A stretch of 64,000 bases of DNA, taken from NCBI RefSeq assembly GCF_012221945.1, contig NZ_CP032549.1, positions 2,666,001 to 2,730,000 of the forward strand, read 5' to 3'. Under the pieces are notes generated by a model. It was not told the DNA's origin, ran no database searches, and was given only the letters and a program-made list of their open reading frames with translations. This document shows positions 1-64,000 of this stretch, piece by piece. Position 1 is the stretch's first letter. Each line of letters starts with the position of its first letter. The translations under genes and the position numbers were made by a program. This stretch comes from Glutamicibacter mishrai (GTDB lineage: Bacteria; Actinomycetota; Actinomycetes; Actinomycetales; Micrococcaceae).

Positions 1-1215
1 GTCACAGACGCCCAGATCCACGCCATAGAGGGTGCCACCTACCAGGAAGATGAAATCCCGCTGGCGCCCACCCGCTCATTCGCCCGCCCGCTGCTGGGAT
101 CAGTGGGGGAGGCCACCGAGGAAATCATCAAGAAGTCCGAGGGCAAGATCAAGAGCGGCGACCAGGTCGGCATGTCCGGCCTGCAGTCCGCCTACAACGA
201 CACGCTCTCGGGCACCGACGGCATCGTGGTCTCCCGCTACACCAAGGACAACGAAGCGCAAGGTGAACTGTTCACCGCTGAGCCGGTCGCCGGCAAGGAC
301 GTGGAAACGACCTTGGACATGGATCTGCAGCAAAGCGCCGACGAGCTGCTGGAAGATGCGGATTCGAACTCGGCCATCGTTGCCATCCGCCCTTCGGACG
401 GCAGCGTGCTCGCAGCCGCGTCGGGCCCCGTGGACTCCGGGCTGAATACAGCCCTGCAGGGAGCCTACGCCCCGGGTTCATCCTTCAAGGTGATCAGCGC
501 GCTGTCCATGCTGCGCGAAGGATCCACCCCGGACTCCAAGGTCCAGTGCCCGGCCACCACGGTAGTCGATGGAAAGACCTTCAAGAACTACGACGGCTAC
601 CCGGCGGCCAAGCTCGGCACCATCCCGCTCTCCGAGGCAATCGCCCAGTCCTGCAACACCGTTTTCGTGAACCAGGGAGCGGAAATCGGCGGCAAGAAGC
701 TGGCCGAAGCCGCCGCAGCGCTCGGATTGACCGGGGAAGATGGCACCGGGATCGGCTCGGTGCTCGGCTCGGTCCCCGATGATTCGGAAGGAACCACGCA
801 GGCGGCCAATATGATCGGCCAAGGCGTGGTGCAGGCCTCGCCTCTGGGCATGGCCACCGTGGCCGCCTCTGTCCAGGCCAAGTCGACCGTCCAGCCAAAG
901 CTCGTGGTGTCCCCGGAACCCAAGGCGCCAGCCAAGCCGGCCTCTGAACTCACCGAAAAAGAAGCTGGGCAATTGGCCACCATGATGGGTGAAGTCATCG
1001 ACCACGGAACGCTCAAGGACCTGAACTCGCTCTCCGGATCCAAGATCATCGGCAAGAGCGGCACCGCCGAATACGACAGCGAGCGCAACGCCCACGCTTG
1101 GGCCATCGTCGCCCAGGGCGACCTCGCCGTGGCTGCTTTTGTCGAAGATGGCGACGGCGGAGCTCAAAGCGCCGGACCACTGGTCAAGGCAATGCTTCAG
1201 GCCGCGGCCAAGTAG
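1..1215 (+). CDS. Class B penicillin-binding protein, 3' part (5' end outside window)
   Basis: The reading frame is open from base 1 and closes with TAG at 1213-1215, so the gene is cut by the window edge. The visible ~404 residues hold the end of a PBP dimerisation domain followed by a complete transpeptidase domain. The active-site SxxK is in GSSFKV (Ser codon at 478), the SxN triad is SCN (around 652-660), and the KTG-type box is KSGTAEY (around 1057). These enzymes cross-link peptidoglycan outside the membrane. The N-terminal anchor, and any MecA-like NTF2 domain common in actinobacterial relatives, lies outside the window. The next gene is on the same strand 38 bp away but is functionally unrelated. 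Class B assignment is firm; the exact paralogue (PbpA, PBP2 or other) is not resolvable. Confidence 0.93.
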   Translation, partial: VTDAQIHAIEGATYQEDEIPLAPTRSFARPLLGSVGEATEEIIKKSEGKIKSGDQVGMSGLQSAYNDTLSGTDGIVVSRYTKDNEAQGELFTAEPVAGKDVETTLDMDLQQSADELLEDADSNSAIVAIRPSDGSVLAAASGPVDSGLNTALQGAYAPGSSFKVISALSMLREGSTPDSKVQCPATTVVDGKTFKNYDGYPAAKLGTIPLSEAIAQSCNTVFVNQGAEIGGKKLAEAAAALGLTGEDGTGIGSVLGSVPDDSEGTTQAANMIGQGVVQASPLGMATVAASVQAKSTVQPKLVVSPEPKAPAKPASELTEKEAGQLATMMGEVIDHGTLKDLNSLSGSKIIGKSGTAEYDSERNAHAWAIVAQGDLAVAAFVEDGDGGAQSAGPLVKAMLQAAAK

Positions 1216-1253
1216 GACTTGTGCGGCAATGGCACAATTGACAGACTAAGCTC

Positions 1254-1805
1254 ATGGGAATTGTCTACAACACCAGTATGTCGCCAAGCAAGAACGAGCT
1301 GGTCTCCGCTTGGCTGCCCAAGCAGGACTTCTATACCGGTAAAGGCACCCCAAAACTCCAGCACATTGGAGGCTTCCGCCTAGAGGACCCGCAGGGCGAA
1401 GTAGGTGTGGAATTGCGCATCTACGCTGACCACTCGGACACCTCGGACGTGGTCTACCACCTGCCTCTGACCTACCGGGATGCCCCCTTGCCGGGCGCCG
1501 AAAAATACCTGATCGGCACCAGCGAGCATGCCATCCTGGGCAAGCGCTACATCTACGACGCCGCCGGGGACCCGGTATTCATCGCCCAAGCCCGCCAACT
1601 GCTGGCCGGGAAGACCACAGCGCAGCACCATTCGGAGTCCTTCACCGACGAGCCGCGGATCAAGCTCAAAGGCCAAACCGCTGGCAAGGATGCGGTGATT
1701 ATCCGCAAGCCCGTTTCGTCCGCCTCCGCCGGTGACGGGGTCATCGGCTACTGGGAAAACGCGCTGGGCCAGGAATTGACCGGATTGGTATTGCGAACAG
1801 CATAA
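1254..1805 (+). CDS. Maltokinase N-terminal cap-like domain protein
   Basis: This 183-residue protein resembles the N-terminal cap domain of actinobacterial maltokinases (Mak/Pep2 family), seen in segments such as KYLIGTSEHAILGKRYIYDA followed by a conserved acidic/basic core. The kinase domain itself is absent, so it is a free-standing cap. Such stand-alone proteins occur in actinobacteria and are often loosely annotated as glucan-branching-like; their role is not established to my knowledge. The start is uncertain: ATG 1254 has no clear ribosome-binding site, and an in-frame ATG at 1278 is possible. It sits between the PBP gene and gatC with no trehalose or glycogen gene nearby. Domain similarity is recognised from memory; function is unknown. 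Confidence 0.65.
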   Translation: MGIVYNTSMSPSKNELVSAWLPKQDFYTGKGTPKLQHIGGFRLEDPQGEVGVELRIYADHSDTSDVVYHLPLTYRDAPLPGAEKYLIGTSEHAILGKRYIYDAAGDPVFIAQARQLLAGKTTAQHHSESFTDEPRIKLKGQTAGKDAVIIRKPVSSASAGDGVIGYWENALGQELTGLVLRTA

Positions 1806-1890
1806 CTACTGCGCCACATAAAGGTCTGATGGCGGGCCTGCAAGGGATAGACTTGTCTATGAAACCCAACCGCCATTCAAAGGGAGATAC

Positions 1891-2187
1891 ATGTCTGCCA
1901 TCAGCCGTGAGGACGTTGTGCATCTGGCACACCTTGCCCACATCGAGATGAGCGGCGCAGAGCTGGACAAAATGACCGGTGAGCTCGACGCTATCGTCGG
2001 TGCCATCGCGTCCGTCAGCGAAGTCGCCTCCTCCGACGTCCCAGCCACCAGCCACCCGATCCCGCTGACCAATGTGTTGCGCGAAGACACGGTGGGGCAG
2101 ACGCTGAGCATCGACGAAGTCCTGCTCAACGCCCCGGATTCGGATTCGGACCGCTTCAAGGTCCCGGCAATTCTGGACGGTGAATAA
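1891..2187 (+). CDS. gatC: Asp-tRNA(Asn)/Glu-tRNA(Gln) amidotransferase subunit C
   Basis: This 98-residue small subunit of GatCAB starts with the typical [17 protein letters not shown] helix and ends in the conserved [10 protein letters not shown] tail. GatC stabilises the GatA-GatB complex that converts misacylated Glu-tRNA(Gln) and/or Asp-tRNA(Asn) to the amide forms in the cytoplasm. A good ribosome-binding site (AGGGAG, 1881-1886) precedes ATG 1891. It is the first gene of gatC-gatA-gatB on one strand, with gatA starting right after its stop codon. A tRNA-Asn gene is also present in this window (46.3 kb). Assignment is secure. Confidence 0.96.
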
Positions 2188-2191
2188 TTTC

Positions 2192-3730
2192 ATGAACGAA
2201 CTGATCAAGCTCTCCGGCACCGAACTGGCCGCCAAGCTGCGCGCCGGCGAAGTCACCTCCGTCGAAGCCGTCCAGGCCCACCTGGACCGCATCGCCGAGG
2301 TTGACGGCGCACTGAACGCCTTCCTGCACGTGAACGCGGAAGAAGCCCTGGCAGTAGCCGCAGAAGTCGACGCCATCCGTGCCGCAGGCGGCGCCGAAGC
2401 AGAAGCACTGCACCCGCTGGCCGGCGTGCCAATCGCGATCAAGGACCTGATCGTCACCAAGGGCCAGCCAACCACCGCGGCATCAAAGATGCTCGAAGGC
2501 TGGATGAGCCCGTACGACGCCACCGTGATCGAAAAGATCCGTGCTGCCAAGCTGCCAATGCTGGGCAAGACCAACCTCGATGAATTCGCCATGGGTTCCT
2601 CCACCGAGCACTCCGCCTACGGCGTGACCCGCAACCCATGGGACCTGAACCGCATTCCCGGCGGTTCCGGCGGCGGCTCGGCCGCTGCCGTGGCTTCCTA
2701 CGAAGCTCCTCTGGCACTGGGCACCGACACCGGTGGATCCATCCGCCAGCCAGGTGCTGTCACCGGCACCGTGGGCGTGAAGCCGACCTACGGCGCGGTT
2801 TCGCGTTACGGCGCGATCGCCATGGCCTCCTCGCTGGACCAGATCGGCCCGGTCTCCCGTACCGTGCTGGACTCGGCATATCTGCAGGAACTGATCGGCG
2901 GGCACGACCCGAAGGATTCCACCTCGCTGCCAAAGGACCTTGAAGGCCTGGTTGCCGCCGCTGAGGCCGGCGCCACCGGAGACCTGAAGGGCCTGCGCGT
3001 TGGCGTCATCAAGGAACTTACCGGCGAGGGCTACCAGGAGGGCGTCCAGGCGCGCTTCAACGAGTCGCTGGAACTGCTCAAGGCTGCCGGCGCTGAAATC
3101 GTCGAGGTTTCCTGCCCGAACTTCAAGTACGCGCTGGGCGCCTACTACCTGATCATGCCTTCAGAGGTCTCCTCCAACCTGGCCAAGTTCGACGGTGTCC
3201 GCTACGGCAACCGCGTGCTGCCAGAAGAGGGCCCAATGACCATCGAGCGCGTCATGGGTGCTACCCGTGCCGCCGGTTTTGGCGATGAGGTCAAGCGCCG
3301 CATCATCCTGGGCACCTACGCCCTGTCTGCTGGCTACTACGACGCCTACTACGGCTCGGCTCAGAAGGTCCGCACACTGATCCAGCGCGACTTCGATGCC
3401 GCGTTCGAACAGGCAGACGTGCTGGTTTCCCCAACCGCGCCTACCGTGGCTTTCGAGCTGGGCGCCAACGACAACGACCCGCTGGCCATGTACCTCAACG
3501 ACGTGGCCACCATCCCGGCCAACCTCGCTGGCGTCCCGGGCATCACCGTGCCTGGCGGCCTGTCCGAGAACCTGCCGGTTGGCATCCAGTTCCTGGCTCC
3601 GGCCTTCGAGGACGCCCGCCTGTACCGCGCCGGCGCTGCCCTGGAAACCCTGCTGGAAAAGCAGTGGGGCCACTCGCTGATCTCGCAGGCACCAGCCATC
3701 AACACCGCTTCGATCGCGCAGGAGGCCTAG
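2192..3730 (+). CDS. gatA: Asp-tRNA(Asn)/Glu-tRNA(Gln) amidotransferase subunit A
   Basis: GatA hydrolyses glutamine and delivers ammonia to GatB for tRNA-dependent transamidation. The 512-residue protein carries the amidase signature: the catalytic Lys in IAIKDLI, the glycine/serine-rich [12 protein letters not shown] loop, and the nucleophile Ser in [11 protein letters not shown] chose ATG 2192 because it begins the typical MNELIKLSG start and has GGTGA 8 bases upstream. A GTG at 2180, overlapping the end of gatC, would add four residues. It lies 4 bp after gatC and 5 bp before gatB, consistent with one transcript. Length and motifs fit the family. Confidence 0.96.
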
Positions 3731-3735
3731 AGATC

Positions 3736-5244
3736 ATGAGCAACTACACCGATGAATTGGTTGACTTCGACGAAGCCCTGGATCGCTACGACCCAGTCCT
3801 GGGCTTCGAGGTCCACGTCGAGCTGAACACCAAGACCAAGATGTTCTCCGACGCCCCGAACGCCTTCGGTGACGAGCCGAACACGAACGTCACCCCGGTG
3901 GACCTGGGCCTGCCTGGCGTGCTGCCAGTGGTCAACAAGACCGCCGTGGAGTACTCCATCCTGATCGGCCTGGCACTGAACTGCCAGATCGCCGAGAAGT
4001 GCGGCTTCGCCCGCAAGAACTACTTCTACCCGGACACCCCGAAGAACTTCCAGACCTCCCAGTACGATGATCCGATTGCCTATGACGGCTACCTGGACAT
4101 CGAGCTGGAAGACGGCGAAGTCTTCCGCGTCGAGATCGAACGCGCCCACATGGAAGAAGACGCCGGCAAGCTGACCCACATGGGTGGCGCCACCGGCCGC
4201 ATCCAGGGTGCCGACTACTCGCTGGTGGACTACAACCGCGCAGGTGTGCCACTGGTCGAGATCGTCACCAAGCCAATCGTTGGCGCCGGCAAGCGTGCGC
4301 CCGAACTGGCCAAGGCCTACGTGGCCGCAGTGCGTGAAATCGTGAAGAATCTTGGTGTTTCCGACGCCAAGATGGAACGCGGCAACGTGCGTTGCGATGC
4401 CAACGTTTCGCTGATGCCAAAGGACGCTGACAAGTTCGGTACACGTACCGAAACCAAGAACGTCAACTCCTTGCGCGCAGTGGAGCACGCGGTGCGTTTC
4501 GAGATCGAACGCCACGCAGCAGTACTGGATTCCGGGGCCAAGATTGTCCAGGAAACCCGCCACTGGCATGAGGACACCCGCTCCACCACCTCGGGCCGCC
4601 CGAAGTCGGACGCCGATGACTACCGCTACTTCCCGGAGCCTGATCTGGTGCCGATCGTCACCACCGCGCAGTGGGTCGAAGAGCTGCGCTCCCGCCTGCC
4701 GGAACCTCCAGCCGAGCGCCGCAAGCGCCTGAAGGCCGAGTGGGGCTACGCCGACAAAGAATTCCGCGACGTGGTCAACGCCGGCGTGCTCGACGAGATC
4801 GAAGCCACCGTGACTGCTGGCGCATCGGCTGCCGTGGCCCGCAAGTGGTGGATGGGCGAGATCGCTCGTCTGGCCAAGGCCGCGGACAAGGACATCGCCG
4901 ACTTGGGCGTTACTCCTGCGACCATCGTTGAGCTGAACTCGCTGATCGAGGGCAAGAAGATCAACGACAAGATCGCCCGCCAGGTCCTGGAATTCGTCAT
5001 TGCTGGCGAAGGCACCCCAAGCGAAATCGTTGAGAAGCGCAGCCTGGCTGTTGTGAACGACGATGACGCGCTGGGCAAGGCCGTGGATGACGCCATGGCT
5101 GCCATGCCTGATGTGGTTGAGAAGATCAAGGGAGGCAAGATGCAGGCTATCGGTGCGCTGATGGGCCCTGTTATGAAGGCTACCCGCGGACAGGCCGACG
5201 CCGGCCGCGTTCGTGAAATCGTGATGGAGAAGCTGGGACTCTAG
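3736..5244 (+). CDS. gatB: Asp-tRNA(Asn)/Glu-tRNA(Gln) amidotransferase subunit B
   Basis: GatB binds the misacylated tRNA, activates its side chain with ATP and accepts ammonia from GatA. The 502-residue protein shows the GatB/PET112 core, including GFEVHVELNTKTKMF near the N terminus, CGFARKNYFYPDTPKN, and a C-terminal YqeY-like tail ending in ALMGPVMKATRGQAD. ATG 3736 is preferred over an upstream in-frame start at 3664 because GGAGG (3721-3725) precedes it and the longer form would run into gatA. It is the last gene of gatCAB; a strong terminator follows at 5269. Confidence 0.96.
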   Translation: MSNYTDELVDFDEALDRYDPVLGFEVHVELNTKTKMFSDAPNAFGDEPNTNVTPVDLGLPGVLPVVNKTAVEYSILIGLALNCQIAEKCGFARKNYFYPDTPKNFQTSQYDDPIAYDGYLDIELEDGEVFRVEIERAHMEEDAGKLTHMGGATGRIQGADYSLVDYNRAGVPLVEIVTKPIVGAGKRAPELAKAYVAAVREIVKNLGVSDAKMERGNVRCDANVSLMPKDADKFGTRTETKNVNSLRAVEHAVRFEIERHAAVLDSGAKIVQETRHWHEDTRSTTSGRPKSDADDYRYFPEPDLVPIVTTAQWVEELRSRLPEPPAERRKRLKAEWGYADKEFRDVVNAGVLDEIEATVTAGASAAVARKWWMGEIARLAKAADKDIADLGVTPATIVELNSLIEGKKINDKIARQVLEFVIAGEGTPSEIVEKRSLAVVNDDDALGKAVDDAMAAMPDVVEKIKGGKMQAIGALMGPVMKATRGQADAGRVREIVMEKLGL

Positions 5245-5268
5245 TTCCGCAGAATCCAAAGCCAGACA

Positions 5269-5312
5269 CCAGCCTCGGACTTCCACTTGTGAAGTCCGAG
5301 GCTGGCGTTTTT
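5269..5312 (+). terminator. Rho-independent terminator of gatCAB
   Basis: A perfect 14-bp inverted repeat (5269-5282 with 5292-5305) reading CCAGCCTCGGACTT and its complement encloses a short loop and is followed by five T residues (5308-5312). It lies 24 bp after the gatB stop codon. Confidence 0.93.
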
Positions 5313-5388
5313 AACGAGCATTACGCACAGATGATCTTGATGGCACAGGTTTTTATGAGTCGTTTTTATATTCAGTTAGTATCTGAAC

Positions 5389-6321
5389 ATGATCAACGCA
5401 TCTCGTGGACTGAAAGCTTTCGGTGTCGTCGCAACACTAGGGTTGCTGCTCACTGGTTGCAGCGAACCGAAGAGTGACCTGAAGACCTTGACTCCGACGG
5501 TTGGCCCATCGCCGAGCAAGGAAGCGCCCAAGATCAAGTCCCTGCGAGATGCGGATCTTGCCAATGCGGAGTGGACTGATCCGATGGCGATTGATGGCCA
5601 TGCCTCGAAAATTCGTCTCAAGAATTCAAAAGGCAGCGATGAATTCAACAGCTACAAGTTGGGGAAGATCGTCTATGCGGATCTGAATGCCGACGGAGTA
5701 GACGACGCAGTCGCGACCTTCACCAGCACTTCCGGCAATGCCTACTGGGAACACTTTGTCGCATGGGTAGCGACGGCTGATGGCCCGGTTCAGGTACCTG
5801 GAGAGATCGCCTACTCGCATAATTGCGGGTCCACTGTTGAAAGCGTGGCGCCAGCGAAGCAAGGAGTCAAGGTCACTGAATATCTGCGCAGCGACTTTGA
5901 AAATACTGCCTGTTCCGAGAACGGGCCACTGAAACAAGTTAGAACGGTTGGCGTAAAGCAGTATGCCGGCGATGACCAGTACTACCTCGTGCGCACGGAT
6001 GCACTGGGTGGCTACGGCGGATATTGCCATCCAGAAGTGCAGGGAGAAACGATTTCAGTCTCGATCCCGGTCTATTCAGCTCCAAATTCCAGAAGCAAGA
6101 TGCCATTGCAGCGCCAGGAAATGATGGGCTACATGGCCGGACCGGAAGCTGCTGGTACCGTCACCAAGGATGGACAGTGGGCCTTAGGCGCGGTGCTGAT
6201 CAGGGATGAGAAATCGGCAACCGGAATGAAGACGCGTTGCGCGTGGATCCCAACGACCAAGAACCCGTTGCACACCGAAGGCGAAGCGGTGTTGGGAGAA
6301 AACGGGAAACCGGTGGGGTAG
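5389..6321 (+). CDS. Secreted lipoprotein of unknown function
   Basis: This 310-residue protein has a lipoprotein signal peptide: a basic start, a hydrophobic stretch, and the lipobox LLTGC with the acylated Cys at residue 24. The mature part contains VYADLNADGVDDAVATF, which resembles an FG-GAP/VCBS-like aspartate-rich calcium loop, so a metal-binding beta structure is possible. No enzyme motif is recognised. There is no Shine-Dalgarno site; instead TAGTAT (5377-5382) ends six bases before the ATG, a spacing typical of leaderless actinobacterial transcripts. It opens the more AT-rich block of the window. Export and lipidation are well supported; function is unknown. Confidence 0.8.
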   Translation: MINASRGLKAFGVVATLGLLLTGCSEPKSDLKTLTPTVGPSPSKEAPKIKSLRDADLANAEWTDPMAIDGHASKIRLKNSKGSDEFNSYKLGKIVYADLNADGVDDAVATFTSTSGNAYWEHFVAWVATADGPVQVPGEIAYSHNCGSTVESVAPAKQGVKVTEYLRSDFENTACSENGPLKQVRTVGVKQYAGDDQYYLVRTDALGGYGGYCHPEVQGETISVSIPVYSAPNSRSKMPLQRQEMMGYMAGPEAAGTVTKDGQWALGAVLIRDEKSATGMKTRCAWIPTTKNPLHTEGEAVLGENGKPVG

Positions 6322-6422
6322 TGCAAGAACAATGAGTTCTGAATTGTGTACGGTTGGTGCGGTCGCGAACGGGTACGTTGCGTGACATGGATGCTGAGAA
6401 GTATCAGCAAGTGCGAATTGAT

Positions 6423-6830
6423 TCATTCCCATGGGTTGAAGAGCGAGACACCAGTTTGATCAAAATCCTTCACGTTCCTCGTTACCAGAACTAAATCGTG
6501 AACTAGGGCAGTGGCGGCTATGAGTCCATCCATATGTGGCAGCGGGTCGGGGAACTGTAGGTTTGCAGCGACCTGAGCAATGCGATCATCGACGAGGATG
6601 AAGGCGCCCTTGAAATTCCGCTTGACATTGTTGTCTAGCCATATTCGCAATCTTTTGCCCTGTAGTGGATCTTCGCGTTCTGCCCTCTGTACTCCGACCT
6701 CAAGTTCAAAAAGGGTAATCACACTTATCTGGATGTCAGATTCTCGCTGTGCTGATAGCCAAGTGCGTGCAGGGGAAAGGAGTGTTCTTCGCGAATCGCT
6801 GATGATGTTTGTGTCTACCAAAAATTTCAT
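6423..6830 (-). CDS. PIN-domain toxin, VapC/FitB type
   Basis: This 135-residue PIN-domain ribonuclease is the toxin of a type II pair. The acidic active-site residues are visible in MKFLVDTNIIS (Asp6), in FELEVG (Glu), in HMDGLIAATA (Asp) and in TRNVKDF (Asp). PIN toxins of this family cleave RNA, often tRNA or rRNA, in a Mg-dependent way. The start ATG overlaps the antitoxin stop by four bases (ATGA), so translation is coupled. The combination with a Phd-type antitoxin is common. Target and activity are not predictable from sequence. Confidence 0.9.
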   Translation of the reverse strand: MKFLVDTNIISDSRRTLLSPARTWLSAQRESDIQISVITLFELEVGVQRAEREDPLQGKRLRIWLDNNVKRNFKGAFILVDDRIAQVAANLQFPDPLPHMDGLIAATALVHDLVLVTRNVKDFDQTGVSLFNPWE

Positions 6831-7075
6831 AGGTCTATGTCTCGTTCTTCTAGGGTTCTGGCGGGAATATCCAATTCGTAGTCAACTTCTTCTCCGGCCC
6901 ATAGGAAATCGCCAACGAGCCGTTCGCTCTTTGTGATGCGATCGTATTCTTCAGCGCTAAGTAGCACGTGCGACGGACGTCCATGATCTGTAATCATGAC
7001 TGGTTCTTTCATCGCGGCTCTTTTTGCGGCTGAGACGTCTTGATTAAATTCTCGGCTCGTTATGGTCTTGCTCAT
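6827..7075 (-). CDS. Phd/YefM-family antitoxin
   Basis: This 82-residue antitoxin has a Phd/YefM-type N-terminal DNA-binding part (TITSREFNQDVSAAKRAAM, then VMITDHGRPSHVLLSAEEYDR) and an acidic C-terminal tail likely to block the toxin. I prefer the ATG at 7075 because AAAGGA lies about ten bases upstream; a GTG at 7084 would put that site too close. It is the first gene of a two-gene operon with the PIN toxin. A 7-bp perfect inverted repeat at 7092-7108 directly upstream is a probable autoregulatory operator. Confidence 0.9.
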   Translation of the reverse strand: MSKTITSREFNQDVSAAKRAAMKEPVMITDHGRPSHVLLSAEEYDRITKSERLVGDFLWAGEEVDYELDIPARTLEERDIDL

Positions 7076-7091
7076 TTTGCTCACATCCTTT

Positions 7092-7108
7092 GTACCTATA
7101 GTAGGTAC
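7092..7108 (-). promoter_or_regulatory. Probable autoregulatory operator of the toxin-antitoxin operon
   Basis: The sequence GTACCTA-TAG-TAGGTAC is a perfect 7-bp inverted repeat with a 3-base spacer. It lies just upstream of the antitoxin start, with TA-rich -10-like hexamers (TACTAT, TATAGT on the reverse strand) inside and beside it. Phd-type antitoxins usually bind such palindromes. This assignment is by position and symmetry only. Confidence 0.6.
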
Positions 7109-7230
7109 TATACGATGAAGCGGCAGCCTAGAACAGGCAGAGGAAAGTTCCTGTTCTTAAGTCCGATCCGACACTCACCGGAGCAAACACGACTACTTGA
7201 AGGGAACACGATTTAGCACCTTCGTCGTCG

Positions 7231-7788
7231 ATGCATAATGAACTGGTGAAGAGTGAATGGTTTGGTAGCCCAGGTAACGAGCCAGTCCGGCTTGTTGAGC
7301 ACGACCCCGATTGGGCAATTCAAGCCTTGGATTGGGCACTTCGCATTCAAAGAGCCATTGGCTCTATCGCTGAATCCGTCGAGCATATTGGCTCGACTGC
7401 GGTTCCTGGCCTCGTGGCCAAACCGGTTCTCGACCTTTTAGTAGTTGTTCCAAATATCGCCGACGAGCCTGTCTACCGACATAGCCTTGAAAGCCTCGGG
7501 CTGGTACTGCGACAACGCGAAACGGACCATCGTTTCTTTCGGCCGCCAGCGGGTGAGTTGAGAACAGTGCATGTTCACGTGTGCGAGGCCGGTTCGCTTT
7601 GGGAACAAGAGCATTTGGTGTTTCGAGATCGGCTGCGGGCAGACGCTTCGTTAGCCGGTGCCTACGCCAATTTGAAACGAGGACTGGCTAGAAGCGTCGG
7701 GCATGACCGGCTTGCCTACTCAGCAGGCAAATCCCAGTTCATCAAGGACGTTGTTGACGGAAAGTGGCCGCGTGACTTGTCGGTGTGA
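7231..7788 (+). CDS. GrpB family protein (UPF0157, nucleotidyltransferase-like fold)
   Basis: This 185-residue protein matches the GrpB/UPF0157 family: VRLVEHDPDWA at the start, then SVEHIGSTAVPGLVAKPVLDLLV, the family hallmark, and HVHVCEAGS with the trailing region EQEHLVFRDRLR. The family has a minimal nucleotidyltransferase fold; in some proteins it is fused to dephospho-CoA kinase, but a general role is not known. No clear ribosome-binding site precedes the ATG. Its last 47 bases overlap the 3' end of the convergent GlxA-type regulator. Confidence 0.88.
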   Translation: MHNELVKSEWFGSPGNEPVRLVEHDPDWAIQALDWALRIQRAIGSIAESVEHIGSTAVPGLVAKPVLDLLVVVPNIADEPVYRHSLESLGLVLRQRETDHRFFRPPAGELRTVHVHVCEAGSLWEQEHLVFRDRLRADASLAGAYANLKRGLARSVGHDRLAYSAGKSQFIKDVVDGKWPRDLSV

Positions 7789-8689
7789 TTCCTAAGCGAG
7801 CTATAAAATGCTTACGCAGCAGATCATCCGAAGTGAATCCGACTTCACGAGCTATGGCACCAATTGACAGGTCTGTTTGTTCAAGGAGGCGTTGTGCTTC
7901 TTGCACGCGGAGATCATTGAGCCAAGCGACGGGTGTAGTTCCGAGATTCGCAGAGAACCATCGGTGAAACGTTCGTGGAGACATTGCACAGGTAGCTGAG
8001 AGCTCTTTGACGCTCCACTGTCGTTGGAGATCCTTGCTGACTTGCAAATGTAGGTGCTCGACAGACGGCAACGAGCTGGCAGGAAGACGGGTATCTGCAT
8101 ATTGGGCTTGAGTACCCGGTCTGAACACGGGTGTGACCATTGCCTTGGCGATGGTCTGTGCGGCGTTTACGCCCCAACTCTCGCGAACCAAGTGCAACAA
8201 GAGATCAACCCCGGCGGTGACACCTGCTGACGTCCAGACTTTGTCCTTGCCACAATACAAATCCCTGGCCTTGACATGAATTCCTGGGTAGCGGCGGGCT
8301 AGTTCGTCGGCAAAGCGCCAGTGTGTTGTGGCTTCGCGCCCATTGAGCAGTCCGGCTTCAGCAAGTGTGAATGCGCCGGTGCATAACGAAGCTACAGTTA
8401 CACCGGCAGATGCAGCCCTCGCGACCGCATCGACTTCTACCTGACTCGGTTCGGACAGCGGATCTTCGCTGCCTGGGACCACCAGGATGTCGAGTTCCTC
8501 CACGGAGGTGAAGTCATGGGTGCTCCGGATCGATTGGAACGGGTCCAAATCAGTGACGTTCTCGGCTGCAATGAGGCGAATTGTCGGCCGGGGGAGTCCT
8601 CGATCTGAACGGTCATCGAATACTTCTCGAATAACCGCAATATCAAATGCACGCCGTCCCGGGCCGATGAGAATTCCGACGATCATCAT
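7742..8689 (-). CDS. GlxA-family transcriptional regulator (DJ-1/PfpI plus AraC HTH)
   Basis: This 315-residue protein has an N-terminal DJ-1/PfpI-like domain (roughly 1-175), with the nucleophile-elbow cysteine in VASLCTGAF. An AraC-type double helix-turn-helix follows (roughly 220-310), including WSVKELSATCAMSPRTFHRW and LSIGAIAREVGFTSDDLLRK. Such regulators act in the cytoplasm, and the DJ-1 part is thought to sense a small amide or amino compound. Divergent to it, about 70 bp away, is an isochorismatase-like hydrolase that may be its target. The last 47 bases overlap the convergent grpB-like gene. Confidence 0.92.
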   Translation of the reverse strand: MMIVGILIGPGRRAFDIAVIREVFDDRSDRGLPRPTIRLIAAENVTDLDPFQSIRSTHDFTSVEELDILVVPGSEDPLSEPSQVEVDAVARAASAGVTVASLCTGAFTLAEAGLLNGREATTHWRFADELARRYPGIHVKARDLYCGKDKVWTSAGVTAGVDLLLHLVRESWGVNAAQTIAKAMVTPVFRPGTQAQYADTRLPASSLPSVEHLHLQVSKDLQRQWSVKELSATCAMSPRTFHRWFSANLGTTPVAWLNDLRVQEAQRLLEQTDLSIGAIAREVGFTSDDLLRKHFIARLGITPTSHAATFRQQRP

Positions 8690-8759
8690 GGCGCAATCTT
8701 ATCGAACCATGGCATTAATGCCGCTGTTGATGCCTTTAGATCACTGATGAACTATAGGT

Positions 8760-9335
8760 ATGACTAGGAATAATGAACCAGCGCTGATCGTGGTCGATAT
8801 GCAACAGGGTTTCTACGAAGAGTCGTGGGGACAAACCACGAATTATCCTGGGTGCGAAAACAACGTTGATCGACTTCTGTCGGCGTGGTCCGAGTTCCAA
8901 TTGCCGATAGTGATCGTCAGGCACGATAGCCGGAATCCAATGTCGCCATTGTTTGCTGAAGGACCCGGCAACAATCTTCAGGAATCAGTACAAGCCGTCA
9001 CACCCGATCTCATCGTGACTAAGACGGTGAACTCGTCCTTTTATGGTTCGCCAGATTTGGAACAGTGGCTCAGGTCCAAGGAGATCAGCAGGATTGTTGT
9101 CTGTGGGATCCAAACCAATTTATGCGTGGAGACAACTTCCCGCATGGGAGGAAATCTTGGTTTTGAAGTCATCGTGCCGCTCGACGCTACACGAACTTTC
9201 GATTTAGCCGGACCTGATGGCGCTGTCATTCCGGCGGCCACTTTAATGCAAGTTACGGCGACAAATCTACATGGGGATGGGTTCGCGCAAGTGGTTTCGA
9301 CTCAAGACGTTTTGCACTCATTGAAACAGGTGTGA
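8760..9335 (+). CDS. Isochorismatase-like cysteine hydrolase
   Basis: This 191-residue hydrolase has the catalytic triad of the family: Asp13 in VVDMQQGF, Lys88 in VTKTVNSSF and Cys122 in CGIQTNLCVETT. Members hydrolyse amides such as nicotinamide, ureido compounds or N-carbamoyl substrates, or isochorismate; the substrate cannot be fixed here. It is divergent from the GlxA-family regulator, a frequent arrangement for amidases controlled by DJ-1/AraC regulators. The start ATG has no strong ribosome-binding site. Confidence 0.9.
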   Translation: MTRNNEPALIVVDMQQGFYEESWGQTTNYPGCENNVDRLLSAWSEFQLPIVIVRHDSRNPMSPLFAEGPGNNLQESVQAVTPDLIVTKTVNSSFYGSPDLEQWLRSKEISRIVVCGIQTNLCVETTSRMGGNLGFEVIVPLDATRTFDLAGPDGAVIPAATLMQVTATNLHGDGFAQVVSTQDVLHSLKQV

Positions 9336-9427
9336 CAGGGCAGTGGCAGGCAGGAGCTAGAAGGATTGATTTCTCACAACGGTAAATATGCTGGACGCAG
9401 CCACAATGTTCCCTATAGGTTCGTGCT

Positions 9428-9967
9428 ATGAAGATCTCGTTCACGCCAATGGGCCCGCCAGACAGCGACGCCATCGTCGAATTTCTATCCACAAACAATT
9501 TCCCGTTTCATGTTCGGCGAGACTGGAAAGACGGAGAACTGAAGCAGAGCGTTGATGACGGACGATATTGGAACGAAGAGAGCCAAGGATTCTGGATCGA
9601 TGGTGATGGCCAGTCCCTTGGAATGGTGGTACTCGAAGACTTGGAAGACGATACCCCGATGTTCGACCTTCGCATGGCGACGAGCTATCGCGGACAAGGG
9701 CTTGGCGTAAATGTATTGAAAGAACTTTGCGCCAAGGTTTTCACCGACTACCCAGAGGCATTGCGCTTTGAAGGACAAACCAGGGAAGACAATATTGCGA
9801 TGCGCAAAACTTTCCTTAAGGCTGGTTTTCTGAAGGAAGCACACTACCGGATGGGTTGGCCAGCCGACGATGGCAAGAAGTTGGCTTCGGTAGCCTACGC
9901 AATTCTCCGCCAAGATTGGGAGAGCGGTGAAACAACCAACTTCGACTGGAATGACATGGAAGTCTGA
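9428..9967 (+). CDS. GNAT family N-acetyltransferase
   Basis: This 179-residue protein has a GNAT fold, with the acetyl-CoA binding motif A visible as RMATSYRGQGLGVNVLKELC followed by EGQTREDNIAMRKTFLKAGF. The N terminus is atypical and the C-terminal tail is acidic (FDWNDME). GNATs of this kind acetylate a small molecule or a protein N terminus; the substrate is unknown. It is transcribed alone, convergent with the DinB-like gene that ends 19 bp further on. Confidence 0.85.
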   Translation: MKISFTPMGPPDSDAIVEFLSTNNFPFHVRRDWKDGELKQSVDDGRYWNEESQGFWIDGDGQSLGMVVLEDLEDDTPMFDLRMATSYRGQGLGVNVLKELCAKVFTDYPEALRFEGQTREDNIAMRKTFLKAGFLKEAHYRMGWPADDGKKLASVAYAILRQDWESGETTNFDWNDMEV

Positions 9968-9985
9968 GCCTTCATTGTCCGATCT

Positions 9986-10459
9986 TTAGTCTGTGGTGAG
10001 TTTCAAGTAGTCCCGAGTAATTTCCAGATGGCCCAAGTGCTGGCAAAACTCTTCGTACACATGCAGGAGGACGCCTTCGCAGGTGGCCATCCAATATTCG
10101 ACCTTGCGACCGGTTGGCAATACGGCGGGAGCCTGCTGCAGTTGGGTGCGGGCAAGATCGGCAACGAATGCAGTTCTCGCCTCGGAGGCCACTTTTAGGG
10201 CGTCCGACTTATCCATCGTGGTGCTGAACTCGGCATCCCGGTCGCGGGGAATTTCGACACCGAGGTTTACCGTTGAGGACCAGCGGCGCATCATTCCGCA
10301 ACAATGAAGCAGGATCTGCACGGGAGAATTGCTGCCATGCATCGGCAGGCAACCGTTGACCGAATCCTCGGGAATGTCCTGGACGGTTTCAAAAATCTGG
10401 TCGAACTTTTCGAGCAAGAGCCTGACGAGGATCTGCTCGTTGGGCGCCAATGAATTCAT
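9986..10459 (-). CDS. DinB-like / DUF664-type protein
   Basis: This 157-residue protein looks like a member of the DinB/YfiT four-helix metalloprotein superfamily. Candidate metal ligands are His in VQILLHCCGMMRRW and His residues in VLLHVYEEFCQHLGHLEITRDYL. In actinobacteria many members are mycothiol-dependent or bacillithiol-like transferases, but the substrate here is unknown. ATG 10459 is the natural start. A 240-bp gap with a strong hairpin separates it from hutD upstream of it on the same strand. Confidence 0.75.
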   Translation of the reverse strand: MNSLAPNEQILVRLLLEKFDQIFETVQDIPEDSVNGCLPMHGSNSPVQILLHCCGMMRRWSSTVNLGVEIPRDRDAEFSTTMDKSDALKVASEARTAFVADLARTQLQQAPAVLPTGRKVEYWMATCEGVLLHVYEEFCQHLGHLEITRDYLKLTTD

Positions 10460-10528
10460 GCCTCGATTCTAGTCATGCGCCGGATCCCCAGTCGCAGAAC
10501 AGCTCATCCCAGCAAGGTCTTGAAACAC

Positions 10529-10567
10529 TTCCAGGGTGCAGCGGAGAAGATCCGCTGTGCCCTGGAA
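10529..10567. other. Strong intergenic hairpin without U-tract
   Basis: Bases 10529-10545 and 10551-10567 can pair over 17 bp, 15 Watson-Crick and two G-U, around the 5-base loop GAAGA. It lies in the 240-bp gap between the hutD-like gene and the DinB-like gene, both on the reverse strand. No run of T follows on either strand. It could be a processing or termination structure for the hutD transcript or part of a small RNA. The rest of the gap shows only short weak inverted repeats. Confidence 0.6.
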
Positions 10568-10699
10568 AGGTATTCAATTACGTGGAATGCTTCCCAACGT
10601 GGTGCGATTCCAGTGTACTTTCTGGCACGCGCATCGACTCCTTGGCATGGAATGCCCGACCATCCAACGGTACTTGACCGGAACTCACCGCTAATCACG

Positions 10700-11266
10700 T
10701 CAGATTTTGGAATTGCTGTTTTCGCCTGAAGGCGTAAAGGTCACCAGATTAAAGGATCCTGAGATGCTAAGACGGGATTGCGAGGGCACCATGAGTGCAT
10801 CCAGTCGGTTGAGCTGATCATTGCCAACCTGGCAATGATCGTTCAGTGCAACCAGGATTTTCACTTGGTCGATACTGCACTCTTGCTCGGAATCGTGGGT
10901 GGTGGACACCTTCGCATCCCAATGTTCGCCCACGAACATGAGATTTAGTGCCAGAAATCCCGTTCCCAATGGCGCAACTGAAACTTCATCTTCACCAGCA
11001 AACGCGATCTGTTCACCGGCGCGCAGGCGATGCCTCTCGCCGTCAACTTCAAGATCGATCTCGCCAGGCCCCAGGGCAACTTGCACTCGGTCAATGCCCG
11101 GATATTGGCTATAAGGCTGAGACTGAGAAATCTCTGCGATGCTCACCTTCCAGCTCCACGCACCTTGGGAATTTGAATCGCTGAATAGCGTGCGCGACAC
11201 CCCTTTGCCGTTCTTCCAAGGCTGAGTCGGCAGATCTGCATATCGAACGATGGGCGCTGCAGGCAT
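10700..11266 (-). CDS. HutD/Ves family protein
   Basis: This 188-residue cupin-like protein belongs to the HutD/Ves family, recognised by RYADLPTQPWKNGKGVSRTL at the N terminus, the middle WSWKVSIAEI and the cupin strands PGEIDLEVDGERHRL. In proteobacteria hutD lies in histidine-utilisation operons and is thought to tune the pathway, but its biochemical role is unproven. Here it stands alone on the reverse strand, 13 kb from the only other hut gene in the window (hutI, 24.7 kb). Confidence 0.85.
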   Translation of the reverse strand: MPAAPIVRYADLPTQPWKNGKGVSRTLFSDSNSQGAWSWKVSIAEISQSQPYSQYPGIDRVQVALGPGEIDLEVDGERHRLRAGEQIAFAGEDEVSVAPLGTGFLALNLMFVGEHWDAKVSTTHDSEQECSIDQVKILVALNDHCQVGNDQLNRLDALMVPSQSRLSISGSFNLVTFTPSGENSNSKI

Positions 11267-11425
11267 GATGGTTCGCTTCCTTGTGTGCTCACGTGGCTTT
11301 GGTCGTTATCATTCCACCTGAGTTCAATTCCAATTAATTCGTGACCGAAGAAGCATGGTGCGGACTGTTCTGTCGGAACCCGGCGGATAGCGTTCAACCA
11401 CCCTCACCAGTATTAAGATGGAGCG

Positions 11426-12343
11426 ATGAGCCAACCACCAGCTAAGAAATCAGTCATGCCTGATGCTGAAGTATCGATAGATCTTGAGTTGGTGCGCGAG
11501 CTGATCACAGCCCAAGCTCCGCAATGGGCTCATGAAGCCATCACCTACCTGGCTACAGGTTGGGATAACGAAGTTTATCGTCTGGGCGAGACCCTGCTCG
11601 TCCGGCTTCCTCGGCGGCAGATGGGGGAGGACACTGGTGCCAAAGAGCGACGTTGGTTTCCACAACTGGCAGAAGACTGTGGGGTGGACATCGGGCTGGC
11701 GATCTTTGAAGGACAGCCCACTTCGAGCTACCCCTTCACCTTTTCAATATGCCCATACGTTCCAGGTGTCAGCGCGGCCCAGCTGACCCGCCAGGACCGT
11801 GATCAGTATGCAGACCAGTTTTCAAATCTGTTGAAAGCGATTCATCAACCGTCTCGTACGCCGGAGCCACGAAGCGAATTTCGTGGATGCGCACTCTCGC
11901 TGGTTGATGCGCGGACTCGTGAGCAAATCGCGAGCTTGAAATCATCGATGCAGCCCGCCGCCTTGGCGATTTGGCAGCAAGCCGTGGAAGCTGGGGAATA
12001 TCAGGGAGCCCCAGCATGGCTGCATGGAGATCCTCATCCGCACAACACTGTGGTTGATGACCGATCGCCACATCTTTCCGTGTCCTTGGTCGATTACGGG
12101 GATCTATGCGTTGGCGATCCAGCCTCGGATCTCGGCATGTTCTGGATGCATTTCACTCCAGCGGGCATCAGCAGAGCCTTCGAGAACTACGGCATCTCGA
12201 TTGGTAGCCCAACATGGATACGAGCTCGTGGCTGGGGACTCCGATACGCGATGCTGACGGCGAATCTCGGAGCCGAGGATCTTCTGGGCATCGTCGGGCG
12301 CGAGACATTAGATGTGCTCGTTGCTGAATCTAATGCGCAATAA
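11426..12343 (+). CDS. APH-fold aminoglycoside phosphotransferase-like kinase
   Basis: This 305-residue protein has the APH/choline-kinase fold. The ATP-lobe shows ATGWDNEVYRLGETLLVRLP, the catalytic loop is LHGDPHPHNTVV and the metal-binding motif is VDYGDLCVGDPASDLGMF. The overall pattern fits the aminoglycoside/hydroxyurea phosphotransferase group. Many such chromosomal genes phosphorylate unidentified small molecules, so antibiotic resistance should not be assumed. It is a single gene, divergent from hutD, followed by a mycothiol-dependent-type gene on the same strand. Confidence 0.9.
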   Translation: MSQPPAKKSVMPDAEVSIDLELVRELITAQAPQWAHEAITYLATGWDNEVYRLGETLLVRLPRRQMGEDTGAKERRWFPQLAEDCGVDIGLAIFEGQPTSSYPFTFSICPYVPGVSAAQLTRQDRDQYADQFSNLLKAIHQPSRTPEPRSEFRGCALSLVDARTREQIASLKSSMQPAALAIWQQAVEAGEYQGAPAWLHGDPHPHNTVVDDRSPHLSVSLVDYGDLCVGDPASDLGMFWMHFTPAGISRAFENYGISIGSPTWIRARGWGLRYAMLTANLGAEDLLGIVGRETLDVLVAESNAQ

Positions 12344-12433
12344 ATAAGCAGTCCGTGACGTGCACGAGACCGTAAGCTAAATTCAAACCAGCCAACCTAT
12401 TAGCTGCTGACCTTTGTCAGCGAGAGGACTGCT

Positions 12434-13060
12434 GTGGATCTCGAAAAAAATCCGAGCATTGCTGCAAGACTGTGCAGGGAATCGCACGCAGAATTATCGC
12501 GACAGGTATCCGGTTTGGACGACGAGATCATGTGTAAGAACAGCAGGCTACCTGGCTGGACTGTGGGCCATGTATTAACGCACCTCGCTCGAAACGCGGA
12601 TGCTCATTCACGGCGTCTTGCTGGAGCGCTGAATGGTGAGGACGTTCCCAAATACGCAAACGGTCCGGAGCAACGTCGACAAGAAATCGAGGACGGGGCT
12701 AGAAGGACTGCAGCAGAAATTTTGGCTGACTTGGAATCGAGCAATCGCCAATTGGACATGTTGCTTGAACAGTGCGAGCAGGAGCGCTGGCCCAACGCAG
12801 ATTTTGTGGGAGGCGGCCACTACGGGGCTGGCGGATGCCCGGCCCACCGTTTACGCGAAGTGCAGATGCATCTCGTTGATCTGGGGTTGGGATACACCCC
12901 TAGCCGGTGGCCCAAAGAATATGTGGAATGGGATCTTGATAATTTACTGGCCAGTGTCCCTGAACGTTTGGCTAGTTCGAAGGCCCGTACCGAGCTAGTC
13001 GCGTGGTTGGCTGGGCGTTCACCTCTGAACGAGGACTTCGCTCTGGAACCCTGGGGCTGA
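12434..13060 (+). CDS. Maleylpyruvate isomerase-family (mycothiol-dependent type) protein
   Basis: This 208-residue protein carries an MDMPI_N/DinB-like four-helix domain. Metal-binding histidines are expected in LPGWTVGHVLTHLARNADAH and in LREVQMHLVDLGLGYTP, and the C-terminal part is short. Family members use mycothiol for isomerisation or conjugation; the substrate here is unknown because no aromatic-degradation genes are adjacent. The start is GTG 12434, with GAGAGGAC upstream (12423-12430). A second member lies at the window's right end (63406). Confidence 0.85.
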   Translation: MDLEKNPSIAARLCRESHAELSRQVSGLDDEIMCKNSRLPGWTVGHVLTHLARNADAHSRRLAGALNGEDVPKYANGPEQRRQEIEDGARRTAAEILADLESSNRQLDMLLEQCEQERWPNADFVGGGHYGAGGCPAHRLREVQMHLVDLGLGYTPSRWPKEYVEWDLDNLLASVPERLASSKARTELVAWLAGRSPLNEDFALEPWG

Positions 13061-13097
13061 GCAAGATTGCCACAGCTTCCTATCGATCTCGCCCTAG

Positions 13098-13775
13098 TCA
13101 GTCCTGGCTGAGAAGTCCCGGCAACTGATCCATGCCGGTGAACACCTCGGAAGCCCCTGCTGCCAAGAGCTTTTCCTTGGTGCTGCTGATCGGTCCACCA
13201 GGGCAATATCCGAAGACTGTGGCTCCAGCGGCAATACCAGCGGCCACACCGGTGACGGTATCTTCAACGACTGCGGCTTTAGCCGGATCAATTTCAAGCC
13301 CTGAAGCTGCTGCCAGATAGACATCCGGCGCCGGCTTGCTGTGGGCATACTCCATGCCACTGTAGATATGACCGCCGAAGAACGGCGCCATTCCGGTAAT
13401 CGAAAGCTGCATTTCGACTTTGGCCCGGTCCGCTCCAGTAGCGCACGCAATCTTGCCGCCGTAGAGGGCTGAAGCTTCCTTCACTACCTCCAAGGCACCG
13501 GGAATGGCCTGCAGATTTTCGCGAAGGGCCACATCGCGGCGTCGCCTAAAGCCGCCAATCCACTGTTCGTCAATGCGCACCCCGGTATTCTCCAGGATCG
13601 GTTCCCACTGATCTTTGAGCGCCTTCCCGATGAAGATGCTGATGCACTCTTCTTGGCTGATATTCCAGCCCAATTCCATGAGCATCTCGCGCAGCACTGC
13701 GTTGGTGATGGATTCGGAATCGACCAGTACGCCATCACAATCGAAGAGCACGGCGGAGAATTTTGGACGCGACAA
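13098..13775 (-). CDS. HAD family hydrolase, beta-phosphoglucomutase-like
   Basis: This 225-residue HAD phosphatase has all four motifs: I, FDCDGVLVDSES (nucleophile Asp11 and Asp13); II, CATGAD; III, the Lys in SKPAPDVYLAA; and IV, VVEDTVTGVAAG. The insertion of an alpha-helical cap after motif I places it in the beta-PGM/phosphatase-like subgroup. Substrates are likely sugar or nucleotide phosphates but cannot be named. It is on the reverse strand just upstream of the marR-type gene's stop (39 bp), so it may follow marR in one transcript. Confidence 0.92.
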   Translation of the reverse strand: MSRPKFSAVLFDCDGVLVDSESITNAVLREMLMELGWNISQEECISIFIGKALKDQWEPILENTGVRIDEQWIGGFRRRRDVALRENLQAIPGALEVVKEASALYGGKIACATGADRAKVEMQLSITGMAPFFGGHIYSGMEYAHSKPAPDVYLAAASGLEIDPAKAAVVEDTVTGVAAGIAAGATVFGYCPGGPISSTKEKLLAAGASEVFTGMDQLPGLLSQD

Positions 13776-13814
13776 GATTGACCCTTCCTGCAGGACTACA
13801 GAACTGCGACTCGG

Positions 13815-14261
13815 CTAAGCGACTGAGAACTCGTGGAGAATGCGTGCCAGCGGAGCCAGCTCAGGCTGCTCTTCTGCCTGCTTCAAAACGCGTTCCAAGG
13901 TGGCATCGTGAATCGGCTTGGCCTTTTGGTACAGCTCGTGGCCAACCGGGGTCAATTCGGTATAGATGCCACGACGATCATCGGCACACAACACCCGTGA
14001 CAGTAGGTTGCGGTCTTCGAGCCGGGTGACCAAGCGCGTCGTTGCGCTCGGGCTCAGGGCGGTGGCTCGGGCGAGCTGCGCCATGCGCATATGCCAGCCA
14101 TCCTGGCGGTTCAAGGCGTCCAACAATGTGTACTCGACCACAGAAAGCCCAACCTGAGCGGTCAGATCTTTTTCTAGTGCGGCATCGATTAATCCGTGCA
14201 ATGACGCCAAAGTACGCCATCCACGAGCACGGATTTCGACAGCATCATCTGCGATTCCCAT
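13815..14261 (-). CDS. MarR family transcriptional regulator
   Basis: This 148-residue regulator has the winged-helix MarR fold: LSVVEYTLLDALNRQDGW, then MAQLARATALSPSATTRLVTR (recognition helix) and the wing LEDRNLLSRVLCADDRRGIY. It lies divergent from an MFS exporter gene, and the gap contains repeated GCGTGTGCAAC motifs that are likely its operators. MarR regulators typically repress an adjacent efflux pump and are released by a ligand, here unknown. The downstream HAD gene may be cotranscribed. Confidence 0.93.
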   Translation of the reverse strand: MGIADDAVEIRARGWRTLASLHGLIDAALEKDLTAQVGLSVVEYTLLDALNRQDGWHMRMAQLARATALSPSATTRLVTRLEDRNLLSRVLCADDRRGIYTELTPVGHELYQKAKPIHDATLERVLKQAEEQPELAPLARILHEFSVA

Positions 14262-14294
14262 GGTTCCTCCAAAAATACTTGCTTGCGCCGGTTA

Positions 14295-14344
14295 GTTGCG
14301 TGTGCAACGATGGTATCCATCGCGCAATAACAAGCGTGTGCAAC
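14295..14344. promoter_or_regulatory. Candidate MarR operators (repeated GCGTGTGCAAC)
   Basis: GCGTGTGCAAC occurs twice in direct orientation, at 14298-14308 and 14334-14344, exactly 36 bp apart. The first copy is part of the inverted repeat GTTGC-GTGT-GCAAC (14295-14308). Both lie in the 113-bp gap between the divergent marR and MFS genes. Binding by the adjacent regulator is inferred from position. Confidence 0.6.
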
Positions 14345-14374
14345 TAATTTATCTAGTCTATCAGGAGTAACGCT

Positions 14375-15556
14375 ATGCCGCTCGGTCTTATTGCGTTGGC
14401 TATCGGTGCCTTTGGCATCGGGCTTACTGAATTTGTCATCATGGGCCTGTTGCCAGACGTGGCCAACGACTTCGCTGTCAGCGAGGCCGCTGCTGGCTGG
14501 CTCATTTCCGGATACGCACTCAGCGTAGTTGTCGGAGCCCTCGGCCTGACCGCTGCTACCGTCCGCCTGCCACGCAAGCCGGTGCTTGTCGGCCTGCTGC
14601 TTCTGTTCATCGTCGGCAACTCGCTCACCGCGCTGGCCGGCAACTACGAAGTGGCCATGATCGGCCGCGTCATCGCCGCACTATGCCACGGTGCATTCTT
14701 CGGCATCGGCTCGGTAGTGGCATCTGACATGGTTCCAGCCAATAAGAAGGCCGGCGCTATCGCCATCATGTTCACCGGGCTGACCGCCGCTAACGTTTTG
14801 GGTGTTCCTTTCGGGACCCTGCTTGGACAGCACTCCGGCTGGCGCTCGACCTTCTGGGCTATTTCCGGCATTGGCGTCCTGGCGCTCATCGGTATCCTCG
14901 TATTGGTCCCAGCGATCAAGCATGCAGCAGAAGGAATCTCGCTGCGCAAGGAACTCGGTGCCTTCACCTCATTGCAGGTTTGGCTCTCGCTGGGCGTCAC
15001 CATCCTGGGCTACGGCGGCATGTTCGGTGCCTTCACCTACATCGCCTACACCCTGACCGAAATCACCGGCTTCAATGCGACCACCGTGCCATGGCTGCTG
15101 ATGCTCTTCGGTGTTGGCCTCTTCGTGGGCAACTGGATCGGCGGGCGCATGGCCGACAAGAGCATCGATCGCACGCTGCTCTTCTTCATCTCGGCACTGC
15201 TGCTCGTCCTGGTCCTCTTCGGATTCTTCGCAAGCAACCAGGTTGCCACCGTCATCGCCTTGCTGCTCATGGGCGGCTTCGGGTTCGGAACCGTTCCTGG
15301 CCTGCAGAGCCGCATCATGCAGTACGCCGGCAACGCGCCAACCTTGGCATCGGGTGCCAACATCGGCGCCTTCAACGTCGGCAACGCACTGGGCGCATGG
15401 GCCGGCGGCCTGGGCATCGCAGCAGGCCTCGGCTACACCTCGCCGATCTGGATCGGTGCGCTGATCACCTTGGTTGCGCTGATTGTCATCCTAGTCGCCA
15501 TGGGCTTGGCCAAGAAGGCCTCGGCAGCGGCACCGCAGCTGGTTCCAGCTAGCTAA
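14375..15556 (+). CDS. MFS transporter, AraJ/YdhP-like drug exporter family
   Basis: This 393-residue integral membrane protein has the 12-helix major facilitator pattern, beginning LIALAIGAFGIGLTEFVIMG, which is typical of the AraJ/YdhP/PbuE exporter group. The helix 4-5 region reads GAFFGIGSVVASDMVP. Likely substrates are drugs, arabinose-like sugars or purines by proton antiport, but specificity cannot be read from sequence. AGGAG precedes ATG 14375. It is divergent from the MarR regulator and followed by an aldo/keto reductase 46 bp later, probably in the same transcript. Confidence 0.92.
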   Translation: MPLGLIALAIGAFGIGLTEFVIMGLLPDVANDFAVSEAAAGWLISGYALSVVVGALGLTAATVRLPRKPVLVGLLLLFIVGNSLTALAGNYEVAMIGRVIAALCHGAFFGIGSVVASDMVPANKKAGAIAIMFTGLTAANVLGVPFGTLLGQHSGWRSTFWAISGIGVLALIGILVLVPAIKHAAEGISLRKELGAFTSLQVWLSLGVTILGYGGMFGAFTYIAYTLTEITGFNATTVPWLLMLFGVGLFVGNWIGGRMADKSIDRTLLFFISALLLVLVLFGFFASNQVATVIALLLMGGFGFGTVPGLQSRIMQYAGNAPTLASGANIGAFNVGNALGAWAGGLGIAAGLGYTSPIWIGALITLVALIVILVAMGLAKKASAAAPQLVPAS

Positions 15557-15601
15557 TCAACAGTTTTCCTCAGTCCATCAACCAATTTTTAGGAGTTAGA
15601 T

Positions 15602-16432
15602 ATGACTACCGCCATCCCAACCATCACCCTGAATAACGGCGTTGAAATGCCTCAGGTAGGTTTCGGAGTCTTCCAAGTTCCCAATGAGGAAACCACTGCC
15701 GCAGTGAGCGCAGCTCTCAAGGCCGGCTACCGCAGCATCGACACCGCTGCGATCTACGGCAATGAAGAAGGCGTCGGCAAAGCGTTGGCACAGTCCGGCA
15801 TTGCCCGCGAAGAACTGTTCATCACCTCCAAGATCTGGATCGCAGACATGGGTTACGAGCAGACTCTCGAAGCATTCGATGCAAGCCTTGAGCGCTTGGG
15901 CCTGGATTACCTGGACCTGTTCCTGATCCATTGGCCAGCTCCTGAAAAGGATCTCTACGTTGAGACCTGGAAGGCACTGGAGAAGCTGTACGCAGAGAAG
16001 AAGATCCGCGCTATTGGCGTTTCGAACTTCCAGCCAGCACACCTGGACAAGCTGATCGCTGAGAGAACCATCGTTCCAGCAGTGAACCAGGTTGAGCTGC
16101 ACCCGGCTCTGCAGAACCGCGAAGTCATTGCCTTCAATGCCGAGCACGGTATCGCCACCGAAGCATGGAGCCCGCTGGCCCAGGGAGCAATGCTCACTGA
16201 CGAAACCATTCTCGCAATTGCAGATGCTCACAAGGTCACTGCTGCACAGGTCATCCTGCGCTGGCATCTGCAGCAGGGCCGCGTGATCATCCCTAAGTCG
16301 GTCACCGAGTCCCGCATCGTTGCCAATCTGGATCTGTTCGGCTTTGAATTGACCGGCGATGAGCTGGACAGCATCGACGCGCTTGATCGCGACGGCCGCA
16401 CCGGGCCAAACCCGGACACCTTCAACGGCTAA
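15602..16432 (+). CDS. Aldo/keto reductase (2,5-diketo-D-gluconate reductase-like)
   Basis: This 276-residue cytoplasmic NADPH-dependent oxidoreductase has the AKR catalytic tetrad: Asp47 and Tyr52 in SIDTAAIYGNE, Lys77 in FITSKIW and His110 in DLFLIHWPAP. The C terminus has the NADP-binding IIPKSVTESRI motif. It resembles the AKR5-type 2,5-diketogluconate or methylglyoxal reductases. A ribosome-binding site (AGGAG, 15591-15595) precedes the ATG. It follows the MFS gene and ends before a hairpin terminator, so exporter plus reductase may be a MarR-controlled stress or detoxification unit. Confidence 0.93.
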   Translation: MTTAIPTITLNNGVEMPQVGFGVFQVPNEETTAAVSAALKAGYRSIDTAAIYGNEEGVGKALAQSGIAREELFITSKIWIADMGYEQTLEAFDASLERLGLDYLDLFLIHWPAPEKDLYVETWKALEKLYAEKKIRAIGVSNFQPAHLDKLIAERTIVPAVNQVELHPALQNREVIAFNAEHGIATEAWSPLAQGAMLTDETILAIADAHKVTAAQVILRWHLQQGRVIIPKSVTESRIVANLDLFGFELTGDELDSIDALDRDGRTGPNPDTFNG

Positions 16433-16444
16433 CAGCATCGCACC

Positions 16445-16485
16445 AGCGAAGCTCGCTCTCATTTGAGGGCGGGCTTCGCTCTTTA
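16445..16485 (+). terminator. Probable terminator after the aldo/keto reductase gene
   Basis: AGCGAAGC (16445-16452) pairs with GCTTCGCT (16473-16480), with an inner CTC/GAG-type stem, just after the reductase stop. The T-run is short (CTTTAA). It lies between two convergent genes and may serve both strands. Confidence 0.7.
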
Positions 16486-16486
16486 A

Positions 16487-17392
16487 CTAGCCCGTAACCA
16501 GTCCCTGCACCGCCGTGCGAATAGCTTCAATAACATCATTGATGGTGCTCCGGTGCAGGTGCTCTGCCCTGAGCAAAAGGTCGATTTGTCGCCCGGAGTT
16601 CAGTCCCTTAATTGGTCGTAAAGTCACCGATTCATCCAGGGTCTTCCGCGCGGTGAATCGCGGCAGGATGCCCAGGCAATCACCGGCTTCCACGAGGGCT
16701 CCTGCAGTGGCGTAGTCGTTGACCCGATGCTCGATATTCGGTGCCTTGCCGGCCAAAGCGGCAATGGTTTCCAGCACGTCGGCGGGGGAGTAGCCAGGGC
16801 GTGAAACCACCCAACGCTCATCAATGACCTGCTGCGGAGTGAGCTGATCAAATTCGGCCAGCGGGTGATCCTGGTGGATGGCAATGTCCAACGGCTCGAA
16901 GGCCAGAGGTATCACGGTGATCCGGTCCTCTGGCCACGGCGCCGTGTGCGGCATGCGATGGGCGAGGACCATGTCGTAGGTCGAGGTCAGAGCCGGGAAA
17001 TCCTGCTGGGATACGTCCTCGTCGAAGAAATGCAGCGGCGGCAGCTGGTCCGGAGGCAGGGCGAGCAGCGGCGCGAAAATGGTCTGGCCGATGGAATGGA
17101 AGCCGGCGATCTTGATCGGGACATCCTTGTCCTGCTCCACGGTGCGGATTCTTGCCGAGGCTTCAGCCAGGGTGGAAGCCACCGACGCCGCCGCAGAAGC
17201 GAGCAATTTGCCTTCGGAAGTCAGCACCAGTCGCCGGCCTTCCTTCTGGGTCAGGGGCGCGGAGAATCCCCGCTGCAATTGAGCCAGATGCTGGGAAACA
17301 GCCGAGGGAGAGACAAAAAGCGCCTTCGCCACCGCGTTGACGCTGCCTAAATCCGCGAGTTCTCGCAGGATCCGCAGCTGATGTAGTTCCAT
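16487..17392 (-). CDS. LysR family transcriptional regulator
   Basis: This 301-residue regulator has an N-terminal LysR winged HTH (LGSVNAVAKALFVSPSAVSQ, residues ~16-35) and a periplasmic-binding-like effector domain that continues to the C terminus. It is divergent from tdh-kbl, 132 bp away, which suggests control of threonine catabolism. LysR proteins bind as tetramers and respond to a pathway metabolite. The shared gap contains an inverted repeat at 17484-17504 close to the tdh start. Effector and direction of regulation are unknown. Confidence 0.92.
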   Translation of the reverse strand: MELHQLRILRELADLGSVNAVAKALFVSPSAVSQHLAQLQRGFSAPLTQKEGRRLVLTSEGKLLASAAASVASTLAEASARIRTVEQDKDVPIKIAGFHSIGQTIFAPLLALPPDQLPPLHFFDEDVSQQDFPALTSTYDMVLAHRMPHTAPWPEDRITVIPLAFEPLDIAIHQDHPLAEFDQLTPQQVIDERWVVSRPGYSPADVLETIAALAGKAPNIEHRVNDYATAGALVEAGDCLGILPRFTARKTLDESVTLRPIKGLNSGRQIDLLLRAEHLHRSTINDVIEAIRTAVQGLVTG

Positions 17393-17483
17393 GAAGTAAA
17401 TGCTAAATCAACAGATCAGTAAATCGTAATTCTTCTAATATGTTTTCCCTTCGGATCTGGTGCCACACTGGAAGCAACACAGT

Positions 17484-17504
17484 CCGTCGTGTGTGAACCG
17501 ACGG
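17484..17504. promoter_or_regulatory. Inverted repeat upstream of tdh (candidate regulatory site)
   Basis: CCGTCG (17484-17489) and CGACGG (17499-17504) form a perfect 6-bp inverted repeat with a 9-base spacer, about 20 bp upstream of the tdh start. It could be bound by the divergent LysR regulator or form an mRNA hairpin before the ribosome-binding site. No further evidence. Confidence 0.4.
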
Positions 17505-17524
17505 CCATCTGCAAAGGATCACGC

Positions 17525-18577
17525 ATGAAAGCACTGTACAAGTCCGGGCCGCACGCGGGCCTGGAATTGGTTGATCGTCCGGAACCAGAAGTTGGCGTGC
17601 ACGATGTAAAAATCCGTGTCATGACCACCGGTATCTGCGGCACCGATCTGCACATCGAGGCCTATGACGATGCCGCCAAGGCCATGATCAACACCCCTCT
17701 GGTTCCCGGTCACGAGTTCTACGGCGAAGTCGTGGACATCGGTGATTTTGTGCACGGCGTTAAGGTCGGCGACCGGGTTTCCGGCGAAGGCCACGTGGTC
17801 TGCGGAATCTGCCGCAACTGCCGGGCCGGGCGCAAGCAGATGTGCATCAACGTCGATTCGGTCGGCGTCCAGCGCGACGGCGCCTTCGCCGAATTCGTGG
17901 TGATCCCCGAAAGCAACGTGTACATCCACCGCGACGAACGCATCACCCCGCTGCTCGGCGCGATCTTCGACCCCTTCGGCAATGCGGTGCACACCGCCTT
18001 GCAATTCCCGATGGTCGGCGAAGACGTGCTGATCACCGGCGCCGGGCCGATCGGTTTGATGGCCGCCGCCGTCGCCCGCCACGTTGGCGCCCGCAAGGTC
18101 GCGATCACCGATATTTCCGATCAGCGCCTGGAACTGGCCAAGACCATGGGCGTGGACCTGGCAGTGAATGTCGGGACCACCCGGATCAAGCAGGCACAAC
18201 GCGACTTGGGCATGGTCGAAGGCTTCGACTACGGCATGGAAATGTCCGGACACTCCAGCGCCCTGCCGGAGATGATCGAGAACATGAACCACGGCGGCAA
18301 GATCTGCATGCTCGGCCTGCCAAGCTCCTCCATCGATATCAACTGGGGCAAAGTGGTCACCCACATGCTCACCCTCAAGGGCATCTACGGCCGCGAAATG
18401 TTCGAGACCTGGTACGCCATGAGCGCCATGCTCACCAGCTCGGATGTCATGCGCGAACGCATCTCCTCGGTGGTCACCGACTTCCTGCCAGCTACGCAAT
18501 GGCAGCAGGGCTTTGAAGCGGCCCGCGGCGGCCACGGCGGCAAGGTCGTACTCGACTGGACCGTTTTCGCAAGCTAA
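17525..18577 (+). CDS. tdh: L-threonine 3-dehydrogenase
   Basis: Tdh oxidises L-threonine to 2-amino-3-ketobutyrate with NAD. The 350-residue zinc-dependent medium-chain dehydrogenase shows the catalytic zinc region [11 protein letters not shown] (Cys38) and PGHEFYGE (His63, Glu64), a structural zinc cluster with Cys93, Cys96, Cys99 and Cys107, and the NAD motif [14 protein letters not shown] 17525 with AAAGGA upstream gives the conserved MKALYKSG start; an upstream in-frame start at 17489 has no support. It is followed by kbl 31 bp later, the next step of the pathway, and is divergent from a LysR regulator. Confidence 0.95.
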
Positions 18578-18608
18578 GAATTTCTCGCACCAACAAGGAG
18601 CAATCCCC

Positions 18609-19808
18609 ATGTATACCGATCTCAAGGACCAGCTCACCGATGAACTCGACGAGCTGAAGTCCTCCGGCCTGTTCAAGGCAGAACGCCACATCGACTCGGC
18701 CCAGTCCGCGTCCATCCTGGCCGGCTCGCTGGGCACCGACGCCCGCAAGGTCTTGAACTTCTGCGCCAACAACTACCTGGGGCTGGCCGATAACCAGCAG
18801 ATCATCGACGCCGCCAAGTCCGCCATGGACGAGCGCGGCTTCGGCATGGCCTCGGTCCGCTTCATCTGCGGCACCCAGGACCTGCACCTGGAATTGGAAT
18901 CCCGGCTCTCGAAGTTCCTGGGCACCGACGACACCATCCTGTTCTCCAGCTGCTTCGATGCCAACGGCGGGGTCTTCGAGTCCCTGTTCGGCAAGGAAGA
19001 CGCCATCATCTCCGACGCGCTGAACCACGCCTCGATCATCGACGGCATCCGCCTGTCCAAGGCCGCGCGCTTCCGCTACGCCAACCAGGACATGGCCGAT
19101 CTGGAAACCCAGCTGCAGGCCGCCGCGCAGCTCAACGACGGGGCCGGAGCACGCCGCACTATCATCGTCACCGACGGCGTCTTCTCCATGGACGGCTACC
19201 TGGCACCGCTCGAAGCCATCTGCGATTTGGCCGACAAGTACAACGCGCTGGTCATGGTCGACGACTCCCACGCGGTGGGCTTCATGGGCGCCACCGGTGC
19301 CGGCACTCCCGAGCATGCAGGGGTCTCGGACCGCGTGGACATCTACACCGGCACCTTCGGCAAGGCCTTGGGAGGAGCCTCCGGCGGCTACGTCTCCGGC
19401 CGCGGCGAAATCGTCGCGATGCTGCGCCAGAAGGCCCGCCCGTACCTGTTCTCCAACTCGCTGGCCCCATCGATCGTGGCCGCCACGCTCAAGGCGCTGG
19501 ACCTGGTAGTCGACTCCAAGGACCTGCGCGAGAAGCTCTTCGAGAACGCCGCTCACTTCCGCCACCGCATGACCGAAGAGGGCTTCGAGCTGCTCGACGG
19601 CGAGCACGCCATCATCCCGGTGATGTTCGGTGACGCGGTCAAGGCCGCAGAGGTGGCAGGCAAGATGCTGGAACAGGGCGTCTTCGTGACCGCCTTCAGC
19701 TTCCCGGTGGTGCCCAAGGGCGCCGCGCGCATCCGCGTGCAGCTTTCCGCGGCCCACTCGGCAGAGGATATCGAGGCCTGCGTGCAGGCCTTCGTCGCAA
19801 GCCGCTGA
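18609..19808 (+). CDS. kbl: 2-amino-3-ketobutyrate coenzyme A ligase (glycine C-acetyltransferase)
   Basis: Kbl splits 2-amino-3-ketobutyrate with CoA into glycine and acetyl-CoA, completing the Tdh pathway. The 399-residue PLP enzyme belongs to the alpha-oxoamine synthase family: [11 protein letters not shown] near residue 53, VDDSHAVGF holding the PLP-contact Asp/His, and the Schiff-base Lys252 in [16 protein letters not shown] lies just ahead of ATG 18609. It is related to BioF (59.5 kb), but the fusion of position and motifs with tdh makes Kbl the clear choice. Confidence 0.95.
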
Positions 19809-19877
19809 CCGAACCGCCGGCCGGTGCTCGTGTTTCAATAGGAACTACGAGTTGGCATAACCAAAGGCGGAGGACTC

Positions 19878-20894
19878 ATGGCGACAAGGGATGATGTGGC
19901 GCGCTTGGCCGGCGTTTCCCCCAGCACCGTGTCCTACGTGATCAGCGGCCGGCGCACGATCTCCGATGCCACCAAGGCCAAGGTGCTGTCGGCAATGCGG
20001 GAGCTGAATTACACACCCGATGCCTTTGCCCAGGGCCTGGCCGGGTCACGCCGCGGCATCCTCGCCCTGCATTTCCCCACCAGCGTGGACGGCTATTCCT
20101 CCACCGAATTCGAGTACGTCACCGCCGCCATGGAGCGCGCCCGGGCGCTGGGCTACCACATGCTGCTCTGGTCCAACCCGATGACCGATGTGATGGGGCT
20201 CGAAAGCCTGGTCGGCCAGAAGCTGGTTGCCGGGGTGCTGCTCATGGAAGTGTCGATCAACGATCCGCGCTTTGACGTGCTGCGCCGGGCCAACATCCCC
20301 TTCGCCTCCATCGGGCGCCCCGATGACAGCGAGGACCTGTCCTACGTGGACAATGATTTCGCCGAAGCCGGGCGCATCGCCGTGGACTACCTGGCCGATC
20401 TCGGCCACCACTCGCTCATGTACATCAACGTGTCGGTCCAAGACCAGAAGGCCGGCAACGGCCCGGCCACCCGCACGGCCCGCGCCATCGGCGATGCGGT
20501 GGCCGGCCGCGGCCTGCGCATGCAGGAAGTCCCGGTGGAGAATAATGCCCGCGGCGGCCGCGAGGCGCTGGAGATCTACCTGGCGATGGATCCGCGGCCT
20601 ACCGCGGTGCTGGCCCTGAAGGAGTTCGCCACCGCCGGCTTCGTCAACGCCGCCGGCATGGCCTCGCTGCGGATCCCCGAGGATCTTTCGGTGATCGCCC
20701 TGGGCGTGGGAGATCGTTCCGCTGAGATGGTCGCCCCGGCCCTGACTACCGTGGCCCCGTCGGGGGAGCGGATTTCCCATGCGGCGGTGGATGCACTGGT
20801 GCAGCAAATCGAGGGCCGGACCACGGGTGCGGTGCAGGAACTGATCACCCCGCAGATGATGGTGCGGGACAGTTCTGGCCCGGCCCCGCGCTGA
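19878..20894 (+). CDS. LacI family transcriptional regulator
   Basis: This 338-residue regulator starts with the LacI HTH (TRDDVARLAGVSPSTVSYVI, then the hinge NYTPDAFAQGLAG) and continues with a periplasmic-binding-protein-like sensor domain. GGCGGAGGACTC precedes the ATG. It lies directly upstream of and codirectional with the sugar ABC transporter genes, so it probably represses them until the transported sugar or its product binds. A LacI-like palindrome is present at 20934-20947 in the gap. Confidence 0.93.
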   Translation: MATRDDVARLAGVSPSTVSYVISGRRTISDATKAKVLSAMRELNYTPDAFAQGLAGSRRGILALHFPTSVDGYSSTEFEYVTAAMERARALGYHMLLWSNPMTDVMGLESLVGQKLVAGVLLMEVSINDPRFDVLRRANIPFASIGRPDDSEDLSYVDNDFAEAGRIAVDYLADLGHHSLMYINVSVQDQKAGNGPATRTARAIGDAVAGRGLRMQEVPVENNARGGREALEIYLAMDPRPTAVLALKEFATAGFVNAAGMASLRIPEDLSVIALGVGDRSAEMVAPALTTVAPSGERISHAAVDALVQQIEGRTTGAVQELITPQMMVRDSSGPAPR

Positions 20895-20933
20895 GCTGCG
20901 GCGGTAATTTATCCGGGGGTTCGCCGCTAAGTG

Positions 20934-20947
20934 TTGACGCGCGTCGA
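20934..20947. promoter_or_regulatory. Candidate LacI-family operator
   Basis: TTGACGCGCGTCGA is centred on CG, as is typical for LacI-family operators; the inner 10 bp (20936-20945) are perfectly symmetrical and only one outer pair is mismatched. It lies 80 bp upstream of the solute-binding protein start and 39 bp after the lacI-type gene. Confidence 0.6.
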
Positions 20948-21026
20948 TGACCTGCGTCACTATTGGAGGGATCATTCGTGCCAGGCCACCGAAGCCGGCC
21001 GGGTACTACTCAACGTGGAGGGCATC

Positions 21027-22388
21027 ATGAAGAAAGCGCACCGCGGGCTCAAGCTCGCACCGGTGATCTCAGTGGCGGCAATCAGCCTGCTTTTGGCCGG
21101 CTGTTCCGGGGGAGCGGACCCCAATGACCCCAACGCATCCGGAGGCTCAGGCGAAGCCCAGGTAGGCCAGGCCGACGGCGTCGTGGACATCTACGGCCCG
21201 GTCACCGGCATCGAAGCGGAACTGCTGGAGAAGTCCTGGGCCAAGTGGTCCGAGGAAAACGACATCAAGATCCGCTACACGGGAGACAAGAACTTCGAAT
21301 CGCAGATCGGCATCAAGGTCCAGGGCGGCGACACCCCGGACTTGGCGGTCTTCCCGCAGCCCGGCCTGCTGCAGGCCACCGTGGCCCAGGGCAAGGTGCA
21401 AAAGCTCCCCGAAGCGGTGCAGAGCCAGCTGTCGAGCAACTGGTCCGAAGACTGGCAGAACTACGGCAAGGTTGACGGCGTGCAATACGGTGTGCCGCTG
21501 ATGGCCAGCGTCAAAGGCTACATCTGGTACTCGCCCAAGCAGTTTGAAGAATGGGGTGTGAGCGTACCGAAGACCTGGGACGAGATGACCAACCTGGGCA
21601 CCGAGATCTCCAAGAAGACCAACGAGCCAGCCTGGTGTGCAGGATTCGCCTCGGGCGAGGCCTCGGGCTGGCCCGGCACCGACTGGATCGAAGACGCTGT
21701 ACTGCGCCAGGCCGGAACCGAGGCCTACGACAAGTGGGTTGCCGGCGACCTGGAATTCACCTCGCCAGAAATCACCAGTGCCTTTGAATCCGTCGGAAAG
21801 ATCCTGCTGGACCCTAAGCAGGTCAACGCCGGCTACGGCGACGTGAAGTCGATCAACGCCACCGCCTTCGGCGATGTAGGAACGGCCGTAGCCAAGGGCA
21901 CCTGCCCGCTGACCCACCAGGCTTCCTTCCTCGAAGGCTACGTCCTTGATGCCAAGAACGCCGACGGCAAGAAGGCCACCGTGGCTCCCGACGGAGATGT
22001 CTGGGCCTTCGTCGCCCCGCCAGCCAAGGCCGATGACCCGGTATCCGTGGTCGGCGGCGGCGAGTTCGTCGCGGCCTTCTCCAACGACGAGGACACCGCC
22101 AAGGTCCAGGAATACCTGGCCAGCGCAGATTGGGCCAACAGCCGCGTGGGACTTGGCGGCGTGATCTCGGCGAACTCCGGCCTGGATCCGAAGAACGCCA
22201 GCAGCGACCTTTTGCGCTCCGCGGTGGAGCTGCTGCAGGATCCGAACACCACCTTCCGCTTCGACGGCTCGGACCTGATGCCAAAGAGCGTGGGCTCCGA
22301 CTCCTTCTGGAAGGGCCTGGTCGACTGGATCGACGGCAAGCCAACCAAGGAAGTACTGGAAAATATCCAGTCCGGATACGACTCCTAG
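21027..22388 (+). CDS. Sugar ABC transporter solute-binding lipoprotein, AglE-like
   Basis: This 453-residue extracellular binding protein of a CUT1 importer has a signal peptide with lipobox LLAGC, where the Cys is residue ~27. The mature part starts after a Gly/Asp-rich linker and resembles alpha-glucoside-binding AglE: WSEENDIKIRYTGDKNFESQ and GGDTPDLAVFPQPGLL are characteristic. ATG 21027 with GGAGGG upstream gives a proper signal peptide; the longer upstream frame does not. It heads the transporter operon behind the LacI regulator and is followed by a strong hairpin. Alpha-glucoside specificity is an inference from similarity. Confidence 0.9.
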   Translation: MKKAHRGLKLAPVISVAAISLLLAGCSGGADPNDPNASGGSGEAQVGQADGVVDIYGPVTGIEAELLEKSWAKWSEENDIKIRYTGDKNFESQIGIKVQGGDTPDLAVFPQPGLLQATVAQGKVQKLPEAVQSQLSSNWSEDWQNYGKVDGVQYGVPLMASVKGYIWYSPKQFEEWGVSVPKTWDEMTNLGTEISKKTNEPAWCAGFASGEASGWPGTDWIEDAVLRQAGTEAYDKWVAGDLEFTSPEITSAFESVGKILLDPKQVNAGYGDVKSINATAFGDVGTAVAKGTCPLTHQASFLEGYVLDAKNADGKKATVAPDGDVWAFVAPPAKADDPVSVVGGGEFVAAFSNDEDTAKVQEYLASADWANSRVGLGGVISANSGLDPKNASSDLLRSAVELLQDPNTTFRFDGSDLMPKSVGSDSFWKGLVDWIDGKPTKEVLENIQSGYDS

Positions 22389-22404
22389 CCACCACCTCGC
22401 ACAT

Positions 22405-22435
22405 CGCCAACGGCCGGGCCTCCCGGCCGTTGGCG
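22405..22435 (+). other. Intra-operon hairpin between binding protein and permease genes
   Basis: A perfect 14-bp inverted repeat (22405-22418 with 22422-22435) with a 3-base loop lies 16 bp after the binding-protein stop, without a T-run. Such structures often stabilise the upstream mRNA or cause partial termination, so that the binding protein is made in excess over the permeases. Confidence 0.8.
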
Positions 22436-22455
22436 TGATGACAGGAGCTTGAACC

Positions 22456-23595
22456 ATGTCTGAATTCTTCCAGTGGCTGGCCGGGGTGCCGCCGCTGATC
22501 CAGGTGCCGATCATCCTGGTGGCCTTCGCCATCCTGATCGCGCTCATCCTCGCCTTCGTGGAAGCCGCCACCAGGGGCGGCCGCGCATTCACCGTGCTGC
22601 GCCTGCTGGCCGCGGTCCTCGTTCCCGTGGCCATTCTCCTGGCCCTGGGACTGTACAACTCGGTGATGTGGGTGGCCGGGATCGCCGCGGTGCTCGGAGC
22701 CCTGCTATACCTCGCCGACCGCCGATCGCGCGAAGGCGCCGGTTCGCTGCTGCAGCTGAGCGGCTTCCTGGCCCCCGCACTGCTCCTGCTGGCCATCGGC
22801 CTGATCTACCCCACGATCAGGACCGCGATCAGCGCGTTCATGGCCAACGACGGGTCCGGATTTGTCGGGCTGGGCAACTTCATCTGGGTCTTCACCAGCC
22901 CCGATGGCGTCACCGCCCTGCTCAACACCCTGGTGTGGGTGCTCGTGGCCCCCGTGGTGTCCACCATCATCGGCCTGGCCTATGCGGTCTTCATCGACAA
23001 GTCCCGCGGCGAGAAATTCTTCAAGCTCCTGGTCTTCATGCCCATGGCCATTTCCTTCGTGGGCGCCTCGATCATCTTCAAATTCTTCTACGACACCCGC
23101 CAGGGCGAACAGATCGGCGTACTGAACGCGATCATCACCGCCTTCGGCGCCAAGCCCGTGGACTGGCTCGGACTGGAACCATTGAACACCCTGTTCCTGG
23201 TGGTCATCCTGATCTGGACCCAGGCGGGGTTCGCCATGGTCATCCTCTCCGCGGCGATCAAGGGCGTGCCGGCCGAACAGCTCGAAGCCGCCGCCCTGGA
23301 CGGCGCCAGCCCATGGCAGCGGTTCGCCAACGTCACCCTGCCGGGGATCCGCTCCTCGGTAGTGGTCGTATTAACAACCATTTCCATCGCCTCGCTCAAG
23401 GTCTTCGACATCGTCTCCTCGATGACCGGCGGCCGCTCCGATACCACCGTGCTGGCCTTCGAAATGGTCCGCCAATTCCAGCTCGGCGCACGCACCGGCT
23501 ACAGCTCGGCCCTGGCGGTCATCCTGTTCATCCTGGTGCTGCCGATCATCATCTACAACGTGCGTCAGCATAAAAAGCAAAGGGGAATCCGATGA
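22456..23595 (+). CDS. Sugar ABC transporter permease, AglF/MalF-like
   Basis: This 379-residue membrane protein has about eight predicted transmembrane segments, the first two forming an N-terminal extension typical of MalF/AglF-type subunits. The EAA loop that contacts the ATPase is [25 protein letters not shown] precedes ATG 22456. Its last four bases overlap the next permease start (ATGA), so the two are translationally coupled and form the heterodimeric channel of a CUT1 importer. No ATPase gene is in the operon; a shared MsiK-like ATPase elsewhere is expected in actinobacteria. Confidence 0.93.
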
Positions 23596-24539
23596 GCACC
23601 GTCAGTGAATCCTCTCGCCGCCTGATGAGGGCCACCGAAAAAGCCAGCGGGAAGCTGCGCAAAGCCACCACTTCGCGCGGGGCCACGGTGGCGGCTTTCA
23701 TCATCGCCGCCATCTGGACCATTCCGACCTTCGGCCTCTTTGTCTCTTCCTTCAGGCAGGCAGATGACATCAAGAGCTCCGGCTGGTGGACCGCGCTGTC
23801 CAACCCCTCCTTCACGCTGGATAACTACGTGCAGGCCTTCTCCTCGGGAGACAGCCTGCCATTATCCAAGGCGTTTTTGAATTCGCTGGTCATCACCATT
23901 CCAGCGGCGATCGTTCCGATCATCATCGCCAGCCTGGCGGCCTACGCTTTTGCCTGGATCAATTTCAAGGGGCGCAACACGCTCTTCGTCCTGGTATTCG
24001 CCCTGCAGATCGTGCCGATCCAGATGGCCCTGGTTCCCCTGCTCCAGCTCTTCTCCGATGGCCTGAAAATCGGCGGGCTGTATATCCTGCCTGGCCTTGG
24101 CGTCAACGGCCTGGATGGGGCCTATGCGAAGGTATGGATCGCGCACACGATCTTCGCTTTGCCGCTGGCGATCTTCATGCTGCACAACTTCATCTCGGAG
24201 ATCCCCGACGAAGTGATCGAGGCGGCCCGCGTGGACGGTGCCGGGCATGGCAAGATCTTCTCGAAAATCGTCCTTCCGCTTTCGATGCCGGCGATCGCCT
24301 CCTTTGGCATTTTCCAGTTCCTCTGGGTGTGGAATGACCTGCTGGTCGCCACGGTATTCACTTCCGGCGGCGGCCTGCCGATCACCAAGGCGCTGCAGGA
24401 TCTGTCGGGAACCTACGGGCAATCCTGGGAACTGCTCACCGCCGGTGCCTTCATCTCGATGATCATCCCGCTGGTGGTCTTCTTCGCCCTGCAGCGCTAC
24501 TTCGTCCGTGGCCTGCTGGCAGGTGCCACCAAGGGGTAG
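23592..24539 (+). CDS. Sugar ABC transporter permease, AglG/MalG-like
   Basis: This 315-residue second permease has six or so transmembrane helices, including [20 protein letters not shown] at helix 1 and its periplasmic loop. The EAA motif is [20 protein letters not shown]. It overlaps the preceding permease by four bases. The protein pairs with the AglF-like subunit. The operon ends here, followed by a 14-bp stem-loop at 24559. No sugar hydrolase or kinase follows, so the carbohydrate is not revealed by context. Confidence 0.93.
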
Positions 24540-24558
24540 CGGCAAGCTCCAGGCACAT

Positions 24559-24589
24559 CGAGGGTCCCGGAATTTTTCCGGGACCCTCG
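24559..24589 (+). terminator. Stem-loop terminator of the sugar transporter operon
   Basis: Perfect 14-bp stem (24559-24572 with 24576-24589) with a TTT loop, 19 bp after the last permease gene. There is no classical T-run downstream, as is common in actinobacteria. Confidence 0.8.
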
Positions 24590-24662
24590 CTCTGTCTGAA
24601 ATCCCGGATCTGAATCGATGCTGAACGCAGACCTGCGCGGGCCGGGGAAGTAGGCTCGGAAC

Positions 24663-25853
24663 ATGGCTACAACACTGCTGGCGAATATCGAGCAACTATC
24701 CACCGTTGATGCTGCCGGACGCGTGCTGGAAAATGCCGCGGTGCTCATCGAGGACGATAAGATCGCCTGGATCGGTCCAGCAGCAGATGCCCCGCAGGCC
24801 GATGCCATCACCGACCTCTCGGGGCGCAGCGTGCTCCCGGGCTGGGTCGACTCGCACAGCCACCTCATTTTCGGAGGCGACCGCGCCGAGGAATTCGTCG
24901 CCCGCATGGCCGGCCAATCCTATGCTGCCGGCGGCATCGCGGTGACCACCTCAGCCACCAGGAGCCTGGGCGATCAACAGCTCGCCGATCTCGTCTCCGC
25001 CCGCCGCGCCCAAGCCCTGTCCATGGGGACCACCTGGATGGAAACCAAAACCGGCTATGGCCTGGAGCTGGCCGAAGAACTGCGCCACGCGCAGCTAGGC
25101 CGCCCGATGGTGGATACCCTGACCTTCCTCGGAGCGCACCTGGTCCCTTCCGGTTCCGACGCCGATCAATATACCGAACTTGTCGCAGGCCCCATGCTCG
25201 AAGCGGTAGCCGAGCACATCGACTTCGTCGACGTTTTTTGCGAGCGCGGCGCCTTCAATGAAGAGCAAACCCGTCGAGTACTGTACGCTGCCCAAAGCCG
25301 CGGGATCGCTACCAAAGTCCATGGCAACCAATTGGGTCCAGGCCCGGGCGTAAAGCTGGCAGTTGAATTCGGCAGCCACTCGGTCGACCACGTCAACTAT
25401 CTTGATGATTCCGATATCCAGGCGCTTGCCGGAAGCTGGGAGCGCTGGGACCGGGCGGGAAGAACCGGAAAGCCAGGAACCGTCGCCACCTGCCTGCCGG
25501 CGTGCGACCTATCCACCCGTCAGCCTCTGGCACCAGGTCGAGAGCTCTTGGACGCCGGAGTGCCTATCGCGCTGGCCAGCAACTGCAATCCCGGCACCAG
25601 CTACACGAGCAATATGAACTTCTGCGTGGCCACCGCGGTGCTGCAGATGAACTTGACCTTGGCCGAAGCCATCGAGGCTGCCACCTACGGGGGAGCGCTG
25701 GCCCTCGGAGTCCAAGACGAAGTGGGATCTCTCGAAGTCGGTAAGCGTGCAGACCTGCTCGTTCTTGATGCGCCGGCTGCCGCGCACCTGGCATATCGTC
25801 CCGGGATGAACCTGACCCACAGCGTGTACCGCGCTGGCCAATTGGTGTTCTGA
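24663..25853 (+). CDS. hutI: Imidazolonepropionase
   Basis: HutI hydrolyses 4-imidazolone-5-propionate to N-formimino-L-glutamate, the third step of histidine degradation. The 396-residue amidohydrolase has the metal-binding SHSHLIFGGDRAEEF segment, METKTGYGLE, KVHGNQLGPG and SNCNPGTSYTSNM, which match the family. It is cytoplasmic and zinc or iron dependent. The gene stands alone here: no hutH, hutU or hutG is adjacent, so the rest of the pathway must be elsewhere. A hutD-like gene lies 13 kb away. Confidence 0.93.
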   Translation: MATTLLANIEQLSTVDAAGRVLENAAVLIEDDKIAWIGPAADAPQADAITDLSGRSVLPGWVDSHSHLIFGGDRAEEFVARMAGQSYAAGGIAVTTSATRSLGDQQLADLVSARRAQALSMGTTWMETKTGYGLELAEELRHAQLGRPMVDTLTFLGAHLVPSGSDADQYTELVAGPMLEAVAEHIDFVDVFCERGAFNEEQTRRVLYAAQSRGIATKVHGNQLGPGPGVKLAVEFGSHSVDHVNYLDDSDIQALAGSWERWDRAGRTGKPGTVATCLPACDLSTRQPLAPGRELLDAGVPIALASNCNPGTSYTSNMNFCVATAVLQMNLTLAEAIEAATYGGALALGVQDEVGSLEVGKRADLLVLDAPAAAHLAYRPGMNLTHSVYRAGQLVF

Positions 25854-25934
25854 GGCAGTTCAAACCGCCGACTTGTTCTGACCGGTTCGCCGAAAATCTG
25901 GCAGTCAATTAGCCATTCGTGATAGACAAGAACC

Positions 25935-26432
25935 ATGGCTAATACTGCTTTTAAGGGAACTCCCGTACAGACCATTGGTGAACTGCCAGCCGTAGGCTCG
26001 CAGGCTCCATCATTCACCCTCACCGACACCGGCCTTGCAGATGTCACCAGCGAATCGCTGGCTGGCCGCCGCGTTGTCCTGAACATCTTCCCATCGGTTG
26101 ATACCGGCGTGTGCGCTGCCAGCGTTCGCCGCTTCAACGAACTGGCTGCCGGCCTGGAGAACACCACCGTCGTGTGCGTATCCGCTGACCTTCCATTCGC
26201 ACTGGGCCGCTTCTGCGGTGCCGAGGATATCGAGAACGTCACCGCCGCTTCGGTCTTCCGCTCGGACTTCGGTTCGGACTACGGCGTCACCCAGATCGAC
26301 GGCCCGCTGGCCGGCCTGCTGGCGCGCTCGGTCATCGTCTTGGACGAAGCCGGAAAGGTGACCTACACCCAGGTAGTTCCTGAGATCACCACCGAGCCAG
26401 ACTACGATGCAGCAATCGCAGCACTGAGCTAA
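25935..26432 (+). CDS. tpx: Thiol peroxidase (atypical 2-Cys peroxiredoxin)
   Basis: Tpx reduces hydroperoxides with thioredoxin. The 165-residue protein shows the peroxidatic Cys60 in [15 protein letters not shown] and the resolving Cys94 in [12 protein letters not shown], both at the standard spacing of the family. The N terminus [13 protein letters not shown] is also typical. It forms a single-gene unit, followed by a bidirectional hairpin terminator that separates it from the convergent kinase gene. Confidence 0.96.
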
Positions 26433-26439
26433 ACCGCAC

Positions 26440-26476
26440 AAAGGCCCATCCACGCTTCGAGCTTGGATGGGCCTTT
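26440..26476. terminator. Bidirectional terminator between tpx and the convergent kinase gene
   Basis: A 13-bp perfect inverted repeat (AAAGGCCCATCCA at 26440-26452 with its complement at 26464-26476) with a short loop gives a T-rich end on both strands. It lies 8 bp after the tpx stop. Confidence 0.88.
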
Positions 26477-26493
26477 GCTGTACCTGGCCGAGA

Positions 26494-27384
26494 CTACAGC
26501 TCGCGCAGCAGTTCGCAGGTCCTGCCTAAAAACAGTTGGGCCAACTCTTCTCTTGGACTCACCGACGTGAAAACTCCCGCCAACATCAGGGCCGCGTCCA
26601 GCCGCAGAATCCTCCATGCCGCGGTGGATTCGTCAACCACTCCGGATTCCCGCCGATAGCCTTCGACGATGTCCGTGTAGTCCAGTCCATTTTCCGTGAT
26701 GGCCGAGTATTCCTGAATGCGGGCGAGTTCCACTTCCGGTGCCGCAGTCAGCGCGTTGCTCCAATCAATTAATGCTTTGGGTGCGCCGTCTATCACTCGG
26801 ATGTTCTGCCGGCGGATATCCATGTGCAACAAGCTGACTCGACGTAATGACTTTTCAAGTAGTGCGATCAGCGCTGTTTCCTGGGGCAACGAGGGCATCT
26901 GATGTTGTGCGCTGAGCCGCGAGTAACGATGAGAAATGCGTTGGCCGAGGTAACGATAAATGTTCGCGTGTTGGCTGGCTTCATCAATAGGTGGTTCCTG
27001 CTGATGCATCTGTGCCAGCACGGCGCCCACGGCATGCTGATCTAAGGGCGTTCCATCGTCGTCGATGATTTCTGTGATCAACACCGGATAGCCATCTTGG
27101 ACAACCAATTGCTCCGGACGGGCAGAAGGCACGCCGTGATCTACCGCCCACGCGCTGAGCTTCAGCTCCTTATGCTGAAGGTCTCGCGCCGGAATCTTCG
27201 GATTATTTGCGGTATCAAAAACTCGTGCACGCGGGACACGGTAACTTTCGCGCCGTTTTTCCGTGGCCGCGATGAAAAACAGAAATTCAACACCCTCGCC
27301 AGCAAGGAATATGTCGTTCGCTCCTCGTCGATTGGCCAGGCGCGTGGCCGCCGTCGAGGCACTGATCGCTACTGGGTAAGACAT
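26494..27384 (-). CDS. APH-fold phosphotransferase (unknown substrate)
   Basis: This 296-residue protein has an APH/fructosamine-kinase-like fold. The catalytic loop is LLHMDIRRQNIRV (HxDxxxxN) and the metal motif is KALIDWSNALTAAP. The ATP-lobe is recognisable but divergent, with FLAGEGVEFLFFIAATEKRRESYRV-like features in its first 60 residues. Its substrate is unknown. It is convergent with tpx and separated from it by a terminator, and the lipoprotein and second kinase further upstream on the same strand are 66 bp or more away. Confidence 0.82.
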   Translation of the reverse strand: MSYPVAISASTAATRLANRRGANDIFLAGEGVEFLFFIAATEKRRESYRVPRARVFDTANNPKIPARDLQHKELKLSAWAVDHGVPSARPEQLVVQDGYPVLITEIIDDDGTPLDQHAVGAVLAQMHQQEPPIDEASQHANIYRYLGQRISHRYSRLSAQHQMPSLPQETALIALLEKSLRRVSLLHMDIRRQNIRVIDGAPKALIDWSNALTAAPEVELARIQEYSAITENGLDYTDIVEGYRRESGVVDESTAAWRILRLDAALMLAGVFTSVSPREELAQLFLGRTCELLREL

Positions 27385-27450
27385 CTGTTTCCTGTCCGTT
27401 GGCTACGGAAATTTGATTTTGTAATTGGTGGCTCAAAATTCCCCTGCACG

Positions 27451-27861
27451 TTATGAATCAGCCACTGAGACTTGTAATCGCTGCCCCTGCAGTTCAGCAG
27501 CGACAAAGTTGAGAGATTGCGAATAGCTGCCCAAGGTAATTTCCTGGTGGACCACGTTTCCGTCGGACGAACAGGGAACATTGATTTCCCCGTGGTCCGT
27601 GCTATCGCTGGTGTTCCATTCAATCGTGGACGACCTCTCCTCACCAGAACATTGCATGGCCAGAGAATACTGTCCACCGTTCAGTGGGAAACCCAACGAT
27701 AACTCTTGATTCGGCTGCGTCACCTCAGTTCCAATGGATACCAATTCATGCTCCTGGTGCAGGGCGTCGGCTGAAGCCTGAATATCATTGGCGGAGCATC
27801 CGCCAAGGCAGAGGGAAACCATCGCCAGCAAAGCGGCTGGTACCACGGACCTACTTCGCAA
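27451..27861 (-). CDS. Small secreted lipoprotein
   Basis: This 136-residue protein has a signal peptide with lipobox CLGGC (Cys22), followed by a mature domain with two further Cys that may form a disulfide (AMQCSGEERS, NVPCSSDG). No family is recognised. The start is TTG 27861, placed three bases after the stop of the upstream kinase gene, with GGGGAG just upstream inside that gene, which makes translational coupling likely. A GTG further in could also serve. Lipoprotein nature is well supported; function is unknown. Confidence 0.75.
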   Translation of the reverse strand: MRSRSVVPAALLAMVSLCLGGCSANDIQASADALHQEHELVSIGTEVTQPNQELSLGFPLNGGQYSLAMQCSGEERSSTIEWNTSDSTDHGEINVPCSSDGNVVHQEITLGSYSQSLNFVAAELQGQRLQVSVADS

Positions 27862-27864
27862 TGT

Positions 27865-28710
27865 TCAGCTCCCCACAGCCTGCGCGGCATTCTCAATCCG
27901 CGGCCCGATCTTGCGCAAGAGCTTATCGATCCTTGGGTCATCGGTGCGCGAGAGGGTATCCGAGAGTCGCTCCAGGCTCATCAGCCCGAGCCAGATCTTC
28001 GCCCGATGCGCTTCATCAGGGCTCGGCGCAATCAAATCCACCATCTCCAGCCCGTGCCACAGGCTCAAGTACGCGGTGTTCAGCGCCGGATCCCAGGCGG
28101 CGGCCAGATCCCAGTCCAGGATGCCGATCAGCTCTTCATCCACCCAGTGCATATTGTGCCCGGCCAGATCTCCATGGACCAGGCTCGGCGGCACCTGCGC
28201 CAACTCATCGAGTTGCGCCCACAGGCTGCTGGCCGGGCCGCGCAATTCTTCAGGCAAAGCATCAAAACACTGCTGTTGGCGCTCATCGGTCCACGAGCCG
28301 CGGAAGGCAAAAGGGGAGGCCAGGTGCTCGCGCAGCGGTTCAAGCTCGACCTGGGCCAGGTCGCTGACCAGCTTGCCCAAGATTTTGGGGTCCCCGTAGT
28401 GCGGTTCATGGGCGCTGCCCGGGATGAAGGACATGGCTACCGAGCCCAGGGAGTCCACCGTCTGGATCTGCGAGGTCGCCACCGGGATCTGGTAGTCCAA
28501 CTGATCGGACACGAGCTCAAGCAGCTTGATCGAGCGCGGCATTTCTTCGGTGGCGTCGATGGTGCGAGCCATGCGGATCACCGAGTCCGGATTGGCGATC
28601 ACCACCTTGTGGAACTGTCCGCCCTCGTTGACCGACGCGTGCTCCCAGGAAAGATCGGGGCGCAATCGGCGGGCGATCGACAGTTCTTCTTCCGTGGCAG
28701 GACGGGACAC
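27865..28710 (-). CDS. APH-fold phosphotransferase (macrolide 2'-phosphotransferase-like)
   Basis: This 281-residue kinase has the catalytic HGDLAGHNMHW (HGD..xxN) and the DWD metal motif in GILDWDLAAAWDPALN. The N-lobe shows EGGQFHKVVIANPDSVIRMA. Among the APH-fold families it looks closest to macrolide 2'-phosphotransferases (Mph type) by overall pattern, but environmental relatives often have other substrates, so resistance is not shown. The start is GTG 28710 with AAAGGAGC upstream. The small lipoprotein gene downstream is coupled to it. Confidence 0.82.
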   Translation of the reverse strand: MSRPATEEELSIARRLRPDLSWEHASVNEGGQFHKVVIANPDSVIRMARTIDATEEMPRSIKLLELVSDQLDYQIPVATSQIQTVDSLGSVAMSFIPGSAHEPHYGDPKILGKLVSDLAQVELEPLREHLASPFAFRGSWTDERQQQCFDALPEELRGPASSLWAQLDELAQVPPSLVHGDLAGHNMHWVDEELIGILDWDLAAAWDPALNTAYLSLWHGLEMVDLIAPSPDEAHRAKIWLGLMSLERLSDTLSRTDDPRIDKLLRKIGPRIENAAQAVGS

Positions 28711-28771
28711 AGATGCTCCTTTAATTCGCTACCTTCAGGCTACCAAAGCCCGCACACAGCCTGATCAGCCT

Positions 28772-29527
28772 ATGATCGAGAACGTGAATGCCAAGATCCT
28801 GAAGTTCGAGATCGCCCTGGTCCTTGCCTTGTCGCTGGGGCAGAGCGCGATCTATTCGATCATGAGTTTTGCCGATAAGGCCACGCGGGGTCCGCTGCGC
28901 GAACAGACTACCTCGCTGAACAACCAGCTGAGCACCCGCGAATTCTTCGACCTGTCCTACCAGCTGCTAGATATCCTTTTCGCGCTGGTGCCGGTGGCGC
29001 TGGCCCTGTATCTGATGAAGCGCAGCCTGGGCCTCGGCACACGCGAGATCGGTTTTGACCTGCGCAAACCTGGCCGCGACGCCCTGGCCGGCACAGGGCT
29101 TTTCCTGGCCATGGGGCTTGGCACCCTGGGGGTCTACGCAGCCGGCCGGGCGCTGGGCATCACCACGGCGCTGTCCGCGGCCAATCTGGGGGACTATTGG
29201 TGGAGCGTGCCGGTGCTGCTGCTCTCGGCGGTGCGCCATGCGGTGCTCGAGGAAGTGCTGATGCTCGGCTTCCTGTTCAGCTACGCCAAAAAACTGCAGC
29301 TGGGATTGTGGACCACGATCATCAGTTCGGCGGTGATCCGCGGCAGCTACCACCTCTACCAGGGAGTGGGGCCGATGATCGGCAATATGCTCATGGGCGT
29401 GGTCTTCGGCTGGGTCTACCACAAGTACGGTCGGGTAATGCCGCTGGTGATCGCGCACTTCCTGCTTGATGCCATCGGATTTGTCGGATATGCGCTGATC
29501 GGCCCGGCGATCGGGATCGGCGGCTAA
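28772..29527 (+). CDS. CPBP family intramembrane metalloprotease (CAAX/ABI type)
   Basis: This 251-residue membrane protein has about seven hydrophobic segments and the three motifs of the family: the EE motif in RHAVLEEVLMLGFLF, the RxxxH-type motif in RGSYHLYQG, and the His in IAHFLLDAIGF. These are intramembrane glutamic proteases related to Rce1; bacterial members process peptides or act in bacteriocin immunity. I start it at ATG 28772, since the longer open frame upstream overlaps the kinase gene antisense. The GNAT gene follows 18 bp later on the same strand. Confidence 0.88.
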   Translation: MIENVNAKILKFEIALVLALSLGQSAIYSIMSFADKATRGPLREQTTSLNNQLSTREFFDLSYQLLDILFALVPVALALYLMKRSLGLGTREIGFDLRKPGRDALAGTGLFLAMGLGTLGVYAAGRALGITTALSAANLGDYWWSVPVLLLSAVRHAVLEEVLMLGFLFSYAKKLQLGLWTTIISSAVIRGSYHLYQGVGPMIGNMLMGVVFGWVYHKYGRVMPLVIAHFLLDAIGFVGYALIGPAIGIGG

Positions 29528-29545
29528 CCCGGATAAACTGCAAGA

Positions 29546-29965
29546 ATGCAGATTTTCGAGCTGGCTGAAGAACAGATTCCCGATGCTGTGGCGCTGTGGG
29601 AAAACACCGGGTTGACCCGGCCCTGGAACGATCCCTACGCCGATGCCAGGCGCGCTTTGGAAACCCCCACCTCCACGGTGCTGGCCATGATCGAAGATGA
29701 ACAAGTTCTGGCCACCGTGATGGCCGGCCACGATGGGCACCGCGGCTGGCTGTATTACGTGGCGGTGGACCCGCAGAGGCAGGGCTCCGGGCTGGGCGCC
29801 ACGATGGTGGATGCCGCCTGCGCCTGGCTCGCCGAGCGGGGCGTGCCCAAGGTGCAGCTGATGGTGCGCAGCGAGAATACCGCGGTGCGTGGCTTCTACG
29901 AGCGTCTTGGGTTCACCGATCTTCAGATCCTTGCCCTGGGCAAGCGCCTGGATGCCGGCGCATAA
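29546..29965 (+). CDS. GNAT family N-acetyltransferase, YpeA-like
   Basis: This 139-residue acetyltransferase resembles YpeA: ALWENTGLTRPWNDPYAD at the start, then YVAVDPQRQGSGLGATMVDA (acetyl-CoA motif A) and RSENTAVRGFYERLGFTD. Substrate unknown. It lies 18 bp after the CPBP protease gene and is followed by a terminator-like stem-loop before the convergent VOC gene. Confidence 0.9.
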   Translation: MQIFELAEEQIPDAVALWENTGLTRPWNDPYADARRALETPTSTVLAMIEDEQVLATVMAGHDGHRGWLYYVAVDPQRQGSGLGATMVDAACAWLAERGVPKVQLMVRSENTAVRGFYERLGFTDLQILALGKRLDAGA

Positions 29966-29972
29966 AAATGAA

Positions 29973-29998
29973 AGGTGGGGACGCCATTGTCCCCACCT
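29973..29998. terminator. Stem-loop between convergent genes
   Basis: A 9-bp perfect inverted repeat (AGGTGGGGA, 29973-29981, with 29990-29998) lies between the GNAT stop and the convergent glyoxalase-like gene stop. No clear T-run. Confidence 0.7.
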
Positions 29999-30007
29999 GC
30001 CAATGTA

Positions 30008-30652
30008 CTACAACACCACTGGGCCGTTCTCGGTTTCGAAGGTCACCGACATGATGCCCGGAGTGCCATTGGGCGCCTGGTAGGCCATGGTCACTGCCCC
30101 CAGGTGCACGTTTTCCGGCTGCCCCAGCCACTCCAGCACCCGATCGCGGGAGCCGGCAATGGTGATCTCGCTGATCGCCCCGGCCGGCTCCAAGGCTTTG
30201 GAAGGATGCAGGTCCTTGGCTTCCTCGTCCCAGGAGATCAGGTACGGGCATTGCGGGTCGGCGATCAAGCCCTTGATGCCGATCTGCTGCCAGGTCAGCT
30301 CGCGGCCATCGGGGAACTTGCGGTTGCCCGGAACCGCCTTGCGGCCCAGCCGGTCTTCGGCGCTGGATAGATCGTCCACCGAAACGCACCAGCCCATCCA
30401 GCCGCCACCGAGCTCCGAACGAGCCCGCACCGCTTGGCCGAAGGGGGCCTTGTCGCTGGCCGGGTGGTTCAGCACCTCAACGACTTCCAGGTACTGTCCA
30501 TGCTTGAGCGGGAAGATGACATTGCGCGTCCCGAACCTCGGATGCACGCCTCCCTTGACGAACTCCAGGCCGAGCGACTCGGAGATTCTTTGCGCGGTTG
30601 GCAGCAGCCCATCCGGGCCACAGGCATAACTAACGTGATCTAGCCTCATCAT
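30008..30652 (-). CDS. Glyoxalase-like (VOC) domain protein
   Basis: This 214-residue protein has the VOC/glyoxalase-like fold (Glyoxalase_3 type): RLDHVSYACGPDGLLPT at the N terminus with the metal-site His, and HGQYLEVVEVLNHPAS with a further His and Glu. A second partial repeat covers residues ~130-214. Its enzyme activity is unknown. It is convergent with the GNAT gene, and its start lies upstream of the SAM-IV riboswitch region on the other strand. Confidence 0.82.
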   Translation of the reverse strand: MMRLDHVSYACGPDGLLPTAQRISESLGLEFVKGGVHPRFGTRNVIFPLKHGQYLEVVEVLNHPASDKAPFGQAVRARSELGGGWMGWCVSVDDLSSAEDRLGRKAVPGNRKFPDGRELTWQQIGIKGLIADPQCPYLISWDEEAKDLHPSKALEPAGAISEITIAGSRDRVLEWLGQPENVHLGAVTMAYQAPNGTPGIMSVTFETENGPVVL

Positions 30653-30824
30653 GAAGCCATCATGGCAACATGTGACCGCAGTCTCTACTTAGGCGACCCT
30701 AATCTTTTTTGCTGAATCGAATTCTCTGCGGCAAAAGCGCGAAGTATGTGAAATATGACCGATTGCGACCATTTCAGGGCGCTTGCATTGCAAAGATCTT
30801 CGGTTTTCGGGCACACTGGAAACA

Positions 30825-30943
30825 GGTCATGAGTCCCAGTAACAAGCCCCGGCTTACTGGGCGGCAACCCTCCAACCGCGGTGGGGTGCCCCGGGTGAAG
30901 ACCTGGCCCTTAGCTGCACAAGGCGGCTAAGGACAAGCGCGGG
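30825..30943 (+). ncRNA. SAM-IV riboswitch upstream of metY-metX
   Basis: The leader starts GGTCATGAGTCCCAG and contains CAAGCCCCGGCTTACTGGG, GCAACCCTCCAACCGCGG, TGGGGTGCCCCGGGTGA, and the 3' element GACAAGCGCGGG. These match the SAM-IV riboswitch as I remember it from mycobacterial and streptomycete examples. It binds S-adenosylmethionine and usually represses downstream methionine genes. It ends about 93 bp before the metY start. Comparison to the Rfam SAM-IV model (RF00634) was not run; boundaries are approximate. Confidence 0.92.
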
Positions 30944-31035
30944 TAACCCTGGAAGACTTCTTGATGAGGTGCTTCCTGTCGGTGTCTTCTCAGTGGTGTA
31001 CCCCCATAGTCATGAAACGCTATTTGGAGGAAACC

Positions 31036-32394
31036 ATGAGCAACAACTGGTCATTTGAAACCCGTCAGATCCACTCCGGCCAAACCCCGGATCCGACCAC
31101 CGGCGCACGCGCGCTGCCGATTTTCCAGACCACATCTTTCGTCTTCCCGACCGCACAAAGCGCCGCCGCCCGCTTCGCCCTGCAGGAACTGGAACCGATC
31201 TACACCCGCATCGGCAACCCGACCACCGACGCGGTGGAAACCCGGATCGCCGATCTGGAAGGCGGAGTGGGAGCGCTGCTGCTCTCCTCGGGCCAGGCCG
31301 CCACCACCTTCGCCATCCTGAACCTCGCCGAGGCCGGCGACCACCTGGTGGCTAGCCCCAGCCTGTACGGCGGAACCCAGAACCTGCTCAAGCACACCCT
31401 CAAGCGCCTGGGCATCGAAGTCACCTTCGTGGCCGACCCGGATAACCTGCAGGACTGGCGCGACGCGGTCCGCCCGAACACCAAGGCGTTCTTCGGCGAA
31501 ACCATTTCCAACCCGCGCCAAGACGTGCTGGACATCGAAGAAGTCGCCAAGATCGCCCATGAAAACGGCGTGCCGCTGCTGGTGGACAACACCCTGGCCA
31601 CCCCGTACCTGATCCGCCCGATCGAATTCGGCGCCGACATCGTGATCCACTCGGCCACCAAGTTCCTCGGCGGCCACGGCAACGCGATCGCCGGGGTGAT
31701 CGTGGACTCGGGCAACTTCGACTTCGCCAAGGACCCGCAGCGCTTCCCGGGCTTCAATACCCCCGATGAGTCCTACAACGGCCTGGTCTTCGCCCGCGAT
31801 CTGGGCGTGGACGGCATCCTCGGCGCCAACCTGGCCTACATCCTCAAGGCGCGCGTGCAGCTGCTGCGCGACCTGGGCTCCGCAGTCTCGCCATTCAACG
31901 CCTTCCTGATCGCCCAGGGGCTGGAAACCCTGTCCCTGCGCATCGAGCGCCACGGCGAAAATGCGCGCGAGGTAGCCAGCTGGCTCGAAGCCCGCGCCGA
32001 GGTGCAGAAGGTCGCCTATGCGGGCCTGGCCTCCTCGCCATGGTTCGAGCGCGCGAAGAAGTATTCCGAGCACGGTGCCGGATCGATTATCGCTTTCGAG
32101 CTTGCCGGTGGCGCTGCCGCCGGACAGGCGTTTGTCAACGCGCTGGAGCTGCACTCGCACGTGGCCAACATCGGCGATGTCCGCTCGCTGGCCATCCACC
32201 CGGCCTCCACCACCCACGCACAGCTTTCCGAGGCCGATCAGATCGCCGCCGGCGTAAGCCCCGGCCTGGTCCGCATCAGCGTCGGCCTGGAGAACATCAA
32301 GGACATCCTCGCCGACTTGGAACTGGGCTTCAACGCTGTTGCCGCCCTGGATTCCGCGGCCGGCGATAACAAGGAATTGCAGGAAACCCTTTAG
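31036..32394 (+). CDS. metY: O-acetylhomoserine aminocarboxypropyltransferase (O-acetylhomoserine sulfhydrylase)
   Basis: MetY makes homocysteine from O-acetylhomoserine and sulfide, the direct sulfhydrylation route to methionine. The 452-residue Cys/Met-metabolism PLP enzyme has the Schiff-base Lys in HSATKFLGGHGN and ALLLSSGQAATTFAIL upstream. The long C-terminal part and WSFETRQIHSG start fit MetY rather than MetB/MetC. TTGGAGG lies just upstream of ATG 31036. A SAM-IV riboswitch precedes the gene, and metX follows after two bases, so both steps are under SAM control. Confidence 0.95.
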   Translation: MSNNWSFETRQIHSGQTPDPTTGARALPIFQTTSFVFPTAQSAAARFALQELEPIYTRIGNPTTDAVETRIADLEGGVGALLLSSGQAATTFAILNLAEAGDHLVASPSLYGGTQNLLKHTLKRLGIEVTFVADPDNLQDWRDAVRPNTKAFFGETISNPRQDVLDIEEVAKIAHENGVPLLVDNTLATPYLIRPIEFGADIVIHSATKFLGGHGNAIAGVIVDSGNFDFAKDPQRFPGFNTPDESYNGLVFARDLGVDGILGANLAYILKARVQLLRDLGSAVSPFNAFLIAQGLETLSLRIERHGENAREVASWLEARAEVQKVAYAGLASSPWFERAKKYSEHGAGSIIAFELAGGAAAGQAFVNALELHSHVANIGDVRSLAIHPASTTHAQLSEADQIAAGVSPGLVRISVGLENIKDILADLELGFNAVAALDSAAGDNKELQETL

Positions 32395-32396
32395 GA

Positions 32397-33530
32397 ATGG
32401 CATCCATTGCAACCACCGAAGAACCACAGCTCGCCGGCGGCCAAGACGGCATGATGCGCCGTAGTGCCGTCGGTGAGCACCACTTCGAATTCGGCGGCTA
32501 CCTGCCGCAGGTAGAGCTGGCCTATGAGTCCTGGGGAACCTTGGATGACGACCGGTCCAACGCCGTGCTGGTAATGCACGCGCTGACCGGCGACGCCCAT
32601 GTTGCCCAAGGCGACGCGCACAGCGCTGGCTGGTGGGACGGATTTGTCGGCCCCGGGGCCACGATCGACACCGATAAGTACTTCGTGCTTGCCGTGAATA
32701 TGGTCGGCGGCTGCAATGGATCCACCGGCCCGTCCTCGCTCGACGAGCACGGCGTGCCCTACGGCTCACGCTTCCCGTTCGTCACCATCAAGGATTCGGT
32801 GCGCCTTGAAGCCCGCCTCGCGCAATTGCTGGGAATCACCTCCTGGCATGCGGTGATCGGCGGATCGATGGGTGGCGCGCGAGCGTTGGAGTACGCGGTC
32901 GAATTCCCCGAACAGGTCAAGAACCTGGTGGTGATGGCTTCCTGCGCCCAAGCCACGGCCGAACAGATCGCCTTCGCCCAGGTGCAGGCCCAGTCCATCA
33001 GGCTGGACCCGAACTTCAACGGCGGCGATTACTACAGCAACGGGGCTCGTCCGGATGCCGGGCTCGGCCTGGCTCGGCGCCTTGCGCACATCACCTACCG
33101 CTCGGCAGCCGAGCTGGAGGCCCGCTTCGGGCGCACCGCGCAGCCCGGCGAGCAGCCCACAGGCCAGCTGGACGGCCCGCGCGGCCGCTACCAGGTGGAA
33201 AGCTACCTGGATCATCAGGCCACCAAATTGGTGAACCGCTTTGATGCCAACAGCTACCTGGTGCTGACCGAGGCGCTGATGAGCCACGATGTGGCCCGCG
33301 GCTACGAGTCGCTGCAGGTCGCCTTGGCGCGCCTGGACAAGGTCAACGTGGTGGTTGCCGCGGTCAACTCGGACCGCCTGTATTTCCCGGAGCAATCCGA
33401 GATGCTTGCGGCCAACTTGGCGACCCCCACGACGGTGCATTACATCGATTCGCCGATCGGCCACGATGGCTTCCTGACCGATGCCAGCCAGCTCGACGGA
33501 GTCTTGCGCAGCCGGGTTTTCAGCCGCTAG
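32397..33530 (+). CDS. metX: Homoserine O-acetyltransferase
   Basis: MetX acetylates homoserine with acetyl-CoA to give the MetY substrate. The 377-residue alpha/beta hydrolase-fold enzyme has the nucleophile Ser157 in VIGGSMGGARALEYA, with LTGDAHVAQGD and GGCNGSTGPSS, which are family signatures of the acetyl- and succinyltransferases. The catalytic Asp/His pair is near the C terminus (NSDRLYFP and SPIGHDGF). It starts two bases after metY and ends before a terminator. Confidence 0.95.
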   Translation: MASIATTEEPQLAGGQDGMMRRSAVGEHHFEFGGYLPQVELAYESWGTLDDDRSNAVLVMHALTGDAHVAQGDAHSAGWWDGFVGPGATIDTDKYFVLAVNMVGGCNGSTGPSSLDEHGVPYGSRFPFVTIKDSVRLEARLAQLLGITSWHAVIGGSMGGARALEYAVEFPEQVKNLVVMASCAQATAEQIAFAQVQAQSIRLDPNFNGGDYYSNGARPDAGLGLARRLAHITYRSAAELEARFGRTAQPGEQPTGQLDGPRGRYQVESYLDHQATKLVNRFDANSYLVLTEALMSHDVARGYESLQVALARLDKVNVVVAAVNSDRLYFPEQSEMLAANLATPTTVHYIDSPIGHDGFLTDASQLDGVLRSRVFSR

Positions 33531-33540
33531 AAGCATAAAG

Positions 33541-33585
33541 CGAAGGGACAGCTCCCACCAGTGATCGGTGGACGCTGTCCCTTCG
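33541..33585. terminator. Terminator of metY-metX
   Basis: CGAAGGGACAGC (33541-33552) pairs perfectly with 33574-33585; an inner CCACC/GGTGG stem extends it. It lies ten bases after the metX stop and before the convergent SGNH gene, so it may act on both strands. Confidence 0.85.
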
Positions 33586-33602
33586 TGCTGTCTAATGCCC
33601 GG

Positions 33603-34460
33603 TTACTGCGCGCTGTCGCCGGCGCCCAGCGAATCATTGGGCTTCGGCGCGGTGAATGGCGCAGCCGACGGGCGCTTGGGGGTAATGCCATCGCCTGAGG
33701 ACTGGTGGCGCAACCGGCGCAGCACCCACGGCGCCAGGTGCTCGCGAGCCCACTGCAGGTCTTCGATCCGCGCCTCGCGCCAGCTTCGGATATCTGCCGC
33801 CGGCGCGACCTCGGTGTCGATCGAATGCGGCACGTTCAAGGATTCCAACGCCATGGCGGCAATGCGCTGATGGCCCATGGGGGAGAAGTGCAGGCGATCC
33901 GGCGCCCACATCTGGGCCTGATGCAATTCGCGCAGCGCCCACATGTCGGCCACAATCGCGTCGTACCGCGCAGCCACGGTGCGAATATTCTCGTTGTAGA
34001 TGGCCACCTTGCCGCGGATGCTTCCCAGCACCGGCGTATCGCGGATATCAGGACCGGTGACGATCAGCAGGGTCGCGCCCGTCGCGCTGAGCTTCGATAC
34101 CGCGCCGTCAAGAATGTCGGCGATCTTATCCGGATCCCCGCCTGGCCGCAGCACGTCGTTGCCGCCGGCGCACAAGGAGATCAGGTCCGGCTTCAAATCA
34201 ATGGCGGGAGCTACCTGTTCGGCCACGATCTGTCCGATCAGCCGGCCGCGGATTGCCAGGTTTGCGTAGGCGAAATCTGGAACTGTGCTGCTCAGCTCCT
34301 GAGCCAGTCGATCGGCCCAGCCCAAGTGCCGGCCGGGATTTGATGGATCGGGATCGCCGATTCCTTCGGTGAACGAGTCACCCAATGCGACATAACGACG
34401 CCAAGGATGAAGCGACTCTATTGCGGATTCGGGAGTTTCAAGGTCAAAATCTTTAGGCAC
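33603..34460 (-). CDS. SGNH/GDSL family hydrolase
   Basis: This 285-residue hydrolase shows the family blocks: YVALGDSFTEGIGD with the nucleophile Ser (block I), NLAIRGRLIGQI, SLCAGGNDVLRPGG (block III), and the catalytic Asp-His in WAPDRLHFSPMGHQRI. No signal peptide is visible, so it is probably cytoplasmic; it could act as an esterase, lipase or acetylhydrolase. It has a proline- and serine-rich C-terminal tail of about 40 residues. It is transcribed alone, convergent with metX. Confidence 0.92.
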   Translation of the reverse strand: MPKDFDLETPESAIESLHPWRRYVALGDSFTEGIGDPDPSNPGRHLGWADRLAQELSSTVPDFAYANLAIRGRLIGQIVAEQVAPAIDLKPDLISLCAGGNDVLRPGGDPDKIADILDGAVSKLSATGATLLIVTGPDIRDTPVLGSIRGKVAIYNENIRTVAARYDAIVADMWALRELHQAQMWAPDRLHFSPMGHQRIAAMALESLNVPHSIDTEVAPAADIRSWREARIEDLQWAREHLAPWVLRRLRHQSSGDGITPKRPSAAPFTAPKPNDSLGAGDSAQ

Positions 34461-34518
34461 AATCTACATTGTTACCCTATGGTAACTATCCGTCAATCAG
34501 TCTTGGGGATGATCTGCT

Positions 34519-34929
34519 TCACCCCTCGCCCCAGCCTTTGAGCAGATCCTGGCGGGCCTGCAAATATTCATCGTTCGAGATGACACCGCGGGACCGCAGG
34601 CTCGTTAGCTCCTCCAGCTTTGCTTCCAACGACTGCTTCGGTGCCAATAGATTGGATTGTGCCAATTTAGTCTTCAAATCGGTTTCGAAAGTAATAGGAT
34701 CCAGGCCCGCGCTTTTGATCTTGCGCGAATTCCGTGCCTGGGCATAAACAATGAAAATCACGACGGCGACGAAAACTACGGCAACCAACCCTAAGAGTAT
34801 GGGCATCACGGAGAATGTGGCATCAACAAGATCGGAACTCGTGGAAAATTCATCCTCCATGTATCCAAAGCTGGCTTCATCGGTTGGCAGTGACTTGTCA
34901 TAGTCATAATTAACCTCGCTGCTTCTCAT
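34519..34929 (-). CDS. SHOCT-domain membrane protein
   Basis: This 136-residue protein has one transmembrane helix (VMPILLGLVAVVFVAVVIF-like, residues ~41-61) and a C-terminal SHOCT motif (LEELTSLRSRGVISNDEYL). SHOCT is a short domain thought to mediate oligomerisation. The start ATG 34929 is preferred because GAAGG lies just upstream; GTG 34950 would add seven residues without support. Function unknown. It is divergent from the HNH gene with a 289-bp AT-rich gap. Confidence 0.8.
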   Translation of the reverse strand: MRSSEVNYDYDKSLPTDEASFGYMEDEFSTSSDLVDATFSVMPILLGLVAVVFVAVVIFIVYAQARNSRKIKSAGLDPITFETDLKTKLAQSNLLAPKQSLEAKLEELTSLRSRGVISNDEYLQARQDLLKGWGEG

Positions 34930-35218
34930 TGCACCTTCGTTCGTCGGCACCTGGCAATATCGCCAGGGAAATAATCATTAGTTTGGGCAAATAGATCTTA
35001 TTACTAGTCAAGCATGGTTTATTTGATAGAACTTGCTGAACCTGGAACTTTTATCAAATCGCAATCAACATCAAGTGGCTGTTCGCGTCTTCGAATCTGC
35101 GCAGGCTTGAAGACCATCCTTTTTCTCGGCTGAAATTTTCGGGCAAAAAACAGAGATCATTGTCCACAATCCGTATGATTCCGGGCTATTTTGTCGGACG
35201 CTCGCGGGAAAATTAGAT
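34930..35218. other. AT-rich divergent intergenic region
   Basis: This gap between the SHOCT and DUF222/HNH genes is clearly richer in A+T than its surroundings. I see no tRNA, repeat or recognisable regulatory RNA; it likely holds both divergent promoters. A TTAGAT hexamer close to the HNH start could be a -10 box. Confidence 0.5.
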
Positions 35219-36778
35219 ATGAGCAATCCAAATTATTCTGAAGATTATGACGATGAACATCGTCTACCGCTGAGCCCTCCGGGCACTCGCAAGGAGTCTC
35301 GTCCACGCTCCATCTTTTCGCAGTATCTTTCGCATCAGATTTTTTATGGACCGGTCATGAAGCGAGCTGAAGACCTGTTTAACGCGGGGCCGGTGCAAAG
35401 TGCTTCTGATGCACTAGAACGTCTGAGGACCATTCAGCAGCTCCATGGCTCCTTGGACGCTATGACGTCCACCTTACTGGCGGATACTGTTGAGCAGATT
35501 GGAGTGGGCTTCGTAGATAACCTTGCTGAGCTGCGCGCTTCCAACCCGGACGATGTTCGCGAAGCTGAGCGGAGTGCCGAATTCTATCGTGTAGACCCCA
35601 GCTCTGATCAGACGATCAATGCCAATTTTGTGGCCGAGGCCGCGGTTGCGCTGAGGGAAACTCCGCAAATGGTGGGCAAGCGCATGTTCTATGCAAAGGG
35701 CTTGCGCCATGTCTGCAATGACACTTTGATAGCACTTGCTGCCGGGGAAATCACGGTCAAGGCGGCTCACTACATTGTGAAGTTCTCGCAGGACTTGGCA
35801 CCAGAGCAAATCGAGATCATGGAGCATCTCTTGCTACCGCTTGCAAAGACTGCCAGCGACGACACTGTCTATCAGAAAGCACGCAGGCAACATGATCGGA
35901 TGAATCCGGAATCAGCGCAGGAACGCCGCAATAAGTCAGAGGCCGCGCGTAAGGTAACGCACTGGTTCGACGACGCTTCCGGTATGGGAACCATCCAGCT
36001 GACCCACCGTTCCGACGTCATCAAGTCCATCATGAGCACTCTTCGTTGGACGGTGGGCCAAGATAATGATCCAAAAGATGAACGCACTCTTGAGCAGCAG
36101 ATGGCAGACGTGTATGCGGATGCCTTGATCAATGGCTGGCCTGGTAGCGACGGTTCGCCGCTGAAGCCTCGCTTATCGATCACTATTCCAGCGTTGGAAA
36201 TGCTGGCGAATCCCAACAAAGCCCTTGCTGATTTGGAAGGCGTTGGGCCTATCCCCGTTGGATTAGCGCTTGAGCTGGCGAAAGACGCTCCATCATTCCA
36301 GCGGGTCCTCACTGATCCGTGGACCGGCGCGGTAATTGATGTTGAACGTAGGAAGTACACCCCAACGCAAGGAATGAAGGACCTCCTGCGGCACAGGGAT
36401 GTTCACTGTTGTTTCCCCGGATGCCGGCGCCCTGCTGACGTTTCGGAAATGGATCATATTGATGACTGGGCGCATGGTGGAGAGACTGACCGCGACAATA
36501 TGCATCTGCTGTGCAAGCAGCATCAGATGTTCAAGCACGCACTGGGGTGGAAAATCCATGCAAGGCCCGACGGGACGAGGTCTTGGCTCACGCCGCATGG
36601 GCTGCATGTCATCATCACGCCGGAAAGCGTTGACGTTGTTGAAAACCTGGATCATATAAATGATCACTGTCCTCAGAGGCCTGAACCGCCACTAATCCCG
36701 CAGGTCCAGCTCAATGCGGATACGCTTCGGGTTCTCAGCTATCCGGAACAGCCGGAATCAAATCTTAATTCCGCCTGA
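35219..36778 (+). CDS. DUF222 / HNH endonuclease domain protein (REP13E12 type)
   Basis: This 519-residue protein has the N-terminal DUF222 helical domain and a C-terminal HNH nuclease: HCCFPGCRRPADVSEMDHID with the zinc-site cysteines and first His, then GGETDRDNMHLLCKQHQMFK with Asn and His, so all catalytic and zinc positions are present. These multicopy actinobacterial proteins (13E12 family in mycobacteria) are suspected mobile or intron-derived nucleases but their role is unclear. The gene is more AT-rich than most neighbours. A cluster of four short palindromic repeats follows it. Confidence 0.9.
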   Translation: MSNPNYSEDYDDEHRLPLSPPGTRKESRPRSIFSQYLSHQIFYGPVMKRAEDLFNAGPVQSASDALERLRTIQQLHGSLDAMTSTLLADTVEQIGVGFVDNLAELRASNPDDVREAERSAEFYRVDPSSDQTINANFVAEAAVALRETPQMVGKRMFYAKGLRHVCNDTLIALAAGEITVKAAHYIVKFSQDLAPEQIEIMEHLLLPLAKTASDDTVYQKARRQHDRMNPESAQERRNKSEAARKVTHWFDDASGMGTIQLTHRSDVIKSIMSTLRWTVGQDNDPKDERTLEQQMADVYADALINGWPGSDGSPLKPRLSITIPALEMLANPNKALADLEGVGPIPVGLALELAKDAPSFQRVLTDPWTGAVIDVERRKYTPTQGMKDLLRHRDVHCCFPGCRRPADVSEMDHIDDWAHGGETDRDNMHLLCKQHQMFKHALGWKIHARPDGTRSWLTPHGLHVIITPESVDVVENLDHINDHCPQRPEPPLIPQVQLNADTLRVLSYPEQPESNLNSA

Positions 36779-36803
36779 TTTGGCGGACCCAAAGTGATTC
36801 GTT

Positions 36804-37116
36804 GAATGACAAAAATTTTCAGTCATTAAGGGACTTCAAACCACCCATAATCATTTACCGGTATCGGCGATGAAGCTGATGACCTTAGATCCATGCGGCC
36901 TCAAACCGTCGGAATGCCGACTACAAGAATTCCTGTCGGCGTGAATGAAAATTTTTTTCAGTCAGTAGATGCGGAACTGCCTGACGATTGGTCCTACTCC
37001 ACGGTCGGATCCATATTGACAAGTTTTTTCAGTCACGAAGACGAGTGGGTGGGAACTTCTGTGCATCCGCAGAGGTGGTGATCCACGAGATGGAATGACA
37101 AGATTTTTCGTTCACT
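36804..37116 (+). repeat. Four dispersed copies of a ~22-bp imperfect palindrome
   Basis: Copies are at about 36804-36826, 36943-36965, 37013-37036 and 37093-37116. They share the pattern GAATGACAA-A/G-A-TTTTTC-A-GTCA, with small differences; copy 2 pairs nearly perfectly as TGAATGAAAA/TTTTCAGTCA. They lie in the 400-bp gap between the HNH gene and the esterase. No open reading frame with support is in the gap; a 62-codon frame across copies 2 and 3 has no ribosome-binding site. Confidence 0.75.
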
Positions 37117-37178
37117 AGCCAAAGGACATAGGGCAATAGGCCCAACCTCGACGATGTCTATTCGCTAATCTTGAGCAC

Positions 37179-37829
37179 ATGACTTCATCCGATACCGCGC
37201 CAGTGGCCATCATTTCCCGCAACGACGATTCTCGCTTGGGCACCCCGTTGCTGGTGTTCCTGCATGGTTATGGATCAAATGAACAAGACCTGATGGGTCT
37301 ATCGCGCTACCTGCCCGAAGAGTTCACCTACTTATCCGCGCGCGCACCGCTGCAGGCTGGGCCAGGATTCTGCTGGTTCCCGCTCACGCAAGAAATCGAC
37401 TATTCGAGTGAAGCCGTTTCACATAGCGTTGTTGCGTTGTGGCAGTTGCTGGAGCCACTGAGCAAGCAGCACTCCTCGATCACGCTGCTGGGTTTCTCGC
37501 AGGGGATGGCAATGGCAACATCCTTGGCCCGATATCAGCGCGAGGCCATTACCGCAGTGGTTGGCCTATCAGGCTTTGCCGTTGAACCACGAGACCTAGA
37601 GATCTTCGACGACGAAAAACTGCAGCAGAACCCGATTCCGCTGTTCTGGGGCAGGGACCTTGCCGATCCGGTGATTACCCAGGACAAGATCGCGTTCACG
37701 CTTGGATGGGTGTCCAAGCATGCCGAGCTGACCAGCGAGACCTACCCGCAAATCGGGCACTCGGTCAGCATGGATGAACTTGAAGACGTCGATGCGTTCC
37801 TCAAGAAAGTGGTGCTTGGGCAGGAGTAA
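37179..37829 (+). CDS. Alpha/beta hydrolase, phospholipase/carboxylesterase family
   Basis: This 216-residue protein of the YpfH/Est family has the nucleophile Ser in LLGFSQGMAMATSLA, the catalytic Asp in DPVITQDKIAF and the His in YPQIGHSVSMDE. The N-terminal LVFLHGYGSNEQDLMGL holds the oxyanion-hole region. It lacks a signal peptide and is cytoplasmic. The stop codon abuts that of the convergent S4-domain gene. Confidence 0.92.
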   Translation: MTSSDTAPVAIISRNDDSRLGTPLLVFLHGYGSNEQDLMGLSRYLPEEFTYLSARAPLQAGPGFCWFPLTQEIDYSSEAVSHSVVALWQLLEPLSKQHSSITLLGFSQGMAMATSLARYQREAITAVVGLSGFAVEPRDLEIFDDEKLQQNPIPLFWGRDLADPVITQDKIAFTLGWVSKHAELTSETYPQIGHSVSMDELEDVDAFLKKVVLGQE

Positions 37830-38060
37830 CTACTGCTGGGAGGTCACTTTAACGCACTCGCCGTTAACGCAGACGACGTCGCCGGGGCGGATCTGGGCCC
37901 CGCGGCGGGTATCCACTGCGCCATTGACCGTGACAACGCCTTCGGAAATAAGCTCCTTGGCGTGGATGCCGTCTTCGGCAAGGGAAGCCAGTTTAAGCAG
38001 CTGGCCCAAGCGGATCGATTCGTCGCGGATTTCTAGGTCAAAAGCTTCGTTGGCACTCAT
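37830..38060 (-). CDS. S4 RNA-binding domain protein, YbcJ-like
   Basis: This 76-residue protein consists almost wholly of an S4 domain: IRLGQLLKLASLAEDGIHAKELI, then GVVTVNGAVDTRRGAQIRPGD. It resembles YbcJ/YaaA-type small RNA-binding proteins, but a target is not known. It is convergent with the esterase gene with zero bases between stops. Confidence 0.9.
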   Translation of the reverse strand: MSANEAFDLEIRDESIRLGQLLKLASLAEDGIHAKELISEGVVTVNGAVDTRRGAQIRPGDVVCVNGECVKVTSQQ

Positions 38061-38240
38061 GGCTACTATTCTTCCCTATAACTGGGCCAGCCGCGCCACG
38101 ATGAGGGCAAGAGCGGGGAAGTTCACTTTCGCGTTACCCGCATTCACTTAGTCTCACGGCCTTGGAAACGATACCCTTGAACGGTATGTATTTTTCTACG
38201 GACCGCAACCAGCGGCCTCGTAATTTCCATTGGAGTTGAT

Positions 38241-39626
38241 ATGGCGCCACAGTCCAAGCTAGATCAGGTAATTTCCCTCGCAAAGCGTCGAGGCTTCGTT
38301 TTCCAGGCTGGTGAAATTTACGGTGGTTCCCGTTCCGCATGGGATTACGGACCCCTCGGTACCGAACTGAAGGAAAACATCAAGCGCGAGTGGTGGCAGA
38401 ACTTTGTCCGCGGCCGCGAAGACATGGTTGGCCTGGACTCGTCCATCATCCTGCCAAAGGCTGTCTGGGAAGCTTCCGGACACGTAGCTACTTTCACCGA
38501 TCCACTGGTCGAGTGCATCCAGTGCCACAAGCGCCACCGTCAGGACCACCTGATCGAGGCCTTCGAAGCGAAGAAGGGCCGCGCGCCAAAGGACGGCATG
38601 AGCGAGATTGCCTGCCCTGACTGCGGCACCAAGGGCCAGTTCACCGAGCCACAGATGTTCTCCGGTCTGATGAAGACCTTCCTGGGCCCAGTGGATTCCG
38701 AATCCGGCATGGCCTTCATGCGCCCAGAGACTGCTCAGGGCATCTTCGTGAACTTCGCCAACGTGCTCACTGCCAGCCGCAAGAAGCCGCCATTCGGCAT
38801 CGGCCAGGTCGGCAAGGCCTTCCGTAACGAAATCACCCCAGGTAACTTCATCTTCCGCACCCGCGAGTTCGAACAGATGGAAATCGAGTACTTCACCGCT
38901 CCAGAGGATGCACCGAAGTACTTCGACCAGTGGGTCAAGGACTGCTGGGCATGGTTCCTGGATCTGGGTATCAAGGAAGAAAACCTGCGCCAGTTCGACG
39001 TGCCAGAAGACGACCGTGCGCACTACTCGGCGGGCACCATCGACTTCGAATACCGCTTCGGCTTCGCCGGCTCGGAGTGGGGCGAGCTCATGGGTGTTGC
39101 CAACCGCACCGACTACGACCTGTCGAGCCACGCCAAGGCTTCGGGCGCCGAGCTGACCTACTTCAACCAGGCCACCGGCGAACGCTACACCCCATACGTG
39201 ATCGAGCCTTCCTTCGGCCTGACCCGTTCGATGATGGCGTTCTTGGTGGATGCCTACACCGAGGACGAGGCTCCGAACACCAAGGGTGGCGTGGATAAGC
39301 GCACCGTGCTGAAGCTGGACCCACGCCTGGCTCCGGTCAAGGCCGCCGTGCTGCCACTGAGCCGCAACGAGAACCTGTCGCCAAAGGCCAAGGAGCTGGC
39401 CAACGAGCTGCGCAAGCGCTGGAACATCGACTTTGATGATGCCGGAGCTATCGGCCGCCGCTACCGCCGCCAGGATGAGATCGGCACCCCGTTCTGCATC
39501 ACCGTGGACTTCGACACACTGGACGACCAGGCCGTGACCATTCGCGAGCGCGACACCATGGCCCAGGAACGCGTGTCTCTGGACCAGGTCACCGCCTACC
39601 TTTCCGAGCGTCTGAACGGAGCCTAG
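38241..39626 (+). CDS. glyS: Glycyl-tRNA synthetase
   Basis: This 461-residue class II synthetase is the homodimeric type: [20 protein letters not shown] at the start, motif 2 ([20 protein letters not shown]) and motif 3 ([15 protein letters not shown]). It carries a CxxC...CxxC zinc-binding insertion (IQCHKRH with preceding Cys, then [10 protein letters not shown]). It charges tRNA(Gly). TTGGAG is just upstream of ATG 38241. A 180-bp upstream gap shows no T-box or other RNA element that I can recognise. Confidence 0.97.
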
Positions 39627-39632
39627 AGCCCG

Positions 39633-40556
39633 ATGAACGAACTGGAATTCCGGCCCTGGCGCAATGGGGATGACCTGGAGCTGCTGCAGGTTTTTGGTGA
39701 TCCGCGCTCGCCGCAGGCCCACCAGGACCGCACCATGCTGCGCGAGAACAGCGATGCGCCGTTTTCCCGCACGCTGGTGGCCAGCGTTGATGGCGTAGCT
39801 ATCGGCGCCGGCGTGGTCTTCGCCTCCTCGCTGCACCCGCAGCGTTTGTGGCTCTACGTCGAGGTGGCTGCTGAGCAGCGTCGCTCCGGCGTGGGCACCG
39901 CATTGGTCCGGCAGCTGCGCCAGCAGATCCCGGCCGATCAGGCCCAGCAGCTCAAGGCCCGCTACACGGTGACCCCGGGCGATCCGGCCACCGCGGCGGC
40001 AGGTTTCTGCAAGGCGCTGGGGCTGGGCGAAATCCAGGTCTCGCGCGATGTGATCCTGGAGCCGGGCGCCTTGGCGGAACCGGTGTTCGATACGAACGAC
40101 CGGGTGATCGAGGAACTGTCCACGGGCAGCGTCGAGCTGACCAAGCTGGTCATGGACTTCTACAACAAGGTCCACGAGCAGTGGGATCCAGCCCAGATGA
40201 CCGTTGGCTCGGCCCAGCGCATGCTGCTCGACGAGCACACCGGCGCCCAAGCGGCCCTGGTGCTGCGCGATAAGCCCAAGCGCGAGGGCGGGGTGCCGCT
40301 GGCCTTCGCGGTCAGCTACATTCCAGCGCGCGAGGACGCTCCCTCGGATGTGCTGGTTGGCCACAACCCGGCCTTTAGCGATGACCAGGTGGCTGAAGCC
40401 GTGCGCGATATGGTCGCGATGCTGATCCACCAGTATCCGGTGAAGCTGGAAGTGGATTCGTCCATGTTCATCCTGGCTTCGCTGATTGATGCGCTGGCCG
40501 GCGTTGAGCAGGCCACGGTCATTTCGACCACGCACATCATGGCCAGCGACGCCTAG
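39633..40556 (+). CDS. GNAT family N-acetyltransferase
   Basis: This 307-residue protein has a GNAT domain in its N-terminal half, with motif A at YVEVAAEQRRSGVGTALVRQ, and a degenerate second GNAT-like half that lacks a clear acetyl-CoA motif. Such tandem forms are common in actinobacteria. The substrate is unknown. It follows glyS by six bases and is probably cotranscribed. A terminator follows at 40572. Confidence 0.83.
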   Translation: MNELEFRPWRNGDDLELLQVFGDPRSPQAHQDRTMLRENSDAPFSRTLVASVDGVAIGAGVVFASSLHPQRLWLYVEVAAEQRRSGVGTALVRQLRQQIPADQAQQLKARYTVTPGDPATAAAGFCKALGLGEIQVSRDVILEPGALAEPVFDTNDRVIEELSTGSVELTKLVMDFYNKVHEQWDPAQMTVGSAQRMLLDEHTGAQAALVLRDKPKREGGVPLAFAVSYIPAREDAPSDVLVGHNPAFSDDQVAEAVRDMVAMLIHQYPVKLEVDSSMFILASLIDALAGVEQATVISTTHIMASDA

Positions 40557-40571
40557 AAGCTGCTGCACGTG

Positions 40572-40597
40572 ATGGGACCCGGTTTTCCGGGTCCCAT
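40572..40597 (+). terminator. Stem-loop terminator after the GNAT gene
   Basis: An 11-bp perfect stem (ATGGGACCCGG with its complement at 40587-40597) with a TTTT loop, 15 bp after the stop. Downstream T content is modest. Confidence 0.85.
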
Positions 40598-40627
40598 TGC
40601 TTTACCTGCTGTTCACTTTACTGACCT

Positions 40628-41839
40628 ATGTTCGAATCCATGCATACAGCGCACGATTATCGCGGCACGGCCACAGAAGTGTTCCGCGCCTTCTTCAAGC
40701 TCGGAGTCACCTCCTTTGGCGGACCGGTGGCCCACTTGGGGTATTTCCGCGACGAGCTGGTGGTCAAGCGCCGCTGGGTTGATGAATCGCAGTACGCCCA
40801 ATTGGTGGCGCTGAGCCAATTCCTGCCCGGTCCGGCTTCCAGCCAGGTCGGCTTCGGATTGGGGCTGCAGCGTGCCGGTTGGCGCGGGGCGCTGGCCGCG
40901 TTCCTGGCCTTCACGCTGCCCTCCGCCGTGCTCATGGCGGCGATCGCCTTCGGCGCTTCGATGTTCACCACGCCGCTGGGCACCTCGGTGATCGCCGGGC
41001 TGAAGATCGTAGCGGTGGCGATCGTGGCCCAAGCGGTGATGGGCATGGCCAAAACCCTGGCCCCGGATAAGTCCCGAGCGCTGATCGCGGTGCTGGCCGC
41101 CGGATCGGCGATGCTCATCGGCGGGGCGGCCGGCCAGCTGCTGGCCATCGTGGCCGGGGCAGTGGCCGGATACTTCTTCTGCCGCGCACCGGGCAGCGCG
41201 CTGGATGGCGTCCTGGATATCGGGGTCAAGCGCTCGGTCGGGATTTGGTGCCTGGGCATCTTCGTCCTGCTGCTGGCGGGGTTGCCGCTGATCGCCGCGG
41301 CCACCGGGGAGCCGGTGCTGCAGATGATCGACGCGTTCTACCGGTCGGGGGCGCTGGTCTTCGGCGGCGGGCATGTGGTGCTTCCGCTGCTGCATAGCGA
41401 GCTGGTCGACCCCGGGCTGATCACCGAGGACCAATTCCTCACCGGCTACGGCGCGGCCCAGGTCATGCCCGGCCCGCTGTTCACCTTCGCCTCTTATCTG
41501 GGAGTGCTGTCCCATGGGGGAGCAGGTTCCATCCTCGGGGCGGCGATCGCGCTGGCGGCGGTCTTCCTGCCCGGGTTCCTGCTGCTCGCCGGGGTGCTGC
41601 CCTTCTTTTCGCGTCTGGCCGCTTGGCCGAAGGGGCAGGCGATGATGCGCGGGGCGAATGCCGCGGTAGTAGGCATCCTGGCTGCCGCCCTCTACGATCC
41701 GGTGTTCACCACCTCGATCCACAGTCCGCAGGCATTTGTGCTGGCCCTGCTGGGTTTTGTGCTGCTGGCTGTGTGGAAGATCGCCCCGTGGCTGGTGGTC
41801 GTTCTCACCGTGATTTTGGCGGTAGCGCTGGGGGCTTGA
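40628..41839 (+). CDS. chrA: Chromate transporter family protein
   Basis: This 403-residue membrane protein has the two homologous CHR halves of the ChrA family: FFKLGVTSFGGPVAHLGYF with the RRWVDE segment and LSQFLPGPASSQVGFGLG in the first half, and the ALVFGGGHVVLPLLH and QVMPGPLFTFASYLG motifs in the second. Family members export chromate, often with sulfate deprivation cross-talk; many relatives have no tested substrate. The start at ATG 40628 or ATG 40640 is uncertain. It is codirectional with dusB. Confidence 0.92.
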   Translation: MFESMHTAHDYRGTATEVFRAFFKLGVTSFGGPVAHLGYFRDELVVKRRWVDESQYAQLVALSQFLPGPASSQVGFGLGLQRAGWRGALAAFLAFTLPSAVLMAAIAFGASMFTTPLGTSVIAGLKIVAVAIVAQAVMGMAKTLAPDKSRALIAVLAAGSAMLIGGAAGQLLAIVAGAVAGYFFCRAPGSALDGVLDIGVKRSVGIWCLGIFVLLLAGLPLIAAATGEPVLQMIDAFYRSGALVFGGGHVVLPLLHSELVDPGLITEDQFLTGYGAAQVMPGPLFTFASYLGVLSHGGAGSILGAAIALAAVFLPGFLLLAGVLPFFSRLAAWPKGQAMMRGANAAVVGILAAALYDPVFTTSIHSPQAFVLALLGFVLLAVWKIAPWLVVVLTVILAVALGA

Positions 41840-41885
41840 CGAAGATCTCAGTTACCTTCGGCGCGAAATCGGCAATAATAGATAG

Positions 41886-43070
41886 GTGACGACCCTGACT
41901 GATGCGCCGAATGACACCCCCACATTGAAGCTGCCACCCCTGCAGCTGGGCAAGCTCACCATCGATACCCCGGTGGTTCTTGCACCCATGGCCGGGGTGA
42001 CCAACCGCGCCTTCCGCCGGCTGTGCCGCGAGTACGGCGGCGGGCTGTTCGTCACCGAAATGGTCACGGCCCGCGCCCTGGTGGAACGCAACCCGGAATC
42101 CTTGCGCATCATCTCGCACGACCCGGACGAAGAGATCCGCTCCATCCAGATCTACGGCGTGGACCCGGGCACCGTGCGCGCCGCGGTGCGCATGGTCGTT
42201 GACGAGAACCTGGCCGATCACGTGGATTTGAACTTCGGCTGCCCGGTCCCCAAGGTGACCCGCAAGGGCGGCGGTTCGGCCCTGCCATGGAAGACCGACC
42301 TGTTCACTTCGATCATCGAGGCCGCGACCTCCGAGGCCGCCAAGGGCGATATCCCGCTGACCGTGAAGATCCGCACCGGCATCGACAAGGACCACCTGAC
42401 CTACCTGGAGTCCGCCAAGATCGCCCGCGATCACGGGGCCGCCGCCGTCACCCTGCACGCCCGCACCGCCGGCCAGTACTACGCCGGGCATTCGGACTGG
42501 GACGCCATCACCACCCTGCGCGAGGCCATGGACGACCTGCCGGTTCTGGGCAATGGCGATATCTTCAGCGCCGAGGATGCGATCAACATGGTCGAGCAGA
42601 CCGGCGCCGCCGGCGTGATGGTGGGACGCGGCTGCCAGGGCCGCCCCTGGATTTTCGGCGACCTGCAGGCCGCCTTCGAAGGCCGGGCAGACCGCTTCCG
42701 CCCGGGCGTGCGCAAGGTGGCTGATACCGTGTACCGCCACGGCCAGCTGCTCACCGAGTTCTTCGAGGACGAGGGCAAGGGCATGCGCGATATCCGCAAG
42801 CACATCGCCTGGTACTTCAAGGGCTACCCGGTCGGCGGCGAGATCCGCTCCCAGCTGGCCCAGGTGCCTTCCTTGGCTGTCCTGCGCGAGCTGCTCGATC
42901 AGCTGGATCTGGACCTGCCGTACCCGGGGGACGCCGCCGAAGGCACCCGCGGACGGGCCGGCCACCCGAAGAAGACCCACGTGCCTGACGGCTGGCTGGA
43001 TAACCGCGTGATGTCCGAGGCACACCGCGAAATGATCAAGGCGGCAGAGCTGGACATTTCCGGCGGCTAA
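41886..43070 (+). CDS. dusB: tRNA-dihydrouridine synthase B
   Basis: This 394-residue FMN-dependent enzyme reduces uridine in the tRNA D-loop. It shows VVLAPMAGVTNRAFRRLC, VTEMVTARALV, the active-site Cys in NFGCPVPKVTRKGGGSALP and FMN-phosphate-binding VGRGCQGRPWIF. The start is GTG 41886. It sits in the conserved chain dusB-dgt-dnaG, which is typical of this actinobacterial group. Confidence 0.95.
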   Translation: MTTLTDAPNDTPTLKLPPLQLGKLTIDTPVVLAPMAGVTNRAFRRLCREYGGGLFVTEMVTARALVERNPESLRIISHDPDEEIRSIQIYGVDPGTVRAAVRMVVDENLADHVDLNFGCPVPKVTRKGGGSALPWKTDLFTSIIEAATSEAAKGDIPLTVKIRTGIDKDHLTYLESAKIARDHGAAAVTLHARTAGQYYAGHSDWDAITTLREAMDDLPVLGNGDIFSAEDAINMVEQTGAAGVMVGRGCQGRPWIFGDLQAAFEGRADRFRPGVRKVADTVYRHGQLLTEFFEDEGKGMRDIRKHIAWYFKGYPVGGEIRSQLAQVPSLAVLRELLDQLDLDLPYPGDAAEGTRGRAGHPKKTHVPDGWLDNRVMSEAHREMIKAAELDISGG

Positions 43071-43123
43071 CCGCTCGCCGTGGATAACCGTCGAGCCCCC
43101 GAAAAGTCACTAGACTAGGTAAC

Positions 43124-44407
43124 ATGACTCAGATCCCCGGATATGCCGACGCCGATTCGCAACGGTGGGTGCCCGAGCCAGCCAAGAAGTCCTATCGCAC
43201 TGCTTTTGAGCGCGACCGTGCTCGGGTGCTGCACTCCTCGGCGTTGCGCCGGCTGAGCGCCAAAACCCAGGTGGTCGCGCCGAACCAGAACGACTTTGTG
43301 CGCAACCGGCTCACCCACTCTCTGGAAGTGGCCCAGGTGGGCCGCGAATTGGGGGCGGCGCTGGGCTGCGATCCGGACGTGGTTGATACCGCTTGCCTGG
43401 CGCACGATCTGGGCCACCCGCCCTTCGGCCACAACGGCGAAAAGGCGTTGGACAAGCTGGCCTCGGGCATCGGCGGATTCGAGGGCAACGCGCAGACCCT
43501 GCGCCTGCTGACCCGGCTGGAAACCAAGACCTTCAGGCACAACGGCCATTCGGCCGGATTGAACCTGTCGCGCGCTTCGCTGGATGCCGCCTGCAAATAC
43601 CCGTGGTTGAAGGCCGATGCGCCTGAGGTCAACGGCAAGAAGACCAAGAAGTTCGGCGTATACGAGGATGATGCCCCGATCTTCAATTGGCTGCGCAATG
43701 TTCCCGAAGCCGCCCCCGGGGTGGTCTGCATGGAGGGTCAGGTCATGGACTTGGCCGATGACATCTCCTACTCGGTGCACGACGTCGAGGATGCGATCGT
43801 CGGAGGCCAGCTGCAGCTGCGCTGGCTCAAGCAGGATCTGCAGCGCGAACGGGCCCTGCAGGTCACCCAGGAATGGTACCTGCCATCCACCGACGAATCC
43901 GATATCGAGGCGGCCCTGCGTCGCCTGGAGGTCAGCGACGAGTGGGTTTCGCACTTCGACGGGTCGCGCCGTTCCATGGCCGGCCTGAAGGATATGACCA
44001 GCCAATTCATCGGGCGTTTCGCGGCCGCCGCGCTGGAGGCCACCCGCGCCCGCTACGGCAGCGGCCACCTGACCCGCTATAACGCGAGCCTGATCGTGCC
44101 AGAGGAAACCGTGCACGAAATCGCGGTGATGAAGGGCATCGCCGCCAGCTACGTGATGACTTCGGAAGTGCGCCAGCCGCTGTACCTGGACCAGCGCACC
44201 TTGCTCAGCGAGCTGGTGGAGCTGCTGGTGGAGACCGGCAAGGATAATCTGGAGCCGATTTTCGCGGCGGACTGGGAAGATGCGGCCGATGAGGCCGCCC
44301 AGCTGCGCGTGGTGATCGACCAGGTCGCCTCGCTCACCGACGTGTCGGCCACCGAGTGGCATTCATATCTGGTCAAGGGCGTAGCCCCTGAAGCACAACT
44401 GTTCTAG
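43124..44407 (+). CDS. dgt: Deoxyguanosinetriphosphate triphosphohydrolase (dGTPase)
   Basis: This 427-residue HD-domain hydrolase cuts dGTP to deoxyguanosine and triphosphate, or acts on other dNTPs. Its metal-binding residues are His65 in NRLTHSLEVAQ, His94-Asp95 in CLAHDLGHPPFGHNGEKAL and the downstream Asp in LADDISYSVHDVED. It starts 53 bp after dusB and ends 9 bp before dnaG, so it is likely cotranscribed with primase. Confidence 0.94.
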   Translation: MTQIPGYADADSQRWVPEPAKKSYRTAFERDRARVLHSSALRRLSAKTQVVAPNQNDFVRNRLTHSLEVAQVGRELGAALGCDPDVVDTACLAHDLGHPPFGHNGEKALDKLASGIGGFEGNAQTLRLLTRLETKTFRHNGHSAGLNLSRASLDAACKYPWLKADAPEVNGKKTKKFGVYEDDAPIFNWLRNVPEAAPGVVCMEGQVMDLADDISYSVHDVEDAIVGGQLQLRWLKQDLQRERALQVTQEWYLPSTDESDIEAALRRLEVSDEWVSHFDGSRRSMAGLKDMTSQFIGRFAAAALEATRARYGSGHLTRYNASLIVPEETVHEIAVMKGIAASYVMTSEVRQPLYLDQRTLLSELVELLVETGKDNLEPIFAADWEDAADEAAQLRVVIDQVASLTDVSATEWHSYLVKGVAPEAQLF

Positions 44408-44416
44408 AAGGGAATC

Positions 44417-46294
44417 ATGGCAGGGCTGATCAAGCGTGAAGATATCGACGAGGTGCGCAACCGCACCGACCTGCGCGAGGTCGTCGAATCCTATGTCACG
44501 CTCAAATCCGCGGGCATCGGCTCGTATAAAGGCCTGTGCCCTTTCCACGACGAACGCAGCCCTTCCTTCCACATCCGCCCGCAGCTAGGCACCTTCCACT
44601 GCTTCGGCTGCGGCGAATCGGGCGACGTGATCGCCTTCATCCAGAAAATGGACCACTCCTCGTTCACCGAGACCGTGGAGCTGCTGGCCGCCCGGATCAA
44701 CTACGAGCTGCACTACGAGGACGGGGGACCGGGCCCGCGCCGCGAGGACTACGGCAAGCGCCAGCGCCTGGTGGACGCGCATAAGATCGCCGAAGAATTC
44801 TTCCGCGCGCAGCTGGCCACCGAGGAAGGAGCCGCCGGGCGGGAGTTCCTGGCCGGCCGCGGCTTCGACCCGGAAGTCACCGCGCAATTCTCCGTCGGCT
44901 ACGCGCCCAAGGGCTGGGACGCGCTGCTCAAGCACCTGCGTGCCAAGGGCTTCGCCGATGACGAGCTGAAGCTGACCGGCATGTTCTCCGAGGGCAACCG
45001 CGGGATCTACGACCGCTTCCGCGGACGGGTGATGTGGCCGATCCGCGATTTGTCCGGGGCGACCATCGGCTTTGGCGCCCGCAAGCTCTACGAGGATGAC
45101 CAGGGACCGAAGTACCTGAACACCCCGGAGACTTCCCTCTACAAGAAGTCCCAGGTGCTCTACGGCCTGGACCTTGCCAAGAAGCAGATCTCCAAGAGCC
45201 GGCAGATCGTTGTGGTCGAAGGCTACACCGACGTGATGGCCTGCCACCTGGCTGGGATCACCACCGCGGTGGCCACTTGCGGTACCGCCTTCGGCACCGA
45301 TCACATCAAGATCGCCCGCAGGCTGTTGCAGGATGATGGCACCGGCGGCGAAGTGATTTTCACCTTCGACGGCGATGCCGCCGGGCAGAAAGCCGCGCTG
45401 CGTGCCTTCGAGGAAGACCAGCGCTTCATCGCCCAGACCTATGTCTGCGTGGAACCTACGGGGGCGGACCCCTGCGATCTGCGCCTGCATCGAGGGGACG
45501 AGGCGGTGCGCGAGTTGATCGGGCTCAAGCGTCCGCTGTTCGAGTTCGCGATCCGCGCCGAGCTGAAGAAGTTCAACCTGAATACGGTGGAAGGCCGTGT
45601 GCAGGCGTTGCGCCAGACGGCGCCGATCGTCGCCCAGATCCGCGACTCGGCCATCCGTCCGGCTTACGCCCGCGAATTGGCTGGCTGGCTCGGCATGAAC
45701 AACGAGGACGTCAACCGCTCGGTGGGCGCATCGATCAAGCGTGCCCGGCTGCCCAAGAATGCCGAGCAGCAGATGCCGGTTCCGGCTCAGGGCGCTGAGC
45801 AGCCGGTGGCTGCTCCGGCTTTTGAGCGCCCGGATCATCGCGACCCGGTCATGCGCTTGGAGCGTCAGGCCCTGGAAGTGGTGATCCAGCAGCCGCAGCG
45901 TCTTCAGGATGAGCAGTGGCAGGCCTTCTACGAGGCGCGGTTCATGGCTCCGGCCCATTCGGCGGTGCATGATGGGATCGTGGCGGCTTCCAGCGCCGGC
46001 GCTTCGGCCACCTCCTGGGTGGAAGTGATCCGCGATGAGGTGCCCGAGCAGCTGCGCAGCTTTGTTTCGGAGCTGGCCGTGACCAGCATCCCGGCTTCTG
46101 ATGAGCACAGTCTGAACCGCTATTGCGCTGACATCATCAATGGATTGATTGAGCTTCAAATCACACACCGGAAGGCTGAGCTGATCGGGCGTTTGCAGCG
46201 CGCCGAGATGGAGCCGGAAGGCGAGGAATACGCCCAGATCAACCGGGAATTGATGGAGCTGGAGATGCGACGGAGGATCCTTCGTGGCACCTAG
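44417..46294 (+). CDS. dnaG: DNA primase
   Basis: This 625-residue primase makes RNA primers for replication. It has the CHC2 zinc finger (Cys41, His44, Cys62, Cys65) at the N terminus, the primase catalytic core, and the TOPRIM domain with VVVEGYTDVMA and FTFDGDAAGQKAA. The C-terminal helicase-interacting region is present. GAAGGGAATC precedes ATG 44417. It lies nine bases after dgt, and a tRNA-Asn gene follows. Confidence 0.97.
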   Translation: MAGLIKREDIDEVRNRTDLREVVESYVTLKSAGIGSYKGLCPFHDERSPSFHIRPQLGTFHCFGCGESGDVIAFIQKMDHSSFTETVELLAARINYELHYEDGGPGPRREDYGKRQRLVDAHKIAEEFFRAQLATEEGAAGREFLAGRGFDPEVTAQFSVGYAPKGWDALLKHLRAKGFADDELKLTGMFSEGNRGIYDRFRGRVMWPIRDLSGATIGFGARKLYEDDQGPKYLNTPETSLYKKSQVLYGLDLAKKQISKSRQIVVVEGYTDVMACHLAGITTAVATCGTAFGTDHIKIARRLLQDDGTGGEVIFTFDGDAAGQKAALRAFEEDQRFIAQTYVCVEPTGADPCDLRLHRGDEAVRELIGLKRPLFEFAIRAELKKFNLNTVEGRVQALRQTAPIVAQIRDSAIRPAYARELAGWLGMNNEDVNRSVGASIKRARLPKNAEQQMPVPAQGAEQPVAAPAFERPDHRDPVMRLERQALEVVIQQPQRLQDEQWQAFYEARFMAPAHSAVHDGIVAASSAGASATSWVEVIRDEVPEQLRSFVSELAVTSIPASDEHSLNRYCADIINGLIELQITHRKAELIGRLQRAEMEPEGEEYAQINRELMELEMRRRILRGT

Positions 46295-46347
46295 GGCGCC
46301 GATTTTGCATTAGCGGGATTCTTCGGTAAAGTTATATCTCGTTGCAA

Positions 46348-46420
46348 TCCTCCATAGCTCAATTGGCAGAGCATTCGACTGTTAATCGAAGGGTTACTGG
46401 TTCAAGTCCAGTTGGAGGAG
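46348..46420 (+). tRNA. tRNA-Asn (anticodon GTT)
   Basis: The 73-nt cloverleaf has a 7-bp acceptor stem (TCCTCCA with TGGAGGA), a discriminator G, D-arm AGCTCAATTGGCAGAGC, anticodon stem-loop TTCGA-CTGTTAA-TCGAA with anticodon GTT at 46381-46383, and T-arm GGTTCAAGTCC. CCA is not encoded. It lies between dnaG and a strong terminator. Confidence 0.97.
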
Positions 46421-46431
46421 CTCATAGAAGG

Positions 46432-46464
46432 ATCCCGGCTCGCGAAAGCGAGTCGGGATTTTTT
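46432..46464 (+). terminator. Terminator after tRNA-Asn
   Basis: A 12-bp stem (46432-46443 with 46448-46459, one G-U pair) with a GAAA tetraloop is followed by a T-run (46459-46464) 11 bp after the tRNA. Confidence 0.95.
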
Positions 46465-46467
46465 GTT

Positions 46468-47319
46468 TTATCCGATGGAGTCCCACAGGCGCCGGGATTC
46501 CACGTACCAGAAGTAGGCGAACAGCCCGATCTGGAACCACTCGACGATGAACAAGGCTTCATCAACGCCGGCGATCAGCAGGATCGGCCAAGCGATCAAA
46601 CCCAGCGCCATCAGTCCGAGAATGACGCGATAGCGGTTCGGAGTGCCGCCGCTGGTATCAGCCGGGCACATGGGTGCGTGGCCTAAGTGGCTGGCAATGG
46701 CGATGCCCATGGAGAAGATCAGCAAAAACGCTGCGCTGGCATGGACCCACGCGAAAGTCTTTCCTTCGATGGCTCTGAAGAGCAGCAGCGCGACGAACAC
46801 GGCGAGCAGGGCAGTGCTGATCCAGCCCAAGGTCTTGGTCAAGGAGCTATGTGCCAGGGCCTGGTGCGGGGTACGAGCGGTCTTGAACCCCAGCCAGACA
46901 AATGCCGCGCTCACCACCAACACGGCGACGATGGCCACACGAACCGAGAGAATCAATTTGCTTTGGTCGCCCGGGGCAAGCGTGGAGAGCGTCTCGCCTA
47001 ATTTGGTGGGAACCAGCGCGACGAACATGGCGTAGAACCCCGCCAAATTCAGGGCATAGTCCTCCAGTTCTTCGCCGCTGTACACCACCAGCAGGGCGCC
47101 GGTGGTCACCAGCATGGCCACAAACAGATCTCTGGCAGGACCCAGGTAGTAGGAACTGAGCGAGTCCTCGATGCCCTGATTCACGAGGCCGTAAATCACG
47201 ATGGCCACCACAAGAAGCAATGGGACCACGAGCAGCATGAGGCGCACATAGCGCAGGGTATCGCGACCTTGTGAGCGTTGGATTGTGTGGGCCATACCAG
47301 CATTCTGTAACGAAGGCAT
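46468..47319 (-). CDS. Multi-pass membrane protein of unknown function
   Basis: This up to 283-residue protein has about seven hydrophobic helices, including LMLLVVPLLLVVAIVIYGL, FVAMLVTTGALLVVYSG and LGLMALGLIAWPILLIAG. A conserved-looking His-rich patch (ASHLGHAPMC) follows helix 5. I do not recognise the family. The start could be ATG 47319 or ATG 47295; neither has a good ribosome-binding site. It is convergent with the tRNA-Asn terminator. Confidence 0.7.
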   Translation of the reverse strand: MPSLQNAGMAHTIQRSQGRDTLRYVRLMLLVVPLLLVVAIVIYGLVNQGIEDSLSSYYLGPARDLFVAMLVTTGALLVVYSGEELEDYALNLAGFYAMFVALVPTKLGETLSTLAPGDQSKLILSVRVAIVAVLVVSAAFVWLGFKTARTPHQALAHSSLTKTLGWISTALLAVFVALLLFRAIEGKTFAWVHASAAFLLIFSMGIAIASHLGHAPMCPADTSGGTPNRYRVILGLMALGLIAWPILLIAGVDEALFIVEWFQIGLFAYFWYVESRRLWDSIG

Positions 47320-47536
47320 TGGATTAGGGAAAGAGACTTGCCCAGTCAGGCCAGATCTTAAGGGAATTCAGGGTATTCAATCGGAATTAATACGGGCGAA
47401 AGCCAAACTGTCGGTATCGAATGACATGATCTTTGAAGAGTCAACCAAGACTCTGATTGCACCTGGGACTGTCATCCATTCAGGTCGATCATCCTTACAG
47501 AGGCCTAGGCCCTGTCATCACTCGAAGGAAAGATTC
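47320..47536. other. Divergent intergenic gap without recognised features
   Basis: The 217-bp gap between the membrane protein and the DUF4190/DUF4352 gene shows no tRNA or clear hairpin. It presumably contains both promoters. Confidence 0.4.
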
Positions 47537-48346
47537 ATGAGCATTCAAACACCAACAGATCCCGGAATGCCGTTTCCGTCCACCGCCCCGAAGAGCACTG
47601 CTGGCAAGGGGTTGGGCATTGCCGCCCTCGTGATCGCGATTCTCGCGCTCGTCCTGTGCTGGGTTCCGATCGTGAACAACGTGGCAGCGATTCTGGGCGT
47701 GATTGCCCTCGTGCTGGGTATCGTCTCCCTTGTCATCGCGCTCAAGCGCAACGGCAGCAAGGGACTGGGTATTGCATCAAGCGTGATCGCGATCGTGGCC
47801 ATCGTCTTGGTCTTCGTGACCCAGTCCTTCTACGTCAAGGCCATCGATGAAGTCGCCAGCGGCATCGAGGACGCAGCGGATGGTCAAGTAGCCGCTCCTG
47901 CAGAGGTCGTAGACCAGGCCGAGGACGAGACCCAGGTGCTGGCGCTGGGCAAGGCCGCCAACGTCGGCGAGTACTCGGTCAACGTCAGCGCCGTGAACTT
48001 GGACGCCGGCAAGGCCATTGCCAAGGCCAACGAGTTCAACGAAAAAGCCAAGGGACAGTACGTGCTGGTTGATATTTCGGTGGTCTACAACGGAGATGAA
48101 GAAGGCGACGCCTGGATCGATTTGAACCCGGAACTTGTCGGCTCGGATGCGAGTATTTATGACACCAGCACCGCCATGGTCGTTCCTGCCAAGCCGGCGA
48201 CGGACGCACCAACCCTGTCCAAGGGCGGCAAAGCCAGCTACCAGGTGGTCTTTGATGTTCCGGCAGAAGCCGTGGCGGACGCCAAGATCCGAGTGACCGA
48301 AACCATGTCATTCAACGATGAATCGGTGCTCTGGGCAACCAAGTAA
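47537..48346 (+). CDS. DUF4190/DUF4352 membrane-anchored protein
   Basis: This 269-residue protein has a proline-rich cytoplasmic start, then two to three transmembrane helices in a DUF4190-type region (GLGIAALVIAILALVL, ILGVIALVLGIVSLVIAL, GIASSVIAIVAIVLV), and an extracellular DUF4352-like immunoglobulin domain from residue ~130. The start ATG 47537 with GAAGGAAAG upstream is preferred over an upstream in-frame start. Its function is unknown; DUF4352 proteins are often cell-surface or lipoprotein-like. Confidence 0.85.
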   Translation: MSIQTPTDPGMPFPSTAPKSTAGKGLGIAALVIAILALVLCWVPIVNNVAAILGVIALVLGIVSLVIALKRNGSKGLGIASSVIAIVAIVLVFVTQSFYVKAIDEVASGIEDAADGQVAAPAEVVDQAEDETQVLALGKAANVGEYSVNVSAVNLDAGKAIAKANEFNEKAKGQYVLVDISVVYNGDEEGDAWIDLNPELVGSDASIYDTSTAMVVPAKPATDAPTLSKGGKASYQVVFDVPAEAVADAKIRVTETMSFNDESVLWATK

Positions 48347-48368
48347 CCTGGCCTCAATCGTATAGCGC

Positions 48369-48415
48369 AACCCAGGCTCCATGACCCGCTCAAGGGTGAT
48401 GGAGCCTGGGTTTTT
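48369..48415 (+). terminator. Rho-independent terminator
   Basis: A 14-bp perfect stem (AACCCAGGCTCCAT, 48369-48382, with 48399-48412) with a 16-base loop is followed by a T-run (48411-48415), 22 bp after the stop. Confidence 0.92.
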
Positions 48416-48462
48416 AACATTTTTTGCCCGGTGTACCGCAAGAATCCGCGGTTAAAAGCGCG

Positions 48463-48501
48463 TCTCATATAGTTCTCATCGACGCATCATGGAACTCTCA
48501 T
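48463..48501 (+). promoter_or_regulatory. Four 11-bp-phased TCTCAT-like repeats
   Basis: TCTCAT occurs at 48463-48468, 48474-48479 and 48496-48501, and CATCAT fills the expected place at 48485-48490, giving exact 11-bp spacing over four copies. Such phased direct repeats are typical binding sites of OmpR/PhoB-type response regulators. The array lies about 45-85 bp upstream of the small secreted peptide and sensor kinase genes. Confidence 0.65.
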
Positions 48502-48546
48502 GGTCAGCTAATGACCGGCTCACGTGGGTCTTTTAATGTTCAAAGC

Positions 48547-48738
48547 ATGATTCGCCGCATACTTCTCATTCTTCTGGTGCTCGCTGTTCCAGCGGGCCTC
48601 GCCAGCGCAAGCCAAGCCCTGGCCGATAACGCCGACCCGGCCATGGGCCATCAGCCACCGGTTATGGTCAAGCTCAGCCCTGCCCCGCAACCCGCAACCA
48701 CAACGCGGGAGAAGGGGGAGCAGGAAGATGCAGACTGA
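48547..48738 (+). CDS. Small secreted peptide
   Basis: This 63-residue protein has a signal peptide (MIRRILLILLVLAVPAG, cleavage likely after SQALA near residue 26-27) and a mature part of about 37 residues rich in Pro, Ala and charged residues. No family is recognised; small hydrophilic secreted proteins are seen near some actinobacterial sensor kinases. ATG 48547 is preferred to the longer upstream frame because only it gives a proper signal peptide. Its 3' end overlaps the sensor kinase start by 11 bp. Confidence 0.65.
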   Translation: MIRRILLILLVLAVPAGLASASQALADNADPAMGHQPPVMVKLSPAPQPATTTREKGEQEDAD

Positions 48739-50251
48739 CACCGAAGCGCAGCAAGGATCATCAGTCTCCGCCCGACTGAGGATCGTTGGATGGATCGTGT
48801 TGACCACTGCCGTGGCACTGCTCGCAGTGACGGCGACCATGCGATCGATCATGACGGCCCAGATCGCCGAGGCAGCCAACGTCGGCATCGCCCAGGAGAT
48901 TGACGAGTTCAGGACTTTTGCGGCCGAGGCGCTCGACCCGACAACGGCCCAGCCCTTCACCTCGATGCATTCGCTGATGGAACGCTACCTTGCCCGGCAG
49001 CAACCCATGGCTGGCGAAGCGATCGTGGCCAAGGCAGAAGGCAAGGTAGCTACCACAGGCAATACGGCCGACCACGCCGGCCGGCTGCTGGCACAGGACC
49101 CGGTCCTCTTGGGCCGGATTCTGGCGAGCGAAAAAACCTCGGGCGTTTCGAACAGCGACCACGGAACCGTGCGCTGGGCCAAGGCCGTGGCGCAGGAAGC
49201 CGGAGGCCAGAATGGCCCGAAGCAGCAGGGGCAGCTGGTCGTCGCGCACTATATCGCCGGCGCGCAGGAGCGGGTTGACCAGCAGGCGGTGCTGCTCTTC
49301 GGCATTGCCGGCGGGGGACTGACACTCACCGCGGGCATCGCATGGCTCGTATCGCGGCAGATCATGCGCCCGATCCATTCCATGAGCGAAACCGCCGCCT
49401 CGATTACCGCCAATGATCTTTCGGCCCGCGTGCCGGTGGTGGGACGCGACGATCTGGCGCAGCTGGCACAGACCTTCAACTCCATGCTCGATCGCGTGGA
49501 AACCGCACATCTGGCCCAGCGACACTTCATCGCCGAGGCACGCGAGCATCTGCACAATCCCCAGCGGGAACTGGCAGCCGCCCTGTCCGAGCTCAATAGC
49601 GACGCCGTGGGCGCGCAGCGCAGGCAAGAAGTGATTGCCACAGCGCAGAATCTGATTGACCAGATGGGACAGACGCTGATCGATCTGGAAGTGCTGGCGC
49701 AGAGCAGCAATCCGGACTTCGTGCAGCCCAGCCTGGTCTCAGTCGGCGAAGTCACCGCGGATGTGGCCGCGGCGGCAGCACGGCCGGGAGCCTACCCGCA
49801 CCGGCAATTCAGGATCCAGGAATCGGCGCGGGCCCAGGCATGGCTGGATCCCATCCGGGTATCCGAGGCCATGCACCAGCTGATCCACAACGCCGTCGCG
49901 CATACCGCTGCTGGCGAGTGCATCCGGATCGGCTCAACGATTGACGGGGACCAGGTGAGCTTCTGGGTCGCCAACGAGGGACCGGCCCTGGACCCTGAAC
50001 GGGCGAAAGCGCTCTTTGAAACCTATCGAAGCGCCCCGAGCAATGAAGATCGAGCCGCAGGCATGGGGCTTGGCTTGGCGGTGGTCAAGGCCGTCGCGCA
50101 GGCGCATGGCGGTACCGCGTGGGTCGAATCAGGCGAGGGGATCGGAGCACGATTCGGTTTCTCGCTTCCGATGGACAACCACGATGCGCCGGGCGCGCAG
50201 GACGGCCAGCTGCCGCACCAACTGGCCAGCATGCTGGGGAGCGAATCATGA
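48728..50251 (+). CDS. Sensor histidine kinase-like protein with altered phospho-acceptor
   Basis: This 507-residue membrane protein has TM1 (~18-38), an extracellular sensor region, TM2 (~187-208), HAMP (IMRPIHSMSETAASITANDL), a HisKA-like dimerisation helix and an HATPase domain (N box LIHNAVAHT, G1-like WVANEGPAL, G2 GMGLGLAVVKAVAQAHGG). Aligning QRHFIAEAREHLHNP to the usual QRRFVADASHELRTP places Glu273 where the phospho-His should be; His274 follows directly. Its stop overlaps the transporter start by four bases. GGGGGAGCAGGAAG precedes it. No response regulator gene is adjacent. Confidence 0.88.
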   Translation: MQTDTEAQQGSSVSARLRIVGWIVLTTAVALLAVTATMRSIMTAQIAEAANVGIAQEIDEFRTFAAEALDPTTAQPFTSMHSLMERYLARQQPMAGEAIVAKAEGKVATTGNTADHAGRLLAQDPVLLGRILASEKTSGVSNSDHGTVRWAKAVAQEAGGQNGPKQQGQLVVAHYIAGAQERVDQQAVLLFGIAGGGLTLTAGIAWLVSRQIMRPIHSMSETAASITANDLSARVPVVGRDDLAQLAQTFNSMLDRVETAHLAQRHFIAEAREHLHNPQRELAAALSELNSDAVGAQRRQEVIATAQNLIDQMGQTLIDLEVLAQSSNPDFVQPSLVSVGEVTADVAAAAARPGAYPHRQFRIQESARAQAWLDPIRVSEAMHQLIHNAVAHTAAGECIRIGSTIDGDQVSFWVANEGPALDPERAKALFETYRSAPSNEDRAAGMGLGLAVVKAVAQAHGGTAWVESGEGIGARFGFSLPMDNHDAPGAQDGQLPHQLASMLGSES

Positions 50252-51807
50252 GTTTGACGCCCATCAATGAAAAGTCCGGGTTCCGGTATTCCACCGAATC
50301 ACCGGCGGCCTTCAACAGCGATCGGCAGCTGGAGACCAAGCCTCGAAGCAGGTGGAAGCCGAAACACACCTCTGCGGTCATTGCGGCCGTAGTGCTGGCG
50401 GGGTTGATCGCGGGCTGCGGTTATGCGGCCTTCGGGCCATCGGCGGGGACACCGAACTCCCTGTCCGCCCAGGGTGCGCTGACCCTCGCGGTGTTCGCAG
50501 TGGCCATCTGGCTGTGGATCTTCTCTCCGGTCTCCGACACCTACGTCGCCTTGGGCGCTTGCCTGGTGCTCGTGCTCATGGGAGTGCTCCCCGAAACTCA
50601 GCTGTTCTCTTCCCTGGGTGAGGACACGATCTGGCTGCTCTTGGCCGCGTTTGTCATCGCCGCCGGTATTACCGCGACCGGGCTGGCTACCCGGGCCGCG
50701 GCCTGGATCGTCTTCGGGGCGCACACCCCCAGGCAGCTGATGCACCTGAGCACCGGGGTTCTGGTGGCTACGGCCTTTGCCGTTCCCTCAACCTCCGGGC
50801 GGGCAGCCCTGGCGATCCCGGTGTTCGTCGCCCTGGCCAAGGCGCTCAGTGCGCACCGCCGGGTAGTGCTCGCCCTGTCGCTGCTCTTCCCATCGGTCAT
50901 CCTGCTCTCCGCGGTCGCCTCCTATCTGGGGGCCGGTGCCCACCTGATTACCAGCCAGATTCTGGTGGCCTCCGAGTATGAAGGCTTCTCGTTTGCCACC
51001 TGGCTGCTATACGGTTTGCCGCTGGCTTTGGTCTCTTCGCACCTGTGTGCAGAGCTGGTGCTTCTGCTTTTCACCAGCAGGGAGGATCGCGGGCAGGTTT
51101 TGAGCGTCGGGATCAAGAAGATGCAGGAGCATTCGCCGGTTCCGCTCTCCGGCCCGTTGTCGGTAGCCCAAAGCCGGGCCGCGCTGCTGGTCGGCGTGGT
51201 GGTGGTGCTGTGGTGCACCGAACCATTGCACCAGCTGCACCCGGCGGTGGTGGCTCTGCTGGGCTCGCTGTTGGTGGCAAGCCCTGGCTTCGGGTCGGTG
51301 TCGCTGGCGAAAGCGCTGAAATCGGTGCCGTGGTCGATGCTGATATTCATGGCCGCCACGCTGGCCCTGGGCACCTCGCTGATCGAGTCGGGGGCCGCGC
51401 AATGGCTGGCCCATGGTGCGCTCGGTCCGGTAACGCAGCTCGGTCCTTCAGCTCCGTGGATCTTCACGGTTCTTGTTGTGGTGATCTCCGCTGGAGCCCA
51501 CCTTGTCATCCAGTCGCGCTCGGCCCGTTCCGCGGTACTGATTCCGCTGGTGGTTTCCCTGGCCCCCGGGGTGGGGGTGAATGCGGTAGCCATTGCCCTG
51601 GCATCGACTGCCGCGGCCGGTTTCTGCCACACCCTGACCAGCAGCGCGAAGCCGGTGAATCTTTTCTCCGATATTGAAGGGGTCACCACTTATCAGCCTG
51701 CAGACCTCCTGAAATTGAGCGCTGCGCTGGGGCCGCTGATGATCCTGCTGGTGCTGGTTTTCGCCTTCTGGATCTGGCCTCTTATGGGTCTTGAACTCTT
51801 CGTCTAA
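50248..51807 (+). CDS. SLC13/DASS family anion transporter
   Basis: This 519-residue membrane protein resembles the divalent anion:Na+ symporter family (SLC13), which moves citrate, malate, succinate or sulfate. The C-terminal half has GAHLVIQSRSARSAVLIPLV and the ATAAAGFCHTLTSSAKPVN-like signature, with about 11-12 helices in all. A cytoplasmic N-terminal extension of ~40 residues precedes helix 1. The ATG overlaps the kinase stop (ATGA). With the kinase and glycerate kinase it suggests uptake of a carboxylic acid that is sensed outside the cell. Confidence 0.85.
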   Translation: MSLTPINEKSGFRYSTESPAAFNSDRQLETKPRSRWKPKHTSAVIAAVVLAGLIAGCGYAAFGPSAGTPNSLSAQGALTLAVFAVAIWLWIFSPVSDTYVALGACLVLVLMGVLPETQLFSSLGEDTIWLLLAAFVIAAGITATGLATRAAAWIVFGAHTPRQLMHLSTGVLVATAFAVPSTSGRAALAIPVFVALAKALSAHRRVVLALSLLFPSVILLSAVASYLGAGAHLITSQILVASEYEGFSFATWLLYGLPLALVSSHLCAELVLLLFTSREDRGQVLSVGIKKMQEHSPVPLSGPLSVAQSRAALLVGVVVVLWCTEPLHQLHPAVVALLGSLLVASPGFGSVSLAKALKSVPWSMLIFMAATLALGTSLIESGAAQWLAHGALGPVTQLGPSAPWIFTVLVVVISAGAHLVIQSRSARSAVLIPLVVSLAPGVGVNAVAIALASTAAAGFCHTLTSSAKPVNLFSDIEGVTTYQPADLLKLSAALGPLMILLVLVFAFWIWPLMGLELFV

Positions 51808-51808
51808 T

Positions 51809-51833
51809 AACCCCTTCGGGTTCCGCATTTTTT
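51809..51833 (+). terminator. Weak stem-loop between transporter and glycerate kinase
   Basis: A 5-bp stem (AACCC/GGGTT around CTTC) lies just after the transporter stop, followed five bases later by six T (51828-51833). It could be a weak terminator or attenuator. Confidence 0.4.
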
Positions 51834-51855
51834 ACTCAGTAAAGGACACATCATC

Positions 51856-53082
51856 ATGGCACACGCACTTCCACAACGAATTCTGGTCGCACCTTCCGGA
51901 TTCAAGGAATCATTGGATGCTGCCGCAGTCGCCGCGGCCATCGGGGCCGGAGTCCGACGGGCGCTGCCCGGGGCCACCGTCAAAGCAGTGCCCATCGCCG
52001 ACGGCGGGGAAGGAACGGCAGAAACCCTGGCCAGCGCCACCGGCGGCCATCTGGTACCGATTCGCGTCACCGGTCCGGTAGGGAAGCAGGTGGATTCCCA
52101 CTATGCGATGCTCGGCGGGGAAGCGAGCGGAACCGCGGTGGTGGAAATGGCGGCGGCTGCCGGTTTGCGCCTGGTCCCGCGAGACCAGAGAGACCCGGGC
52201 GCCACTACCAGCTATGGGGTCGGTGAGATGATCCGCGCCGCAATCGACAGCGGGGCGACAAAAATCCTGGTGGGCTGCGGGGACTCCGGCACCTCTGACG
52301 GAGGCATGGGAGCGCTGCAGGCACTTGGCGCCAGAATCCTGGATGCCCAAGGGCGCGAAGTCCCCGCCGGCGGCAATCACCTGGGCCGTATCGACCGGCT
52401 GGATCTCGAAGGACTGCACCCAGCTGTGGCTGAAGGGAAAATCCAGATCACCATGGCGCTGAACCAGCACAATGTGCTCACCGGAGCCCGCGGTGTTGCC
52501 CGGGTCTTCGGGCCGCAGAAGGGTGCGACGCCTGCGCAGGTGGAAGAGATGTCCGCAGGCTTTGAAGGTTGGGCTTCGGTGCTCAGGAGGGACGCCTTGG
52601 AGGAGGCCGGATCCACCGACTTCGCCACTGGGCCTGGCACCGGTGCCTCGGGCGGACTGGGTGCTGGATTGGCAGCGATCGGGGCGATCCTGATGCCGCG
52701 CTTCGAAGCGATCCTGGACTCAGGTCTGGCGGGAATCGACCTGGACTCGATGTTGCGCGGAGCCGACCTGGTGATCACCGCCGAAGGCGCCATCGATTTC
52801 CAGACGCCCAAGGGCAAGGTTCCGGCCGAGGTCGCCCGCAGGGCATCGCTGCATGGGGTACCTGTGGTGGCGCTTGCCGGAACCTTGGGCCGTGGTTGCC
52901 GCGATGTGCACGACATCGGCATTGACGCCATTGCGTCGATCATGCCGATTCCGATGACTTTGCAGGAAGCCGTGGATGACGGGGAGCGGCTGCTCATCGA
53001 AGCGGCTGAACGCTTCATGCGCACCATTATCCTCGGGGCCTCGATGGCGGTGGCTCGGCTGAGCCCGCGTGCTGCGTGGTAG
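51856..53082 (+). CDS. Glycerate kinase
   Basis: This 408-residue type I glycerate kinase (GlxK/GarK family) phosphorylates D-glycerate. The characteristic start VAPSGFKESLDAAAVAAAIG and GGTSDGG-like GCGDSGTSDGGMGAL, plus TGARGVARVFGPQKGA and TGPGTGASGGLGAGL, are clear. It is longer than the usual ~380 residues because of a C-terminal tail. It follows the SLC13 transporter after 48 bp and likely forms one unit with it for glycerate or tartronate/glycolate-type carbon use. Confidence 0.93.
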   Translation: MAHALPQRILVAPSGFKESLDAAAVAAAIGAGVRRALPGATVKAVPIADGGEGTAETLASATGGHLVPIRVTGPVGKQVDSHYAMLGGEASGTAVVEMAAAAGLRLVPRDQRDPGATTSYGVGEMIRAAIDSGATKILVGCGDSGTSDGGMGALQALGARILDAQGREVPAGGNHLGRIDRLDLEGLHPAVAEGKIQITMALNQHNVLTGARGVARVFGPQKGATPAQVEEMSAGFEGWASVLRRDALEEAGSTDFATGPGTGASGGLGAGLAAIGAILMPRFEAILDSGLAGIDLDSMLRGADLVITAEGAIDFQTPKGKVPAEVARRASLHGVPVVALAGTLGRGCRDVHDIGIDAIASIMPIPMTLQEAVDDGERLLIEAAERFMRTIILGASMAVARLSPRAAW

Positions 53083-53091
53083 CTGTCTCTG

Positions 53092-53466
53092 TTACAGAAC
53101 GTAGCTGGCGATCAGCTGCGAGAGAGCCCGGACATCAACTTTGCCCTTGAACTCCAAGCGAACCTTGCCCAAAGAACTGAACCAAAGGTCCAGTTCTGCG
53201 TCGAGGTCAAAGGTTCCCGCCGTCTCGACAGAGAAAGACTGGACTTTTGAATAGGGCAACGAAGTGTAATCGCGCTTCTTGCCGGTCATTCCTTGGACGT
53301 TGACGGCAATGAGCCGCTTGTTGGTGAAGACCACGTAGTCGCGAGCACCCTTAAAAGCAGCAAGCAGTTCTTCGCCGGTTACGAGCATAGGCATGATTTC
53401 TGGTGCTACTTGTGCAAGATCCCAGGGGCCCAATTTGAACACTGAAGAATTATTAAAATCGATCAT
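53092..53466 (-). CDS. PH-domain protein (bacterial PH type)
   Basis: This 124-residue protein looks like a small bacterial pleckstrin-homology domain protein: GEELLAAFKGARDYVVFTNK followed by RLIAVNVQGMTGKKRDYTSL and the C-terminal SQLIASYVL helix. The start ATG 53466 is chosen since CAGGA is just upstream and the longer frame is poorly supported. It is probably cytoplasmic; function unknown. It converges with glycerate kinase. Confidence 0.8.
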   Translation of the reverse strand: MIDFNNSSVFKLGPWDLAQVAPEIMPMLVTGEELLAAFKGARDYVVFTNKRLIAVNVQGMTGKKRDYTSLPYSKVQSFSVETAGTFDLDAELDLWFSSLGKVRLEFKGKVDVRALSQLIASYVL

Positions 53467-53574
53467 GTCCTGATCGTACTGAAGCAGAAGGACAGGATAG
53501 ATGCGGCTCAGGCGTGCTGCCTGCTTCCACCAGATGTGGAGCAAGCAACACGCCTGATGACTGTCTGCTGGAGA

Positions 53575-54012
53575 CTAGAGTTCGATGGCTGCCACGGTTC
53601 GAACTGCGCGAGCTGCCTCTGCACCCTTCTTGAGGAAGTGCTCGAAGTAGAAGTTCTGGTGCTCGTCGCTGGAATGGAAGTGGTGCGGGGTCAGGCTCAC
53701 CGAGAAGGTCGGCACATCGGTATCCAGCTGGACGCGCATCAGCCCGTCGACCACTGCCTGGGCGACGAAGTCGTGGCGGTAGATGCCTCCGTCGACAACC
53801 AACGCGGCGGCAACGATCGCATCGTACTTTCCGCTCTTTGCAAGGCGCTGTGCCTGTAATGGCATTTCGTAGGCACCAGGGACGGTGACGGTGTCGATGG
53901 TGTATTCGGTACCGGAAGCGTCCATATCGGCGGTGAATCCGGCCAGTGCCTGATCGACGATATCTGCGTGCCAGCTGGCCTTGATGAATGCGACCTTCAA
54001 AGGGGTGCTCAT
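53575..54012 (-). CDS. ribH: 6,7-dimethyl-8-ribityllumazine synthase, RibH2-like
   Basis: This 145-residue enzyme condenses 5-amino-6-ribitylaminouracil with dihydroxybutanone phosphate to lumazine, the penultimate step of riboflavin synthesis. FIKASWHADIVDQA, VPGAYEMPLQA and the catalytic His region SLTPHHFHSSDEHQNFY match the divergent RibH2-type homologues found alone in some bacteria. No other rib gene is near and no FMN riboswitch precedes it. It may be a second isozyme beside a RibH in the main rib operon elsewhere. Confidence 0.9.
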   Translation of the reverse strand: MSTPLKVAFIKASWHADIVDQALAGFTADMDASGTEYTIDTVTVPGAYEMPLQAQRLAKSGKYDAIVAAALVVDGGIYRHDFVAQAVVDGLMRVQLDTDVPTFSVSLTPHHFHSSDEHQNFYFEHFLKKGAEAARAVRTVAAIEL

Positions 54013-54124
54013 TAAAATCTCTCTATTCTTCTTCTTCTGGAAGTTCGGTTCCTATGGCCCTACCCTAGTGACCAGCGACCTGCTGGCTTAATGCCTTGTC
54101 GAAAACACGTAACCTTTAGCGTTT

Positions 54125-55147
54125 TCAGCGCCAGCCGAGCTGCGGGGCCACGTGGGTGAGGATCGACTCGATCACGTGCGCGTTGTACTCGACGCCCAAC
54201 TGGTTGGGAACGGTCAGCAGGAGCGTATCGGCCGCGGCAATGGCTTCATCTTCAGCCAGCTTTTTGGCCAGCTCGTCAGGTTCGCCGGCATAGGATTTGC
54301 CGAAGACCGCGCGGGTCTTGGCATCAATGTTGCCAATCTGGTCCGAGCTGTAGCGGTCGCGGCCGAAGTACTGCCAGTCGCGTTCATCGGTCAGGGCGAA
54401 GATGCTTCGGCTCACCGAGACACGAGGTTCGCGCTCATGGCCGGCTTCATTCCATGCATCGCGGTACAGCTGGATCTGCTCGGCCTGCTGGACGTGGAAG
54501 GGCTTGCCCGATTCATCATCCTTCAGCGTGGAGCTTTGCAAGTTCATCCCGAGCTTGGCGGCCCATACCGCGGTGGCGTTCGATCCGGAGCCCCACCAGA
54601 TGCGCTCTCGCAGGCTCGATGAATGCGGTTCGATCCGCAATAGCCCCGGCGGGTTGGCGAACATCGGGTTCGGGTTGGGCTCGGCAAAGCCCTCGCCGGA
54701 GAGTACTTCGAGCAGCCGCTCGGTGTGGCGCCGTCCCATGTCGGCGTCGGACTCACCGGCTTGAGGCTCGAAGCCGAAATGGCGCCAGCCGTCGATGACC
54801 TGCTCGGGTGAACCACGGCTGATGCCCAGTTGCAGTCGGCGATTGGAGATCAGGTCTGCGGAGCCGGCATCCTCGGCCATGTATAAAGGATTCTCGTAGC
54901 GCATATCGATGACGCCGGTGCCGATTTCGATGCGGCTGGTTTTGGCGCCAATGGCAGCCAGCAACGGGAATGGCGAGGCATACTGCTGGGCGAAGTGGTG
55001 AACGCGGAAGTATGCTCCGTCCGCTCCCAGTTCTTCCGCGGCCACTGCGAGGTCGATGGCCTGCAACAGGGCATCCGAAGCACTGCGGGTGCCGGATTGC
55101 GGATGGTCGGTCCAATGACCGAAGGACAAGAATCCGATGTTCTTCAT
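54125..55147 (-). CDS. LLM-class flavin-dependent oxidoreductase (luciferase-like)
   Basis: This 340-residue TIM-barrel protein of the luciferase-like monooxygenase family shows NIGFLSFGHWTDHP at the start, AYFRVHHFAQQYASPFPLL and the LGISRGSPEQVIDGW region. FMN or F420 may be the cofactor, but the substrate is unknown. I prefer ATG 55147; ATG 55189, which lies in a 14-bp tandem duplication, would add 14 residues. Neither has a good ribosome-binding site. ribH follows 112 bp downstream on the same strand, perhaps as an FMN link. Confidence 0.88.
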   Translation of the reverse strand: MKNIGFLSFGHWTDHPQSGTRSASDALLQAIDLAVAAEELGADGAYFRVHHFAQQYASPFPLLAAIGAKTSRIEIGTGVIDMRYENPLYMAEDAGSADLISNRRLQLGISRGSPEQVIDGWRHFGFEPQAGESDADMGRRHTERLLEVLSGEGFAEPNPNPMFANPPGLLRIEPHSSSLRERIWWGSGSNATAVWAAKLGMNLQSSTLKDDESGKPFHVQQAEQIQLYRDAWNEAGHEREPRVSVSRSIFALTDERDWQYFGRDRYSSDQIGNIDAKTRAVFGKSYAGEPDELAKKLAEDEAIAAADTLLLTVPNQLGVEYNAHVIESILTHVAPQLGWR

Positions 55148-55175
55148 ATTTGAGCCAACAAGTAGTTCTGATCGG

Positions 55176-55203
55176 TTATTCCGTGACATTTATTCCGTGA
55201 CAT
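55176..55203. repeat. Tandem 14-bp duplication
   Basis: TTATTCCGTGACAT is repeated exactly at 55176-55189 and 55190-55203. Each copy contains a reverse-strand ATG, so it duplicates the possible upstream start region of the LLM gene. Confidence 0.9.
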
Positions 55204-55294
55204 CGCTGAATCTTAGGGCGCGCGGATAGGTTTGTTATTAGAAACTTGTCGCTAACACCGCGTCAAGTTGAAGACGTTGAGAAAGGCCTTCTAC

Positions 55295-55756
55295 ATGACA
55301 CAACACGAGGCAGTCGTCGTTCGTCCGGTGACAACTACGGACCAGACACGGTGGAAAGAGTTATTCAGAGGGTACCGGGAGTTCTACCGCCTACCGGAGT
55401 CGGAGGATGTGGTTTCTCGTGTCTGGGGTTGGCTCATGGACCCAGAACATGAATGCCAAGCACTTGTGGCCGAGAGCAACGGTATTGTCGTGGCATTTGG
55501 GAACTATCGACGTTTTGCGCGCCCTTCCACCGGTAGCGTAGGGCTGTGGTTGGATGATCTGTTCACTAGCGAACAGGCTCGTGGCCAAGGCGTGGCGCGA
55601 GCCATCATCAACGAGCTCGCCCAACTTACAGGTGTGCAAGGAGCATCGGTTCTGCGATGGATTACCGCACAAGATAACCTTCAGGCGCAGGCGCTCTATG
55701 ACCAGGTTGCTACCCGTACCAGTTGGGTTACCTACGACGCTGCTCCTACCGCATGA
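55295..55756 (+). CDS. GNAT family N-acetyltransferase
   Basis: This 153-residue protein has a GNAT fold with WLDDLFTSEQARGQGVARAI as motif A and YRLPESEDVV earlier. GAAAGG lies ahead of ATG 55295. Its stop overlaps the start of the next acetyltransferase gene (ATGA), so they are coupled. Substrate unknown. Confidence 0.88.
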   Translation: MTQHEAVVVRPVTTTDQTRWKELFRGYREFYRLPESEDVVSRVWGWLMDPEHECQALVAESNGIVVAFGNYRRFARPSTGSVGLWLDDLFTSEQARGQGVARAIINELAQLTGVQGASVLRWITAQDNLQAQALYDQVATRTSWVTYDAAPTA

Positions 55757-56454
55757 TGGCCAAGAATGAATTCGGTCAGCCGGTCGGAGAACAAATCCCT
55801 GAGTGGGTGCCGGCTCCACTGCCCAGCGCGCAGACACTTAAAGGTCGATACTGCACGCTAGAACGGCTGAATCCCGACAAGCACGCAGAACAGCTATACG
55901 CCGCCTATTCGAATGAATCCGATGGGCGGGACTGGACTTACTTACCGGTCGGCCCTTGGGAGAACTTTCAAACGTACTTCGCTTGGACGCAACAGGCTGC
56001 TGCGAGTGTTGATCCGCGCCATTATGCAGTGGTGGACAACTCCAATGGGCGGGCGCTGGGCACGTTGGCGTTGATGCGTCACGACCCTGCCAATGGAGTT
56101 ATTGAGGTCGGTTTTGTCGTTTTTTCTGGTGCGCTCAAACGCACGCGGATCGCGACCGAAGCACACTATCTGCTCATGAGTTATGTTTTCGATACCCTCG
56201 GCTACCGACGCTATGAGTGGAAATGCGACAGCCGTAACGAGCCATCGATGAAGGCGGCTCATCGTCTGGGATTCGACTATGAGGGAACCTTCAGGCAGCA
56301 CGTTGTTTATAAGGGACGAAATCGAGACACCGCATGGTTCTCGATTATTGATGGAGATTGGCCCAGAGGGCGAGCTGCCTTCAACGATTGGCTGGATCCG
56401 TCCAACTTCGATAACAGAGGCCAGCAAAGGCGACCACTGAGCATAAACCGTTGA
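55753..56454 (+). CDS. GNAT family acetyltransferase, RimJ/RimL-like
   Basis: This 233-residue protein resembles RimJ/RimL-type acetyltransferases: CTLERLNPDKHAEQLYAAY, then DWTYLPVGPWENF and the acetyl-CoA region YRRYEWKCDSRNEPSMKAAH-RLGF. Starts at ATG 55753 or 55756 are both possible; the first overlaps the upstream stop. It is the second gene of the GNAT pair. Substrate unknown, though ribosomal-protein or small-amine acetylation is typical. Confidence 0.9.
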   Translation: MMAKNEFGQPVGEQIPEWVPAPLPSAQTLKGRYCTLERLNPDKHAEQLYAAYSNESDGRDWTYLPVGPWENFQTYFAWTQQAAASVDPRHYAVVDNSNGRALGTLALMRHDPANGVIEVGFVVFSGALKRTRIATEAHYLLMSYVFDTLGYRRYEWKCDSRNEPSMKAAHRLGFDYEGTFRQHVVYKGRNRDTAWFSIIDGDWPRGRAAFNDWLDPSNFDNRGQQRRPLSINR

Positions 56455-56466
56455 CGTTCAAGTTGC

Positions 56467-56751
56467 CTATCGTGTTGGTACGGCGGGTTCCAAGAGATCT
56501 GAATCCCTGGATGTCGCTAATTCGATCCAGATGGAATCCAGCGAAAGGTCCAGAACGGCTGCCACCGCAGCGATGGTGGAAAACGCTGGGGTGGCTACTC
56601 GACCGGTCTCGATTTTTCGTAGAGTTTCGGGGGAGAGACCTGCTTCAAGTGCAACGTCGAGGATGGTGCGTTGACCCCGGGCACGTCGAAGGATGGATCC
56701 AAGGATCTTGCCTTGTTCCAGTTCTTTTGCGGTGAGCGGTAATCTAACCAT
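56467..56751 (-). CDS. XRE-family helix-turn-helix regulator
   Basis: This 94-residue protein is a compact HTH_3 regulator: LGSILRRARGQRTILDVALE, then AGLSPETLRKIETGRVATPA as the recognition helix region. It starts at ATG 56751; TATAAT (56758-56763, reverse strand) ends six bases before it, so the message appears leaderless. The regulator shares a 16-bp palindrome with the divergent methionine aminopeptidase gene, its likely target. Confidence 0.88.
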   Translation of the reverse strand: MVRLPLTAKELEQGKILGSILRRARGQRTILDVALEAGLSPETLRKIETGRVATPAFSTIAAVAAVLDLSLDSIWIELATSRDSDLLEPAVPTR

Positions 56752-56760
56752 AATAAAATT

Positions 56761-56776
56761 ATAGTACCGGTACTAT
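56761..56776. promoter_or_regulatory. Shared palindromic operator between divergent XRE and MetAP genes
   Basis: ATAGTACCGGTACTAT is a perfect 16-bp palindrome. Its left end overlaps the reverse-strand -10 box of the regulator (56758-56763), and it lies upstream of the forward -10-like TATAGT (56785-56790), placing it to control both directions. Confidence 0.75.
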
Positions 56777-56797
56777 ATGACCGGTATAGTTATTGGC

Positions 56798-57571
56798 ATG
56801 ATTGAAATTCTCACAGCCACTGAGGTTGACCGCGCCCGGCAGACCGGGCAACTTGTTGGTACCATCCTCGCTACGCTCAAAGAGCGTGTGCAGGTAGGAA
56901 CCAACCTGTTAGAAATCGACGCATGGACCAAGGAAATGATCTTGGAAGCAGGCGCCGTGTCCTGTTACGTCGACTACGCTCCGGCCTTCGGAAATGGACC
57001 TTTTGGGCACTACATCTGCACCGGAGTTAACGACGCAGTACTGCACGGTTTGCCACGCGATTACCGCCTAGCCCAAGGGGATCTGTTGTCCCTGGATCTG
57101 GCCGTCACACTTCATGGGATCTCCGCAGACGCCGCGATTAGCTTTGTTGTAGGTTCCGAAGGCACCGAAGAAGACCAGAACCTGATCAACACCACCCAGC
57201 TCGCGTTGGCTGCCGGAATCGAGGCAGCTAAGTCCGGTGCGAAAATCGGTGACCTGTCCTTCGCTATGGGGTCGGTGCTCAAAGCAGCTGGCTACCAAGT
57301 AAATCTGGAATTCGGTGGCCATGGCATCGGTACGACCATGCACCAAGACCCGCACGTATCCAATGACGGACGCCCTGGTCGCGGTTACACCTTGCGACCA
57401 GGACTCTTGCTGGCGCTAGAACCATGGATCATGACCGATACCGACAAATTGGTCACCGACAAAGATGGCTGGACCTTGCGTAGCTCGACAGGTTGCCGAA
57501 CGGCGCATACTGAACACACCATCGCGATTACCGCATCGGGCGCCGAGATCTTGACCTTGCCTAAGGCCTGA
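56798..57571 (+). CDS. map: Methionine aminopeptidase, type I
   Basis: This 257-residue M24 peptidase removes the N-terminal Met of new proteins. The metal ligands are visible: Asp in LSLDLAVTLHG and ISADAAISF, His in TTMHQDPHV, Glu in LALEPWIM and Glu in AHTEHTIAIT; His of VLHGLPRD is also present. I prefer ATG 56798 since TATAGT (56785-56790) ends seven bases before it, a leaderless pattern; ATG 56777 lies within the promoter. It is probably an accessory copy, because primary map genes usually sit near the ribosomal protein operons. Confidence 0.92.
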   Translation: MIEILTATEVDRARQTGQLVGTILATLKERVQVGTNLLEIDAWTKEMILEAGAVSCYVDYAPAFGNGPFGHYICTGVNDAVLHGLPRDYRLAQGDLLSLDLAVTLHGISADAAISFVVGSEGTEEDQNLINTTQLALAAGIEAAKSGAKIGDLSFAMGSVLKAAGYQVNLEFGGHGIGTTMHQDPHVSNDGRPGRGYTLRPGLLLALEPWIMTDTDKLVTDKDGWTLRSSTGCRTAHTEHTIAITASGAEILTLPKA

Positions 57572-57607
57572 ACACTTAGGCGTTAGGTTGTTGCTGAACA
57601 TGCGCGT

Positions 57608-58312
57608 CTAGCTGGGCCAAGCCAGGGTTCGCGCTACCTCATGTAGCGCGGTGCGGCATCTGGACGGATCGCGGACCAGCCCTGCTGGCAGCGCCCCGGC
57701 GAAGTCCCAGCCACCATTGACGGCCAGACGCTTCAGGTTCGCTAGATTGCGTTCATGTAGCGACCCGGGGTTTTGCGGGTAACTGCCCAACAGCAGCGTG
57801 CCCCGGGTGAAACCGCGGGCCGCGCATGCTTCTAGAGTTAACGCCGTATGGTTCAACGTCCCTAAATCCGGGCGCGTGGCCACCACAAGACTGGCATCTA
57901 CCGCTACCGCCAGATCGGCAATGGTTTCCCCGGCCTCGGTCAGCTCGACAAGTAAACCGCCGGACCCCTCGATGAGCACCACCTCATGTGCGGCAGCTAG
58001 TTCGCTGATCCGTTGTCTGTGCTCGGCCAAGGGTGGCAATGCAACAGCTGGGTCCAGCCCGGCGCACAGTGCGGCGTCCACCGGGGCCATCGGGTGACGC
58101 AGACGCACCCCTTCGAAAACCGCGAGTGGCTCGGGATTCCCCAGCCAGCACGCAATGTCTTGTGCGTCCCCGGGGCTAGTTCCTTCAACCCCGGTTTGTG
58201 CCGGCTTATAGAGAGCGACGCTGTGCCCTTGGGTCAGCGCGCGGGCCGCCAGCACCGCCGTTGTCACGGTCTTGCCGACCTCGGTATCGGTTCCAGTTAT
58301 TGCAAAGATCAA
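57608..58312 (-). CDS. bioD: Dethiobiotin synthetase
   Basis: BioD makes dethiobiotin from 7,8-diaminopelargonate, CO2 and ATP. The 234-residue protein starts FAITGTDTEVGKTVTTAVL with the P-loop, then YKPAQTGVE and the EGSGGLLVEL motif. The start is TTG 58312, overlapping the P450 stop (TTGA), with GAGAGG upstream; the longer open frame upstream lies within the P450 gene and is not credible. It is the last gene of the biotin operon and converges with map. Confidence 0.92.
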   Translation of the reverse strand: MIFAITGTDTEVGKTVTTAVLAARALTQGHSVALYKPAQTGVEGTSPGDAQDIACWLGNPEPLAVFEGVRLRHPMAPVDAALCAGLDPAVALPPLAEHRQRISELAAAHEVVLIEGSGGLLVELTEAGETIADLAVAVDASLVVATRPDLGTLNHTALTLEACAARGFTRGTLLLGSYPQNPGSLHERNLANLKRLAVNGGWDFAGALPAGLVRDPSRCRTALHEVARTLAWPS

Positions 58313-59487
58313 GGCCGTATCCTCTCGGCAGGGTACTTGACGGGCACGGTGGTTGGTGCTTGGAAGGACAATAGGTGGGTGAAGGGCGTCGACGGCCCAG
58401 CCAAGACGATCGACGGCAGGCAACGCGCGGTTTCGGCGAGCACCAGCTCGGATTCCATCCGGGCTAGGGCTGCGCCCAGGCAACGGTGGACCCCGTAGCC
58501 GAAGGCCAGCGAGTCATCGCCGACCGCGCCGAGCTGACCACCGGATAATCGCAGCACCAGCTGCTCTCCGGCTTTGAACTCAAACTCGCCGATCCGCACA
58601 TCGCTGGTGGCAACGCGCCGCCAGGTCGGTACCGATGATGCCCGGGCCAGTACCTCGCGTATCAGCTTCTGTGCGCTCGCCGGGGCCGTATCCGCATGGG
58701 ACAACTCGCTCCACGGATGATCATGCAATGCCGTATACAGTGCGGTCTGGATGAGCATTGAGGTGGTTTCTTGCCCGGCGATCCCCAAGAAATAGGCCAG
58801 CGAGCGGATCTGGCTCTCTGCGACCCCAGCCCGGTGCAGCGTGGCATAGAGATTCCCGTCATCACGCGGCACCGCCTGATGCACCGAGACTTCCAGCCAT
58901 CTGAAGTATTGGGCCGCGCTCTTGGCCAGAATCAGCTGCCGTTGTGCATCGGGCCAGCCCCAGAACAGCTCCAGCGAGTCCTGACTCCAGGTTTTGAGCA
59001 TCCCTGGGTCGGGCACTGGTAAGCCGGTCAGGCGCGACATGACTTCTACCGGGATCACTGTGGCCAACTCGGTGACCAAATCCACTGATTCGCCAGTGCG
59101 CAGCCGCAGCTCCAGACCTGAACAGATTTCGCGCACTCGGGTCAGGATCGGCTCGCTTTGGGCACGGACTTTGGAAGGGCTGAAGAAGCGTGCCACAATC
59201 CGGCGCACGGCCAGATGTGCTGGCCCCGAAGCGCTGGCCAGTACCTCGGGTAGTGCGAACCGGGCTCGAGCTAGGATGCGCAGCGCGGCCGGGTCCAGCT
59301 CCACTGCCGTGGTCAGTGCATTGGCCGGGGAGAATACCTCAGGCCTTGCGAGGATGGCGCGTACGGTGTGAGGATCCTCGATACATTGGTAGCGCGCGTT
59401 GATCGCTTCCGGGTAGGCCATGGAAAGCTCTCCAGCTAGGGGCGCGTCGGCCAAGGCGCTGGATGTCGCAGCGAAAGGACAGGTCAC
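58309..59487 (-). CDS. Cytochrome P450 embedded in the biotin operon
   Basis: This 392-residue P450 has the I-helix GIAGQETTSM (residues 235-244) and the heme loop LAFGYGVHRCLGAALARME with the proximal Cys336. The K-helix region reads EVLAR, which is not the normal ExxR spacing, and the meander between VLRLSGGQLG and the heme loop is much shorter than usual, lacking an NRDP/FDPDR segment. Its ATG overlaps the bioF stop and its stop overlaps bioD. By context it may be a BioI-like enzyme providing pimelate precursor; this is inferred. Confidence 0.9.
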   Translation of the reverse strand: MTCPFAATSSALADAPLAGELSMAYPEAINARYQCIEDPHTVRAILARPEVFSPANALTTAVELDPAALRILARARFALPEVLASASGPAHLAVRRIVARFFSPSKVRAQSEPILTRVREICSGLELRLRTGESVDLVTELATVIPVEVMSRLTGLPVPDPGMLKTWSQDSLELFWGWPDAQRQLILAKSAAQYFRWLEVSVHQAVPRDDGNLYATLHRAGVAESQIRSLAYFLGIAGQETTSMLIQTALYTALHDHPWSELSHADTAPASAQKLIREVLARASSVPTWRRVATSDVRIGEFEFKAGEQLVLRLSGGQLGAVGDDSLAFGYGVHRCLGAALARMESELVLAETARCLPSIVLAGPSTPFTHLLSFQAPTTVPVKYPAERIRP

Positions 59488-60653
59488 GAATCCTCCTCGA
59501 TGATGGTGCGGGCCACCTTCGCAATAGCCGCTGATAATTCTGGGCGCCGGTGGTGTGCGTGAGCGGTGAGCCTGATTCGGGATATGCCATCAGGCACGCT
59601 GGGCGGGCGGAAACAGGCCACAGCGATTCCCTTGCCTGCCAGGGCGGCAGCAGTCCTGGCCGCCGAGTCAGCCGTGGGCATTTTCACCGAGATCACTGCG
59701 CCGGCCCCGACTTCCACCCGGTCGGCCAGCGACAGCTGACCTTGCAATAGGTCGCGGATCAGCCCAGCGCTGTGTGCCAAGGCGCCAAGCCGTTGCGGGT
59801 CGGCTAGGCGCAGGGCCGCCAGCGCTGCGGCAGCAGCGGCGGGAGACAGCGCAGTATCGAAGATGAAGGTACGGGCGGTATTGACCAGATGATCTCGCAG
59901 CTCCGGTGCTCCTTGTCCGCCCAGCAATACCGCGCCACCCTGGGATCCCAGTGCCTTGGACAAAGTGGCGGTGGATAATACCTGCCGCTGATCGGCCAAG
60001 CCGGCAGCGAGTACTGCGGAACCTTGGCTGGTGGCGGCCAGAGAGTGGGCCTCGTCCACCAGCAGTAGGGCACCGAACTGTGTACACAGCGTGGCCAGCG
60101 CGGCGAGCGGGGCGGCATCGCCGAACACCGAGTAGATGGATTCGACCACCAACATCACCCTGGCCTTGGGGTGCTTGCTGCTTCGGTTGGCTTCCAACAG
60201 CCGCGTGAAATCCGCCAGATCGTTATGCATGGCGGTGGCGAGCGTGGCGCCCGAGAGCCGGGCGCCGTCGATCAGGCTGGCGTGGGCATGCGCGTCGAGA
60301 ATGAATAGGCTGCCTGGCCCGCCCATGGCTGCGAGCACCCCGAGGTTGGCGGTGTATCCGCTGGAGAAGACCAGGGCTGCTTGGCGTTGGGTGTACTGGC
60401 AGAGCCCCGCTTCCAGTTCGCGATGCACACTCAGCGTTCCGGTGGCCACCCTACTGGCGCTAGCCCCGGCGCCGTGGCGCAGGGCGGCGTCCGCGGCTGC
60501 CCGCCGGACCAGATGGTGAGCGGACAATCCCAGATAATCGTTGGAGGACAAGTCGAAGAGCCCGGTTGCGGAAGTATCGTTGCGTTGCAGTCCCCGGCGC
60601 AGGCGAACCGTGGCGCGCGTCGCCAACCAGGAGTCCCAAGCCGGCTCAGCCAT
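59484..60653 (-). CDS. bioF: 8-amino-7-oxononanoate synthase
   Basis: BioF joins pimeloyl-CoA or pimeloyl-ACP to alanine, using PLP. The 389-residue alpha-oxoamine synthase has DLSSNDYLGLSAH, GAGASASRVATG, VDEAHSLAATSQG and the Schiff-base Lys233 in ATLSKALGSQGG. ATG 60653 overlaps the bioA stop by eight bases; a TTG at 60674 would add seven residues. It overlaps P450 by four bases. Adjacent bioA, bioB and bioD make BioF the right choice over Kbl. Confidence 0.93.
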   Translation of the reverse strand: MAEPAWDSWLATRATVRLRRGLQRNDTSATGLFDLSSNDYLGLSAHHLVRRAAADAALRHGAGASASRVATGTLSVHRELEAGLCQYTQRQAALVFSSGYTANLGVLAAMGGPGSLFILDAHAHASLIDGARLSGATLATAMHNDLADFTRLLEANRSSKHPKARVMLVVESIYSVFGDAAPLAALATLCTQFGALLLVDEAHSLAATSQGSAVLAAGLADQRQVLSTATLSKALGSQGGAVLLGGQGAPELRDHLVNTARTFIFDTALSPAAAAAALAALRLADPQRLGALAHSAGLIRDLLQGQLSLADRVEVGAGAVISVKMPTADSAARTAAALAGKGIAVACFRPPSVPDGISRIRLTAHAHHRRPELSAAIAKVARTIIEEDS

Positions 60654-62007
60654 GGATCTGCTGTACGGCGCCAATCACACCGCGGCCCAGGGTCGCGAGC
60701 TGATCGGGGGTACTAATATAGGGCGGCATCACGTAGACCAGATCTCGGAAAGGGCGGACCCAAACCCCGCGCTGAACAGCAGCTTCGGTCACCGCGGACA
60801 CCTGGACCTCGGATGCGAGCTGGATGACGCCCACCCCGCCTAGTACCCGCACATCTTTCACCTGCGCTAGGTCTGCTGCCGGTGCCAGATGCGCGCGCAA
60901 ACCTGATTCTAGGGTGGCGACCTGATGGCGCCACGGACCATCATTGGCCGCGGTGCTGCGGTCCCCGGCGAGCAGATCCAGCGAAGCGCAGGCCACTGCG
61001 CAGGCCAGCGGGTTGCCCATGAATGTCGGGCCGTGCAGCAATGCCGAGCCGGTCGCTCCCTTCGCTCCGGCTAGGGCAGAAGCGATCCTCGAGGAGCAAA
61101 GCATCGCCGCGAGGGTCAGATAACCGCCGGTCAGCGCCTTGCCCACACACATGATGTCCGGTTCGATACCCGCATGCTGCACCGCAAACAATTGCCCGGT
61201 TCGACCGAAACCGGTGGCAATTTCGTCGGCGATCAGCACCAGGTCGTACTGGTCGGCCAGCTCGCGCAGGATGCCCAGCACCGCAGGGGGATAGATGTGC
61301 ATACCGCCTGCGCCCTGTAACACCGGTTCGCACACTATCCCGGCCAGCTGCCCGGCGTTAGCCGCGATCAGTTCACGCGTCTCTTGCTCCCATTGTGCCA
61401 AGCGGGCGACAGAGTATTCCCAGTCGCCCTGTGCATTGCGGCGCGCCGCCGGTGGCTTGGGCAGGAATAACTCGCTGGGGGAACGTTGAGCGAACGCGGA
61501 GTGCATGCCGTCTACCGGATCGCAGATGCCCATGGCCGCGAAGGTATCCCCGTGGTAGCCGCCGCGCAGCGCGGCAAAGCGGTGGCGCTCGGTGTGGCCC
61601 ATGGCTTCCTGATATTGCAGGGCGAGCTTAAGCGCCACCTCGACGCTGATCGAACCGGAATCGGCGAGGAACACATGACGCAACCCATTAGGGGTCATCT
61701 CGACCAGGCGTTCAGCCAGTTCGATGGCCGGTTCGTGGGTCAAGCCACCGAACATCACGTGGCTAAAACGCTCTAACTGGGTGCGGACCGCGGCATCCAG
61801 TACCCGGTGGCGATAGCCGTGCACCGCAGACCACCATGATGACATTCCGTCGAGAACCTCGTGGCGAGTGCCTGCGGCATCTTCCAAGACTAGTTGGGTT
61901 CCGTTCGCCTCGAGCACCGCATAGTGGGCTCCGGCATCCAGAGGTGCGTAGGGGTGCCAAACTAGGCCGACATCGCGCGATAGCAGGTTCGTTCCGGTGG
62001 TGATCAT
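60646..62007 (-). CDS. bioA: Adenosylmethionine-8-amino-7-oxononanoate aminotransferase
   Basis: BioA transfers an amino group, usually from SAM, to 8-amino-7-oxononanoate to give diaminopelargonate. This 453-residue class III aminotransferase has WHPYAPL near the start, [13 protein letters not shown], the PLP-Asp261 in [14 protein letters not shown] and the Schiff-base Lys290 in [11 protein letters not shown]. It overlaps bioB by four bases (ATGA) and bioF by eight. All features fit the family. Confidence 0.94.
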
Positions 62008-63236
62008 GCGTTCGGATTCTGTGCGGTCCCGGCGCCACGGCGGCGAAGAACCGGTTCGGCCGTGTCAGTGCCACAGCACGAGGGGGCGCTGCCAGATTTC
62101 GGGGAGACAGTGGCGGACCCGCAAGAACTGGCGCAGCCAGGTGATTGAGCATTGTCCTTATCACAGGGGTCACCGGTGGGTTGAACGGTGGTTTCGGACA
62201 GGGGATTGACCTGCTGCTTCGTGTCGTGGTCGGTTTGACCGAGGACCACGAACCCCGCGTCACCGATCATCGCCAGATCATCTTTTGCATCCTGGCCTTC
62301 GCTGGTCAGGTAGTCGCCGAGGAAGAGCGAGTTAGCTACTTCCAAGGCGGTGGCCTGCAAGGAACGTAGATGCATTTCTCGCCCTCCAGCCATACGCACT
62401 TCCTTGTCGGGGCAGACCATGCGAACCACAGCCAAAATACGCAGGCAGGCAAGTGGCGTGAGGTTCCATGTTCCTTGGAGCGGGGTGCCGTCAAAGGGCA
62501 TGAGGAAGTTGACCGGAATGGAGTCCGCGTTCAAGTCACGTAAGGCGAAAATGGCCTCCACTAATTGTTCGGGTGTTTCTCCCATCCCGACAATGAGTCC
62601 CGAGCAAGGCGAGAGGCCGGTGTTCTTGGCTTCGCGAACCGTTGCGACTCGTTCGTCAAAGCTGTGTGTGCTGCAGATTTCTGGGTACATGGATTCGGCG
62701 GTGTTCAGATTGTGGTTGTAGGCATCAGCACCAGCGGCTTTTAAGCGTTGGGCCTGACCGTCCTTCAGGATGCCCAAACACGCGCAGACCTCAACATCGG
62801 GATGTTCGCCTTTGAGCGCGTCAATCATTGTTGCCACTCGGTCTACGTCGCGATCGGTGGGTCCCTTGCCTGAAGCGACCATGCAGACGCGCGATGCGCC
62901 ACCGGCAATGCCCAAGCCTGCCTGGTGCACTGCTTCTTCTGGTTTGAGCCACGTGTACTTGAGGATTTCTGCTTTAGAGCCCAGACGTTGCGAACAATAG
63001 GTGCAGTCTTCGGGGCAAAGCCCGGATTTGAGGTTGACCAAGTAATTGACCTTCACCGTATTTCCAAAGTGTTCGCGGCGTAGTGCGCCGGCGGCACCCA
63101 CGAGGCGAAGGGTCTGGGAATCTGGGGTGTTTAGTAGTTCGAGTGCTTCGTCGGCAGTGAGCTGGTGACCCTGAGAAATCTGTTCGGCAAGCTCAGTGAA
63201 ATTGGTGGCCGTGGACTGCTGGCTTTGTGAGTGCAT
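62004..63236 (-). CDS. bioB: Biotin synthase with cysteine-rich C-terminal extension
   Basis: BioB inserts sulfur into dethiobiotin, using SAM radical chemistry. This 410-residue enzyme has the radical-SAM CxxxCxxC in [13 protein letters not shown], then [13 protein letters not shown] and [13 protein letters not shown], the family blocks. After the catalytic core there is a 68-residue tail with five Cys ([19 protein letters not shown]), unusual for BioB. ATG 63236 with GGGAAAGC upstream is preferred to the longer frame. It is the first gene of the operon, with a BioQ-like palindrome upstream. Confidence 0.94.
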
Positions 63237-63280
63237 GCTTTCCCTATGATGTGAGTAGAAGTTCAAGTTTCCCGCAAGTC

Positions 63281-63295
63281 TTGAACAGTGTTCAA
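63281..63295. promoter_or_regulatory. BioQ-like operator upstream of bioB
   Basis: TTGAAC-AGT-GTTCAA is a perfect 6-bp inverted repeat with a 3-base spacer and contains TGAAC-N3-GTTCA, which matches the BioQ motif I recall from corynebacteria and mycobacteria. A reverse-strand CATAAT (63295-63300) next to it may be the -10 box. A second GTTCAAG (63261-63267) faces CTTGAAC (63280-63286). Confidence 0.72.
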
Positions 63296-63405
63296 TTATG
63301 GGCACTAATGTAACAGGAAAACTGTGTCATTTGGCATTATTTGCTTTGATGCGACGTCGCATACCCAAAAATGAAATGAATTCGGACGTGAAGGGGATCG
63401 TGTAA

Positions 63406-64000
63406 ATGCAGTCTCGGATCTGGGAACTTGTTAGTAGTGAACGCACGCAACTGCTTGGAGTGCTTGAGAACTTCACAGAAGATCAATGGCATATGCGGAC
63501 ACTAAGTGAGCAGTGGCAGGTGCGCGATGTTGTTGCACATTTGACGTCCGCCGGTTCGACCGGCGTGGTCGCATGGCTAGTCAATATGTTCGGTAGCGCG
63601 CTGAACGTCGATCGACATAATCAGAGGCTGCTAGAAAAATACCTCGGCGACAACGATCAAATGACTCTAGAAAATTTCCGACACAGCCAGAATCTGAGGA
63701 TCGCCCCGCTGAACTCAGCAGCTGCATTGCTTGGAGAACTCGTCGTTCATGGACAAGATATCGCGGTACCGTGCGCTGTTGAATATAAGCCTTCAGCGGA
63801 CGCCGTGATGGAGGTAGCGAAGTTTTTCGTGACGAAGGACTTCGCGGTGAACAGCAAAAAATTGGTCAAAGGGCTGAAACTGAGCTCCAATGATCAACCT
63901 TTTGTCCATGGCTACGGTCCTGAAATACGTGGCCAGCTGCTGGACCTAGTTATGGTGATGGCCGGACGCAAGGACAACTTGGCCAAATTAGAGGGCGCTG
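63406..64000 (+). CDS. Maleylpyruvate isomerase-family protein, 5' part (cut by window end)
   Basis: The frame runs from ATG 63406 to the window edge without a stop, so 198 residues are visible and the 3' end is missing. AAGGGG lies ahead of the ATG. The sequence has an MDMPI/DinB-type domain with QVRDVVAHLTSAG and LGELVVHGQDIAVP holding likely metal-binding His. It is the second mycothiol-dependent-type protein of the window (first at 12434). Function unknown. It is divergent from bioB. Confidence 0.82.
   Translation, partial: MQSRIWELVSSERTQLLGVLENFTEDQWHMRTLSEQWQVRDVVAHLTSAGSTGVVAWLVNMFGSALNVDRHNQRLLEKYLGDNDQMTLENFRHSQNLRIAPLNSAAALLGELVVHGQDIAVPCAVEYKPSADAVMEVAKFFVTKDFAVNSKKLVKGLKLSSNDQPFVHGYGPEIRGQLLDLVMVMAGRKDNLAKLEGA

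Follow-up and report, generated by a model that had tools for sequence, protein, structure and literature searches.

Many soil actinobacteria carry an unusual cytochrome P450 in their biotin gene cluster, in some cases fused to a biotin enzyme. The copy studied here is encoded in the window, by which we mean the whole 64,000-nucleotide stretch of the Glutamicibacter mishrai genome that was analysed, and its product is probably a heme-thiolate P450 that evolved independently of BioI but resembles it, providing BioF with a pimeloyl thioester in an oxygen-dependent reaction. An earlier note on this DNA had proposed a divergent actinobacterial P450 route to pimelate. Judged from sequence, this is still the best reading, given linkage to bio genes in 80/80 named loci, fusions with BioF, and the lack of any BioC, BioH or BioW match over its cut-off.

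The P450 gene belongs to a minus-strand operon with the order bioB-bioA-bioF-P450-bioD, the features of which are presented in Table 1. As read from the sequence, neighbouring genes overlap at all four junctions: ATGA is common to bioB and bioA, bioA and bioF overlap by 8 nt, GTGA (59487-59484) is common to the bioF stop and the P450 start, and TTGA (58312-58309) is common to the P450 stop and the TTG start of bioD. The placement between bioF and bioD with start/stop overlaps on both sides, as the earlier note had described it, is thereby confirmed. The longest bioB reading frame starts at 63305, yet the ATG at 63236 is preferred because it lies downstream of the operator, a perfect palindrome (TGAAC-N3-GTTCA) which we take to be the BioQ motif. 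Of the 47 related loci whose BioB is of the same kind as the window's, 44 have a box of this type with at most one mismatch in the 750 nt around the bioB start. Where BioB is of a second kind, sharing approximately 35% identity with that of the window, none of the 25 loci has one, and random 750-nt pieces contain one in 2.5% of cases. The C-terminus of the window's BioB (62004-62210) is a Cys-rich tail; at least one Cys is found in the last 75 residues of 29/47 BioBs of this kind and 0/25 of the second kind.

Table 1. Biotin operon features and P450 motifs, in window coordinates.
Feature	Position	Strand	Remarks
Cytochrome P450 gene of the biotin operon	58309..59487	-	392 aa, GTG start
bioF (8-amino-7-oxononanoate synthase)	59484..60653	-	best model TIGR00858, 304 bits, below cut-off 426
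bioA	60646..62007	-	TIGR00508, 507 bits, cut-off 405
bioB	62004..63236	-	TIGR00433, 387 bits, cut-off 225; ATG start
bioD	57608..58312	-	TIGR00347, 106.5 bits, cut-off 83.3; TTG start
Palindrome TGAACACTGTTCA, BioQ-type operator	63282..63294	-	58 nt upstream of bioB ATG
EVLA, codons 278-281, position of ExxR (EVLR in relatives)	58645..58656	-	
SSVPTWRR, codons 284-291	58615..58638	-	WRR in 80/80 named loci
Missing-meander site, codons 317-325	58513..58539	-	
Heme-ligand Cys, codon 336 (FGYGVHRCLGA)	58480..58482	-	
GQETT, codons 238-242, I-helix oxygen-activation motif	58762..58776	-	QETT in 80/80 named loci
SLELFWGW, codons 171-178, biotin-type clade signature	58954..58977	-	SLELFWG exact in 71/80 named loci

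The encoded protein has the P450 fold, with a predicted model of pLDDT 91 that matches P450s over its whole length; its heme loop reads FGYGVHRCLG (pattern FxxGxxxCxG) and its I-helix AGQETT (pattern AGxxTT). The K-helix ExxR and full meander of the P450 superfamily are missing. At the ExxR position stands EVLA, and because it aligns ungapped with the EVLR of CreJ-like relatives, the Arg is replaced by Ala. From WRR to the Cys there are 44 residues, where the aligned ExxR relatives have 58, which leaves the meander approximately 14 residues short. The Pfam p450 model scores 37.2 bits (cut-off 22.8), with residues 325-352 alone being aligned. The absence of ExxR at normal spacing and the strongly shortened meander before Cys336 had both been pointed out previously, with correct residue numbers (EVLAR 278-282, Cys336), and both hold. 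The accompanying view of a structurally odd protein holds only in part: the departures are real, but they are a trait of the whole family and not peculiar to one protein. Since other members of the family share this state, with dN/dS of 0.20-0.34 in six pairs (rough ratios in the four with dS > 1), chance and sequencing error can be ruled out; a one-off mutation or frameshift was likewise rejected, the lack of ExxR and of the meander being family-wide. The N-terminus reads MTCPFA (59467-59487), whose CPF motif is common to several relatives and is also found at the BioF-P450 join in four of six fused proteins.

ExxR is absent from all of the best 120 of 730 homologous proteins passing E 0.001, the window's own among them. 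The named loci, 80 of 187 confirmed, were found by P450 profile alone; ExxR is absent in 77 of them, the full distribution being 70 with neither E nor R, six with E only, one with R only, and three with both (L021, L033 and L034). All 80 retain the Cys, WRR and QETT, and SLELFWG is invariant in a 35-row alignment. Spans of 59-68 residues are found in fifteen loci, each of which has the second kind of BioB, and the inserts of the eight that were inspected are unlike a meander. In L046, L050, L057, L061 and L076, low-complexity inserts stand where the meander was lost, as if the loop tolerates anything.

These motifs bear on the possibility of a degenerate P450 that acts as a scaffold or activator of BioF without oxygenase chemistry, in the manner of P450-derived glycosyltransferase activators. 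Such a role, for which the loss of ExxR and meander and a match to the activator model TIGR04515 could be cited, is very unlikely: the match, at 43.8 bits, is far below the cut-off of 343, by which a glycosyltransferase-activator pseudo-P450 was rejected, and the Cys and QETT needed for oxygen chemistry persist in every named locus. Moreover, the available portion of PMC3599690 describes a Streptomyces P450 family, CYP157, in which the Arg of ExxR is also lost (EVLW/EQSLW), so that ExxR is not a strict P450 requirement; CYP157 differs in being linked to conservons, and is likened to the window P450 by description only.

Every one of the 80 named loci has a bio gene next to the P450, with no more than 4 nt between the stop-to-stop frames; BioF is found in 79, with the exception (L041) cut by a contig end, and bioA or bioD lies within 8 kb in 79, the remaining locus (L067) being a BioF-P450 fusion. 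The gene order is B-A-F-P450-D or, where Arthrobacter-type loci carry the second BioB, B-A-F-D-P450. This second operon type (L045, L046, L047, L050 and other Arthrobacter-type loci) thus combines a BioB of approximately 35% identity and a P450 after bioD with the lack of a BioQ-type box. The gene clusters common to most of the loci are accounted for by the five operon genes and frames overlapping them, and among these clusters no conserved sixth gene was seen beside the P450.

The survey of bio operons, which the earlier note had suggested, revealed fusions in addition to this linkage. BioF and the P450 form one ORF in six of the 80 named loci: L021 and L034 (Micrococcus), L033 (Kocuria), L039 (Rothia), L067 (a Propionibacterium MAG) and L069 (Propioniferax). 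A single ORF is also present in genomes G302, G207 and G322, while the fused ORF of G292 is L034 again. The positions of the BioF PLP-lysine and the P450 Cys are invariant across the six aligned fusions. On a tree built without the K-helix and meander columns, parsimony yields three fusion events, two of which rest on less sure rows (L096 on a long branch, L067 on an 84/83 fork). The predicted model of the fused protein is poor, with a pTM of 0.45.

Because the P450 is fused to BioF, its product is suggested to be BioF's own thioester substrate. This counts against a P450 that serves biotin supply from a different substrate, such as a cyclic or short C7 precursor or a free fatty acid. Alkylphenyl phosphates are the substrate class of CreJ, and this nearest solved relative was solved with a small alkylphenyl phosphate, according to the PDB title, which speaks for such a substrate. 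Nevertheless, no conserved neighbour was seen that could supply or activate a small precursor, and BioW is absent, making this alternative unlikely.

The genome survey covered 149 Micrococcaceae genomes, with samples drawn from larger groups. Matches were considered strong above 370 bits for the P450 and 400 bits for BioF, thresholds chosen after the scores had been seen; the next scores down are 212 bits for the P450, and 285 (G226) and 242 for BioF. The BioF of G226 is partial and was counted as absent. A strong P450 is found in 44 genomes and a strong BioF in 53: 43 present both, one the P450 only (G290, with the locus at a contig edge), ten BioF only, and 95 neither (Fisher p 1.4e-26, not corrected for phylogeny). 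The P450 matches in G202 and G241 have one TGA each, and the BioF match in G327 has two stops. In part of the Micrococcales, then, BioF is accompanied by the P450. Within the Micrococcaceae this is so in 43/53 genomes with strong BioF and is not universal, 10/53 being without the P450.

No strong family P450 was found anywhere in the ten BioF-only genomes or G226, and no linked pimeloyl substitute was recognised by eye among the neighbouring ORFs of Micrococcaceae with BioF and without the P450. The same is true of seven BioF-containing genomes from other Micrococcales families, in which neither the P450 nor a linked substitute was recognised. In the order sample, 11/198 genomes have a strong BioF, and three of these (G000, G005 and G125) also have the P450. 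Clusters of bioB-A-F-D without the P450 or a recognised pimelate gene are seen at L082, L083, L086, L087, L160-L163 and L165. Micrococcales with BioF and without the P450 either have another source of pimelate or cannot make it.

These gaps are relevant to a tailoring P450, one that would make a biotin-pathway analogue or modify a later intermediate and be non-essential for biotin. Absence from 10/53 BioF-containing Micrococcaceae would be in keeping with that role, as would the Streptomyces P450s found around biotin-like antimetabolites in the accessible sections of PMC13336041. The role is nonetheless quite improbable given the primary operon, with its BioQ-type box in 44/47 loci with the window's BioB kind, the fact that no conserved sixth gene was seen in the clusters shared by most loci, and a fusion partner that is BioF itself.

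Regarding rival pimelate genes, none of the 149 Micrococcaceae genomes, G. mishrai included, has a BioC match over the curated cut-off (1/14 controls passes) or a BioH match over its own (the E. coli control passes), in agreement with the absence of bioC and bioH on which the earlier proposal depended. BioW, also said to be missing from the operon, has no match in the 149 genomes either at E 0.001 or over the cut-off (the B. subtilis and M. jannaschii controls pass). The BioG model has 0/149 matches, and its controls are likewise without a match. Sub-cut-off methyltransferases match the BioC model in all 149 genomes (best 81 bits versus 185), and the best hydrolase of G. mishrai reaches 77 bits versus 207 with the BioH model. 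A divergent BioC/BioH-like pair is possible because such methyltransferases and hydrolases occur below the cut-offs.

In the class survey, 14/296 genomes match the P450 at E 1e-50, weaker matches being other P450s; in the phylum survey, 10/396 match at E 1e-70, of which seven (approximately 239-255 bits) are other P450s, with no bio genes in the stretches of the six that were fetched. The P450s at approximately 180-255 bits, both CreJ-like (L092, L093, L119, L120, L124, L127) and others (L121, L122, L125, L126, L139-L144), were rejected as family members. No bio genes are present in their stretches, and the LELF motif is absent from those examined.

In comparison with known systems, the solved structures closest to the window P450 belong to CreJ and to CYP116B heme domains, and not to Bacillus BioI. 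CreJ (5gwe/5xjn) is 26-28% identical to the window P450, below the 40% rule for a CYP family; the CreJ-like genome relatives that were aligned have ExxR and a complete meander, and their stretches are free of bio genes. BioI (CYP107H1, Bacillus subtilis) is likewise encoded in a biotin operon, but it keeps ExxR and the full meander and is 21% identical by Foldseek and 19% by VIA-align. Membership of CYP107H was therefore rejected, since more than 40% identity is required within a family according to the portion of PMC3599690 at hand. In the tree, BioI is the outgroup on a long branch, its exact placement being outside what the tree resolves. The parallel with BioI drawn in the earlier note thus holds for the operon, while the family itself is closer to CreJ/CYP116B. 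The best reading, by analogy, is of a P450 that would work like BioI but outside BioI's CYP family.

As far as the available text of PMC12915131 goes, the characterised pimelate routes are BioC-BioH, BioI-BioW, BioZ and BioE; BioI is described there as restricted to B. subtilis, where it is genetically redundant, and BioE as a diiron oxygenase, i.e., a non-heme enzyme of another class from other bacteria. Another actinobacterial pairing of a P450 with a BioF-like enzyme is MkpG and MkpD of the Streptomyces alpha-methyl-KAPA cluster: in the excerpted text of PMC13336041, deletion of mkpG or mkpD abolishes alpha-methyl-KAPA, and MkpG is called homologous to BioI. That system belongs to secondary metabolism, has a branched product, and is set beside the window P450 by description only. 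No paper dealing with a P450 of this family from an actinobacterial biotin operon was recognised among the CC0, CC BY and CC BY-SA literature in PMC, consistent with the earlier expectation that such a route would be new or little known.

The tree also bears on how the unusual state arose. The clade comprises 45 rows (support 100/100) and includes a meander-less subclade of 39 rows (98/93), with two genes entered twice, as rows L001/L094 and L074/L123. Full-meander members with ExxR are found in the same clade, four with bio genes in their stretch (L113, L116, L117, L118) and two with no bio gene in a 17-kb stretch (L114, L115). In the I-helix, the latter two read AGQSTT where the window protein has AGQETT, and they perhaps have another function. 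Parsimony yields one change for meander loss and five for ExxR status, with L055 scored as short by hand, its 60-residue span being a low-complexity insert. L112 has no meander, yet still has the Arg. From the bio-linked full-meander members, these change counts and L112, parsimony therefore suggests that bio linkage came before meander loss and that ExxR decay came after, some fused members having kept or regained ExxR. Deletion of the meander may have left the ExxR pair, which it normally contacts, free to decay.

The acyl-chain cleavage performed by BioI serves as the model for the P450 reaction. By this model, an enzyme descended separately from BioI, with CreJ/CYP116B as its nearest kin, would use a Cys-ligated heme together with O2 and electrons supplied by unlinked redox partners to oxidise a long acyl chain (as a thioester) at C7/C8 and cleave the in-chain C-C bond. 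The product would be a seven-carbon dicarboxylic thioester, pimeloyl-ACP or pimeloyl-CoA, to be used by BioF. We infer the reaction, substrate, acyl carrier and redox partners from BioI and MkpG/MkpD, as described in the accessible parts of PMC12915131 and PMC13336041. With somewhat less confidence, we favour the broader picture of a further actinobacterial pimeloyl route, for which a P450 would have been recruited independently of BioI, co-translated with or repeatedly fused to BioF so that the thioester is passed straight on, and relieved of its meander and then its ExxR while its heme chemistry was kept.

If true, the fused proteins would be bifunctional BioF-P450 enzymes of a kind not found in the literature searched, and the family would offer a natural test of the purpose of the ExxR-meander network. 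The evolutionary series from a full P450, through loss of the meander, to loss of ExxR bears on the question of why ExxR is so nearly universal among P450s. Screens for P450s that rely on motifs could misjudge these proteins, because Pfam aligns just 28 residues of the window protein. Many of these actinobacteria have bioB, bioA, bioF and bioD and no recognised pimelate gene, and the P450 family is a candidate answer to how they make pimelate.
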